From Ulota crispa (Eukaryota > Streptophyta > Bryopsida > Orthotrichales > Orthotrichaceae), in NCBI GenBank assembly GCA_963920765.1, contig OY987243.1:23431419-23495418 (forward strand): a stretch of DNA of 64,000 bases, read 5' to 3'. Position numbers and translations under genes: made by a program. This document shows positions 1 through 64,000 of this stretch, piece after piece. The notes under the pieces are model-generated. The model made no database searches and was not told where the DNA came from. It worked only from the letters and a program-made list of their open reading frames with translations. Numbering within the stretch: the stretch's first letter is position 1; the number at the start of each line of letters is the position of its first letter.

Positions 1-59
1 GGAGAAACTTACAAACAAATAATAGGTGAATAAGGTAAGAACACCCCAGAAGCGTTAGT

Positions 60-330
60 GTCCCCATAACCATGACCTCTTAAATCTTGAAAAATATGTA
101 AAAGTAAATAAATGTAATTATAAGGATGTACAAGATGTGAATATGAAACCTCAGTGTTGGTTATAGGTACAATGGCAGATTGCTATTTAAAAATTCATAA
201 CTTATTCTCACGGTATCCAAATAATACATTCGAATGTGCAAACTCATTATTTTTCTGTTGCTAACATGATCCTATAATTTGCTAGATGTTTATTAATAGT
301 CACCATGTTCAAAACCCTTAAACTCACGCT
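60..330. repeat. Dispersed repeat, inverted partner at about 56436-56690
   Basis: This stretch reappears in reverse complement at about 56436-56690. Shared landmarks, read on this strand, are a run ending in AAGGATGTACAA, the segment ATTCATAACTTATTCTCA, TGTGCAAACTCATTATTTTT and CTAGATGTTTATTAATA. The two copies differ by scattered substitutions and small indels, so they are old. No reading frame is preserved in either copy. The family is unknown, and the window edge cuts off the left side of this copy. Confidence 0.7.
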
Positions 331-448
331 TATGGGTGTTCCTACCTTAATTAGACTTTCATATTGTTCTCCAAATGTTGGTAACAAGTAGCTCTTTTTT
401 CAATTGGTAAATAACTAACTGCTTTGATTAATACACAAGTACATAAAC

Positions 449-680
449 TTAACCCTTAAACGCCTATAAGGCATAGTATATATTTTGATGTATAGTTGTC
501 ATTTGCTACCAATACAAAATTTTAATTTGGGATCTCAAGTAGCTTGCTAGAACCGCATTGATCTATTCGCCAACTTCTTTATTGATCCCAAATGTAATAG
601 AGGTGTGGATTCATTCCAAATACAAGAAAAATAAGCCCGTATTGTACTGGCCGCAAAGGGCCTTTGTGTTGTTCAAGAGA
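449..680. mobile_element. TTAA/CCC-bounded element, copy A (right end decayed)
   Basis: The left end reads TTAACCCTTAAACGCC. The interior (TTGTCATTTGCTACCAATA, then CCAACTTCTTTATTG, then CATTCCAAATACAAGAAAAA, then TTGTACT, then CGCAAAGGGC) is shared in the same order with 5960-6179 and 62157-62389. The right inverted repeat has decayed here and the TTAA is lost. No coding capacity is seen, so it is a non-autonomous element of about 230 bp. Confidence 0.6.
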
Positions 681-1084
681 CAAAGGTTGCTTGAAAAATG
701 CAAACCAATTTATTTGAGGTGAATAATAAATTCACAGTTCTAATATCTCAAATACTTTATTTATTCAATGCTGAAATTTATGAATCATTGTATATGACAT
801 TCATAACTCGTTTCAAAACTTTTCAGATAATTTTTAGTCGCAAAATTATCATTACAATGAATACAACCAAAAATCAGACTTGCACGGTTAGAGGTGCAAG
901 CATAACCCGTAGTCATAGGTCTCAAATTTTACTACAAATATAGTTAAGTTTTTTAATTCTACAAAGTTTTTGTTAAAAGAATGAAAGTATGTTTCCACTT
1001 CTTAAAATGTTTTTGATTTAGGTTCCACGTTCACAGACTTCATGCTCAAGGCTCAAAAGTCCGTCGCTTGAGGCTTGCATTCTA

Positions 1085-1672
1085 GTGTTGTTGTTTTAGT
1101 AAGTTACCTCATGACTCACCACTTGACCACATGGAGGCACATGCAACTCTCTAAATACTTAAATTTCATATTATTTATGGCTTGGGAGCTGCTAGTTTAT
1201 TTTTTCACAACTTCATTGTTGTTGCAAGCCCTTTAAAAGTTGTTGGTTGTAGTAACTTTTCATAAAAACTGATGTAATAGTAAATATTTATAAGGAGAGT
1301 TTCATGGATACCCCTAAAGTTTGCAATATTTTCATGGATACCCCTCCTTTTTCAAAAAAATTCACAAATACCTTTGGACCAAAATTTTCAAACGTTTGTT
1401 TTGTGGTGCATGTCACTTCTTTCTTCCTTTGTGCGCACACCGCTTCTTTCTTGTTATGCGTGCTCACAAAAAAAGAAGGGAAGTGACATGCACAATAAGG
1501 GAAACGCTTGAAAATTTTGGTCCAAGAATATTTGTGAAATTTATAAAAAAGCAGGGATACCTATGAAAATATTGCAAACTTCAAGGGTATCCATGAAATT
1601 TTCCCATATTTATATAGTGTGAAATGTCAAGAAATTAGTGTGGGGCAACCTAAACATACTATTCATAGTGTA
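1085..1672. repeat. Dispersed repeat copy 1, split by a MITE
   Basis: The segments 1085-1283 and 1615-1672 match 18098-18335 in the same orientation. Shared blocks are TTACCTCATGACTCA, CATGCAACTCTCTAAA with one change, and AATGTCAAGAAATTAGTGTG. Copy 2 runs straight through the point where copy 1 is interrupted, so it is a related empty site for the MITE at 1293-1605. No coding content is recognisable. Confidence 0.75.
1293..1605. mobile_element. Mutator-like foldback MITE, copy 1
   Basis: This 313-bp element has long terminal inverted repeats: the left end reads GAGTTTCATGGATACCCCT, mirrored on the right by GGGTATCCATGAAATTTTCCC. It is flanked by a 9-bp direct repeat, ATATTTATA, at 1284-1292 and 1606-1614. 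A 9-bp duplication together with long TIRs is typical of Mutator-like elements. The two arms make almost the whole element palindromic. A sibling copy lies at 19889-20200. The short reading frames inside come from the palindrome and are not genes. Confidence 0.85.
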
Positions 1673-2384
1673 GGCTTTGAACAACATTTAATTTCTTGGC
1701 AAACTTTTGCCTAAATCTTACCTAGAAACTGCGTTGGCGACTAGTACACTAGAAAATTCAAGTGAAAATCTAGATGAAATTGCCAAATCCTTCTTGCAGC
1801 AGATTCCCCATTTGCCAAATTTTGAATGAACGTAACTTATATTACTAGTTTTTTGGATGAACTTAAATATCATTCAATCGTTCCAATTTTAGCCAACTTT
1901 TCTTTACCTGCCAGCATTCTGGGATGCGGGTCACTCTACCTTGACAAAAACAAAAATTAAACCCTGGCTTTGAACCAGCAATATGACCTTCCACTAATTC
2001 CAAAAGGACCAAAAGGTCAGATCCTCCGCCCAACCATCAACCAACGAAAAGGCGCCACCTGTCCAACCCAAACCTACCAGCCGCCAAGATCCCCACCTAC
2101 ACGACAATTCCACCTGGAAACGTACTGTGACAAACGACCCACGTCATCCCACGACAATTCCGGCAGAATCCGTCGTCCCTCCCGTGTACCTCGTCGCGCG
2201 TCTCACAGCTTCACAACCGACCGCTTCACCGGTGTCAGAACCTCTGCTGCTCCACGACCACGACCTCGGCGGATCACAAGCAGAGCCTCTCTCGGCTCTT
2301 CCTCCGAACCAGTGCTGACGAGAACCAGTCGCCTCGTGCTTGTTTGATGTTGCGGAGATCGAGAGGAGAGTGCCGTCCATAGCG

Positions 2385-4539
2385 ATGGCGCACGCGTCTT
2401 TAATCGCTTTATGCATTCTGTTGTTGCTTGTGCCATTGTGCATGTCAGCGGATGTAGAGGTCGTAAACGGATCCACTTGCTCCGTGTCCGCGGAGAAGCA
2501 CCGGCCGGTGAAAGGGAGCCCGGAGTATCTGCAGCAGTTTTTGGACGAGACGAAATGGTACAATGACTTGGTGTTGGGGCCGTGGCTGCCCGTGTCTGCA
2601 CGCGAGGCGATTCCGCACACATTGCAGACGTGGTTGCGGAACTACGTGGCGGGCTTGATTGTGTACTTCGTCTCCGGAGGCTTGTGGTGTCTTTATGTTT
2701 ACAGTTGGAAGGGCGACGTTTTCTTCCCCGCAGGTGAGAATGGCTTTCTTTTTCGAGGGAATTGGCAATTAGATGATCGCTCGGCTTATCTCGGGGCTGA
2801 TCGGTATTAGTAGCTCGGCTGATTGGCACTACTCGCTCGTTGAGCATTGTTTTAGTTTATTGTGCCCTAATTATTGTAGGATTCGGTTCCGTGGTTGAGG
2901 CCCGAATTTTTGCAGTAGGAGAGTTATCTTGGTATAGATTGTACGGGATGCTTCAATGCATGCGATTCTTTGCGTTCTCGAGAATACCGAATCTGGAGAA
3001 GCTTTGAATGTAGTGTGTCAGAGCTCTTCTGGTGTCGATATGTTTTCAACAATTGGTGCTCGTTTTCGTTCCCCATGGTTTACACGAGTCTCTCTCGAGG
3101 CTGAACCCCTAAGTTTCCAGGTTAGTAATAGATAAGTCATTTTGGAAGCTGTTAGTCGATGATTTGAGCTTTCAAAGCGTGTTTCTTTTAGAAATGTAGG
3201 TATGATAACTTCTTTGAATTAGTTCATTTGATTACCTTTTTGAAGCGTCTCATGGGATTTATGCAACTCGTATTGACCTGGAACCGGTTACTTAGGGTTA
3301 AAAGAAAATATTAATCATTTGCCCTGCAAGTTCCCAAAAGTATATCCTGTACGTACAGGTCATTTTTTGACCTAACAAACACGGGTTTCCATTGTGATCA
3401 CTTCGTATACAATTTGGATATGAGGCAACGTGTTTCATACTCTGCCTATACCGTTGATAGTACTGGTGTTTTGACTATCTGCTTATCCTTGGGGTTTATG
3501 CATGACACTCTTTCCCCTTTTTTAATGCCGTTCTGATACCTTAGACTTGTGTGTCGAGAAATGTTGCAGGGGATATACCTGGGAAGGAGCCCATTATGCT
3601 ACAGATCTGGGTGACTATGAAGGCCATGCCTGTATACACAGGATTGCCAACTGTTTCAGAGTACATGATAGAAAATGGCTGGACCAAGTGTTTTGCACGT
3701 GTTGACGAAGTTGGATTGCCCACCTACATCTGCTTGGTGGTCGCTTATTTGGCAGTAGCGGAGTTTGGAATCTATTGGATCCACAGGGAGCTTCACGACA
3801 TTAAACCCTTATATAAGCTTCTCCATGCAACACACCATATCTACAACAAGCAGAACACGTTGTCACCTTTTGCAGGTAATCTTTTATAACTATTGCCAAG
3901 TGATTGCGCTTAACTTGTCCCATATAACAAAGCGTATCTTCATTATTCTCCACAAAGTGAGGTGTAGTTTTGAAATCCTTCAAAGATTTATGTTGTGGTT
4001 GGTAATTAGAACATGCATTTCAAAGATGTGGTTAGAAGGGTATGAAGATTTTGCATACTAACTCGCTACTAATTTTACGCTAAAGGGGTGACTACTGATT
4101 ACTTGAGTAGGGTTGAGTTGTATCTCATCTTCATTAAAAATGGTGAGGAATGTGGAGTCTTGAGCTTTGATGACTTGCTGCGGGTACAGATCAATTATGA
4201 TTTTGTCTTGTTGAACCTGTCTTGTGTGTTGCAGGTTTGGCCTTTCATCCCATCGATGGAATATTACAAGCGTGTCCTCATGTGATTGCGTTGTTTCTGA
4301 TGCCGATGCACTTTTTCACTCACGAGGTTTTACTCTTCTGCGAAGGAGTTTGGACAACCAACATACATGACTGCATTGACGGAAATGTCTGGGGCATCAT
4401 GGGAGCTGGTTTCCACACTATCCATCACACCACTTACCGACACAATTACGGCCACTATACTGTGTTTATGGATTGGCTATTTGGCACTTTGCGTGACCCG
4501 TCTGCACGGAAGGCAACACAGGCAAAGAAGGCTTCGTAA
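2385..4539 (+). CDS. STE1: Delta7-sterol C-5(6) desaturase
   Basis: Exons are 2385-2733, 3570-3875 and 4235-4539, giving 319 residues. The enzyme puts the C5-C6 double bond into delta7-sterols on the way to campesterol, sitosterol and brassinosteroids, in the ER membrane. The three di-iron histidine boxes are present: HRELH at 188-192, HATHH at 202-206 and HTIHH at 279-283, the last followed by YRHNYGH. Family landmarks such as [42 protein letters not shown] and GHYT near residue 291 closely follow Arabidopsis STE1/DWF7. Both introns are phase 1 with GT-AG borders. The ATG chosen gives an N-terminal extension of about 50 residues whose start ([10 protein letters not shown]) looks like a signal peptide or anchor. 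Plant STE1 normally starts near the FLDET block, so an in-frame ATG at codon 20 is another possible start. Confidence 0.95.
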
Positions 4540-5940
4540 GGGACGCCAGTTATAATTCTCTTCGATTCCTATTTTACAACCATCAGTGGATGTGATATAT
4601 CATAAGGTTTGCTGCCAATGCCCTCTTAGTTGAATCAAGCACCAGTAATAAGACGTCTTTGGGTGCTGTAGAGTGTGCATTAACCCTAAGCTGGCCTCAT
4701 GCTAGTTTCTCACACTACTCTCTGCAGAGATTACAGGAGTCTCCACCAACAATTGCCGTTTTGATGAGCTTCTTTGCTCAGAAATATATTTTTATAATTT
4801 TCAACAGTGATCACATGGGAGAAATGGAATACATTCTATTCTCAGCAAGTTATTTCTTGAATGTCTGCTGCATCGGTTCATTGAAATGAAGGATGTGGTA
4901 TCAAAGCAAATTGAAGCTGACTGGGATCAACAATCAATCAATGCAACTCTTTCTGAAGTATTTGGGATGCCTATGCACTCTGAAATATTAATTTGTATCA
5001 AAGGAAACAAGTATTTGGTCCCGGTTGTCACGCTATCTCTTGTGCACCAGTAAACTCCAGTAATTCTCTAATTTTGTTCTGTGAGAATCTACCACCACAG
5101 TCAGTAAACCCGGCCTCACTTCTGGAAACTAGTACCTACTCTAGGAGAAGCAATGTTGTTGTTGCTATGGCTTGCTTTTTGAGCACGGCCCTACTCAAGA
5201 CTTGTTTTTTTGGCTGGGAGAGGCTCTATCATTGTCGTTGTGGCTTGCTTTTCCTACTCGAACTTGCTCTGACTCCTCCAACTCAAGCCTCTCCTCTGAT
5301 CTCTACCTATAGAGTTGTATATCAACGTTGGAGCTGTTTAGAAAACATGTATATTTGACCTAAAATCTGAAAATTAAACAATGTACAAGGAAAAATTGTA
5401 TTAGCGTAATACGTATGCTAGGTTATTTTCACTTCTAAAAACAATTCTCTTGCGAGAAGGGAGAGAGTTAGTGATCTTGAATTAAAATACAACATCCTAC
5501 TATGTAACGTGTACATAATATGTTTTCAAGTTGCATCTTGTAACAACTCATTCTACATCTAATCTTTAATCCTCAAATTGTACAAAAAATGGAAGATTTC
5601 AAAATCTATTAAAAATATAATAATGTGTAAATGATAAGTGTATTAAAACTCAGTTGTAAAAAAAATTGCTACCTTCTATGCTTATGAAAGTTGTTGACCA
5701 ACTTTTTTAAAGTATAAATGAAATTAATACTTTTGCTTTTATGGTTTGGTATTTTATTGAAAAGAAATGCTTTTATTTATAGTACTGCTATCAATGAAAG
5801 GGATTTTTAAAAGAAATTCAAGAAAATTTCAGATGGATATATAATTTTTTTATGAGGTTGCCTTAACAAATTTGCCAAGAGAATTTTTAGATCATTTTTG
5901 TATGTATTGACTTCAAGATCAAAATGATTCAACTATGCAT
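4540..5940. other. Non-coding 3' flank and AT-rich gap
   Basis: This holds the 3' untranslated region and flank of the desaturase gene, then AT-rich sequence. Short open frames at 4659-4889 and 4993-5358 show no recognisable protein and no splice context. I see no RNA gene. Confidence 0.6.
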
Positions 5941-5959
5941 TCTATAACATATTTCAAGT

Positions 5960-6179
5960 TTAACCCTTAAACAACCATAGGGAATAGTATATACGTTGAC
6001 GTATGATTGTCATTTGTTACCAATAAGAAATTACAATTTGGGACCTCAAGTAGCTCACTACTATTCTCCAACTTCTTTATTGGTTTCAAATGTAGTAGAA
6101 GTGTGAATCCATTCCAAATACAAGAAAAATACCTTGTATTGTACTAGTCGCAAAGGGCATTTTGGTTGTTTAAGGGTTA
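5960..6179. mobile_element. TTAA/CCC-bounded element, copy B
   Basis: The left end TTAACCCTTAAACAACCA is mirrored on the right by TGGTTGTTTAAGGGTTA. The interior is collinear with 449-680 and 62157-62389. Length is about 220 bp and there is no coding capacity. The right flank reads GGGTTAC rather than GGGTTAA, so one target-site base seems to have mutated. Confidence 0.7.
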
Positions 6180-7977
6180 CTATATGACCAAAGCTGGTGA
6201 TACAACCTCTTGGCTACCCTAAAATATTACATAACTACTTTCATTTGAAGGCAGCTCAAAACAAAATGCAAAGTTGGGATTCCTACATCAAGGAATAAAT
6301 GTAAAGTAAAATAAATAAAAAGTATTATAAGTATTCATATACATGTTACATGTTCATATCCGTTGTGCTTCATAATTTTCCAACATGCACTAAGTAACCT
6401 CATTGTCAAAATAAAAACACTCACTTAGACAATTGTTTTACTTTGCATTTATTGTTTGTGAGTTTATTTATTCCACATGTTATGGGTAACTATATAGTAT
6501 AAAATGTCAAGAACATAGAAATGAACAAATTAATGATTCTAAAATTTGTGCAATTAGAATATCTTAGTGTCACCTTTTTTTTACATCGGAATCTTTATTT
6601 TCCAAATTAAACCCATACTTAATTGAAAATGTATTCTTTAATCTTACCATCACATTCAATTATTGGAAAATGATGAATGTAATGTACTAACAGCTACTTT
6701 AAATCAAAGAAATGACTTTGTTTTGGAGCCAATGTAGGTTCCAATCTCAACCTCTCATATGTTGATTCTCTCTAAATAACACCAAGGTTTTTACCAAAGG
6801 AGTCATAACAAAATCTTAAAATATATCTTAATTTGAAAAAAATAAGAATTAACATGCCCCTAGCACCCAATATTTGGTTCCATCAAGAAGGGAAAACCCA
6901 TTCATGCCTTGGTCAATTGTCAAATTTTATTAAATTACAACCATTAGAATCATTTTTTTGGATAGTCAACATTGTAAAATGAAGAGATTTTTTTTTTCCT
7001 TGGTGTCTTATTTCTCCCTTTTCTTTTGAATTTTTTCAAGGATTATAATGATGATCTCAAATTTTTTGATCCCAAGGCCTTTAGAGGCTAGACACAAGAA
7101 AATTGGTCTCAATAATATTCTTGTTACCATGACTGCTTGAAGCTGTTTTTGAGACCGCTGAGGTTGAAGTTTTGGTTCAAATGATCCCAAGTTTTCATGG
7201 CCTCAACTCTGAGTGTAAAATGGATCTAAAGAGTAAAGAGCTTCACAAGTGTGAAAAATGTTTAGCATAGAGCAATGCCTAAGGAGGAGGGGATTGCAGG
7301 AAAAAAAGGGCCTACAAGGAGGGCGGAGCCCGACAAGGAGGTTTCTTTTTTCTTTTTTCTTGCAATCCCTAATGACGATGCCATTGCCCAACATAAACAA
7401 CCGCTAGATATTTGGATGAATCTATGGATTTGTGGATGACAAATCCGTAATCCCCAGTTACATGAGTTTTCCTAGATGGAGAATTCATAATCCCCGGTTA
7501 TGTTGTTTTCTTGCAAAATGCTTCCTAATTTTGCAATAAAATCCACCCTGAATATGAACCGCAAATATCCTAGTGGTGGTTTACAAGTCACTTTTGTAAT
7601 TCATTTAAAGCACTTTAGATTAAGAGTAGGTTCGACAGTCAACTGCTGAATTAATTATTTTCTAAGAAAATTTTGATTTGACATCAAGTTTAGTAATTAG
7701 TTGATGATTAGGCATTTAAAAAAAATTTGTTACTATATGGCAATCAACCAATTTTTTTAGTAGAATCAAGCCTTCTTCAAAGAATCTATGACTTTCCAAA
7801 ATTAGGCTTTGATACAAAATGTGCGTAAGATTGAGCCCTCCTAAAATTAGCCTTGACCTTCTAGAATTAGATAGGTTTAATGACTTCTACAACATTAGGC
7901 AACTCAATTTTTTGTTTTGTTTGACATTGGGCATTTTTGAAGAAGGCTAAATTTTGGGAAATCATTTTGTGCCTAAC
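6180..7977. other. AT-rich intergenic sequence, no gene seen
   Basis: No open frame with recognisable protein content, no splice-bounded exon and no RNA gene were found. Poly-T and poly-A runs near 6995 and 7350 account for the small frames here. Confidence 0.6.
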
Positions 7978-7989
7978 CTGCTCTAAACC

Positions 7990-8104
7990 AACTTTTTTTT
8001 TTGGCACCAGAGTGCTAGTTTCCACCACTAGATTTCCATCCCTCTAGTTTTGCTCCAATGTGGAGGGGACAACTAGCACTCTTGTGCTAGAAAAAAAAAA
8101 AGGG
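7990..8104. mobile_element. Short foldback element with 12-bp flanking repeat
   Basis: A poly-T arm followed by CACCAGAGTGCTAGTT is mirrored by AACTAGCACTCTTGTGCTAG and a poly-A arm, giving a hairpin of about 115 bp. The same 12 bases, CTGCTCTAAACC, lie on both sides at 7978-7989 and 8105-8116 and look like a target-site duplication. The superfamily is not assigned, because 12 bp is longer than usual for most MITEs. Confidence 0.55.
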
Positions 8105-8149
8105 CTGCTCTAAACCTATGGCGTTCATGGCGCTTTTTAAGTGCAACAC

Positions 8150-8479
8150 TAAGGTAGAAGGCTCATAAACCAACCATCTAAGGGCTAAAATTGAGTTTTG
8201 GGGAGGTAGAACTTCTTGAAATATTTTTCAATAAAATTTCCTTGGAAGACAAGAGGAATTGGCATCCAACCCAATTTGTTTCATATTTTTTAGAGCTTTG
8301 TGGAATTAGTTATGAAATTTTGAAACTAAAGTGGCATAGGACTCTGAAACCACCCACCTCCTAAAATGTACACTACTTGTACATTCTGCAAACCTATGAA
8401 AAAAAGCATGTATGGAAAGAGTACATTTCAGAGGGTGGGCGGTTTTAGAGCCTGGACGGTTTATGAGCCTCCTACCTTA
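8150..8479. mobile_element. Inverted-repeat MITE upstream of CSN3
   Basis: The left terminus TAAGGTAGAAGGCTCATAAA is mirrored by TTTATGAGCCTCCTACCTTA on the right. The element is 330 bp with no coding frame. No clean target-site duplication could be read: the flanks are CAC and CAT. It ends about 250 bp before the CSN3 start codon, so it lies in or near that promoter. Confidence 0.6.
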
Positions 8480-8731
8480 CATCGACTGTGACAGCTTCAC
8501 AAAACTCCATAATATCATATGAATCATTTTAGGCCGTTGGGAGGTGACATTAAAGAGGGGAACGTCTGGAGCACTGGCCTCGGGAGGCTCAGCAAAGGGT
8601 CAAGTATCTAAAACCCTAATCTCGATGGAACTTAGTCACAGAGTGTCCCGGAGCAGTGGTGTGGCAGAACCATTGCGAGAGGACGGTCGAGAGGGGAGCT
8701 GATTGCAAGCAACTCTTGCTAAAGCATCATC

Positions 8732-11700
8732 ATGGATGCGCTGGATCAGCTGGTGACGCAAGTGCAGGCTCTGTCGGGGACCGATCACGATGTGGCGCAT
8801 CTCAGCACCTTGCTCAAGCAGGCCGACGACCTTCTGCACTCGCACGTCCCCCGTCTCGGCTACGTGCTCGCTGCTCTTCACCCCGCCAAGCACTCCCTCG
8901 GATACCTCTACTTCCTGTCCGTCCCCTCACTCTCCCTCTTTGTTCACCAATCAACCTTATTCCGCAGTTTAATCTTTTGAATTAGAGCTGTTCGGGCGTT
9001 TCTAATATGCTACTCTATGGCCATGGCGAACCAGGGATCGATCTGCAACGTTCTTGACTGCTTTGTTGAGAAATTGACCTTTTTTTCTGAGATTAGGTTT
9101 TGTGTAATCGCCGACCTGCAACGTTCTTGACTGCTTTGTTGAGAAATTGACCTGTTTTCTGAGATTAGGTTTTGTGTAATCGCCTTGGTTTGTGTATCGT
9201 TTCTGATTGCCCTAGTTTTGGTAGGAGTTCAAAACGTTTTCTCATTTCTGCACCGATTTCTGGTAGTTACGAAGTACTGCTGTTGAGAACGCTTTTATTT
9301 TCTAACTGAGCGTCAATTTTAACGTTCTTCCGATGTCTTTCATTTACATTGAGAGAATTGGATCTTGAAAGGAATAGACGGAAATATAGTTCAGTAAACG
9401 TAGATCTGGATTATTTGACTGTGACTCGTATGAAGAGTGTCGAATGAGCTGATTCTTTCGCCAGTGTGCTTCGGAATTGGACGCGTTCTGATATGGTTTA
9501 TTCTCTGGAGTTTACAGTGAGGCTCAATCGTCGGGGACACTGAATAGGGAGCAATCGGAGAGTTTCTTGAAACAGGCTTCTGCATTCCTTACTGCCTGTG
9601 CTGCAGAGCAGATTCGCCTAGCACCTGATAAATGTAAGTTTGAATTGTGTCTGGTTGATTGTTTTCATGTGCAGTGAGTTAGGGTTTCAATGTGCTGCGT
9701 TCTTGTGCGAGGGCAGAGTGGTGGCAGTGTTTCCAGAAATTCGAATCTTTTCGCTCCAGTTGTTTTTTGGTTTGCATCTGTTTCTGATTGAATGAGCTCG
9801 GTTCTTAAGCTGTAAGTACACAACTCATGCCCAAAACGTTAAAAAGACGTTCAAATTACTTCTGAAATTCCAAACTGAAGAAAAGGCATACTCAGTTTTT
9901 CGGTGACGCTAAGTCTTAGGAATGCTACGGCTTAAGATTGGATTACCTGAGTTGAACTTATCATTAGGGTTTATTGACCTGCTTGAATTTGTGCTGCTAT
10001 GTTATCAATTGACATTATTTTGCGTTAAGAGTGTCCTATGGTTGTGATTTTGCAGTCAACAGTGTATGCCGGAGGGTGAAAGAGCAAGCAATGCACTTGC
10101 ACGAGCCCATGCGTGCTATTCTCCCTCTGCAATCCGCTATCCGCAAACTCCAGCCTTCCAGTGAATACTTGACTGCCATTCATGCGGATTTTTTGCAGAT
10201 GTGCTTACTGTCCAAATGCTACAAAGCCAGTCTGAGTGTCTTGGAGGACGATATCTTTGAAATCGATCAAAAAAGAACCGCACTTGTACCTCGGGACTTC
10301 CTTTTGTATTGCTACTATGGGTATGTGCCAGAAGTACTTTGCAAAATATCTTAACAATTCATTACTTTCAATTATGTGTTGCGATTGTCTTGAAACGTAC
10401 GCTTCTGTGGTCGGCATTACTGATGAAGGTTGCTACCATTCCATTACAGGGGGATGATCTATATTGGTTTGAAAAAGTTTTCCAAGGCCCTGGAATTTTT
10501 CCAACATGTAATGCTTCTTAGACCAGTGCATTACCTTTTTTTTTGTTTTCAGTGCGTCTGATGTGTCGTCTGTTCCACTATATGGTTAATTTATAAAGAT
10601 GTATTCTTCTGGATACTTATGGACTGTCATTTGTTGATTAGGCAATCACTGCTCCTACGACAGCTCTGAATGCAATTACTATTGCAGCTTTCAGAAAGTA
10701 CGTGCTGGTGTCTCTTATTCAAAACGGTCAGGTTTGTAAGGAATATCTTGAACCTGGTTTTCCTGCTAGTTTTATGTTGCAGTTTTGCTGTTTGTATCAG
10801 GTTCATTGCTGTTTTTAGTTATTGAGAATGAGAGGATCGACTTTAATGTAGTTTTTGTCACTCTCTTCTGCACGTGTGCTAATAAGCACTTCAGTGAGTA
10901 CATTTGATTGAATGTTTATTGTATTGTGTCTTACAGTTTTCGTTATCCATTTCTTACCATACAGGTCCCTCCTTTCCCGAAGTATACTCCGGCGGTTGTT
11001 CTACGAAATCTGAAATCCTGTGTTCAGGTACACAAACTAAATGCTTATTTTGTGGATAATGGTATCAAATTTCATTTTGTTTCTCGGGCATACATATGGT
11101 CATGTCTGTTAAAATGGCATGTTTCAGAGCGCCGTGACCTGACTTTCAAGCGCCCAGAGCTTTATATCTAGGACTGGTATAGTTATGATGTTTCCGTTAG
11201 GCGAATGAAACTGTGTCAAGTTCGCTGAATTCTGCCATCTAAATGCATTTGAAATTGTGTTGCATGTTTCCTTTTATATTTGAGAAATTAGGTTCGTGAG
11301 TTAGTATAGGAGTCGCTAACTGGGGAACTTGTAATCTACAGGATTACTTGGATTTATCAAATCTGTATTCCAGCAGAAATATCGATGATGTTAAGCGTTG
11401 CATCGATGCACACGAGGATGTCTTCAAGAGCGTGAGTTCCTTGCTAATCTGTTTGCAACTCTTGTTGGGCTAAGAATTGATGCATGTTTGTGTTGCCGTT
11501 TGTGGATCCAGATGTACTCCCTGCCCAGCTTTATGCTTGCTTTTGGGAAGGTAACCACCCATGATTGTTATTCATTTTTTTCATCTATGGAATTGCAGGA
11601 TAATAATCTCGGGTTGGCAAAACAAGTAATTGCGTCGTTATATAAGCGTAACATCCAGCGATTAACTCAGACTTACTTGACCTTATCCCTTCAAGATATT

Positions 11701-12908
11701 GCCGACACGGTGCGATTAGACGGTCAGAAGGAAGCTGAATTGCGTATACTTCAGATGGTAAGTTTGGGTTGTTTTATTACAGTGTTCGCTTATTCCTTGC
11801 AAGTTAAAACCAGTACTCTAGGAGTTACTCGAAGATTCAGGTCGTGAATGAATGTGATGAACGAGTTATTGTGTGTAGATTAAAGATGGCGACATCTTTG
11901 CTGCCATCAATCAGAAAGATGGAATGGTGAGCTTTCAAGAAGATCCCGAGCAGTACAACACATGTGACATGACCGAGCGTCTTAACAGCGAGATTCATCA
12001 GTACGCTCCCTCCCCTCCCTCACATTAAAGTTCTGATTGCGTATGCAAGCAACCTTTGAATTGTACATCTTTGATCTATTTCTTACGACACTTTCATTCT
12101 ATGACTGCTTTTCTTTTCCATATCATAGACTTCAACATATCACATTGCTTTTCAGTTGGACTAGATTTGTCATTTGGTTTTCTAACGTGCTCTCCTTTAT
12201 GTGCAGTATTGTACGTCTTGCCAAGAAGTTGACATGGGTGGATGAGCAAGTTTCATGTGATCACGCTTATTTGAGCAAGGTATCCCTCTCTTTTTCACGC
12301 CATGTATCACTTCACGTTTTTTGTGTGAAACTACGAATTTGTGACAGGTCATCTACCTATTTGTACCTTTTCACAATTTTCGGATGTTTTGAGTGAACAA
12401 AAGATTGTTGTCACTATCGGTTTGGTGTTCAAAGACATCTCACGTTTTCACTCTCTGTTGCTTTCATCTTTCATGCTCATGGCTGCACGGAAGCTATTGA
12501 TTGTTTACGAAAGAGTTGTTATGAGGTGAATGTAACGAAGATTTCACAAGGCCGGTAGAAATATATTTGCAGGGAGCTTAGATTATCTGCTCTTTGGTAG
12601 GTTAATTAGATGTTGAGATGAATAAGTGGCCCAATGATACTGATCTGGGACATTTCACCTACATCAGCAATTCCGTTTTAAGTAATTCATCTACGTACAT
12701 TTTTTTGGACGGGCTTTTGTTTGTATCTGTATCGGTTTGCTTCTTGATTAATGCTTTCCTAATATATTTAATTTAATAGCGAAGTCCCTTGATCATGGAT
12801 CTCGTTGTCTCGTCTTTGATATTTTTCTTGCAGATTGGAAGAGATCGACCCCGGTATGAGCCTGAAGACTTCGAGCTAGTTCCACAGAAGATGTACACAA
12901 ATCTTTGA
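8732..12908 (+). CDS. CSN3: COP9 signalosome complex subunit 3
   Basis: Eleven exons: 8732-8916, 9518-9633, 10056-10320, 10450-10507, 10642-10731, 10965-11027, 11342-11431, 11599-11757, 11879-12000, 12207-12279 and 12834-12908. They encode 431 residues. The protein is a PCI-domain subunit of the nuclear COP9 signalosome, which removes NEDD8 from cullin ubiquitin ligases; Arabidopsis FUS11 is the counterpart. Landmarks in order are [39 protein letters not shown], a [10 protein letters not shown] helix, the PCI stretch [16 protein letters not shown] and LTLSLQDIA (about 293-325), then [17 protein letters not shown] and the C-terminal DFELVPQKM. Every junction keeps frame. Relative to Arabidopsis there is a short insertion, KRTAL, before VPRDF. 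A small splice-bounded stretch at 11513-11551 is not needed to match the family and was left out. Confidence 0.95.
9044..9184. repeat. Tandem duplication in CSN3 intron 1
   Basis: Two copies of about 69 bp, each starting TGCAACGTTCTTGACTGC and ending GTGTAATCGCC, follow each other with a 73-bp period (9044-9112 and 9117-9184). They differ by one small indel in the T run, so the duplication is recent. It lies wholly inside intron 1 (8917-9517). Confidence 0.9.
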
Positions 12909-15900
12909 CTGGATTTTCTTTACATATAACAGCCTGGCGATTGACGTGCAGGTGCAGTAAGTCAATCCGGCACAAATTCTGAAACCCTTTTGGGTGATAG
13001 TGTATATGATTCAATTGTATCGAAAATAGTGACGTCGGCCACGGCGCATAGTACTGCTGGTCAGGAAGTTGCAATGGGAGGAGTTCAAGCTCGTTTTGTA
13101 CATTTGGCTTATGTATGTTTAGGTCTAAAACAGACTGGCAGTGGGCCCAAATTTTTTGGAGTTTAACCATGATTCCGAATGTTGTACTTCTGGAGTTATG
13201 TCCTTTCTGACTAAAAATTATACCTACTAGCAATGTAAGGAGATTGGACAGCTTTTTGGGCTAGAAATTTCTGTTGCTCATACTTCCTCTACAATAATCT
13301 CTTGTTCTGTGCAGTTTGGAAGTTCTGACAAGGTACAGTAAGCCTGAGATTGTTCATCTTTATGGCCGTAACCTTAATCGTCACAAGTTTTCGAACTCCA
13401 GCCTGAGAGCTTGGCGTGACGTTTATGAGTTAAGTTAATGTCATGTATGTTCGCGTCAACACTGATAATTCAAGTTGGTTGCCACTAATGGTACTGGAAT
13501 GGTTAGACTTCTTGCTCAATTGTCAATTGTTTCTACCGGATGGTCGTTGTGAAAGGGATCATCATAAGGAGTCATCTATGCATCAGAGCAGGGGCATGTA
13601 AACGCTCCGAGTACTCAAGGAGTTGGTTTGAACTTTGTTGACTGTGTTTGAAACAATATAATGACTGTGTGAGTGGTCATTACTGGCTTTTACAGGGTAA
13701 CTGTTAAAGTCAATGCAGGTAGGTTATTTGAAGAGGAATATGGGGGTGTGAAAGATGCTGCTATGTGAAGTAAACTAAGTATCTACAAGAGCTGATGGAT
13801 ATGTTGTTACTTTTGATAAGGGAAACAAAGTACACATTCAGAGATTATTCACATCTTGTCTGGACAAGTCTTGAAGACAAAACGTTGAAGTCAAGATACT
13901 TCAGCCGTATTTTGAGAAATCTAGTAATATGGTGGCAAAATAACCGTTGGCTTAATTCTTGAAATGCCAATCCGTTGCAGGTTTGGTACGGCGTATATGG
14001 GTTTGTGGGGTCAATTTTGCCTCCTTCAAGGCTTTAAACTTAATCAGGTCTCTAAACCTCTAAACTCTAAAGCCAACTACGACTTCAAAGTTACAAATGT
14101 AATCTTCTAGTGATAAATTTCTTAATTTTATACTTTTTTTTAAAGCATATTGGAAGGCCTAAGTTTTTTTTTTGCCTTGGCCCTCACAAACACGAATTTG
14201 CCGTATACCAAGTCCCCTTAGAAGGGGTGGGACCAGTGTTTGGAGAGAATGTTACACTTCAATCTTTCATTTTCAACTGGTTTTTCAAAAGCATGTAGTA
14301 GGTATTGGCTATATCTATATCACATGTATCCTTTTTAAAAAAAAATTTGGTTTAAGTTTCTGTTATGCTATCAATGTTCAATTGGCATTTGTGCATTTTA
14401 ACTGGTCAATTGTACATGAATTGTTAATTATCCTTGTGCATTGGGTGAGGTTGTAAGTTTTGAGTCGAATGTGATCTGGACCTCTACAAATTATCTTGTT
14501 TCACACTTACAATATCATATATTATTTCCCCCATCTCTCCTTTATGTTTGAATTATGCCTTCTCCAAGATGACTTAGAATTGTTATGGTAGGTGTTTTTG
14601 ACTTGGCACAAAGTGCAAGGTGATGCAAGATGGTTGTAAAGCAATAGAGGTGCTTGTTGATTGTTTTGAGTCTACTAAAGACAATTGAAGATACAACATA
14701 TGAAATTTAAGGATATGTTTAGCTTTGACTTCAAAGTTTCACTAACTTAGTAAAATTCATTATAAATATATCATATGTTGCAAAATAGCATATACATACA
14801 CCACTAATTCACAAAATGATCTAAATGACAATATTAAGCTTATTTGGTATTTTGCTTTGTTTTTTGCCACGTAGTATAACAAATTCTAAATGTGTAGACA
14901 TAAGAATTCTTATTTACTTGTTGTCAAAACTTCCTAAAAACTATGATGACATCCTATTGTTGAGCACATTTTGGTTTATCATGATATGGTTAATGAAAGA
15001 TTTTACCTTATAGAGGGTATCAACCAAAATTTTCATTAATTTCCATGTAAGTTTATTAAAATTGCAACCTTGCTAGAATATATTGTGTTCTAACTTGTTT
15101 CCTCTTTAAAATAAATTGATGGCTTCATTCACCTCATATTCTTTTGACAATTAATGCCATTACATGAGGTAGTTCCTATGCTCTTTCATATATCATTGAT
15201 TCCTTATGTTTTTAAAGAAACAATGAAGAATTTATGTTCCTTCATAAACACTTGTAACTACAACCATTGAGCATGGTAGTTGACAAACTATTGAACAAAA
15301 CATTGTTGTCACTTTGGTTTGTTTAATTTGTTGCATGATTAATAGATTTGATGTCAAGTTAAAGCAACCAAACTTAATTTGAAATAAAAGTCATCATTCC
15401 ATTAACTTGTTCGCATTTCATTGTAACAAACTTGCATTTTTTATATTAAAATTCTATTGCTGCTTGTATCCTCTTGATTATAACCAAAGTTGGAGTAGAA
15501 CAATGATTCCTAAACCTAAGCTTAAATTGCATTTGTGAACTTAGATTTGACAAGTAGCTAGTAAAATTGTCTTGTTGGAAGTTAATGGTGTGGAACAAAA
15601 CCCACTATAATACTTGATTAAGTTACTTTATTTGACCACTGGTTAGAAGGTGAAATGCATAAAAAATCTTGAGGTCCACCTCTAAGTTTTCAAAAGTGAA
15701 TTCCAAACTTGAACACAAATTGTGATCTTGCCTTTGGTACAATGTTGTTAGATAACTCAAGATACAATAAAAATGTTAAATTGAGTTTTTTTGAATATTA
15801 CTACGTTTTTTCTAAATGCCCAATTTTGTAAAATTGTATATTGAATGGCCTAAAGTCTATCAAATCCTTTGTTGTTGTTTAGTCTCATAACAAAAAAATC

Positions 15901-16058
15901 ATACATTTGATTCTTACCATCAAAGCTTTGATGGTTTTTAGAATAGAAATTTATTTTTACTATAAAAAATCATCTACATTAACATCATGCTTTGCAAACA
16001 CTACTCAATTGTAATTTCATGATAATAAAAAAAATTAAAATTAAAGAAGGATAGTCCA
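12909..16058. other. CSN3 3' flank and AT-rich intergenic sequence
   Basis: The first several hundred bases are the likely 3' untranslated region and flank of CSN3. From about 14000 the sequence is AT-rich without recognisable exons. Small frames at 14110-14298 and 14825-15013 have low-complexity products and no family match. I see no RNA gene. Confidence 0.55.
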
Positions 16059-16501
16059 TCTATACTACTAAGTAGGAAGATTACCCTCATTGACTCCGTG
16101 ACCTTTTTGAGAACCTTCTAGAATCATCTAGTGTAAGTTGAAGTAATAAATGATGCCTCAAATATAGAACACCAAGCATCTTCAAGCCATGTCCTTTTAT
16201 AACATCTTCTAGATTTTTTTAATGGAGCTCAAAGCAACAAATAATGCCCCACATATAAAACACCAAACACCCTCCAACCATGTGCTAGAAAACTAACAAA
16301 ATGCTAAGTGCCCCCAACAAAATATTAAAGAATGATATTGTGATAAAGGCACTTATTATTTTTGGTTTTAAAAGAGGACCAAAATAATGGTGCATCACGG
16401 TTAGATTCTAGTCCAATTATGAGATATTGTTTTTTTGTAAAGTTAAATGTTGCATTATCCATGCACATCCAACTCACTCAAAGCATGTGCGCATATACTA
16501 G
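16059..16501 (+). mobile_element. Helitron-like non-autonomous element
   Basis: The 5' end TCTATACTACTAA follows an A, and the 3' end reads TATACTAG followed by T. This is the A|TC...CTAG|T pattern of rolling-circle Helitrons inserted between A and T. A short GC-containing palindrome, ATGTGCGCAT, sits just before the 3' end where Helitrons carry a hairpin. Length is 443 bp with no Rep/helicase frame. The terminus resembles the better-supported element at 52922-53561. Confidence 0.5.
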
Positions 16502-18097
16502 TAACCTCTAAATAGCTTATGTACTATTAAGAATAGATATAATTTGGAATCAATCAAGAAACATTTTGTGAGAGAACATAAATAAGGATTAAAGAAAAAA
16601 TTTAAATGAATCATGAGGAAGTAAAACAAAACAAATATCTCATTGCTAGTATGAATACAAGAGCAAATCTAGAAAGAATAATTAAAAATCCAGGAGCCAT
16701 GGAAATAATGGAAGGAGTACTATTATCCAACAAAATACAACATGGGATGCATCAAATCTCTTAGAAATGTAGATTTTCTAAATGAATTAGAACACTAAAT
16801 AAGAACCAAATATATACTCATTGTTGAGACTCATAATCCCTTCAGCTTTTATTCCTATATACTCTCTAAAGTAGAAAGCTTCATTTTGAGTTGTTCCACC
16901 AAGTCAATTCTAATCTTGTTTGAAGATGATGTAAGGAACATTCTTTGGACAGTTTTGCCAAATGTTTACGCCGTTTTGACACTTGCCGACCAAGCACAAA
17001 GACCATTGAAAAAACAAGGATGAAATTGACAAATCGCTCATACTGTAGATGAGGTGCACCAAATTTTAGATGAAAGTTATTAATATCAGCTCACTTGGTG
17101 GACGAACATGCTTACATGGATGATTCTATGAATTTTTGGCTTATATATGTTATCCTCTAGGGTGCATGTTACTTGACCAATGTAAAAAATAAAAAATAAA
17201 TCCCATTCACATGTTCATTGAACAATAGGGGTAGTCAAAACTCCAAGATTGAAAATTTTGTAAGGAATGAGAAGTTTAGTAGTGAAAATAGGAGATAATG
17301 GGAGCACATTTCCATGAAGGAGGTGTGATTGTCCTTTTATGGGTGGTTAAGAATGGAGAATGGAGAATGCTTAAAGTAGGAGGAGAAATCATGAAAGCAA
17401 AAGGAGCAATTGCTAAAAATAAAGAAGCAACAATAAATAGAAATCAATTGGGTGAATACAAGACAATCATGGGTAAAAAATTTGCGTACAAAGATTTCTT
17501 CACCTCATTCTTCTCCTCCAAAGGTGAAAAGATATATATATTTTAATCTTGAAAAAAACGGAATTTTCAAAAATCAAGGAGAAATGCCACAACCCCATTT
17601 ACATTGAGAATGGGGTGAAGAAGGTGAGACTAAGATAGGAGCACTCAAAACCAACACTTACTTCAGATGTGGTGATCTCAAGGGGCTTTTGAGAAAATAT
17701 TGACATGTGCTTGTTAGGAAATGGGCATAGATGCAAGCAAAATTGTTTTTGGAATTTTTTGAGATCATATGACTAAACTTCAAATTGTTAAAGGTAACTC
17801 CCTAGACCAACTTGTTGACAACACTAGACCCCCATTGAAATGCTTGTATTGAAATGAAAAAGCAACAACAAAAAAATCATGTCACATGCGACCCTAAATC
17901 ACCACCTACACAACTGGTGTTCCCTATACTCAATTGTTGTGACAACTTCTGTTAAATTGTGTGCCTATCTTGGATCCAGCATTGCATACATTTAGGTTTC
18001 TTTTTAGATATTGGAAAACGGCTAGGGTTGCAATCAAATGCTCTTGCACTGAATTTTGCATTTAGGTTGCCTTGACAATAGGTTGCCTTACCATAGA
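16502..18097. other. AT-rich intergenic sequence, no gene seen
   Basis: There is an 82-codon open frame at 17298-17546, but its product has no recognised family and no splice context. Otherwise the stretch is AT-rich and featureless to my reading. Confidence 0.5.
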
Positions 18098-18335
18098 AAA
18101 TTACCTCATGACTCATCACTTGGCCACTTAGAGGTGCATGTAACTCTCTAAAAACTTGAATTTCACATGATTTACAACATGAAAGCTGCTATTTTATTAT
18201 TCTAGAGCTTGGTTGTTGTCATTAGACCTTTTAAATTTTATTTATTGCAATAATTAGATGAACCGTAAATATTTAAATAGTGTAAAATGTCAAGAAATTA
18301 GTGTGGGGCTACCTAAACGCAATATTCAGTGTACC
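18098..18335. repeat. Dispersed repeat copy 2, carrying the empty site
   Basis: This is collinear with 1085-1283 plus 1615-1672. At 18266-18285 it reads GTAAATATTTAAATAGTGT without interruption. Copy 1 has the MITE flanked by ATATTTATA at this position, so this copy shows the pre-insertion state. No coding content. Confidence 0.75.
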
Positions 18336-18781
18336 TTACCCCCTTACCCCTAACTTAATGTGAAAGAAGCAAATCAAAACTCCCAAACAGCGCATATAGA
18401 GACGGTTGAGGTTACGACGTTGGCACATACCCGTATATACCCGGATCTCCGGTTTATATCGGTCAAGTGCGCTCGCACCACACCACGGTCTCAAATATCT
18501 CAAAATCCCCCTCCATTCGTGTGAATGGGGATATATTTCGTCCCCACCAGACCATGCCCGCCTTCACCGGCTCTGTTTCGACTGCTTTCCTCCAATTCTC
18601 CCGTCTCGCTCCTCCTCATCTCCGTCTCGCTCTCGCTTTCCCCAGATCGGTGCGTGCTTCTCTTCTCCCTCTCATTGCTCTCCTGCTTGCACTCCCATCA
18701 CCTCCACACCAGTCCCTCTCTTCTTCCCGTCTTTTTTGAACTCTTCTGATCCCATTCTCTTTATAAATTCTCACGATTAGG

Positions 18782-19659
18782 GTAAGTAAACGTCGGGAGA
18801 ACCCTTTTTTCTTCGCCTCGTAATCCACGAAGCTCATTTGCTTCATGAAATATGACATCACAGCCTCCTGAGCGAAGTGCAATAGTCGTCGCTTTCCCTC
18901 GAGGCTTTTAACAGATATTGAAAGGGGTTTGACTCACTCTGGGTTTTGTGGTTGATTATTTTGTTAACATTCGATCATAGCTCGTTTCTGAAGATAGGTC
19001 TGCGGTTTGTGCGTTCGAATTGACCTAGTCGAGAAATTGTTTGGAATTCTCGGTGTGATGTTTTAGATTGTCAATTAGGGTTAAGAAAAAAAGAAATTGG
19101 TCTGATTATCTGGAGACCGACCGCATCTGAAACGCGAGAAAAGAGATTTCGAGAGGAGCTTTTACAGGCAGTAGTAGTAGTAGTATGATCCTTTTTTGTT
19201 CAATTGGAATTAACGTAAAATTTTGTGTTGTATTTTTCTTGTGTTACTTTGAGAATTTCGGGTTTAGGATATCGTGCGTTTTATGATAACCTGTCGCTTT
19301 GACTTTCTTGGTGTAGTCCTCTATGACGTTTCTTTTTCCAAGGGCTTGAACTAGTTCTTACAGAAGATTCTTTTGGTCTTAGAACGTGGTTATAATGAGT
19401 AGTTGTTTTGGAATGTTTTTATGAGAGAGTTTGCTGGTGATGAGTTTGTGAGAGCATATGTTGGTGGAATTTTGTTGTGTGAGAGTGTGAGCTTGTTGTG
19501 GTGCTCTCCGATCTGATTGAAACCCTAGAAGCATTGAAATTGTTTCAGCTCTCTCTCTCTCTCTCTCTGGCTCGTTTTCTCCGTCTTTGTGGAAGTGTTG
19601 TCGATTTGTTCGCCTTCTTTGTGCCGGACGTTTTATTAAATATTATCCTTTACTTGCAG
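18782..19659 (+). other. Intron in the 5' leader of the ORMDL gene
   Basis: A strong donor (GGTAAGTA) at 18782 and an acceptor TACTTGCAG ending at 19659 frame an 878-bp interval upstream of the ORMDL start codon. The preceding CT-rich segment, 18560-18780, has the look of a plant 5' untranslated leader. A CT microsatellite lies near 19550-19569. This is inferred from splice consensus only; no transcript data are available. Confidence 0.5.
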
Positions 19660-19717
19660 GTTGGCTAATGAATTCTCACCATCTTCGATTGACTCACCTT
19701 TGCAGTTGCGATCTATT

Positions 19718-20908
19718 ATGGCCGGTTCTGCTCCAGAAGAACCTCTAGTGATTACTCCGCCGCATGATCCCAAGTCTGAGAACATGTAAGCATGAACTTC
19801 TTACCCTAATTCATTCCAGTTTTTTCATTTCATCAAAACTCCCGCACTGCTTATTGAAAAAAGGCCTAGTACCATATAGTTTCATATAGGGAAAGTTTCA
19901 TGGATACCCCTGAAGTTTGCCATATTTTCATAGATGCCCCTGCTTTTTCAGAAATTTCACAAGTACCCTTGGACCAAAATTTTCAGGTGTTTGTTTTCTT
20001 GTGCATGTCACTTCCTTCTCCCTTTGTGCGCACACTACTTCTTTCTTGTTATGCGTGCGCACAAAGGAAGAAGGAAAGTGGCATGCACAACAAAACAAAC
20101 ACCTGAAACTTTTGGTCCAAGGGTACTTGTGAAATTTCTGAAAAAGCAGGGGCATCTATGAAAATATGGCAAACTTCAGGGGTATCCATGAAACTTTCCC
20201 TTTCATATAATGTTTTCTAGAGCCATTCATTCTTTAACATGTTTCTAGTTTTGTCACAACATGGATAGACATGGATGGCTCTCCAGATTCCTAGGCCTGC
20301 ATGAAGAGTTGCGTTCTAGAGGATTCTTTCTCCCAACCTGTTTATGTTATGATATGTCTTGTTTACATCTATGTATTTAAATAGAAGTTGTGTTGCTTAT
20401 GGCTTCACCTACGCTTCATAGGATTACAGAAGGACTGCTGCATCGCTGGGGTAGAAGTGCTGAGGAGCTCGTCGAGACTGTGCCATCCCCGGGGGGGCTT
20501 TATGTGAAGGTGGTGCCGCCTCCGGACACCAACAAGAATACCTCCTGGTTTCAGTATCCCGGCATTTGGACGACCTATATTCTCATTCTCTTGTTCTCGT
20601 GGCTCGCCATCGTCTCCGCTTTCCAATGTCAGGCTGGCACCGCCTGGACCGTTGTCAACCTCGTCCACTTCGCTGTAATTCGCGCCTCCTTTTCCTCTTT
20701 GCATCCGTTTTTGTATCTCTGTTTGAGAAGCCGCTTGTCGACCCTGCACACGTATTTGCATTGATTGTCTATTCTGAGTTTTGTGTTTGCTTCATTGTTA
20801 CTCACTATGTTCAATAAACTGGGACAATATCACATTATGAGACTATCAGCAATCAGGCTGAATACAGAATCAATATACATATATATATACATATATATAT
20901 ATATACAC

Positions 20909-20982
<74 letters not shown>

Positions 20983-21812
20983 TAAGAATATCGTTAGGCA
21001 TGATTTCTTGTGATATGTGAATTTGTAACACTGGAAAAAAAGAAAACGATGATGGTAGAGGAACTTGATATCAAGCAGTCGTGGAGCTGAATTCTGTATT
21101 TAGGAATTGAAATTTTCTCAATATATGGAATATGGTGAAATAGGTTGGCTATGATTCGAAGTCCTTCCTTACTTTCTAGAACTGAACAGGGGCGGAATAC
21201 TTTGTTTGTGTTGAGTTGGGATATGAGCAGGTGACGTACAGATTCTTTCACTGGAAGAAAGGGACTCCTTTTGCTGAAGACCAAGGTGATTATGGAAAGC
21301 TGACGTGGTGGGAGCAAGTGGACGATGGCCGTCAGCTCACTCGTAACCGGAAGTTTTTGACTGTCGTACCTGTTGTCCTGTACGTAGCGATTATTCTTCT
21401 CACTTACATTCACCTTGTGGCCTCTTCCGTCACGAGTTTTGGTGCATATTTGTGCTGATTTTTTTGCGTCTATAATCGTTCTCTTCAAAGACATAGATGT
21501 TGCATGGAAACGCATCAACATCTATGAATGTTGTGGTTCATTTTTGGGTAGTGCTTCATGCTTAACGCGACGCACAAAAGTGATAAAAGTTTTTCTTCAT
21601 GTTAATGCTAATGACCGTCCGACTGTTGTATGTGTTTTGATGTAGTGGGATTTGTGATGTTTGGCAGGTACCTGATAGCGTCCCATACGACCGATTACAA
21701 GAATCCAACTCTTTTCTTGAACACGATTGCAGTTTGCTGGTTGGTGATTGCCAAGTTTCCCAATATGCACAGAGTGCGCATTTTTGGTATAAACTCCGAT
21801 TATGACACATGA
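19718..21812 (+). CDS. ORM: ORMDL family protein with N-terminal extension
   Basis: Coding exons are 19718-19785, 20422-20674, 21231-21379 and 21668-21812, giving 204 residues. ORM/ORMDL proteins are ER membrane regulators of serine palmitoyltransferase, the first enzyme of sphingolipid synthesis. Recognisable blocks are LYVKVVPPPD, WTTYILILLFSWL, GTAWTVVNLVHF, KKGTPFAEDQG, LTWWEQVDDGRQLTRNRKF, VVPVVLYLIASHTTDY and the terminal KFPNMHRVRIFGIN, all close to Arabidopsis ORM1/ORM2. Plant ORMs are about 157 residues and begin just before LYVK. Here about 47 extra residues precede it, encoded by a separate first exon and a split ATG codon (AT at the end of exon 1, G at 20422). A second in-frame ATG at 20399, reading MASPTLHR into ITEGLL, could start a shorter isoform without splicing of exon 1. 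Confidence 0.93.
19889..20200. mobile_element. Mutator-like foldback MITE, copy 2, in ORMDL intron 1
   Basis: This 312-bp palindromic element has ends GGGAAAGTTTCATGGATACC and the mirror GGTATCCATGAAACTTTCCC. The 9-bp direct repeat TTTCATATA flanks it at 19880-19888 and 20201-20209. The arms pair almost along their whole length around a short spacer containing GTGCGCAC. It is a sibling of 1293-1605 and better preserved. It lies in intron 1 of the ORMDL gene, about 200 bp before the alternative in-frame ATG at 20399. Confidence 0.9.
20873..20981. repeat. AT / ACATAT microsatellite in ORMDL intron 2
   Basis: About 109 bases of alternating AT with interspersed ACATAT units lie inside intron 2 (20675-21230). 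The length is likely to vary between individuals. Confidence 0.95.
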
Positions 21813-22500
21813 TCCACCATGATAATACCATATACAGCTGGGTGTAACTCGATGCATCCGAGATCCCGTTTTTTTTGTAGTTTTTACGTGATAGCTCCAC
21901 AAAGGAATCCTTTGTACAGGTTATCTGTGGCCCTTTGATCAGGACTTAATTTTTTTCTTCTAGATTTCCAAGTAGAATTTCTAGTACAGTGAACTGACAC
22001 AAGGCTTGTTGGCTTCCTTTTGCATACTTTTGGTGAGCGCCACGCCTGTGGTCTTCTAGTAGTCTTGTAAGTATTACTTTAGTTCTGAAGATTGTAGTAT
22101 AGTACAGGTTAATGGCAGCTGAATAGGGACCGCTCGACCCACTTATGAGGGTAGAAAGTGTGCCATGACGAAAGGCATGCCTGAACAGCGCTTATTGATG
22201 TACTTGATTTGAGAAGGGGCAGCTTTGTGGCAAGTTACTTAAATTCATCCAGAATACAAAATTAGCGGTTGACCATATTGATAGTCCCATTTGCAGCAGG
22301 GCTTTCATGGAACTAAAAGTACCTCCATCGAGAACTGCAATGAATCCCCTGACCCCCTTTCCAAGATCACCTATTCCAAAGCTTTAACACCTCAAAAATG
22401 AGAGAATGGCACAGTTTTGGCCTCTGTTTACTACTCAGAAATCAATCAGAATGAGTGGAGGACCACCTCACCTTGGAGTAAATTGCCTTACCTTTCCAAA
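21813..22500. other. ORMDL 3' flank
   Basis: Likely 3' untranslated region and flank of the ORMDL gene. No exon or RNA gene was seen beyond the stop codon. Confidence 0.5.
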
Positions 22501-22502
22501 TA

Positions 22503-22911
22503 CAGTGGTGCTTGGGTAATGTCAACCTGTAACAAAAACAATTGAATTAAGATCATAGCCCCACTCTCCTTTTACCCAAAGTGTGTATTATGAGCTTGGT
22601 TAAGGTCAAGTGCTTACATATGATCAATACTTGTTTTTCATCAATGCTCATATTGACTCATCAATTAGAAAGGCATTTGGTTAGTGTACCAAAAATATGA
22701 GTGCGAAAGCACCTCCATAAATTGTAACCACCAGAACTAGTGGAAGTAATGCAAATGAAATACTTGTTTATGATCAATGTTTGGATACAGTTAACATTTG
22801 CAAATGAAGTGCTTGTTTATGATCAATGTTTGGATACAATTAACATTTTTTTCTAGCCTAAAGTGTTGGACCTTATCCAAAAACTCCAAACACCTTATCC
22901 AAGCACCACTG
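22503..22911. mobile_element. Tc1/mariner-like MITE
   Basis: The termini are CAGTGGTGCTTGG on the left and CCAAGCACCACTG on the right. TA precedes the left end at 22501-22502 and follows the right end at 22912-22913. TA target duplication with CAGT...ACTG ends is the Tc1/mariner pattern. Length is 409 bp and there is no transposase frame. Inside are two direct copies of a roughly 45-bp unit containing TTGTTTATGATCAATGTTTG (about 22755-22850). Confidence 0.6.
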
Positions 22912-22913
22912 TA

Positions 22914-25450
22914 GTTTAGTCTAGATGTCTACTCTTAATCGTTTGTTTGTAATGAGCACGTAAGAGCAGTTATGTTCTTTAGTGATTTTGAATCCTCCAT
23001 GAAACTGAATACTTTGGCGTTCCTCCAATAAAGTACCACTTTGGCCAATGTATTACAAATTTTGTACTTTAGGATTTATGTCTATGCCTATAGGGCATGT
23101 TTGCTTAGTACACTTAATGTTGGATATTTTTTGCACAATTTCATGTGATTTGTGGAAAACATTGAAAAAATTGGTGATTCTTGACATTTCAATATTGACA
23201 TGTATCTTGCCTTAACCATTATCATGTTTGGGGGTATTTTTGTTTAAATCTTTAGACAATGTTTAACTGTATTTCAAAGTTCACTAGAGCCAAATGCATG
23301 CTTGCAATTTGTAACCCCAAAAGCAAAAATATTAAATTTGATACTCATGACTTTTTTGAAAAAGCTTTCTAATGAATTGTTATTATAGATTAAAATAAAT
23401 ATAACTGTAGATCTTGTCAATTTTGTCAACAATGTGACTAACTCCAAGGATGATCTCAATAATTCAACTAAGATATATTTGTTGTATAAGGAAGTACAAA
23501 GGCGAATTGCACTCTTGCAATCTCTTTGTATCATGTGTCTTATTTGACATAAATTTGAATTTGCCTTTAACATTATTTCCAAATCCTTAACATTTCTTAT
23601 TTCAAACTTAAAAAACCTAAGTTATTAACAAAGAATAAGTGTTAAGAACTATAGGTTTTGCATTTTTTTGAAATGAATCTTCAGAAAAAGGAAAGATGAT
23701 GAGCTTTGTGTCTAGAAATTTTGCTTACAAATAAATAAATGGAGATTATTACTTGATTTATTTCAAATAAAAATTGAAGCCATTTATCTTTAATTCTTCA
23801 CCAAAAATACTATTTTTTAAAGATTTTCTTTTTGAGATTGACTAAAATTCACCTTATTTAATACATAAAAAGAAAAAAGCATTTGATGATGAAAACATCT
23901 TAGCTTTTTCTTACTACTAACATATTTGGAAAAAAGAAATATTAAAAAAATTGCAATATTTTGGTCATAAAACAAAGCTTGTTTTATAAATTTAATTTAG
24001 CTTAGTATAAAAATACATGAATAACCTGAAAAAGGATACCACCCAAAAAGTTGTCTAAAGTTGAGTAGGGGATAAAGAAAGGTTAATTGGGCATAGAGGT
24101 GGTAGCTTGTCATGCAAAAAAGCAAGCCTATAACATTGTGTAATAAAAATTAATCTTTGTTTGTGTACACTTTTTTTTCTAATAGAAAAACCTACATACG
24201 ACTTAAGTAATGAGCCAATTTTTTGTGACAATTATTCAATCTTGGAAAACATAAGTAAAAAGTAAATTTTTAAGGTTTCTAAGTAATTTTTAGGTTGTGT
24301 TAACTTTTGACTTTTTGATGAAAGACAAACATGAATAAAAATGGTAGCACATACCATACTTGAAAATATTTACTTCTTATATATGAAAATGGTTAGAAAG
24401 TTCAAAAATTGATTTTCATACTTAGGATTTAAATTGAAGGAAAATTTTGCTTAGTAGTTTAATCTACAGTGTATAATAAAAAATTCTTTGCTAAAAAAGT
24501 AAACCATATCTCAATTTTTTTTGGCCCAATACCATCTATAAGTTTTGTGGGACTTGTAGAACTTTTTCATGGCAGTTTCAAAAACTTGATATGAAGATAA
24601 AGAGCCTTCTACAATAACTATTGTTGCTTTTTGAGTTTTTTGAGAACTTAAATGAATAGCAACCTGTTTTAGTAAATGACCTTTTTTCATTTACTTTAAT
24701 GACATTGTTCTTTTTCTTGCAAAAAAAGGATTAAAATTGGTAAAAGAAAACTCTTTTATTCAAAAAAATCTACTTCTAGATTCAGTTCAAAATTCAAAAC
24801 ACAAACACATGAATTAGAGTTACCTTGCTAAGATGCAAATAGATTTTAAAGTGGCTTTCTATCATGTAATAAGCATAGCAAGATTTAATTCCATCTAACA
24901 TCTTGTTTCCAACATCAAGGGTTTTGAACAATGGGTACATACAAATCATGAGCATGTAGACCACTATGACATGAAACCTCATGTTTAGTTTAGATCATAT
25001 TCCAACAATTCAAATTCTAACCTTCATAACGTTTGTATACACATTAATAGAAAAGAGAAAGTTCACAATAATTGCAAAAATTCTCCACAATGACTAAATG
25101 TTGTACACATTGTCCACAATGACTAATTTTTTTTACAATGACTTATTTACAATCATTATGAATAAAGTCCAATCATAGTAGACAAAATTCACACTCATTA
25201 TGAACACGTAGTTTTTCTACTAGCGTCAATATCCAACTGATACATAGTAGCAATGTCTTCTCCTTTCAATTCAAAAGAAGAGTTGGTGAAATTTATGTAA
25301 TCCGGTTAGTCTAGAAATAGGAATCCAAATGAAGAACATGAATAAGAATATGAAGAGTTAAAGCAACAGTTTTTTTTTTAAAATTTTAGCTTCTCCAAGC
25401 TCACTTTGCACCAGTTCTTCTAGGCCTAAGCTTTACCTCCCAATGCCCGA
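22914..25450. other. AT-rich intergenic sequence, no gene seen
   Basis: Long AT-rich stretch. Open frames at 23274-23582 and 24794-24982 on the minus strand have low-complexity products and no recognised family. Around 25070-25200 the short phrase ACAATGACT recurs three times. I find no exon or RNA gene. Confidence 0.55.
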
Positions 25451-25459
25451 ATTAAAAAT

Positions 25460-26808
25460 TAAAAACTGCCCACATGCCAAGACGACGCCAGGGCAGAGAA
25501 AGAAATTTCCAGCACCCCTGCCCGGGGCAGCACCGGAACACTACCCGCGCTTCACCACTGCGCTCCATACTCGGCCATTGCAGCAAAGCTCTTCCTTTAA
25601 AAACTGAAGCCCATTTGCTGAGCACTGCTGTTCTTGGAGCCTTCCATGGCTGCTGTAACTGCTCTCGCGCTTGCTTCTCCCTGCCAGCTTCTTTGCAACA
25701 CCTTCATACTCCCCCCCCCCCCCTACTAAATCGTCTTTGCATTGCCGCTCTTCAATTAAACATTTCTCTCATTTCCTTGAACACGATCTGCGATTTGGAG
25801 CAGTGTAGGTGACACAATCACATGGTTTCTAATTCCATAGGGGACCGAAGTGGTGGCGCTGGGAGAGAGCTCGCTTGTTTCTTACGATAATCTCCTCATT
25901 TAATAAGCTCGATGTCGTTGTCTGATTACGGATTTTGCGATTTGCTCTGTTTCTACGTTGTTCGGTGTATGTGGATTTGAATATTGCGCTGGCGAATGAA
26001 TGAGTGCATTACTTTGAAATATGCATATCTGCTCTTTGGACTGGCGTTGCTGCTTTGGTGACCTGTAATTCTAGCTTAGAGATCCAGTGATCGGCTAAAT
26101 TGACAGAAAAATCGAGAGCAGAAATTTTGTCTACTTGTAAAAGAGAAGCTCAATCCAAGAAGACGGAGATGATCTGCTGATATTTCGTGCTAGCTGCTAC
26201 TCAATGGCTAATTGGTGGCGTTGAGAGCGCGCTTAAAATGGAGATTCGTCTATTTATATATTTATTCTGATTATGATCAAGATTTGTAGCTTCAATTCAT
26301 GATTAGAATAATTGTGATAGTGTTTTGCGGATTCTTTTGGATCTATCGGACGGCGAAGGAACAACTGGCATCATCTTCGAAATGGAAACCTCGGAGTCTG
26401 CAACCGCTTTAGTCTCGATCGTATATTCCAAATGATCTGTAGTTGCAGTTCATGTAGGGTTTAAGTTTGCAGTCGGACGAGTGAAGCGAATTTTGATATG
26501 CTACGAGTGATTGGATCTCTCGTGCGCGCAACTCTGTAATGCGAACTCAAGCTAGAGCGGAGGGTTCGATGTTTGATGATTGAGTGTCATTCGATTTGGA
26601 TTGGTTAGAGCAAGAACCCCTGCCGTGACATCCAGTTGGAGACGATCCAGAACATTTTTTTGTAATTACGTACCTTATTAATAATTACAGTAATCGTTAG
26701 ATTGAGGACTTGGATTAATTAGGCGGTGGCTGTTCGGAAGGAATCTGTCAATTCTGAAAATTTTGCCAAAATTTGAGTTACAACCTCTACTCCGTCAAAA
26801 GACCTCCA
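25460..26808 (+). promoter_or_regulatory. Probable promoter and 5' leader of the E2F-like gene
   Basis: GC content rises sharply at about 25470 compared with the AT-rich gap before it. A run of 13 C lies at 25711-25723. The open frame 25474-25812 has no recognisable product, so I read this as leader or promoter rather than coding. The leader probably contains one or more introns, but their borders cannot be fixed without transcript data. Confidence 0.4.
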
Positions 26809-29800
26809 ATGATGCCAACGAGGAGGCAAATGGTCCGTGATGAGGAGCTTCGGCTAAGTAACGGCAAGGAAAACTCCGCTGGAAGAAATTGTCTTCGTAC
26901 TTCGGAGATTCTCTGCCCTGAGTCGACGAGTACTGCGGTGGCGATTGTTGAACAGCCGGAACTAAGGTATGGACGACTATGCGTTTGTCTGTCCGTGGCG
27001 AGAGTTAATTTTCTGTAAGCCAGAGTTCGCAGCAGTCGTCAGAATGTGTCAGAAATCTTAAATCATTACACACGTGCATGTGCACGTGCACCTGCTTCGT
27101 CAATGAATTTGGATCAGGCCTGAAGGAAGTCCGACAAACGCAGAACGGAAGTAACGGTCGTTCAAGGGTTGACTAGCGTCAGGGCATTCCGGTGGTCTTA
27201 GGCTTGCAGAAAATTAGAGCTCAGCCGTGCAGTTCGGTTAGCCGTGTGCTGATTATTCTCATAATCGCTTACTGCCGAGCTATTATGCTGATGAGTTCTC
27301 TTACTCTCTACTCCATTTCCAATGCACATGACGAAATACGATGTTGCTAACTGTCATTCGGATTTCTTGCAGAGCGTACAAACTCGGAAAGCAAAAGTGC
27401 TCTTACAATCAGGTTGAGCTGGTAATTAAAGATATAAGTGGCGGCAAGGTGTCAGAGCTCCGGGTTTCAGAGGCGATCGAGACAATTGTGGGAACTGAAG
27501 TAGAGGAGCAGCTTCGTGAAAGTTGTCTAAAATTCCATGTGCGATTCGTTAACAACACACGCATTCTATTGTACATTTACGTGGTATACTCGAGTCCTTA
27601 TGGAACAACGAGAACCGACAAGCATACGGTGTTATATCATTGGATGCCCGTCACACGCTCAAAATGCAGGAAAGGATGCACCGGTTCTGTGATACGAGGT
27701 CTGCAAAGATTTGGTAGAATGCCACGAAGAGGGGCTGCAGCAGTTGACGGAGAGGACACGTGGAAAGAACCTCGGCATCTGTACATTGCAATTGACGAAG
27801 CCAGCACTCACGTTTGCCCCCGACATGAGACCTCAAAATTCAGACTGCTCGTTGCTGCCTACGATGATCGACATCAGTTACTTGGAACAACTGTCTCCAG
27901 CAGCATTCGAGTTCTAGCTAATAACGATGCTCCCCTTGGTGCTGCTTCGTTCAAGCTACACTGCCACTTGAAAGGTAGGAGCCGATAAATTCGAGATGCT
28001 TTTATGGCAATTCAAAGAGAATCATAGCCACAAACGCTTCCTTGATAGTTACACTGGCTGGTGTTTCTAAATCCCATCACACACAGAGTATCCACATGGT
28101 CCCGAAACATGCTCGACATATATCGCGCACCTAGGATCTCGAGGCAAATGTGCAACCGGCCCAAAAGTGGACAGTTATGCCATTAGCTTCAGTTGTGTTT
28201 ATTTCGTTTTCTCGACCTAATCAACGATTGTGGAAGCCTCAAATTGCATTGCTCGGATTCGTGAACTTCGACGACGATGCAATTGGTGAAAAATTTACAG
28301 TTGAGAATCTGTAAACACCCGTTTCAAAGATCGACAAATGGCTCTAGAGAGTAAGGTTTTGGAGCTACGAATGCTGAAATTTCGGTGGTGTAGCACAAGC
28401 TAAGCTCCTCCTAAAACGTGTGCATGGTTCTTCATAAACAGGTGCTCTTAAAGGTCCGTCACCAGGTCGAAGTAGCAGGCTCCAATTGAGTGACAATCCA
28501 ATGCCAGTTCAATGCCGCTTACCTCTTCAAGGTGGCAATTCTGCAACTGATTTCTTTTGCTTGGAGATACGTTCGTGTAGTTGAATTTCGAGCTTGTGCT
28601 TGTGAAATACTCTCTCGTCGGCTTTTTGTGGACTAACCCTGAGATTTCAGCAGCAGCAGCAGCTAACTACGAGGCCTAGACTTAAGCCATAAGCGAGACT
28701 GTGCTTTAAGAACCTGCTTAAATCCATACTTGGGAAAACGAGCACTGACGTCTTGTTCCTGTTACCCAACAGCTCTACCTCCAAATACGAGCCCCTCAAG
28801 GTCAAAAACAGCAGCAACAGAGGAGATACTGACAAGTGATTCATCAACGTCGAAATCAGCTTTGTTTACGTCGCATACTACGAGTGAATCCTCAAATAAG
28901 CAGGTTACATGGAAGTTCTGAGAATATCCACCTTTAATCTAAGACTTTTTGCTCAGGCTTTGTGACGTAAATACAAGCTGCAATATATGCATTACATAAC
29001 CTGGATGCACAAAAGTAGAAGAAAGAAAATCTATCGTACATTCTAATAATTCGCTAAACAACTCTACTACCCGTAGTTGGTCCCCTTGAGTGAGACTTGC
29101 ACTAGATGCAATTCTCGAAATTGGTGTTCTGAATCAGTTGTATCTTTCAGGTGGTTGCTGGAAGAGGTGAGGAGCAGCGGAAGAACCCTGCTAGTGAGGG
29201 TTTTCCTTGCGATGTCATCGAGTATGCTGTGGCACATGTTACCGGCAGGTAAACATCCAAAAATTGAAGATAATCGAGTCGAAATTGCAGCTAGATTTTT
29301 GGGTTATTAATGGTGATTAAGTTGAACTGCAAATCAAATTTTCTTGCATTTGAAGCTGATGATGAGTACCTGAGCTCCTATCTATCCTTGACTAATCAAT
29401 TTTCTTATACCTTTTTGGACTTGCAGGGTCTTGGAAGCCTGTTCCGCAAAGCCGGTTGAGTCAATCGTATCCTTGAGGACGTTAGCTAAGCTTGTTGGTG
29501 CGCATCGAAAGGCTCATCCTCCAATGTATCCATACTCCCAAATTTATTTGGAGAAGTATTTTACAACTAGGAGATTTTCTCTTTATGGTCTGATTTTGTT
29601 AGTTCTACATCAGATCTATGCACTAATTGCTTCTTTTTAACAGGTTCGAAGCGAGCGGTCGTGGCAGAGATTCTTAGCGTTCTTCAGAGTGTTGGAATAG
29701 TGCGTGAGCAAGAGAAAGAAAAGTACAGATGGCTCGGCAGTTCGTCAATCATGTCCACTCTCACAAAATTGTCTAAGGTGCTTGTCATTTCCAAGAGAAG

Positions 29801-32800
29801 GATTCAATATGATTTTTTTTGAATCTTATCACATTACGATTTTATTTTAAATTCATATTCATTAGGAAGTTGCCACGTAACATACACTACTCAGTGATAT
29901 GTCACTGTCAGCATGTATTCCTCTGGAGATTGTTCGGAATTGTTACCTCAGTTCCAATGCGTACTAGCCCTCATTCTAGTACAGCGATATTTCTCAGGGA
30001 AAATCTAAACTATTCTTTGTATGTGTAGTCCTGATTACAAGACCCTACTTTGCCACTTGGAAATTATTTCAGGAAATAAACCCAAACGCGAGACGAAAAT
30101 CAACAACGCAGAGTTCCGGATCTAGGAACTGTCCAAATACGTCTTTGATACAACAGCGAACTTTTCGATGTGAGTATACCCGAACTGCATGTACCGACCA
30201 TGTACACAATATCAGGGACAAATCAGACAATCATATATAACACTAACCTTGACAATGATTTCCTCCTATGCTGAAGCTCGCAGTCTTTCATGGACAGAAC
30301 TGACAACTCGAACAATAGTATTAACCTTTCTTTTCTTAGTAAATTAGTAGTAAACATCATATTAGGTAAATTGGGAAAAAAAAATCCTGGGACTTTCACA
30401 TTTTTTGCCATCATGTATATATTAGCATATCACAAAAAACAAAAAACAAGCCAATATTTTCTTGTACAATAGTGAAGTCTCAGTGACTGCCTCCTAGAAC
30501 TTTTATAATTACAACTTTTGAGCAATATTATAATTACAACTTTTGAGCAATAGTTATGCTTACGTTTATTGATGTGTGATTAAGTGGAGTCCAAAATAGT
30601 TCCTCCGTTTTTCCCAATCTACCTAATATGGTGTTAGTATTATAAAAATCTACCTAATATGGTGTTAGTTTTATAAAGAAACTCTAAAGAATTGCAACTC
30701 CTACTCCTGGTTCAGATGCAGCAGAGAGCGACACAATGGATAATACAATATGTGGTCTTAGCAAGAGACTCGTTCGACTATTTTTGATTGATGTGGTAAG
30801 TTTCAAAGCATTCTGAATCTTAACTTTTACTGAACACGAAAGGATGCTACTTTTAGAAAAAAATCTTATTGTAAGAGCAATTGCGAAGACTGGATATAGC
30901 CATACAGGTTTGGCCAGTGTTATTTCCGCATGGTTTCCAGAGGTCTCAAAATGCATTAATTTTGTGCTTCACCTTTGCAGACCACCCCTGTTTCGTGGGA
31001 TCTAGCATTGACCATCTTCCTGGACAACCATCACGACAATGATGCTGAGCAACATCGTTGTAAGTATTTTCTAATTATACACCATTAAAATATCTTAGAT
31101 TTTTCTTTATCTAAATATTCAATTAAACACACCGGTTTTTTTATATGACGGCCAGCACTTGTACTGACTCTGACTCCAGCAGCTATCTGCAAGCTAACTA
31201 CTACTCTGATGTTTGACATATAGTGAAAGGAAGGAGACTGTTGGAGGTATTGAGAATTTTTGGAACTCTGAACCTGGTCAAGCGGTGTGTACCCAAACGA
31301 TATTCAGCATCTAGCACCTATCGTTGGGTTGGTGCTGAAGCTGTGATAAATTATCTAACCGGACTCTCAGGCAAGCAGACCATGAAAGAATGCTCTAACA
31401 TTTATATATGACCTAAGCCCTGCTTGTGTTTGTGAGTAAGCTTCTTGTACTCAGGAGAAGCTCAAGAATCTTAAATGACATCTTTTATGAAACATAAAAA
31501 GTAGAATGCGAAGGATTACACTTAAACAGTCTAAATCGCGCCTTTACGTATTTTCTTAAAAAATGAGTTGCGGCCGGACCTGTCAGTAACGCAAATCCCC
31601 TGTTGAAATGATATTAAGAGAAAAAATGTATTGGGAAGTTTCAACCAAGCAGTAGGTTAAAACAGCCTTGTTTACTTTAAGTTTGTCAACAAAATAATGT
31701 TTCAAAAGGGGTTCGCACTAGTGATGCATACCATTTGTGTCAAGATTTCTGCAGCTCAGCTAATCCAGTCATTGGAAGAACTGAAGCTTACAGCCTAGGT
31801 TGTCTTCCCGGAGTATGGTTGGGTATAAAAGACTTGAGCAGTACCTTACAAGAGATTGTTTGATGTTTGCAACAGGGTCTTCGATGCAAAGTGAGTTCCA
31901 TGGCAGCGCTCCACACTACTTGAGGTCTTCAAAGTATTCAAGAGCGAGGAGAGATTTTACTTGTGAATCTGCAAATGGTTCTCACGAAAGCGATGAAGCA
32001 TTTGCGAACAATTTGATCCAACATTGTCAGCATTTGGCTGTACCCACCACCTTTCAGAAGCAATTGGAAAATGAAAACGATAATTCCCGAAGATCGAAGA
32101 GAAAATTTTCGGACTCCAACGAAGAAGAATTTGAACCATACTCTGACTCACGACTAGCTGGTTGCCAACTAAAGTGTTACAACACCCGAACGAGTATCCC
32201 TAAACGGCCTCGTCTTAATTTATCTAGTTCGCAGGTCACGGATATCTCCACCAAGAGACAGGATGATGGCAACTGTTCCGGACTGATGAATCGCTACGCG
32301 GATCAACCAGCCTTACCCGAGTGCAGGGGTCAAGAGCACGTCTCTTGTGACTTTGAAGATCCTCTTATTCAACCTGTGCTGGAAGAGAGAGAAGACAGTC
32401 CCATACAGCTGCATGGGTGTGATGATGATGGGTGTGGAAATCGTGGGTATCCATCTGAATCGAGATTCTTAATCACAGGCTGCCCAGGGGCAGAAATTTC
32501 AGCTGAGAAAACGAAGCAAACCAGAACGTCATCGAGTACAAGCATATTCGATTCCCGATGCAGGGGTGAGCCTGACGTGGTATCAAAGGAAGGAGAGGAG
32601 ACCTTCGATACATCGAATGGTAGCATTCTGGGAGCAAGTGAAGCTCCAATTACACAGTATGGTTTACACAACGTTTGGCCAGAATATGGACCAGCTGGCC
32701 CAAGCGTCTTTCAATTTCCTTACAAGAAGAGACCTCACAATTGGAGTTCGTTCCTTGCCGTAGCAGCTCCGAGGTGTTTTGAGGATCAGCCTCTCCCCAT

Positions 32801-33070
32801 GGAGTATTCTCATCCGGGATATTATATGGATCTTACAGACCGAAACGATGAGCTGTCGTGTTTCAAACCTCTTCACTACCTGCAACAACTCTTGACCCCT
32901 CAGCAAGTCGAGCAAGTCACAACACAAAATCCAGGTACGGAGCGGGCATGGCCCTAAGGAAAGGTAAACTTGCAGTGTAAATAAAGAATCAACTGAACGA
33001 ACACGTGTGCTGTGAAATTGCAGAATTACAATTTATAACGGAATTCAAAGACTTTGAAGCGATGTATTAA
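26809..33070 (+). CDS. Divergent atypical E2F-like protein with unassigned N-terminal domain
   Basis: Thirteen exons: 26809-26966, 27373-27974, 28442-28531, 28773-28903, 29151-29248, 29427-29497, 29644-29777, 30073-30169, 30716-30795, 30981-31059, 31224-31370, 31876-32934 and 33024-33070. Together they give 930 residues with every junction in phase. Residues about 345-412 form a winged helix (TLAKLVGSKRAVVAEILSVL, then QSVGIV, then KYRWLG). Residues about 466-555 form a second one (LSKRLVRLFLIDV, then GRRLLEVLRIFGTLNLVKR, then TYRWVG). Two tandem E2F-type domains without a dimerisation partner segment is the plan of E2F7/8 and plant DEL repressors of cell-cycle genes. Both domains lack the canonical RRxYD contact motif. 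Residues 53-253 form a separate conserved-looking region I do not recognise (for example CSYNQVELVIKD and SSIRVLANNDAP). Residues 563-930 are acidic and Ser-rich, probably disordered. Intron 31371-31875 has a GC donor. Confidence 0.72.
32935..32985 (+). terminator. Possible intronic polyadenylation site of the E2F-like gene
   Basis: If the donor at 32935 (CCAG|GTACGG) is not used, translation runs on six residues (TERAWP) to a TAA at 32955-32957. The only AATAAA nearby follows at 32980-32985, inside the last intron. This predicts a shorter transcript with an alternative C-terminus in place of the spliced ending ELQFITEFKDFEAMY. Confidence 0.4.
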
Positions 33071-33099
33071 TGGTCACAATTAGGAACAAAAAAAAAAAG

Positions 33100-36000
33100 A
33101 AACAAGATATAGAAAATGGAAACTTGGCAAAAGAACGAGGAGATCGATAGCATTGAAGTATAAAGATGATGAGTCGATACATGAAAGCTGAGAATGGCCC
33201 TTTACGAAAACAATAAGTTGAGTCTATCAGGTATCATATAAAATTTCGTAATTAATACGCCGCACAGCACAATCACAACACTGACACTAGTAAGTTGGGA
33301 TTCGCTCCTCCCTCCACCCTTCCTCCAGTTGTTGTGGATGCTCGACGATGATTTTGACCCGAAATGTATGCAGCGTTCTTCTTCCACTATGTACACTACT
33401 TCCGAGTGATCTACCACAAGCTCTCTACACAGGCAACGCGCAAGGACCAAGTTGTTGTGCGTCCAGTTGCTGAGCATGGCGCTGTTGAGATGCCCGGCAA
33501 CCATCTTTTTGCCAAGAGGAGAGAGGAAAGCGCCGTCCAGATTCTGCCAACTCTCCATCAGCTTTTGATTCCCTTTTCTCAAGGAGGATTATGGCTGAAG
33601 AAATGTCCAGATTCTGACCATACAAGCTGCCATAGCCCGGTCTCCACTCACCACGTTGATAAAGCAACTAAGGAAGCCTTATCAACTGCTGATGAAGAAC
33701 TCTCGGGGCGATATTAATACCTCGTAAGATGGAGCGACCACCCTAACTTCCTCTACTAGATTGATTGCCGACGATGCTGTAGTGCCTTGCTATTTGATAA
33801 CTTCTGATTTTTTATATTTAGGTACACATTTTTCTCTATTCGCAAGCAAATTATACCTAATTATTGTCGTTCAGTTGAGGAAAACACAAACCCGCGACAC
33901 CATTTATTAACTGTAGCAGCGAATCCATTTTTTCAGAGTGTACTCTCTCACCGTGCACCTCACCAAAAAAATATTAAACTCAATATGAAGGTGAGGTTGA
34001 AGAACCGGTGTAGATACCACATGCATAACTCAAGCTGGTAAGCAAGGCTAACCACTTCACTTGAAGAAAGCCATGGTTTGCATGGTGCAGCTTGTGTCTT
34101 CAGCTCTGATGACAAAAGGTTAAAATAGTCATTCCTTAGAAATTCACATTAATAACAAGAGCAACGACCATGTCAATCCATAGCCAACAGGTTCTCAAGA
34201 AAGAGCAAGTCTGAAGTTTTTTTTAAATTTACAGAGTGAGGAGCACAGCATCAATTTAAATCACTACAAGGAGAGGTGACTACTTATTGAACGGGGATTC
34301 TGACTTCAAGTCCTTGAGAAAGTCTAGAGCTGACTAAGTTAGCACCTTTTCTATAAAAATTGGACAAGATGTTCCAAACTTCCAGAGACGTGACTGAAAC
34401 CAGTGTAGGATAAGTTTTCGTTCCCAATGAAGCGTTCTCAACCCTATTTAGGACCTCAATTGGGCCCCTTAATTGGCTCGTCGATCTTTTGGGCTAATTT
34501 TGGTGATGTCAAGCTTACTCTTGTGACTTATGAGCCAATTCTGGTCATGTTAAAAGTTATTTTCTTCAGTTTTGTGAAGTCATGCTCATTTCTCTGCTAT
34601 CCCAGGAATTCACTTCTCTGCAAAGCATCCAAGCAATCGCAAGTGTTTAAATACAATGACTAGGAATATAGAATGGGTAATGTCTTTTTGAATGAAAGAT
34701 CCAAAATATCCCCATATTTTGGAAAATATCAAAATATCTTTAGGTGTTATATAGTGTTCACTTGGTTGTTGGTTGTTCAAATTCAAAGCATGGATGCGTC
34801 ATAAACCATCGTCTACTTGCAAGCCATAGTGAATAACAGCCTCTTTTTTTCCTCTTTTTCTCTTCATTTTTATTTTTGTTTTATTTTCCCTTTTTACCTC
34901 CTTTGCTACATTATTTTGGTCACCTTGTAGTTTGTGGCAATATTATATGCTCACATTCATGAGACTAGACTTGTGAAGTTTGACATATTGCAATATACTA
35001 TAGCTTGCAAAGTGAAGGACTATGCATGGCATATCCAAGCTTCAAATTTCAACCATTAGAAATCAAAATTCAATACTATGGACAATATTTGGAAGATTAT
35101 TTTGTTAAAAAAAAACACAAGGATGTTTTTGATATTATTGAGAAAATAGAAATGTTGTTAGTCCTATTTTTTATATGTGCAAGACTTATAAATAGAAATA
35201 GTTGTGCATGAAAATTGATACTAGATACCAATTTTATTGACCACTGTCACATGATCAAGGAGTGGTCATTCATATTCTTTCCAACCCTCTAATCACGGAT
35301 TTGTGATCACTATTACACCATTTATTTCAATTACTGCCCCTTCCACGAGCACTAACTTGTATTAATTCAAGAATGTGTGAATTTGCAAGGCATAAGGTAG
35401 TTGGCATAAATTTAGGTAAATTTATTATATTGTGTGTTATGTTATCTTGTATGATATTTGAATTTTATTTAAAGTATTATGACTGAAGTGGTCAAAATCT
35501 TGAGGATATTTTGTAAACAAATTTTTCAACTAGAAAATGCATGAAGGATGCAATATTACCAAGGTTGCTTCTCCAAGTTACTCTTTGAGGAGTGAAAAGT
35601 GATTATGACCAAAATCTCTTCAAGGAGAATGATGGCTAGAGGCATTCCACCCCTTTACACTAATTAATCATATTCAACTAAATTAATACAAGAAGGCATT
35701 GCACAATTAAAACTTGTGTACTTATATAAGTAAATCAAATAAAATTTGTGGTGATGATATCATACTAATATTATACATACTAATTGATCTTTTTCAGAAA
35801 TGTATTTTTTTTTAAATCTCATAAATAAGTTCAAGTTAAAACCAAAACCAAAATGTACATAGAGTGTTGAAAACCACTCTATGAAGTATTAATGATTTTG
35901 AAAGGTTGCAAATTAATAAATCACCACTTAGTATTATCAACATAATCTAATATAAACCTATGAAGAGCCCTTTGTTGTTTCTATACATAATTATCTATAT

Positions 36001-36350
36001 ATTATACATATTTTTTTGAAATAATGTTTGAACCTAAAGTTTCAAAAATACAAAAATACATAAACCCTGAGTTTATGAAAAATACTAGAGACTATTAAAC
36101 TTACATTTATGCCTTAAATGTATATTTATACCCTAACAACTACATCTCAAGCAAGAGCTAAGCAATCAATATGCTTAGAAATTTATTCAAAATTGTGCAC
36201 CAAGCATGTAGATGCAAATAGAAAATTCATTAAACTTCAAGTTTCAAAAATTTTAGGTACGTTTCTACATTAGAGTGTTGATCATTCCTTCAAAGTATGT
36301 AACTAGCATCTCAAACCAAAACTATTATCAATGTGTTGCTTTGTTTCTTA
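33100..36350. other. Intergenic sequence with one weak coding candidate
   Basis: Minus-strand frames at 33202-33582 (126 codons) and 33425-33667, and a plus-strand frame at 33364-33717, overlap in a less AT-rich patch. The longest minus frame ends in a hydrophobic stretch (SVSVVIVLCGVLITKFY) that could be a tail anchor. None matches a family I know, no splice-linked partner exon was found, and they cannot all be real. From 34700 to 36350 the sequence is AT-rich and empty to my reading. Confidence 0.35.
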
Positions 36351-36358
36351 TAAATATA

Positions 36359-36765
36359 GGGAATTGCTAAAGCCACACCCAAAATTGCTAACGCCACACT
36401 CTAAGGTGTCCTTTGAGCATAAACTATGAAAATTTGATGTTGATTTTCTAAATTTGCATAAAAAGATTTGTTTCACCTTTGTCATTCTAACACTATATTC
36501 AAAAAAATTGGAGGTGTTCAAATTCAAAACTAAAAATATAGGACTTTTGAAATATTTAAAGCAAAAATACATCAAAAAAATAGAAATAGTGCAATAAACA
36601 TTCAACAAAAAACCAAATTTGTTTTTCTTTCTTTCAAGAAGGTGGTAATGCCTTGATTGAATGAATGATGGACCACTTGAATATAAAAAATAGCATTAGA
36701 TTTGCAAAATACATGCTTATAGGGGTGTAGCGTTAGCAACTTTGGGTGTGACTTTAGCAATTCCC
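36359..36765. mobile_element. hAT-sized MITE with 8-bp target duplication
   Basis: The left end GGGAATTGCTAAAGCCACAC is mirrored by GTGACTTTAGCAATTCCC on the right. Each arm continues with a second block, TTGCTAACGCCACAC and its mirror GTGTAGCGTTAGCAA. The 8-bp repeat TAAATATA flanks the element at 36351-36358 and 36766-36773. Eight bases suits hAT elements, although the GGG ends resemble Mutator-like MITEs. Length is 407 bp and there is no transposase frame. Confidence 0.75.
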
Positions 36766-36773
36766 TAAATATA

Positions 36774-37912
36774 TATCCATTTCATCATTGTATTACTGTT
36801 GAATGATGGATTTGTAGTTGCATACATTTCTAAAAAGCAATGTTAGCTAAATTTTAAATATAAACTAAAAATATATAGTGGAAATTCAAGAATTTATATC
36901 AAGACAATGAAGCACATATTGCCATATTGCTCACAAGGTAGTAGACCTTAGTTTACCCATGACAATCAAACTTCAATAAGAGGTTTGTTATATTTGAAAA
37001 GTCTTTGACCTCTATGCTTGTTGTTGCCCCCACACAAGAAAATATAGATATTGGTAACAAGCCAATCATCTCCTTCAAATCCATGAACTTAAGTGTTATA
37101 AGTTACTTGAGATGCCATTTAGAAGAAATTTCCTTGACTATCACATCCTTGTACAAGTTGCATGTTGAATACACCATCCCTTCACCTCTATTACACATAT
37201 CCATGCATGTAAGGTAAAATCAAGGACATACATGTTTGAATATATAGGCACTAGGTTTTACTAAGTATCCTTCAACCATTTGGTACATCTACTTATAGTA
37301 TTTTGTGTAAAACCTCCCAAATCCAAGAACTTTAATACTTCTCAAAAGCCCCCATGAGCAATAGAAGAGGAGCCATGAGTCATACTTTTAGGACTAGTCA
37401 TATTTGTAAACATTGATGTCCACAAATCAATTATAAATGAAGGGATAAGTTGCTTACTAAAAATTTATCCTCTTTATGGTTTGAAGATCATATATCTAAA
37501 TAGAAACATCAATGAGTTTTTTTGGGTTTGTTTAGGTAAATGACTTGCTTGTTTCATAATAAATCACTCCCCATATATCAATGCATTAGTGTACTCATAA
37601 GTTGCTAGTACAACATAGCTAGTTAATCACTTTGAATGGAGCTAGGTTAAATTGATATCAACACATCTAATTGAAAGAGGGCCAATAGCATTGTGCCTAG
37701 CTATAATCATTTTAAAATCACCATACTATGCAATATCAACAAATAGCTTTTATAAATGTTTGGCAAAGGAAGCTTGAAGTTTAAATAAATAAGTAAACAC
37801 TTAAATACCGCCGGGAAGGCCCTCTCTGGCCATATATCTTGATATTTAACATTTGCTACGAAGGCAATTGGATTGGTTGAAAATCTGGGCTGAAAACCCA
37901 ACTTCGCTTGTA
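36774..37912. other. AT-rich intergenic sequence, no gene seen
   Basis: No recognisable exon, RNA gene or repeat border was identified here apart from scattered short open frames without family resemblance. Confidence 0.5.
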
Positions 37913-38008
37913 CAAAATTCCACCCTCACTGTATTGCTAAGATGCAAAATTCCACCCTCACCGTATTGCTAAGATGCAAAATTCCACCCTCACCGTATTG
38001 TTGAGATA
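37913..38008. repeat. 32-bp tandem repeat, three copies
   Basis: Three consecutive units begin CAAAATTCCACCCTCAC at 37913, 37945 and 37977. The third diverges at its end. Non-coding context. Confidence 0.9.
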
Positions 38009-38718
38009 TGGTCCAGTATAGCAAAGGCCCGACATGCGTTCAAGGGTTAAACTTGCACAATCTAGGAAAAAAAATTACTTCACCAAAAAAAATTAGAATT
38101 TAAACTACAAATCCTAACACAAACAATTAAAATCATGGTTTTGCATTGTCAACAAATAAGACACAATAAACAACATTTTTTGTACATCACAAATAATAGA
38201 CACAAAGCCATGAACATGTGGCTTTTCTAGAAGATTATGTGACTTTTCTAAAAGATTTGATACAAAAGGATCCAAAATCATAATGGCAAGAAACAACTAG
38301 GTTAGGATAATTAAAGTAGCTTCAAAGACATGTGCCATTTCTCTTCACACAATACAAAGCACAATACAAATTAAAATATGCAAACAATGCAAAGATGAAT
38401 TTTGGTTTTAGTCACTATTAGAACATGAGCATATAATGTGCTATTTGCAAAACAAACTCGTGACCAAGTAACTCAAGAAACAAACTAGTGAAATAGATTA
38501 TAATACACTTTGAGAATATATGTTGTTTACTTTTGTACAACACAAAAGACACACTCAATTGGTACCACTTAGTTCTCATAATGAACCTTGTTGAAAAAAA
38601 AACCCTATATATTCTTGCTTAACACACACATGGGGTTAATTTTGGATACCTACAATCATTATAATCATTCATAAAATGAATATTTTTATTAACTCATAAT
38701 TTCTTCTTTAAATGTTCA

Positions 38719-39178
38719 GAAAACACATGCCAATATGTGTTGGAATTCTCTTACGATAGCCAACAATTCCCTAGGCACGCACAGAACCGCGCTCAGATGC
38801 TTATGCAAACACCTTTGACCGTACATACCTCACCATTATCAAAGATCAACACAAACTTGAGCACAAAGATCAGAAACGTGACAACACAAGATAAAAGTAT
38901 CTCCATTGAACATCAAAAAGAGCTGCATGAGTTGATTCAAAATATCACATATGGGAACTACGAAGATGCACGAACTAGAATTACAGTTGAGCAAAGATAC
39001 GTCCAATAGTTTTGTACACCCTGTCAAAAACGATTCCTCAACACTGGAAGACCAGAATACCGATATTGCCTCTACACTGATATCAATAATGAGCTCCACA
39101 TACTCTGGAGGGAAGAACGTACGTGATGGTTTGAATCCTGGTGGTGGAGGTAATGTGGTGCGCTTCAATCGCAAATAA
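38719..39178 (+). other. Possible exon of an unrecognised gene
   Basis: This patch is clearly less AT-rich than its surroundings and begins after a good acceptor (TTTAAATGTTCAG ending at 38719). One frame is open from there to a stop at 39007-39009. An overlapping frame is open 38951-39178 and ends GGGGNVVRFNRK. Neither product matches a family I know. A one-base shift near 38960-39000 would join them, which could mean a decayed exon. No upstream donor partner was found in the AT-rich region before it. Confidence 0.25.
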
Positions 39179-39179
39179 G

Positions 39180-40004
39180 GCAGGATAAGACTCCCTCACC
39201 ATGTATCCAAATCAACCTGCCATAGAGATAAGTGCTACGTTAAATACAGTCAGGAATAATAGAAAACAAGTTGCGAATTTTTCCAAAGTTAAGCATAAAA
39301 ATTAATTTGGAAGATAAAAATTGATCTTCTAAAGTTACAAGTTAGAATCCCAAATTGCCCAGAAACCACACTCTTCTGAAATCATTGTTGTAAGAACCCT
39401 TTTGGCTGTTTCGGCTGGACCACGATAAGGTAGGAATTCCATAAACCGTTACTCCCCACTAATGGCAGAGTAGACTGTTCTGAATCCAACAATAGCTGGC
39501 TCTGAAAAAGATTCTGGAAAGATATTATTTTCTTGCATTTGATTGGTTGACACCTGTTTCAGAACAAGGTTCTAGAGGTAGCCGTTTTAGGTGAACCTAT
39601 GAAACAAGAATAGGTCCAAATGAAGAATCCACATTTATATTGCATAAAATATTCATTTTTGAGAAATTTTTGAGGAACTTTTTTTGCATTCTTCCTTATC
39701 CTTGTTTTTGCACAGATTGAGCTCAATTTCTCAAGAAATTCCCCATATCTTACAGGCTAAGTGGTTTATTTTAACGGTTTATGGTATTTCTACCTTAGCA
39801 ATTTACAGTGAGAGAAAACCCAGTAGGACGCCACGTTTTTAAGAACGTACCTGATAAATCCGTATGGCGAGTGGTACCTCTAGGTCTCCTAGCACAGGTC
39901 CCTAGTGGTCGCAATGTCTTACTCTAGACTTCACTTGCAGGGTGGCAGCCCCTTTGAAGCTACAAAACCCAAATTAATGACAGAGTACCATGACAATGTA
40001 TGCC
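39180..40004. other. Gap and UPF2 3' flank
   Basis: Contains the 3' untranslated region and flank of the minus-strand UPF2 gene, which ends at 40005. No other exon or RNA gene was recognised. Confidence 0.5.
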
Positions 40005-43000
40005 TTATCGCCGTCGTCCATAGCCACCAGCTGCAATAGGACGTCTCTGCCTAGATGCGTTTCCTACTCTGCCGCCCCCTTCTCCCCAATGGCCACCCCT
40101 GCCACGGCCCAACCCAGGCGCTCCTTGATGCGTGGCCCAGTTCATAGGCTGTGGTGCAGAGCCTGCCCGATCCTCCTCATCCCTCTCATTGTACTCCAAC
40201 ACTAGTCGCTTAATGTCTTGTTTCTCCTCCAGTTCCGCCGCTTCCTTCTGCTTTGTGCTAAGAACAAGAGAACAATCACGTGGAATGCGGAGCTGTTTAG
40301 TCTGTTGTTTGTTACCTTTCTTCACTAAAACTCGAAACTGGACGCTAGTGCCACTTGTTTGATCGTCCACAACCTCGTCACCAGATTCTATGTCCGTGCC
40401 TCCACTTCGACCATGGTCCTTCGAGTCGAAGAGGTTTAGCGGAATAGTCATGTTCAGGGTTGGGCGAGATCGCATTTCAAGTTTTCGAGAATCTATACTT
40501 TCTTGCATGAGAGCACGATATTCACGATCAAATTCGGCTTCTTCAGCAGGGTCTGACTCTGGCATCTTCTTCTGCATTACCTTGACTTTCTCTTCTTCCT
40601 CTGAACCTGCTGTGTCGGCTCCACCTTCCAGCTCCTCTGCTTCCAGCTCATCATCACCTGCAACGGTGTAGATGAATATCGTGAACAACAATAGCTGAAC
40701 ATATACGGGACTACAAAACATCAGGCAACTCTAGAGAGAATGAAATTAACAGACTAGTAACAAGATCTCATCTCTTTGCAGATTGAGCCGGTGAAATAGT
40801 GGTACTCGAACTCAACGCAGTTTGCCATTCCTACCTTCATCGTCATGAAATGGATACTTGTCTTCTTCCAGCTCCTCCTCTTCCTCCTGGCCATCAGCCT
40901 CCATACTACCACTTTCCGTCTCCGATTCACTATCTCCATCGTCCGCCAAACTTGTCCCGTGAACTCCTGCAGCTCTTGTTCCAAGTGGTGCAGCTCCAGT
41001 ATTTTGCGCATCCTTACCATATTCCGATCCTTGATTGTTGGTATGCACCTCCCCATCTGCTTGTGTTGTTATATTTGAGTACCGAGAACTCCGTTCCTTC
41101 TCAGAAGCCGCTAAATTGCGATCAACCTCTTCTAACTCGAGCAACGCTTGATTAGCCTCGTCATAGGTAGCATAACGTACCATCTTTGGACGAAGATCTG
41201 CGAAGAGATCCTGTGAACAATAAAATATCGTTTTACTTAGAATAATGTTCCACAATCAATCCCTCCCACCCCGAACAGTAGTAACTCTCCTTAAGTTCAA
41301 CTTACGACATTATTAAGCAAATCGTTAAAGCAGTACTAATTGTGAGACAACAGAAGAAATTGCAGCATAATTTTATGAAAATCAGGAGGAAAGGGGTTTT
41401 GTTCAGTGCTGTTCTACCTGAAGATCAAATTCTACGTCCAAAGGAATGACTCCCTTACTAAGCACATATCTTTGAAAATGGAGTAGAAATCGATCAAGCC
41501 GGCGCTTGGATGAACCCCGGTCGAAGAATTGTCCACATGTCTCAAGAAGCGTGATGACCATCCGTAGCCGAAAACAGTCTTCGGGAGGGTCCAGTACATC
41601 TTGCTGAATCATACAAGCAAACATGAAGGGGTAAGAACAAACGAAAACCCTCAGAAGCTGTATAGATATGGAATCTTAGATAGAATATTGACAATAGAAC
41701 GACAGTAGAGAAACACTAGAAAGGAAATCTTTCAAACTGCAACGAATAGAGAACATAATTAAAACAACATTCACACTCAAATCCTATAAGAACATTCATC
41801 AGCATTTTTTGGACTGTACAGGAGCACATATCCTATAGTATGACAACTGACAGTGCAGGCAAGGAAAATTGCTATGACATTTACAATGTTTTAGAAAGAA
41901 ATCTGCTGAAAAATACTTCGAAACAGGCTGAGTATAAAAGAAGACTAGAAACAAAACAATTTTACATCTGTTACTATGCATCCTGGAATTTCGTGACATC
42001 AACTCAAAGGTATGTTGTTATAATGGTCCTCATCAATTAATATGTCCTGAAAGGTGAAGGAACTCAGAAAAGGTAGAGTTAGTTGCGGAGAAATTCACCT
42101 CTGAAGTCCCATGACCGAATCCAATGATAAGATAGAGAGTATCAAAGATGACAGGAGAATCTATGAGGCGGTAGCTATAAAGCTCCCCAAGAAACCGCAT
42201 GTATGCGATCCGTCGCTGCTGCATCCCATACTCGTTCAACTCCAAACCAACTCTAATAGCTTCTAGAACCTGGAATATATTAAGAACTAGGATTAGCGAT
42301 CTCTCTTGATTATCATTGCATCAAATTTGATAAAATAGAAGGTAACATGAATATTGATGCGAAAACTGTTCATCCCCAAGCTACAGGAAACTGTTAAAAC
42401 TCTCTAAGCACTGCTGCTCGGCACTCCAGGAATGCAACTGACCAACAGCAACGCAGGCTGTCTCCGGTACCTAATGTAAATTTTTGGAATGTTGGTAAGA
42501 GCTTAGCACTAACATAATGTGACGACTTTGACGGACGTAGAAGAATTACCTCATCAACCACAGCAACAGCAAATGCATCATGATATCGGCTTAGACCAGC
42601 AGTTAAAGATGCTATTAAGTGAACTTGACTGTATTTTCCTTTATAGACCTTCATGAAGCACTTCAACACATAATCTTCACACTCGCTCCATGGGAGCTTT
42701 CTCAACTGCCGAAGAACTCTCTCAATTGTTGTCTTATCAAGATCTGCAAATAGCAGCTTCCGGATGTACTGCAAAGCATGATGCGAATATGAGTACGATA
42801 CAAAAACATTGACATCTGTTTGCATTATAAACCAACCCAGAGTGGATGGAAAAATAAGAGAAAGTGTAAAGAGAACAAGCAAATGATGTAAGAGTAGGAA
42901 GATGCTCTTCTACCTGATGTAAAGGTGGGCGAATTTTAGAGACACGAGCAGACCTCTCAGGAGGCTTGCATTGGTAATAAGCGTTCTCTACAAGAGTACT

Positions 43001-46000
43001 ATGTCGAGCATCCAGATTCTTGACATTCTTGAGACGCATTATGATCTCAAGCATATTTCCCATGCGTAAAGATGTCTCTGGAAACCGATACAGGAAGCGC
43101 CCGCAAGTTTCAAGCAAATTGCACGCCACATCGATGTTGTGGTGAGTGAAGTCGTCTAAACATGACTGAAAAGTACACATTATTATTAGACAAGCCAGCA
43201 ACAAACGTAATTGCAATATATGATAGTTGAGAGGTATACTATTATAAAATGTAGAAACAGAAAGCTTGCAAAACCACTGGATACAAGGCCTACATTCTGC
43301 ATGCATGGGGCAACTTCACGCGGAATAGTCAGAATGAGCATTCGATCTTATTAGTGGCCAACTTTGAACAAAACTAAAACTCACTTTGAATTTCAGTAAC
43401 GCACCTTCAAACAGCTGAATATGAGGCCTGACGATGCCACCTTGAACTTTGCAAGTTCGCCTAAGAAACGGATATTCCTAATCTTGGTCTCAATGTTCAT
43501 TTGGTCCTACATAACATTGTCAATTTGAAGTGTAAGCAAGTCGTTGAAATGAAAAGTCTCGTGGAAGAACATGACGCTAGAATTATATGCTACACAATTC
43601 TCAACTTCTGCTCAAAGTTTACTACTGCAAATGAGAATCACATATGCAGGAGGACTATCAGAAGTGTTCCTTTGACCCTTGAACAGACAATCAAGAATGC
43701 CCAAATTCTTATCTAGACTCAAACCTATCAGTATCAGTGACAGTTCTAGCATCCACGTAGTAAGCACGCTCAGCAGTCACAAGAAAGAAATTCGATATCA
43801 TACCTTTTTGTTCATTAGAAAATTAAATTCCTCTTCCAGTAATTGTAGAATCATAGGAGCTACATCCTTCATGCATGTAGACAGGGTGGCGATCATTCGA
43901 GAATAATACGGTATAAGCTCCAAGGAACTTCGTGGAACATTGAAAAGAGTGCGCACAAGCTTCTTCCGGCTGCTCTTTGAGTTCAAATAACAGAAATCTA
44001 CCTGCTCAGAAATGAGATACCCACAAGCACAAACCTAAGAATAAAAACAAGAATTCAACTCTACCATGTCAAACAGCATTAAGATAACGTCATAGAAATA
44101 TTTAGAGTTGCCCTGTTACGAACTTAAATTCCAAAAAACATTAAAGCCTGATGAAGGTTACCGTGAGTTGGTCAATGAGGTCTCGACTAACACAGCCAGG
44201 AAGCCTTTGAAGAAGACTGTCAAGACTAGCACCTTCAGCACCTTTCACCTTTTCCTTCTCATTTTCTTTGTCCAACTTCTTTTCACCATCCTTGCCTTTC
44301 TCTTTCAGCTTCTCTTTCTCTGGATCTCGAATTCTGTCTTTGTCATCCTTGTCTTTATCTTTGGGCTTCTCAGCAGCAGTAGAGGTTAATTTATCATCTA
44401 AAGCCGTTGGTGGTGTTTCCAAAGCTTGAGTCTCTGTTTCTAGGATAACATCGGGAGTTCCTGCTGCTGGGCCAGCAGTTTGCTCGGGTTCCTGTCAACA
44501 ACGAACCAATGATGATCATACTTGGACAGAGGCACTTTCCACACCATGAAACCAGAAATGAAATTCTCACTAAATTATGCATTATGTCAAGACATAGTAT
44601 GAAGAAGATAAAGAGAGTACATACGTACCATTTGCTCGGCAGCCTTTTGTGAAGCTTCTGCTACCCCCTTTGGTTCAGACTCTCCAAGTAAAACGGCAGG
44701 GACAAATGCACTGGCAACATGTAGTACTTTCATCATCAAGATGACACAACAAAATTTGACATGTTTATAATACTAAACCTACGCAAACCCTGCGAATTAG
44801 CTATTCCAGGAAAGGGGGGGGGAGGGGGGGGGGGGGGAAGGGACGATGATACAACAATCATTGGGCCATTTGTCATTAAAAGGTTGTTAAACAGATTGAT
44901 AAACCCAAAGAAAGGACGTCAAAGAAATAAAGACAGTAAATACCGTAGATCAGGCAGGCTTTCATAGAAGGAGCGTGTATCTTCATCATCCCAAATAGGC
45001 TCTGGAGAAGCAGGTTCCTTTCCAGACGCTTGGGATGGCCCATCATCTCCAGAAGTAACACGTGTAGTGTGGCCGTCTTCTGGCGTTACTGGGGGCTGAG
45101 TATCCATTGCTTCTGCCAATCTGCGCAAAGAAGAGTTACGGTTGATCAAAATCAGACAAATCAACAAAACGTGAAACTAGGAAGTAAACAAGAACATTAA
45201 ATGTAAGCTTACACAAACCCAGCTCCACTGTTAATTATTAATAAACTGCTCTGCAGCGACTGGAAAATAGGAACTTACGAAGAGATATTACGAAAGAGAT
45301 GCTCATAAGACTTTCGAAGCTTTTCATACGCAGCTGCATTTTCCTCGCTTAGCTCTCCCTTTGCATTGAGCATTCGTGCATTCTCTAGTTCCAACTGCCG
45401 TAATGCCTGCCGGAATTTCATACAAGTCTCAGATGGTGTAATTAGAGCTCTAGATCTACCAAAGAGAAGGTAAAGCCCTGTCTTTCCTTCTGATGCTAGA
45501 AGACAAGAAGGTTGAGCACAAGTTGTGAGCTCCCCCTGACGATGGTACTTATAATAAAAATACTACCATAGAAAAGAGACACAAATGAAAGAGCATATGA
45601 CTGCACCATGATACTTGATTTAAGAGCTGATGCAACAGTCGCTCAGTAGAAGAAGGACCACAACAAGATACAGTTTGATGGCACAAATGAAAACAGATAA
45701 GAAGTGAAATACACAACAACTCAACACAATTACCCCGTGGTCTGTCTGAAGAAGTTCCACCACTGCATCAAGAAATGATTGAAAGAGCTTGCGCAAATGT
45801 TTTTTCTGGTCAGTAGTCATACTGAGCTCCTTGTAAAACTGCACAAATGTCAAGAATTTAATAATAAAACACATAAAATGCCGATGCGTAGGCCCATCAA
45901 CTTTATAAGCTTCAGCGCCAAAAAAATGCTGGTTGACACTTGGTTTCATTTGCTGTCACAAGTCGCCAACACCTGAAGCGTAAGGTATGGTCTTGTTTCT

Positions 46001-48353
46001 CTCCGTACAATACCTCAAATATGATTATCTTGAAGTTTCCAATAAACTCAGGCAATAGATGAGCAAAACTAATGGGTGGGTTTTAAATTATAAACCGAAC
46101 CTATCATGAAAACACGTGGCAAGGCACACAAACAATTCAAGTCGCCAAAGCTGTGCTGTCGCAAACAGAAAAAACATCGCCACACCCCTTATCAATTCAA
46201 ACAAAGTAGCTGCGGATATCACCTCTTCTTGTCCATCTTGGCCGTTTAGAGAAAGGCCAAGGAGACCCCGACCTTGCCTTGCGAAGCTAACCAGAAGCGA
46301 AAGACTGGTCTGAGTGGCTTCCCGGTCCTTCAAATGCTCACTGCTCGTGAGATCCTTAATGATGCTAACAAACACACCTCCATCCTCAAATACTCCACAG
46401 AAGTAGAGCTCCATCATCAGCCTGAGTGTGCTACGTTTCTTCATTGCCCGCGAGCTCCGATCACCGTCGATTTCATCCCCTTTACCAGGAAAGAAAATTT
46501 TCAATAGCGCTGCTAGAAGGGTTGGTGCAAAGTCTTTGTATCTTTGGTGAAGTAAAGAGCAGACCTACATTCACAACATCATGTTAAAAGCATATCACAA
46601 TAACCTACATAGTCGATTTTGTCCAAAGATCTGAAGCCGAACGTTCCCAGTAAGTCCATCTGAGGAATAAATGCTTTCAATGCTCTCATCTAAGACTGGA
46701 GATAATGCAATCGTCAATAAATCTAGGCAAAAAGAACAGGTCGGTACCTGTACGGCTGCATTAATGTCTGAACTTTTCAACTTCGCATCCAAAATTGCAG
46801 TCACTGCTTCACTTACGAACTTGCTCAGGTTTACAACCCGAAGCTCTTCAAGCAGACCTTCTCTTTGCTCTTCATTGATCTGTTTCAGCTTCTTGATCAC
46901 AGCTGTGTTGCGCTTGATGCTCGAATCTAAAGTTTTGAAGAAGCTGGCATCTGAAAACCATGGTCAACCAAGCAAAGATTGTGATTAACATATCTTCACA
47001 AAAGAGATTAAACATGTTTCAGTAAAAGCGTTGAAACAGCGACAAATATAAGCACTTTAAAGCCTAAACTCCTCAATCGTCAAAGTCTCCGCTGCTATAA
47101 GGCTTGACCCCACCCGCGGCTTAAAGCAATAAATTTCTAAAAAAAACTTAGCGCTCAGAAATGTACCCCAACAGCAGTAAAAACATACAGTCCATGTCTA
47201 AAACTTGCCTAGAAGACTTTGCAAAACTGTGGAAACAAATTCAAAAAACGAAATCCCATGAGAACTTCAAAAAAAATGCACCACTTCCGTACTTCGTCTA
47301 ACACGAGCTGATGCATAGTCATACATCACAGAAACATCGCTGACAACTCAATTTCAATTCAATTACCAGGTCTGTCCGGCGCTAAATTGGCTTGACGTAA
47401 CACATGCTTAGCTTCCGCCGATTTCTTGAGCTCCTCTGCACGCCCAAGATTCTCCTGCTAAAGGACACAGAGTAAACCCTAACGAGCTCAATTCCGCTAC
47501 TCCAGATGATGGAAATGATCACAAATTGATCACAAATTGATCACAAATTGATCACAAATTGATCACAGATTGCTCACAGCATTCCGAAATGAAATATCAA
47601 CACAGAACAGCACTGCGATTTCAAAATCAATGAGGCTAGCCTCACAAAAGCGACACTGAAAGAACTGTCAATTCCTCGAACCACACAAACTCGCCATGAA
47701 AAGGACACGGAATTCACTTTTTCTCTACCCAAGACTCGCGTCAAATCGCATCAAGAACCAAGCACCGCAGTCAGAATACATCTTAAACAACTCAATTCAG
47801 CTAGTGCCGACAATGAAAAGAATTCACAATTTGCTCACGGCATTTCCGACATAAAATCAGCACTGCAATGTAAACATTAAATAGCATAGCCTGAAAAAAC
47901 GACACTGAGAGCACTCTCGGTTATTTGAACCGTATAGAATTCGCCTTGAAAAGGACACCGAGCTCACTCCTGATACTTCCCTCGGTTCAAGAACCGCGTG
48001 AAATCGCATCAACGCGCAGCATTACGTAATTAAAAACTTCTCCTCAGCCAGTGGCTGAGAGTACTCTCAGTTGTTTGAACCGTGTAAAATTCGCCATGAA
48101 AAGGACACCGAGCTCACTCCTGATACTTTCCTTCCATTCAAGAACCGAATAAAATCGCATCGACTTGCAGCATTACGTGATTTAAAAAACCTCTCCTCGG
48201 CCAGTGACTCACCTCATCTCCATCCTTGCTTCGGTGAGCGGTCTCACCACCGTGGTCGTCATCGTCGTGCTGAGCACCAGCACCACCACCTGCACTTGGT
48301 CCAACACCGTCCCCGCCCTTCTCTCCGTCCGCTTCTTTCTCCTTCAACCCCAT
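40005..48353 (-). CDS. UPF2: Nonsense-mediated decay factor UPF2
   Basis: Seventeen exons, 5' to 3' on the minus strand: 48353-48213, 47454-47367, 46950-46748, 46564-46223, 45838-45734, 45406-45279, 45120-44944, 44710-44629, 44491-44162, 44001-43804, 43506-43405, 43165-42914, 42768-42550, 42269-42099, 41603-41418, 41210-40835 and 40657-40005. They encode 1250 residues. UPF2 bridges UPF3, bound at exon junctions, to the helicase UPF1 in cytoplasmic mRNA surveillance. Three MIF4G repeats are visible: about 77-300 (KKLKQINEEQREGL, SRAMKKRSTLRLMMELYF), about 515-710 (LLQRLPGCVSRDLIDQLT, THHNIDVACNLLETCGRFLY) and about 717-908 (RQLRKLPWSECEDYVLKCF, LLETCGQFFDRGSSKRRLD). A Lys/Glu/Asp-rich tract (about 450-505) separates the first two. 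An acidic linker leads to the UPF1-binding tail (LNMTIPLNLF, GNKQQTKQLRIPRDCSLV, LEEKQDIKRLVLEYNERDEE). The ATG at 48353 is the first in frame; the tail ends in Gly/Arg repeats. Confidence 0.96.
44814..44837. repeat. Homopolymer G tract (C on the sense strand) in UPF2 intron 7
   Basis: Nine G, one A and fourteen G on the plus strand lie inside the UPF2 intron 44943-44711. On the transcribed sense strand this is a C-rich, pyrimidine-only run about 100 nt before the exon 8 acceptor. Confidence 0.9.
47517..47571. repeat. 11-bp tandem repeat in UPF2 intron 1
   Basis: Five head-to-tail copies of GATCACAAATT, the last with one change, lie in intron 1 (47455-48212). Non-coding. Confidence 0.95.
47652..48211. 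repeat. About 150-bp tandem repeat in UPF2 intron 1
   Basis: Two clear copies begin near 47912 and 48062. Both contain GAAAAGGACACCGAGCTCAC (one with a change just before it), CTCCTGATACTT, then CAGCATTACGT and a CTCCTC-GCCAGTG ending. A third, more diverged copy lies about 47652-47765 (CCATGAAAAGGACACGGAAT). The last copy ends at the exon 1 donor, so the repeat has expanded right up to the first splice site. Confidence 0.8.
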
Positions 48354-48719
48354 CGCTCCTTGCAAACCCTAAATCCTCGGCTCAAATTACCAAGCAATCC
48401 TTCATGAACACAACAAGAGCCGTTACGTCGTGAGACAAAAATTTCGCTGAGCAGTCTCCGGCGATGATCTTACTTCGGTGGAATTGAATTGTATTGAACC
48501 TGCTCATCCCGGCTTCAAGTCCTGCAACACAGCTCCCGTCTTCCAAAACAGGGCTTCTTCTCGGGAAGCTATAGTTCGGAAAGTCGATGATAATCATCCA
48601 AAATCGGATGTGGACAATACTATTCATCATCCCAGTACACCATATAGTGCATTTAGGTTGCCCCATACTAATTTCTTCGACATTCCGCACTATAGTAGCT
48701 TTTATCCATAATTATTGTG

Positions 48720-49368
48720 ATAAATAAAGTCAAGTCAACTATTACAAAGCTAACACAAATTAATAACATCCAAGTTGTAAATCAAGTGGAATTTTAATAT
48801 ATAAAGAGTTACATGCACTTTCAAGTGGGTAAGTGGTGGGTCTAGCCCGATTTACACTAGCAACCAGCCAAAAATTTCTCAAATGTGATTGGTTGAAATT
48901 TGGGTTTCAACTGGTGTTGGGTTTAGACTGAGGGTTTGTCCGGTACTTTTGCATCCATCTTCACCAACCAATATAATCACGTCAGCGGCTAAGATAGTGA
49001 AGTTTTGGGGCTTGCTCCAAGGGTGGTACGAACGACTCTATTTGGTGAGCGTAAAAAGGTGAGCCTTGAGTGGGGATTCAAGATTTTGTGAGCAGAAATA
49101 TGTTTCCAACTCAAAATTAGTGAAATAATTCTAAAAAATAGCAAGTTTTTCAAAAGATGATAGTTTAAAATACACAATGATAGTGCCCTAGGTGGAATTT
49201 ATTATTTTGACAAAAAACCCTTAGCTCATGACTCAAGGCTCATGGATCCCTGCTCAAGAAATAGCATAGGGACAACGCGGACGACGCTATTTGGTGAGCG
49301 TAAAAAGGTGAGCCATGAGCGAGGATTCAAAATTTTGTGAGCAGGAATATGTTTTCAACTCAAAACTA
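48720..49368. repeat. UPF2-MPC1 intergenic sequence with a direct repeat pair
   Basis: Two copies of about 90 bp lie at about 49025-49120 and 49280-49372. Both contain TATTTGGTGAGCGTAAAAAG, GTGAGCC, GGATTCAA, ATTTTGTGAGCAG and TTTTCAACTCAAAA with minor changes. The second copy runs into the left end of the CACTA-type element. No gene is seen. Confidence 0.7.
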
Positions 49369-49948
49369 CACTAATAACGGTATTTAGTGTTATGGTACTA
49401 ATAGTGTTACCTGCACTTTAACTTCACTCACTCTAAATCTCAACTAGTTTGCATTTAGAGTTGCCTTCTTTTTGTGAACATCACTCTTTGTTGCCTCCTC
49501 CAAACTATGGGAACTCCATTGGAAACTTTGGGAACATCATATGGGAACATTGGGAACATCATTGGAAACTTTGGGAACATTAGATTATAATATTAAATAA
49601 AAATTTAACTTTCTTTGAAGAAAATAAATTATGACATTTTTTAGGAAATTTTAACATTTTTTGATTGTTTTTCAAAATTTTGAATTTTTGGATTTTTTTG
49701 GATTACTTTCATTAATGAATGGTGAAAATGATTTTAATCTGATGTACAAACTTAGTCCAGCCTAGGTCTGTAGTTTGTGCCAAATAGTTGTTTAGATATT
49801 AACTCATGAGTTTAATTTATATTTTTTGTTGTAATAAAAATGAACCAATTTCTATCACTAAATGTAAACTTGTAAAAAAAATTTACTCCCAAAAATTAGT
49901 GTTGGGGTTCGTAATTAGTGTTGCCAACACTAAATACCATTATTAGTG
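49369..49948. mobile_element. CACTA-type non-autonomous element before MPC1
   Basis: The left end CACTAATAACGGTATTTAGT is mirrored by ACTAAATACCATTATTAGTG. CACTA...TAGTG ends mark En/Spm elements. The length is 580 bp. The 3-bp flanks (CTA and TAG) do not match directly, so the target duplication is unclear and the assignment rests on the termini. The interior carries several GGGAACAT motifs. It ends only about 480 bp before the MPC1 start codon. Confidence 0.6.
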
Positions 49949-50093
49949 TAGTGGAATGACGCGGCTCCCCAAGTTCTAATCGCTCCTCACGGCGTTCCCA
50001 TAGCGCTCCCATCAGTTGGAGTTGCTGATTGGCTGAGCCTGCTTCCAGAGCCCAAGTCCTTGATGCGAGGCTCTCGACCTCGCTTCCCCTGTA

Positions 50094-50109
50094 CCCCCCC
50101 CCCCCCCCC
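50094..50109. repeat. Poly-C tract in the MPC1 leader region
   Basis: Sixteen consecutive C on the sense strand lie upstream of the MPC1 5'-leader intron. Confidence 0.95.
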
Positions 50110-50206
50110 TCGCGATCGCATCTCCGGCACCACAGCGGCACTTCACCAATCACCACGAGCGCTCCGAGGTCTTCACTTGCACTCCTCCGTCTTCGCCGAA
50201 TTCTTG

Positions 50207-50413
50207 GTGAGTGTCTCATTCCATCCATCTCTTTTTCGCCTCTTCTCGTACCTTGGATCGCTCTCTTTTCTCCTCTAGGGTAACTAATCACGAAGATCTT
50301 GAAACTCCAATTGATGAAATGACTATGTGGATCTTAATCGCCATTCTTTGTTTTGGTGAAAATTCATTTGTATGATGTTTCATTTGAACGGTTTTGTTGG
50401 ATGTTGGAAGTAG
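50207..50413 (+). other. Intron in the 5' leader of MPC1
   Basis: The donor TTCTTG|GTGAGT at 50207 and the acceptor GGAAGTAG at 50413 remove 207 bases and leave the ATG 11 bases into the next exon. Inferred from consensus and from the CT-rich leader before it. Confidence 0.5.
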
Positions 50414-50424
50414 AGTGAAGGATC

Positions 50425-51955
50425 ATGGCGTCGATGAGAGCGTTCTGGAACAGTCCTGTAGGGCCCAAGACCACGCACTTCTGGGGCCCGGTGGCGAATT
50501 GGGGTTTCGTGGTTGCGGTAAGGTTTCGCCGCTTAGAAATTGAGTTAACTGGCGTATTGATTGGCTCTGATTTGGAAAAAAAATGCGGACAGGATGGTAG
50601 GGAAACGTAAAATTCTAGGGTTGGTGAAGAATGACAGCAGTTATGAAAATTTTAGCGGTCTTTACTGGCTCGTATGCTTCAATTATTGACGTGGAGTTTC
50701 TAGTCATTGTGAGAGGTCCTCAATGGCGCTGATGTGAGGGATTCGAATCAACCAGAAGTTTTGGTATATTTACATCGTCACTGGCCTCTCTTCAAGTAGA
50801 TCGTAAAAGTATGTGTTTGACATGTACTCCGTAAGTAGGTGTACATGTCCTTTGGATCAACTTCTAATTCATCCCAAAGATTCCATATAAACGGAATCTT
50901 CAATGTAGCATTCTCTTTTTTCTATTATATCGCCTGGTAAAACAGCATCTTGGTTCCTCAATGTGAAAAAGGAGTGTTGATATAATTAAAATCCAAATTT
51001 TGCATAATTTCTAGCTCGAAGAATGTGGCTTCAACGGATTGGGAAAGAAATTGAAGGCCGATTGACATGACTGACCTGTTATAACTAGAAGGTTCTCACT
51101 GAAACTGAGGCTCTTTTCCTGTTGACGTACGCAGGGTCAGCCTCCAGGACATTCTTTCTGTCCTTTAATCCTATCCATTTTGTTGTCTGTTCAGATGGTA
51201 TTTTCAGAAAAGTTATCCTTGAGTATACGTTAATTTCTTACGAAATGTAACCATCATATTCGTTGTTGTCATCAGGTGTCCTGCAATGGTCATTTGAGTA
51301 AAACTAGGTCAATTATGTCTGGTTACATTGTGTATGTTGAACGCGTCGTATCATTTGAAATCGAAGTGTTACCTTAGTAGAGGGAACTTGGTTTTTTACT
51401 TTCTGGGCTAGTCTTTCACAGAGGTCTCGATTAAATCGATCTCTAACGGTGTTAGAAAACAACATTCTTACTACTGAATTTCTCATATATAAATCTTTGC
51501 TGCAAAGTATTTTCATATGTCAGTAAAGCTTTGCTCAGCACTTCCAAGTATCTTACAATTCTTGCTACTGTGCTGTAGGGTTTGGTGGACACACAGAAAC
51601 CACCTGAAATGATTTCTGGAAACATGACTGGCGTCATGTGCGTGTACTCGTGTCTTTTCATGAGGTTTGCTTGGATGGTCAAGCCACGGAATTACCTCCT
51701 TTTTGGTGTCCATGCCTCGAACGAGGCCGTGCAGTTGTACCAGTTCCAGCGTTGGTACCGATGGTATAGCGCACAGTAAGTTCTCATGTCCTTTTACATC
51801 TCATATTTTATTAATCTTGTTTGTCAAGGTGGAATTGAAGTGAACGTATTGTGCTTGCATAAGTGATTTATTAAATACACTTCCTGTCCTTGCATGCATG
51901 TGATTGCAGACGTACTGTAGTGCGTGAGCCAGCCATTCTCCAGAAAGATATGTGA
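50425..51955 (+). CDS. MPC1: Mitochondrial pyruvate carrier subunit MPC1
   Basis: Exons are 50425-50517, 51579-51775 and 51910-51955, giving 111 residues, the usual family length. MPC1 pairs with MPC2-type subunits in the inner mitochondrial membrane to import cytosolic pyruvate for the TCA cycle. The signature blocks are all present: NSPVGPKTTHFWGPVANWGF (residues 9-28), PPEMISGNMTG, LFMRFAWMVKPRNYLL and HASNEAVQLYQFQRW. These follow Arabidopsis MPC1 closely and cover the amphipathic helix and membrane helices. The last 14 residues (TVVREPAILQKDM near the end) come from a small third exon joined at a phase-2 intron; they are less conserved, and plants vary here. Reading on through the donor would end the protein at SAQ, slightly shorter. 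Confidence 0.93.
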
Positions 51956-52921
51956 GGGGGACGCGGACACAGACGTAGCTTGTTTTTTTGTGTAGTGAGA
52001 GAGAGATCTTTAGCCACTTGTGGTTAGAGCTAAAAAGGGAAATAACACCCGGATTCAGATGTAAGCGAAACGTTGTTGCCTAAGGTCCTGATGAAACATT
52101 CCAAGAACGTTGTCCTGATGGTTTCGTGTGTTTACTACTGAACTGCAGGCCAGACATGGAACCCAAGATCAAACGCTCTTAATCACCCTCCTTGCTGGAA
52201 ACTAGTTGTGCTTTGCTTTCTGGTTTCACTGCAATTCGCACCCCATGGTGGTTTCATTGCCTGGAGCTCATAAGAGGGCGTCCTCCCTTGATTTGTGTTA
52301 CTACTGTCTATTGTCGAGGGGCAGTGCGAAGCTTCAAGTCCTGTATTCAAAGTAAGTAGGACGCAATGTTTCTTCAGTACCATTGCACTCGTCATGTCAA
52401 TATTTTCTTCAGCAACCTGCAAGAATCGATGCTGTGGTCTTTATCGAACTCTCCAATTCTTGATGTCGAGTTTGTTTCATTTGGAAGCTGCTTATTTTAT
52501 GATTGCGTTGCTGTACAATTTCAGAAACCACGTTTGAAGTTCTGAGTTCTATTTTTCCCGCTTGATCAGAACTGACCGTGGTCATGTTTGTTTCTCTCTC
52601 TGCACAAGGTCTACTAATGGGGAAGTCCGGATGTGCATTTGTGCTGAGTTGTGTTGAATAACTTCTGTCCACGTATGCCAAAAGGAATAAAGATCGGTAA
52701 CCAGAGATTTGTCCAAGACCGTTCTGGTAGTTGCCATTTTTCTCGTTCTTACTATTTTAAATCTGTAGTGATTGTGGAGGATAAGAGACAAACTTCTGTA
52801 CTGATTAGGACATCAATAGTGGAACTCCCTCCGCAAGGAAGATTGAAAAGTCAGGTTTTCAGAAGTAGGCTGGCGTGAATTTTGGGATAATCAACCACGA
52901 CAGTAAAGATTTTATCTTCTA
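51956..52921. other. MPC1 3' flank, no further gene seen
   Basis: 3' untranslated region and flank of MPC1. Several open frames on both strands (for example 52409-52681 minus and 52295-52537 plus) overlap each other and show no family resemblance. Confidence 0.5.
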
Positions 52922-53561
52922 CTAGTATAGGTGCCCGTTGGTCCGACGGGACGCAAAACAATTTCAAGTCCAATTAAGCAAAACATTTTCCAGAAAATAA
53001 TTCTTACTATTTTATTCATGCACTCTAATTTGAAACTTTACCCATGAAGAAAAACATTTGTCTTTGAAGAAAAACATTTGTCTTTGAAGAAAAACATTTG
53101 TCTTTGAAGAAAAACATTTGTCTTTGTTTACAAAAAACTCCCTTGCATTAAAACAATTTTTGTTCTATATTCATAGAGTTATTTATCCACGCAATTTAAG
53201 GAAAATCACTTTTTTCTCATGCAAAAAATTATTATTTATGTTCTACCTACACAAATTTTTTACCCATATAAAAATTATTCACACAAGTTTTTTAAATATA
53301 TTTAGTTTTTACCCATGCACCTTTGTTACATATTTTATTATTTACCCACACATTTTTTGAAACATACAACTTTTTACCCATTCATTTTCCCAAGCAAGTT
53401 TCCCAAGTAGGTTTATTTACTTGTATAATAAAATGCTGGTGGTAAAAGGATCGCCTCACGGTCAATCGTGTTCAAGTTTCCCAAGTAGGTTTATTTACCC
53501 GCATCCATATCTTGTGGTAAAAGGATCGCCACACTGTCAATCGTGTTTGTTATTATATAGA
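52922..53561 (-). mobile_element. Non-autonomous Helitron
   Basis: Read on the minus strand, the element starts TCTATATAATAACAAACACG after an A and ends CCTATACTAG before a T, which is the A|T insertion pattern of Helitrons. Just before the 3' end is a GC stem (CCCGT...ACGGG, loop CGGACCA). Length is 640 bp with no Rep/helicase. The 5'-terminal block containing GGTAAAAGGATCGCC is duplicated inside the element near 53435-53470, as if two 5' ends were stacked. It lies about 1 kb downstream of MPC1. Confidence 0.75.
53045..53124. repeat. 20-bp minisatellite inside the Helitron
   Basis: Four exact or near-exact copies of TGAAGAAAAACATTTGTCTT run head to tail. Internal minisatellites are common in non-autonomous Helitrons. 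Confidence 0.95.
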
Positions 53562-54539
53562 TTCATTTTAAAAAACAAAAGGGTTGAATTTGGAGAATCT
53601 AGTTGGTTTTGGATCCCTTTTGTTGAGCCTCTCCCCTTGTCCTTAAAATAAAACAAACTTAAATCTATATCTATAAAAAAATCTCAAGACCTCATTTTGG
53701 ATGAAAAGTAAAGAGTTTAAGTGCAACTATGAGTTGCATTCCATGCATGTAAGTTGTGCTTTTTACATTTTCTTAATTTAACAAATTGCACCTTTTACAT
53801 TTTTTATTATTGCACCTTTTACATTTTCTATTTAATGCCTCCATTAGTACAACAAGTACGTAAACTAATATAGGTATACTAGGTGTTCAAAACAAAATTG
53901 ATCTAAATGGTCTAAATGCAGCAAATGTATCACCTGAGAGTCTTATTTTCCACTAGGAATTCTAGTCGTTAGGTCTATTATTGAATATGACACACAAGAT
54001 AACTACACCAGCTATTACACCTATTGTTATGGACACTTCAATCTTGTATATTTACCAGAGCCAAGGAAGTGGGTCCTACGCACTTTTGAGTGCTGAGAAG
54101 TAACAACTTTCATCCATATTTGAGTGAAAGGCAGTGTACAGGGAGATTTTGAGCTTTTTCGGTTAAAAAGCCTACACTTCTCACTTTCATCTGTTTATTT
54201 CAGTGGATGCACCGGCTATTCACCATATAACTACACTATAATCAGAAATTTTCTAAAAACGTAGTTGGTCTTTAGCCAATTTATTTGGATTTCAATTGGT
54301 TTTTTGCACGTTTCATTCGGCTGACTTTCTATTGCTTTTTGCGCTCTCCAAGTTCATTGGTGAAAGGTATGGTTAATGATATACCCACATTACTGGGTTA
54401 AATTTGAGTTTATGTTTGTTATTTTCTAAGTGCGTATGGAGTATTATATTGAAAAAGAATATGCAATTATAGTTTATACCTACATTTTTGGCCTTATGTA
54501 CTTAACCCCTAAGGTAGCAACCAACCCATAACTCTCATG
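53562..54539. other. AT-rich intergenic sequence
   Basis: No exon or RNA gene was recognised. An isolated TTAACCCCTAAGG terminus lies at 54502-54514, without a mirrored partner that I could pair with confidence. Confidence 0.5.
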
Positions 54540-54706
54540 TTAACCCTTCAGCGCCCAGGCCATATTCACTCAAATTCATACCCTTTTGTACTTACTCCAA
54601 TAAAACTATAACCTAAGTACAATCAAATAGCTTGAACTTTTTTTTGAGTGGTAGTAGACACATGCCTGAAGGTACATGAGAAAGTACAAGTCCTTTGACT
54701 GTACCA

Positions 54707-55434
54707 TTAACCCCTAAAGGACCAAGCCCCCTTTTTGGGGACAAATGGGATTTTGAGCACGTACCTATGGCTAAACTACTTTGCGTGATTTTTTGAAACT
54801 TTTATTGGAGATGGGGAATTCAAAGATCTGTGTGGGCATCTAAATTTTTTCCTCATTCCGACATTTATTGAAGAAGTTAAAAAATATTTTATGAGAACTT
54901 TAGTTCGCCAGGCAACCCAAAAACTTCTTTAAAAATTGCATTGTTTTAAAATAAAATTTTGAGGTTAGTCCTTTAGACTTAAGTATATGTGGGAAGCATT
55001 GAATCATTCAATTCTAATTGATGAGATGAAAGTTGTGAGAAGTTTTAGTTTGCATGTAGGCATTGTTTTGAGATTCTCCACACCTACCCACAAACTAAAA
55101 CTTCTCATAACTTTCATCTCATCAATTAGAATTGAATGATTCCAAGCTTCCCATGTATAAGTAAGTCTAAAGAACTAACCTTGAATTTTTATTTTTTTTA
55201 AATGCAAATTTTAAAGAAGTTTTTGGATTGCCCGGCAAACTAAATTTCTTGTAAATTCATTTTTAACTTCTTCAATAAATGTTGGAATGAGGTAAAAATT
55301 AGATGCCCACACAGATCTTTGAATTCCCCATCTTTTATAAAAGTTTCAAAAAATTACACGAAGTAGTTTAGCCATAAGTACATGCCCAAAATCCCATTTG
55401 TCCCCTAAGGGGACTTTGGTCCTTTAGGAGTTAA
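54707..55434. mobile_element. 728-bp foldback element with TTAA borders
   Basis: The two halves are near-perfect reverse complements with arms of about 340 bp around a spacer near 55048-55085. The left end TTAACCCCTAAAGGACCAAG is mirrored by TTTGGTCCTTTAGGAGTTAA. Arm landmarks are GACAAATGGGATTTTG, ATGGCTAAACTACTT, GGGGAATTCAAAGATCTGTG and ACATTTATTGAAGAAGTTAA. TTAA is present at both borders. There is no coding frame. Confidence 0.85.
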
Positions 55435-55795
55435 CCCCTAAGGACCATTATCCCTTTGGGGGACAAATGGGATTTTGGGCATGTACCTATGGCTAAACTA
55501 CTTTGCGTGATTTTTTGAAACTTTTATTGAAGGTGAGGAATTCAAAGATCTACTTGGGGATGTCATTTTTCCTTCATTCCAACATTTATTGAAGAATTTA
55601 TGCATGAAATTCTATAAAATGCTGCTCCCCAGGCAGCCAAAAACTTCTTTAAAAATTTTATTTTTTTCAAATAAAATTTTGAAATATGTTCTTTAGACTT
55701 ATATAGATGTGGGGAGCTTTGAACCATTCAATTCTAATAGATGAGATGAAAGCTATGAGGAGTTTTTGTTTGCAGGCTGTTCTAGATTCTCTACT
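55431..55795. repeat. Extra direct copy of the foldback arm
   Basis: Starting at the shared TTAA (55431-55434), this repeats the left arm of the foldback in direct orientation: GACAAATGGGATTTTGGGCA, ATGGCTAAACTACTTTGCG, GAATTCAAAGATCT and AATTCTAATAGATGAGATGA. It stops where the foldback's spacer would begin. It is diverged by roughly one base in eight by eye. Confidence 0.8.
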
Positions 55796-56435
55796 CTAAA
55801 AAATTAACTTTGAAGTCCTTTATTTTACTCCATTTTCATTATTTTGGAAAAAAAAACTTAACCAAAGGATGCAAATTGTTTATCACAACATTATAACCGT
55901 TGGGATTTGCATTTTTCATTTTAATAATTATATTTTTAACAATTTAGTGTTTTGACTCATTCTCTACTTCTTTTTACTTACTATTTTTTCCCATGTGTTG
56001 TATAGTTCCAATTGATTTGAAAATTCTCCCATACATACCTAACTTGGTCTTCTACATGGGAAAAAAAACCTCAACTTTGCGTAGAGCAAATTTTTTGGTA
56101 TAGGAGTGGTCAACGGTTTCTGAAATTTTTGGGCAATACGAAAAAAACTTTTTTCTTCACTTCAAATGTAAATATCTTACTCTTTTTCATTTGGAATAAG
56201 CTCATTTTTTTCCCCAAGTACCTCATACTGTCTAGAACAAGATCTTCCAATTAAATTTCAAAAAAATATATGTATACCATTCCTTTCATCCCCTCAAAGG
56301 TGGCAATTTTCAATGTTTTTCATAGAGAAAAGAGCCTAGTCCTTTAGGGATTAAGAAGAGGGTAAGAGTCAAACATGGAAATTTTTCAAAACTAGAGGCA
56401 ATATAATTGCTCCTGGGGCCGTATGGGGTTAAGGG

Positions 56436-56690
56436 TTTTGAACATGACAATTATTAATAAACATCTAGCAAATTATAGGATCCTAGTAGCAAGAGAAAAA
56501 TGATGAGTTTGCACATTTAAATATATTATTTGGATATTGTGAGAATAAGTTGTGAATTTTTAAAGAGCTGATTGTAATTGCACCTAATACCAACACTAAG
56601 GCTTCATGTTCACATGTTGTACATCCTTGTAATTACATCTATTCACTTCCATAGGTTTTCCAAGATCTTAGAGGTGATGGTTATGGATAT
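56436..56690. repeat. Inverted partner of the repeat at 60-330
   Basis: Reverse complement of the window's left-end repeat, starting GGGTTTTGAACATGACAATT. No coding content. Confidence 0.7.
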
Positions 56691-57068
56691 AGTGATGGTT
56701 ATGGGTGCTGCTACCTTAAATCCCAAAATTTTGTTCAACAATTGGTTGAAAGTTTGGGTAGGTTCCTATGAAGTTAATTTTTGGCGGATGTTTTTGAAAT
56801 TCGGAGACAAGGTGCACACAATGAATGCCATTGTGCAGAAAAGAAAAAAAAAAAAAAAAAAAAAAATCCAATAGGATACTTGAGTAAAAAGTTATGTTGC
56901 CCAAAAGAATTTGGGCAGCTTGGGCAATTTGGGCATCTTTGGAGAATCTTATGCTAAAACTTTCATTAAATTTTGAAACTTGGCATATATGTAACTAATA
57001 AAATATGGTATACAATTGTCAAAAAAACAATTTGAGCTCCCACGTCACATTCTAAGAGGAGTCAAACT

Positions 57069-57434
57069 TTAACCCCTAAAAGTCAAGGAGGACAAAAAAC
57101 GTCCTTTGGCTCTAAAAAGAGATTTTGTGATTTAGAAAAAAGTCATTTTTCATCTGATTTTTTTTCAGAAGTGATCATAAACACATGGTCCATCATGGAA
57201 GATAAAAATTACCTCTTGAGATGCATTCATTTTTTTTGTAACCCAAATTGTGATAAGATTCAGAAACATGGTGTTAGCTCCCAAGCTGCCCTTCTTGCAC
57301 TTTTCATGAGGGCACCATGCACTATTGATTTTTCCAACTTTTTGAAGCAATCCTACTGGTGCCCATGTGCAAAACACTGTAGACTACTATAGGCAGGGCA
57401 AGCCGCGGTGATCCATCTGTCCTTTAAGGGTTAA
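57069..57434. mobile_element. TTAA/CCC-bounded element
   Basis: The left end TTAACCCCTAAAAGTCAAGG, followed by AGGAC, is mirrored by GTCCTTTAAGGGTTAA on the right, with TTAA at both borders. Length is 366 bp. The 70-73 codon frames inside have no family resemblance. Confidence 0.6.
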
Positions 57435-59039
57435 TGACTATGTTTGAGCGGTTTCAAGAGAATGTATTTTCTTCTAAGTTTAGGCCCTATTATCTTTCAA
57501 CCTATAAACCCACAGCTCCAAATTTTTTTTGTATATTCTTAATGATTGTCTCTAACTTTTTGCCATTCATATTTCAAATAAAAGACTTCCTTATAGCACA
57601 AGAAATCATGAAAAAATGACTACTGTATTGCCTATTCACTAAACCTCCTTGCATTACAGGGTGATTTAGAATAACCTAGATTCTATGTTTGCTTTTGAAT
57701 TTTTTATGAGTGAACCTAACATTATATACTTGTGAATGGTCAAAATTCATGTTTTTGTGTAGAGAAAAAAAATTACTTTAGGAGGGCTCAAAGTCAAGTG
57801 ACCTCGTTTTGCAAGAACAAAAATCAATTGTTTTTCTCACTTCAAACATTGTAACCTTACAATCTACGCTATCAAATGGGCTAAATTTTTTTTCACACAT
57901 TACCTTACTTTTATATTACACTTCTATATGGTTGAAACTCAAAAGAGGTTTTATTTTGAATTTTAAATAAATCATCAAAAAAATGGCAATTAGTCTTATT
58001 TTTCTTTGCAACACTCATTGGGCTTTAGGGGCATTACAAGGGATTTAGGCCCAAGAAGGGGCCCCTTTCCCAACACCATGGGAACTTTGGGCCCATCATG
58101 GGAACACTTCCACATGCATAGGCTGACTAGGCCAAAGTCCAACCACGTTAGATAATCTAATTTTAGAAAAAAATCATAAATAAATAAATAAATGAAAACT
58201 TGTTTTTTAAAGACTTTTTTTGGTTTGTTTGTTTGTTTTAATTAATTTTTACTAACGACCAGTAAGGGTTGGTTCCTTGCATCAAGAACAACCAAACTCA
58301 CAACCTTTTAGAGGTCTGTATTTCTTCCTAATGTTAAAGTTTGATTTTGGAATTTAAATAATAATCCGTACCCTTGAATATACTCCCTCAGTCTAGTTTC
58401 TATCAAGCTTGAAATTTTGAAAAAATCTTTTGAAATGAGTACTTAACCCTTGAATGTCCCAAAGGACCTAAATGGTCCTTACATGATTTCACATGCATGT
58501 TTGAGGTATTGGATCTCATTTTTTGACCTTGCTATAGACTACAATTATTAAGGTATTCAAGTGGTCCATGTAAGTGGAATGATGGCAAGGTAAGCCAAAT
58601 GTTATGCAAGTGCCTCCAAAGTCTTAATTGGGTGAATCACCATATGGAGTGTGGTGGCAAGCACTGCCTTAGAAGTTACAACTAATCAATACTCATTGCA
58701 AGCTTCATTGCATGTGTCTTGTGATAGTAGGAAATTCACGAACAAGGATTTAAGCATGTTCTAAACCCTTGTTGGGACAACCCTCACTAGTTGTGGTGGT
58801 CATTGTTTTACGCATAATAGCAAATTGAGCCCTAAAACTTAACATATAAAGAAGTGATATCTTCACTAATTTGCAAGTGTGTGCATTCGCATCTAATCTT
58901 GCTATTCAAAAAAATTGAGGTGAATCATGGACTTATGGACTTTTGTAAAGATCATTAAATAACAACTACCTGCCAAAATGAGATTTTGTTATCACATGTT
59001 GTTTGATCAAATGTTACAATCTCCCATCTCCCACAGTCA
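57435..59039. other. AT-rich intergenic sequence
   Basis: No gene seen. An unpaired TTAACCCTTGAATGTCCC terminus lies near 58444. Segments around 58020-58130 repeat short GGGCCC and CATGGGAAC phrases. Confidence 0.5.
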
Positions 59040-59042
59040 ATT

Positions 59043-59215
59043 CACTAAAAGAAACCCGTGTTTTTTATAACGGATTTTTTTGGACATTTACTTATTTTTA
59101 TGTTTTAATTAATGTTAAAACTAACATTATGATGTTATGTTTGATGTCATTTTGACATGAAAACCAGTGGACATTCAAAAAAATCCGTTAGAAAAAACAC
59201 GGGTTTCTTCTAGTG
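59043..59215. mobile_element. CACTA-type MITE
   Basis: The ends CACTAAAAGAAACCCGTG and CACGGGTTTCTTCTAGTG are inverted repeats that continue into an AACGGATTTTTTTG block on each side. The 3-bp direct repeat ATT flanks the element at 59040-59042 and 59216-59218, the duplication length expected for CACTA elements. Length is 173 bp and it is non-coding. Confidence 0.85.
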
Positions 59216-59712
59216 ATTGTTCCCAAAATTTGCAAATTGTTTTCTGAGTAGGTATTCCACTATTTCCAATGGCTACTTTTTGTAGATCATCCAATTGATT
59301 GCAATACAATGCATCAAAGTTATAGGCCTCCCAAAACTCTCTTCTTGGTGAAAATGGCATGGGCACTCATGGACAATTGCAATGCGAAGTCAAGAGTTAT
59401 AATAATGTTTTTAAATTATGATGGCAAAATAATGGCAAACCAATTTGAATAACACGTAAAATTATAATCTTTAATCCTTTCCAAACACTAATACTAACAT
59501 CCTTTTTATCAAATATAAATAGAAATTTATTCTATAATGTGGAGGTAAATTTCGTACAAATTAAAAAGTAGTTGGTTATTGGTATCAAACAATTAAAAAC
59601 ACTAGTTTTGCTAGTCAAATTATTTTCAAAATTAGTATAAATATATAATAAGCATTCATCAATATAACATAATATAATAGACTTGGATGTCAGTCTGTAT
59701 GTATTAGTTAAG

Positions 59713-59800
59713 AGAGGGGTTCCATGATAAAACGGGGTACCATGAGGGGGTTCCATGATAAAAAGAGGTTCCATAATAAAAACAGGGGCATGAATCCGGC
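59713..59800. repeat. Short imperfect tandem repeat
   Basis: The phrase GGTTCCATGATAAAA and variants (GGTACCATGAG, GGTTCCATAATAAAA) recur four times. Non-coding. Confidence 0.7.
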
Positions 59801-59880
59801 CATGGGCTTCCCATAATATAATTGCGCCATGGGAGGCATGCATGGGGCCATGGGCTCTCACCTGTCACACCATATCACTC

Positions 59881-60524
59881 TTAACCCCTCACCGTCCATG
59901 GTATTTTTGAGTATCTCAAAATTTGCTTGAAAGTGAACAAAATGTCGGCATTTTCATCAATCTTATCAATTTTCTCTGAAGCACAACCGTACAAATTCAA
60001 AGTAGACATGTTATAGATCACATAGGAAAAGAAATCACAACAATGTTACTTGTAGATTGAAAAATTATAATGTTTGATAATGAGGATGTTAAAACTCCAA
60101 AAGTGATTTGAAGTCTTTCAATCCTCTTTTTGCATCTCAAACCTAAAATTTAGGGTACCAAAAAAATATGAGTATGTAAATTATAACATGTATAACCCCA
60201 ATCAATTTACAACCTCTCAAAATCTATTCTATGAATTTTTAAATTGAAATTTTATTGTGATTTTTTCTCCAAGTTCTAGTGTACTTGAGACTCATTTCCA
60301 AGAGCCTTCAAGTGAAGATTTATAATGGACACCCTTGCACAAAAACTTGAATAGACGAATCACTTTAATTCATTTCAAAATCAGACTCCTAGCGTTGAAA
60401 TTAGACTTCAATGAGAAATTAAAAATAATAATAACCACTAACAAAAATCTTGGAAAAAGGTAGTGCATCTCTAAATAAAATTTAGAGGGGCCTGATTTGG
60501 GCCCCTTGGGCAGTGAGGGGTTAA
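59881..60524. mobile_element. TTAA/CCC-bounded element
   Basis: The left end TTAACCCCTCACCGTCC is mirrored by GGGCAGTGAGGGGTTAA, with TTAA at both borders. Length is 644 bp. There is no open frame of note, and the interior shows no similarity to the other TTAA elements beyond the ends. Confidence 0.6.
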
Positions 60525-61608
60525 GCAACAAGCACGGTTAAAACAAACTATTAAAATAAACAAATCAAGCAAGCGTGATTAAAATAAACGAGATACAAAT
60601 TATGATTACAGCCATGACATGATTAAGCAAGCAAGCGAGATTTAAAATAAGCTACAAACAAATCATGATTGCACAAGCCAAAAAGCACAAATGAATTAGG
60701 CATATAAGCACTCAAAAAGAACAATCAACTTGCAAAAACATGACAAGTCTAAGTGATTCCTTCAAATTCATTCTTGAATTTATTTTGTCATCAAATTTTC
60801 CAAAGTGGGCCCATAGGACGCATGGGTTGCACTAGTTATCTATATAATACTACAGTTAGGTGAAAGATAGTACAAAGCTTTCAATGTAATATAGTTACAC
60901 AAATGGTTCAAAAGATAAAAGTTAATAATGAATTGGTTATTGGATGTTAGTTTTGTATAGCAATTTTATGTACCATCTACCTATGGTCTTAGGGTTTGTT
61001 TGCATAGGTTGATTGTCCATTATCGGCCATCAAGTGAATTTTCATGAAATCTAAAGACAACAAAACACCAACTTCATGATGTCAACTCAAAACCAACAGT
61101 AATTTTCTTCTTGGGAGGTCTACATCACAAAAAGAAAACAAATAAATCACACAAAAAGAGTATTGAGCTTGTGAAATCAATTTATTTGTATTTTCATTAT
61201 ATGTTTTCATTAGTTTGGTAATGTCCTTTCTAATGGTACCAATTTTATACCCACTAAAATATAACACCATTTATACCATCTTTTGATTGTTGCTATTTTT
61301 ATATTTGACTCTTCATGGTGCTAGAGATAAATCCAATTTTTAGACACTTAAACATACGTACGAAAAAGCAATATCAATTGAAATCACACTTTCTCAACAA
61401 AATCTATTTTTCTTATGAATAATTGAAATGTGCTTGACTAAAGCCTTCACGTCTCAACAAATCACCTCGTAATTGAGCCAAAACGAATGCATCCACAATG
61501 GTCATTTTAGCCACACCCATGTACTTCATTGATTTTTAAAGTTAAGTTGCCACTGGCAGGTCGGGGCCAACCAGCCCTTGTAAGGTAGGTAGCTCATAAA
61601 GTGTCACT
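60525..61608. other. AT-rich intergenic sequence
   Basis: No exon or RNA gene seen. A block at about 61530-61580 (CTTCATTGATTTTTAAAGTT, then CCAGCCCTTGT) recurs at 62080-62135 in direct orientation. Confidence 0.5.
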
Positions 61609-61686
61609 GTAATCCCTAAATGTCACAGTGCCAAATTTTAGTGTAAAAAACATCACATTGTGGTATTGTGGGCATTTAGGGATTAA
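61609..61686. mobile_element. 78-bp TTAA-type mini-element
   Basis: The left end GTAATCCCTAAATGTCACA is mirrored by GGGCATTTAGGGATTAA. Both ends carry a CCC-TAAATG core as in the larger members, and the left TTAA reads GTAA. It is the smallest member of the family in this window. Confidence 0.5.
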
Positions 61687-62156
61687 GAGTTGATTTGCCT
61701 TTTCATGGACTTCCCAAGATAGATTTTTTTGGTCTAATCTTCATACAAAGAGAAAGAGATGTCAAATGTAACTTGATTTTTTTCATATTTTTTGAAGCAT
61801 CATTGAATTGTTGATAAATTTTCAAAGTTTTTTTTATAGTAGACACCTATTTGTGACTCTGGGTCTCTCATAAACCATTCCCTTGCAACTAATAAAGAGA
61901 TGAGGTGAAACAAAGAAGTATGATTGGCTCTTGCAGTAGAATACTGCATTTTTTCTTTTATGATTTAAAAAGGTCCATCTAAGAACCATTTCATATCCAT
62001 TCCTTAGCTACCTATGGGATGCTTTACGTGAAAGGGTCACAATTTGAGCTATCTACCCAAGATCCCACACATGCGTACTTCATTGATTTATAAAGTTAAA
62101 TTGCCAAGGGCAAGTTGGGGCCAACAAGCCCTTGTTCATCCCCAAGGGGCCTAACC
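61687..62156. other. AT-rich intergenic sequence
   Basis: No gene seen. It contains the second copy of the direct repeat noted at about 61530-61580. Confidence 0.5.
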
Positions 62157-62389
62157 TTAACCCCTAAACATCCCATGGGCATAGTATTTATTTTGCCTTA
62201 TAATTGGCATTTGTTGTCCACAAGAAGTTTTAATTTGGAATTTTAAATTGCTCACCAAAACTTTATTGATCCATATCCAACTTCATTGTTGAGTTTAAAT
62301 GTAGTAAAGGTGTTGATCCATTTTAAATGCAAGAAAAATGCCTTGTATTATATTGACAGCAAAGGCACTTTTTAATATTTAGGGGATAA
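62157..62389. mobile_element. TTAA/CCC-bounded element, copy C
   Basis: The left end TTAACCCCTAAACATCCC is mirrored by AATATTTAGGGGATAA. The interior is collinear with 449-680 and 5960-6179 (GGCATTTGTTG, CCAACTTCATTGTTGAG, TGCAAGAAAAATGCCTTGTA, CAGCAAAGGCAC). Length is 233 bp and it is non-coding. Confidence 0.65.
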
Positions 62390-64000
62390 TGGTAATTTCA
62401 ATCACCTAAATGGTCACAATACTTTTCGAAAGTTGCTACACTCCTTGGACTTCGAAGTGGGAGTTGTTATTTGATGATATTGCACCCAACAAAAAGCAAG
62501 ACCTAGATTCTCCTTTGTACACCTTAAACATATCACTTATATTACTCCAATAATTGTAAATTTAAACTTCTTGCATCCCACACTATGTGGCATAAATGCA
62601 AATCATCAATATTGCCACTCAGATACAAATCTTCCATGTGGTGATAACATGGTAGTAGACACCATTTGCAATAATCTGGGAAAAAAATGTAATTGTAGGG
62701 CTTTTGGATTTTATGTTTTTAAGAAATTTTTGATGATTTCTTCAAGACCTTACATCAATGATGAAATATCTTGAAGGAATTTTAAAACAACTCATTATAA
62801 ATCACCAAAATATTCTTGCAAATGCAAAATCCAATATTAGCAAAATCTATTTTGGGAAAAACAAATCCCAAATTAACAAATATAGTTTTACCAACTCTCT
62901 CCGGTACGGGCATAAAATACAAGAAGATCATGTGGTAAAACATCAAGTTTTCATTGCACAAATGAGGTAGTATGTTCTACTCCTTTCTTTTTCTTTCCTT
63001 TTTGTTGAAATTAAAGCTGTTTCTAGAGTTAGAGTCTTAGATTAAGAATAAGAGCACATTTAGTTCACTTGCCAAAATTCAGTCCAAACTTTACTTGGGA
63101 TTTGCAAGCTTCTGTTACATTAGCAATTGCATAATCAACAAAATTGTAAAGGACATATTCAGAGTTACTTGAACATACTGGAGAAAGTATGTCAGGAAGT
63201 AAAACAATTTGATGTTGTGTAGAAAAACATAACAGGAAATCAAATTAACATGCATCATGGTTTTGAATTGTTGCCCTCCAACAAGTTCTCTATTTTTTGA
63301 AATTCAACAAATCATTATTTCAACTAAGTCAAACAATAACAAGCCCTAGAGCCTTGTAAGTGATTTTTCCACTAATATGAATTGTAGGTGTGTGGCTTGA
63401 GATTACTAGCATACGATCTTGTGGAATTTTAATGATTTTGAAGTGTTTAATTGTTGTTTTTCCAACAGTGTTCGTTATCTAATTCAATTTCCAGGGACCC
63501 AAGAACTTGTTGGAGGACACTACAGTAATGAAATTCACCCTATATTAATCTTACGTGTTGATTGGATTTTGGAAAAAAAGAACTGAGTGATAAAAATGCT
63601 AATGTCATGTATCATATCAGCGTTGGTTGGAAAAACTGGAGAATTCAATTTGGCATCTACAAAGTTGGTTTGTTGGATTGTTTGAAGGTGCAAGTTTGGT
63701 TTTTCAATACTAACAAAAAATTCCTGTTTTGCAGTTTGTGAAGTATAGTTTACGTTGAAATTGTTTTCACAAGCATGTTTGATTTTTGAAAAATATAGCA
63801 CTTTTTTTTAAAATCTAATAATTCTCCACCTAAAACCTGTTGGCTTTAACGTTTCATGGCCTCCTCAAGTTTGAGATTGCCAATCTTATGTGTTTCCAGG
63901 GCACGTTGAAATCAAATATGTGCCTTATAAGCTCAAATGCAAAAAAACCAAATTTTGTGTTTACTTGTAAAATTTGATTGTTAAGGTAGCATATGAAATG
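62390..64000. other. AT-rich sequence to the window end, no gene seen
   Basis: Open frames at 62571-62774, 62758-62970 and 63535-63801 have no recognised product and no supporting splice structure. No RNA gene was seen. Confidence 0.5.

Follow-up and report, generated by a model that had tools for sequence, protein, structure and literature searches.

A probable combination of an orphan N-terminal segment with highly diverged atypical-E2F winged helices in a DEL-type gene of the moss Ulota crispa

Introduction

The locus analysed here raises the question of whether a DEL-type gene can carry, in front of its paired winged helices, a further domain with a role of its own. The evolution of E2F and DEL genes in green plants has reportedly been surveyed by Rauber et al. 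The locus lies in a 64,000-nucleotide stretch of the Ulota crispa genome (C2:23431419-23495418; hereafter the window, whose numbering is used for all coordinates below), and an initial annotation had placed there an unassigned domain of about 200 residues, encoded by a single exon and joined to two E2F-type winged helices. Plant DELs are described as a DNA-binding domain only, with no further domain (PMC11110339), and no extra N-terminal domain on a DEL is described in the portions of the literature searched; the predicted gene model in the window holds an orphan exon 2, which may be fused to the helices. Searches within the species used a genome of 274.8 Mb in 157 contigs.

Results

Structure of the gene and its surroundings

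In the gene model, twelve exons on the plus strand (26809-32957) join without interruption into a frame that codes 922 residues and ends in a stop codon at 32955-32957; the initial annotation had given 33070 as the gene end. Splice ends are GT-AG throughout except for one GC donor at 31371, after exon 11, and the junctions 27974/28442, 28531/28773 and 28903/29151 have GT-AG ends and compatible phases. Exon 1 (26809-26966, residues 1-53) carries the motif GKEN at residues 19-22, and is followed by exon 2 (27373-27974, residues 53-254), the orphan and possibly beta-rich N-terminal segment, by a linker in exon 3 (28442-28531, residues 254-284), and by a Ser/Thr-rich linker in exon 4 (28773-28903, residues 284-327). 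The first winged helix (approximately residues 350-428) is encoded by exons 5-7 (29151-29248, 29427-29497 and 29644-29777) and joined through exon 8 (30073-30169) to the second (approximately residues 467-560; exons 9-11 at 30716-30795, 30981-31059 and 31224-31370). Exon 12 (31876-32957) encodes a long tail without a Pfam match (residues 563-922) and the stop. Intron 8 contains a MITE-like element (30353-30677) with 28-nt inverted repeats that are 93% complementary and 227 nt apart, the right end of which is tandemly repeated at 30616-30677.

Elsewhere in the window, a neighbour on the minus strand (40005-43315) with Pfam Upf2 and MIF4G matches looks like UPF2, a nonsense-mediated decay factor, and a piece at 46088-46564 appears by eye to be related to it, with no Pfam match. 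On the plus strand, an exon at 11395-11847 has a PCI domain (E 4.4e-7) of the COP9 signalosome or proteasome type by eye, and a frame at 2319-2810 looks by eye like the beginning of a sterol C5-desaturase, with no Pfam match at E 0.001.

Reading frame and splicing of exon 2

The claimed 602-bp exon is present at 27373-27974, flanked by ttgcag/A and AAAG/gtagga and free of stops in the frame that leads from exon 1 (phase 2) to exon 3 (phase 1). When the 6.3-kb gene region was simulated 300 times with a first-order Markov model, stop-to-stop frames of at least 218 codons, the length found for exon 2, arose in 2 of the simulations, and they arose in none of 40 for the whole window; due to this rarity the frame is taken to be more than chance. 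It is made less certain by codon usage, which fails to mark it: the in-frame score of exon 2 was 0.13 compared with 0.03-0.15 in the other five frames, and by synonymous choice only it was 0.06, the lowest of the six. Among 3180 non-coding frame-windows, 1.2% scored as high as exon 2 (2.8% by synonymous choice). This scoring, for which the training set was 18 segments (1442 codons) with several picked by eye and no cross-validation, did not separate frames; several other exons of the gene likewise had a frame that codon usage did not favour. GC content at codon positions 1, 2 and 3 was alike in exon 2 (0.55, 0.43 and 0.46) and in the training exons (0.57, 0.41 and 0.49).

Of the eight combinations of exons 2-4, two connect exon 1 to exon 5 without a frame shift, and both of these contain exons 2 and 4. 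Its GKEN matches the SGKENR of both canonical DELs in the genome; shuffling the exon 1 peptide produced GKEN in 78 and KEN in 1561 of 200000 cases, the motif having been chosen after it was seen, and no alignment to the DEL N-termini extended beyond it. Because exon 1 has this DEL-like motif and can be joined to exon 5 in frame only via exons 2 and 4, a fusion is more likely than two genes, and from the reading frame together with the shared motif exon 2 is likely to be spliced to the helix exons.

Two diverged winged helices of the atypical-E2F class

The two E2F-type winged helices that had been claimed are real as a pair, the E2F8 structure 4YO2 being matched in order at E 6.3e-9. A PDB search with the helix pair gave two listings at E up to 10, 4YO2 and a FadR-type regulator (E 1.5), with E2F4 (1cf7) absent. 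Scored as single domains against 4YO2, the first helix was weak (11.5 bits, i-Evalue 1.7) and the second, whose counterpart in the alignment is the second of the E2F8 DNA-binding domains, was clear (25.6 bits, 8.4e-5). Pfam E2F_TDP is passed by the whole protein via the first helix (residues 356-415), at 27.5 bits against a cut-off of 25.7, a narrow pass on which E2F surveys based on Pfam might list the gene as an ordinary member; the second helix alone had no Pfam match, and the window gene was absent from the matches when the profile was run exon by exon over the genome.

The genome's canonical DEL on C1 matches 4YO2 at E 8.9e-45. Identities in the first and second helices are 46/80 and 47/75 between this DEL and human E2F8, compared with 18/80 and 23/88 between the window gene and the C1 DEL, and 18/82 and 21/76 between the window gene and human E2F8. 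The alignment scores of the window helices are nearly equal, at 53.5 bits to the genome's DEL and 50.8 bits to human E2F8.

The RRxYD recognition motif, expected in both helices of a DEL or atypical E2F, is complete in neither: in the first, AVVAE stands in place of the RRIYD of the canonical DEL and E2F8 and the motif is lost, and in the second, RRLLE stands in place of RRLYD and only RR is kept. E2F8 contacts DNA through Arg113, Lys114, Ser117 and R313R314L315Y316D317 (PMC4686757). At the positions taken as Arg113, Lys114 and Ser117, the window gene has V, I and A in the alignment, and the basic element preceding the first helix is not preserved, the alignment being weak at this point. Judged from sequence, the helices are very diverged members of the atypical-E2F class (E2F7/8 and plant DEL) in which the DNA-reading residues of E2F8 are mostly gone, a loss that the initial annotation had missed.

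Comparison with canonical DELs

Six exon-level E2F_TDP matches occur at four places in the genome, on C1 (2), C2 (2), C3 (1) and C4 (1); those on C1 and C2 were read as canonical DEL genes and that on C4 as DP by eye. The canonical DELs on C2 (L009) and C1 (L010, 17.05 Mb) are identical at 72/78 and 86/90 positions in the helices, some joints of the C2 gene having been set by analogy. There are also two similar CBP60 loci, L022 on C8 and L023 on C5, and both the DEL pair and the CBP60 pair may be retained whole-genome duplicates.

Across the helices, five of six introns of the window gene agree with the C1 DEL in phase and position, one of them only to approximately 4 residues. These are a phase 2 intron before FLNLYG in one gene and VLEACS in the other, two phase 0 introns (K/EEAL and K/EINP; Q/TQVV and V/TTPV, the slash marking the intron), a phase 1 intron at (T)KVRRLYD and (L)KGRRLLE, and the approximate one, also in phase 1, before the second helix. 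The intron 29497/29644 is not common to the C1 DEL, and three of the eight introns of that DEL are missing from the window gene. Since the helices are about equally far from DEL and from human E2F8, these introns are the main ground for deriving the gene from a plant DEL. The window gene and the C1 DEL are thus alike in their tandem E2F-type winged helices, five shared introns (one approximate) and N-terminal GKEN, whereas the window gene has RRxYD lost or halved, an extra segment of about 200 residues and a tail that does not align. Animal E2F7/E2F8 (4YO2) have tandem winged helices in the same order; compared with them, the window gene does not retain the residues at the positions aligned to Arg113, Lys114 and Ser117, nor the first RRxYD, and has the extra N-terminal segment.

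Outside the helices, similarity to the canonical DELs was at shuffle level, with the score reached by 476-611 of 1000 shuffles for the N-terminal part and by 392-918 of 1000 for the C-terminal part. Ahead of their first helix, the canonical DELs carry about 110 residues, and a search with exon 2 through the loci of these two genes (9-10 kb) gave no match at E 0.05, which agrees with the claim that DELs carry no such N-terminal domain. In the liverwort Marchantia, one E2F, three DP and two DEL genes are reported (PMC13237563). Of these, MpDEL2 is strongly elevated in antheridiophores (PMC6174852, PMC11371191), with an increase there that ranks with the largest of any transcription factor (PMC6174852); it is set beside the window gene as one of the liverwort's two DEL-class genes, by description and not by sequence.

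Relatives and fold of exon 2

Whole exon 2 returned zero listings at E up to 10 in Pfam, PDB and NCBIfam, and no credible relative or second copy in the rest of its own genome. Short patterns from it matched 2 stretches in viral contigs and 26 in prokaryote genomes, with no relative confirmed in either scan, both of which reach close relatives only. A genome match at C1:18722948 (E 1.73 genome-wide, with two stops; 1e-4 when its 3.2-kb locus was searched by itself) and another of 30 residues in locus L011 (E 0.027, one stop) were taken as chance. So were two below-cut-off Pfam matches, FAD_binding_6 and RM5_Med14, with E 0.15 and 0.09, respectively, when the query was the first 105 residues of exon 2; on the whole protein FAD_binding_6 gave E 0.24. 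The degenerate motif NNDxPxGA occurs a single time in the genome, in this gene, which says little because a backward control pattern also matched, once per strand. The C-terminal 72 residues show a weak likeness to protocadherin 5dzv (E 0.17). On these searches, which covered Pfam, PDB, NCBIfam, viral and prokaryote sequences and the species' own genome, the N-terminal domain of about 200 residues is provisionally regarded as not described before.

Two AlphaFold runs without an alignment gave strand-rich models at a confidence too low to lend them weight (mean pLDDT 37.7 and 45.1, pTM 0.34 in both). In a Foldseek search with the low-confidence model, most of the chains listed were GFP (best E 0.05, TM 0.15), and nothing matched at E 0.001. 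The beta-rich globular fold that had been proposed for exon 2 is plausible as a conjecture.

The further impression of a p53/Runt/Rel-type domain was not supported: up to E 10, neither Pfam nor the PDB listed anything for whole exon 2, and its p53 alignments were at shuffle level. For a p53 core, suggested by strand pattern and cysteine motifs by eye, the score was reached by 192-269 of 1000 shuffles, and with cheap gaps by 1059-1342 of 3000. A p53 search of the genome scored no candidate, and the control likewise matched nowhere. Exon 2 was unmatched by Runt in Pfam, the only Runt match in the genome lying elsewhere at E 1.4 (control genomes were also silent), and the Pfam Rel homology domain (RHD) was absent from a scan of the whole protein. 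A CBP60 domain, also suggested by eye, was compared with the two CBP60 loci of the genome, and the score was reached by 98-410 of 500 shuffles. The likeness of exon 2 to p53/Runt/Rel-type immunoglobulin-like domains is a visual strand pattern, with no statistical similarity in these comparisons.

Discussion

The tandem helices in E2F7/8-DEL order and the intron positions common to the canonical DEL identify the gene as a putative DEL paralogue. We consider it fairly probable that this paralogue is highly diverged and neofunctionalised, with an undescribed N-terminal domain, and that it is a specialised regulator. The new domain combination that had been proposed stands insofar as two helices and exon 2 lie in one frame; its p53-type part is unsupported. 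What can be called probable, from sequence, is the combination of orphan exon 2 with atypical-E2F helices.

It is unlikely that 26809-27974 is a separate small gene, with an adjoining winged-helix gene starting downstream, for example in exon 3. In favour of this, a methionine is coded in exon 3, and the frame of exon 2 closes 14 bases past the donor, where read-through adds GRSR before a stop (27986-27988); against it, the phases are compatible at either end, the length of intron 2 (467 bp) lies inside the gene's 146-546 bp intron range, and exon 1, with the GKEN of canonical DEL N-termini, requires exon 2 to be in frame with the helices. Somewhat more credence, if still well short of even, is given to a partly disordered exon 2 that arose as a fast-evolving expansion of the DEL N-terminus, specific to the lineage, and that lacks its own fold or function: no credible relative was found in the collections searched, the helices of the same gene are very diverged, and canonical DELs too have some 110 residues before the first helix. 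However, exon 2 has by eye long hydrophobic stretches (HVRFVN..ILLYIYVVYS, FRLLVAAYDD and SIRVLANN), unlike canonical DEL N-termini, and alignments of exon 2 to these N-termini were at shuffle level (478 and 684 of 1000).

It is very unlikely that exon 2 instead equips a DEL, by fusion, with a CBP60-type domain or with a diverged member of the p53/Runt/Rel/STAT superfamily of immunoglobulin-like DNA-binding domains. The strand pattern and the C-x3-C and C-x2-H motifs, all by eye, and the weak protocadherin likeness of the 72-residue C-terminal piece would suit it, but p53 and CBP60 scores fell within shuffles, no family of that kind appeared in the Pfam listings and the Runt match sits elsewhere in the genome. 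Least credible of all is a decaying DEL pseudogene, to which the degenerate DNA-contact motifs and a codon usage without frame signal would point, and against which stand the 12 exons, whose splice sites are usable, and a frame that stays open for 922 residues.

If the gene is the neofunctionalised DEL paralogue favoured here, exon 2 would likely be part of the same protein as the helices, and neither helix would any longer read the E2F site (TGGCGGGA preference) in the usual manner. Specificity or partner binding would then have passed mainly to the orphan N-terminal domain, and the protein's role would be that of a specialised regulator instead of a general repressor of S phase. E2F7 and E2F8 are controlled by the anaphase-promoting complex, according to one report (PMC7758050); the KEN-like motif of exon 1 may, on the strength of the motif, likewise expose this protein to removal by the complex during the cell cycle. 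We hold as a tentative and rather doubtful proposal that in this plant lineage an E2F7/8-type double winged helix gave up E2F-site reading, and that an undescribed folded domain, fused ahead of it, contributes a new specificity for DNA or for a partner. If true, the combination of decayed DNA-reading helices with an extra domain would show a cell-cycle repressor turned to another task, and would provide an extra domain to look for in bryophytes and ferns.
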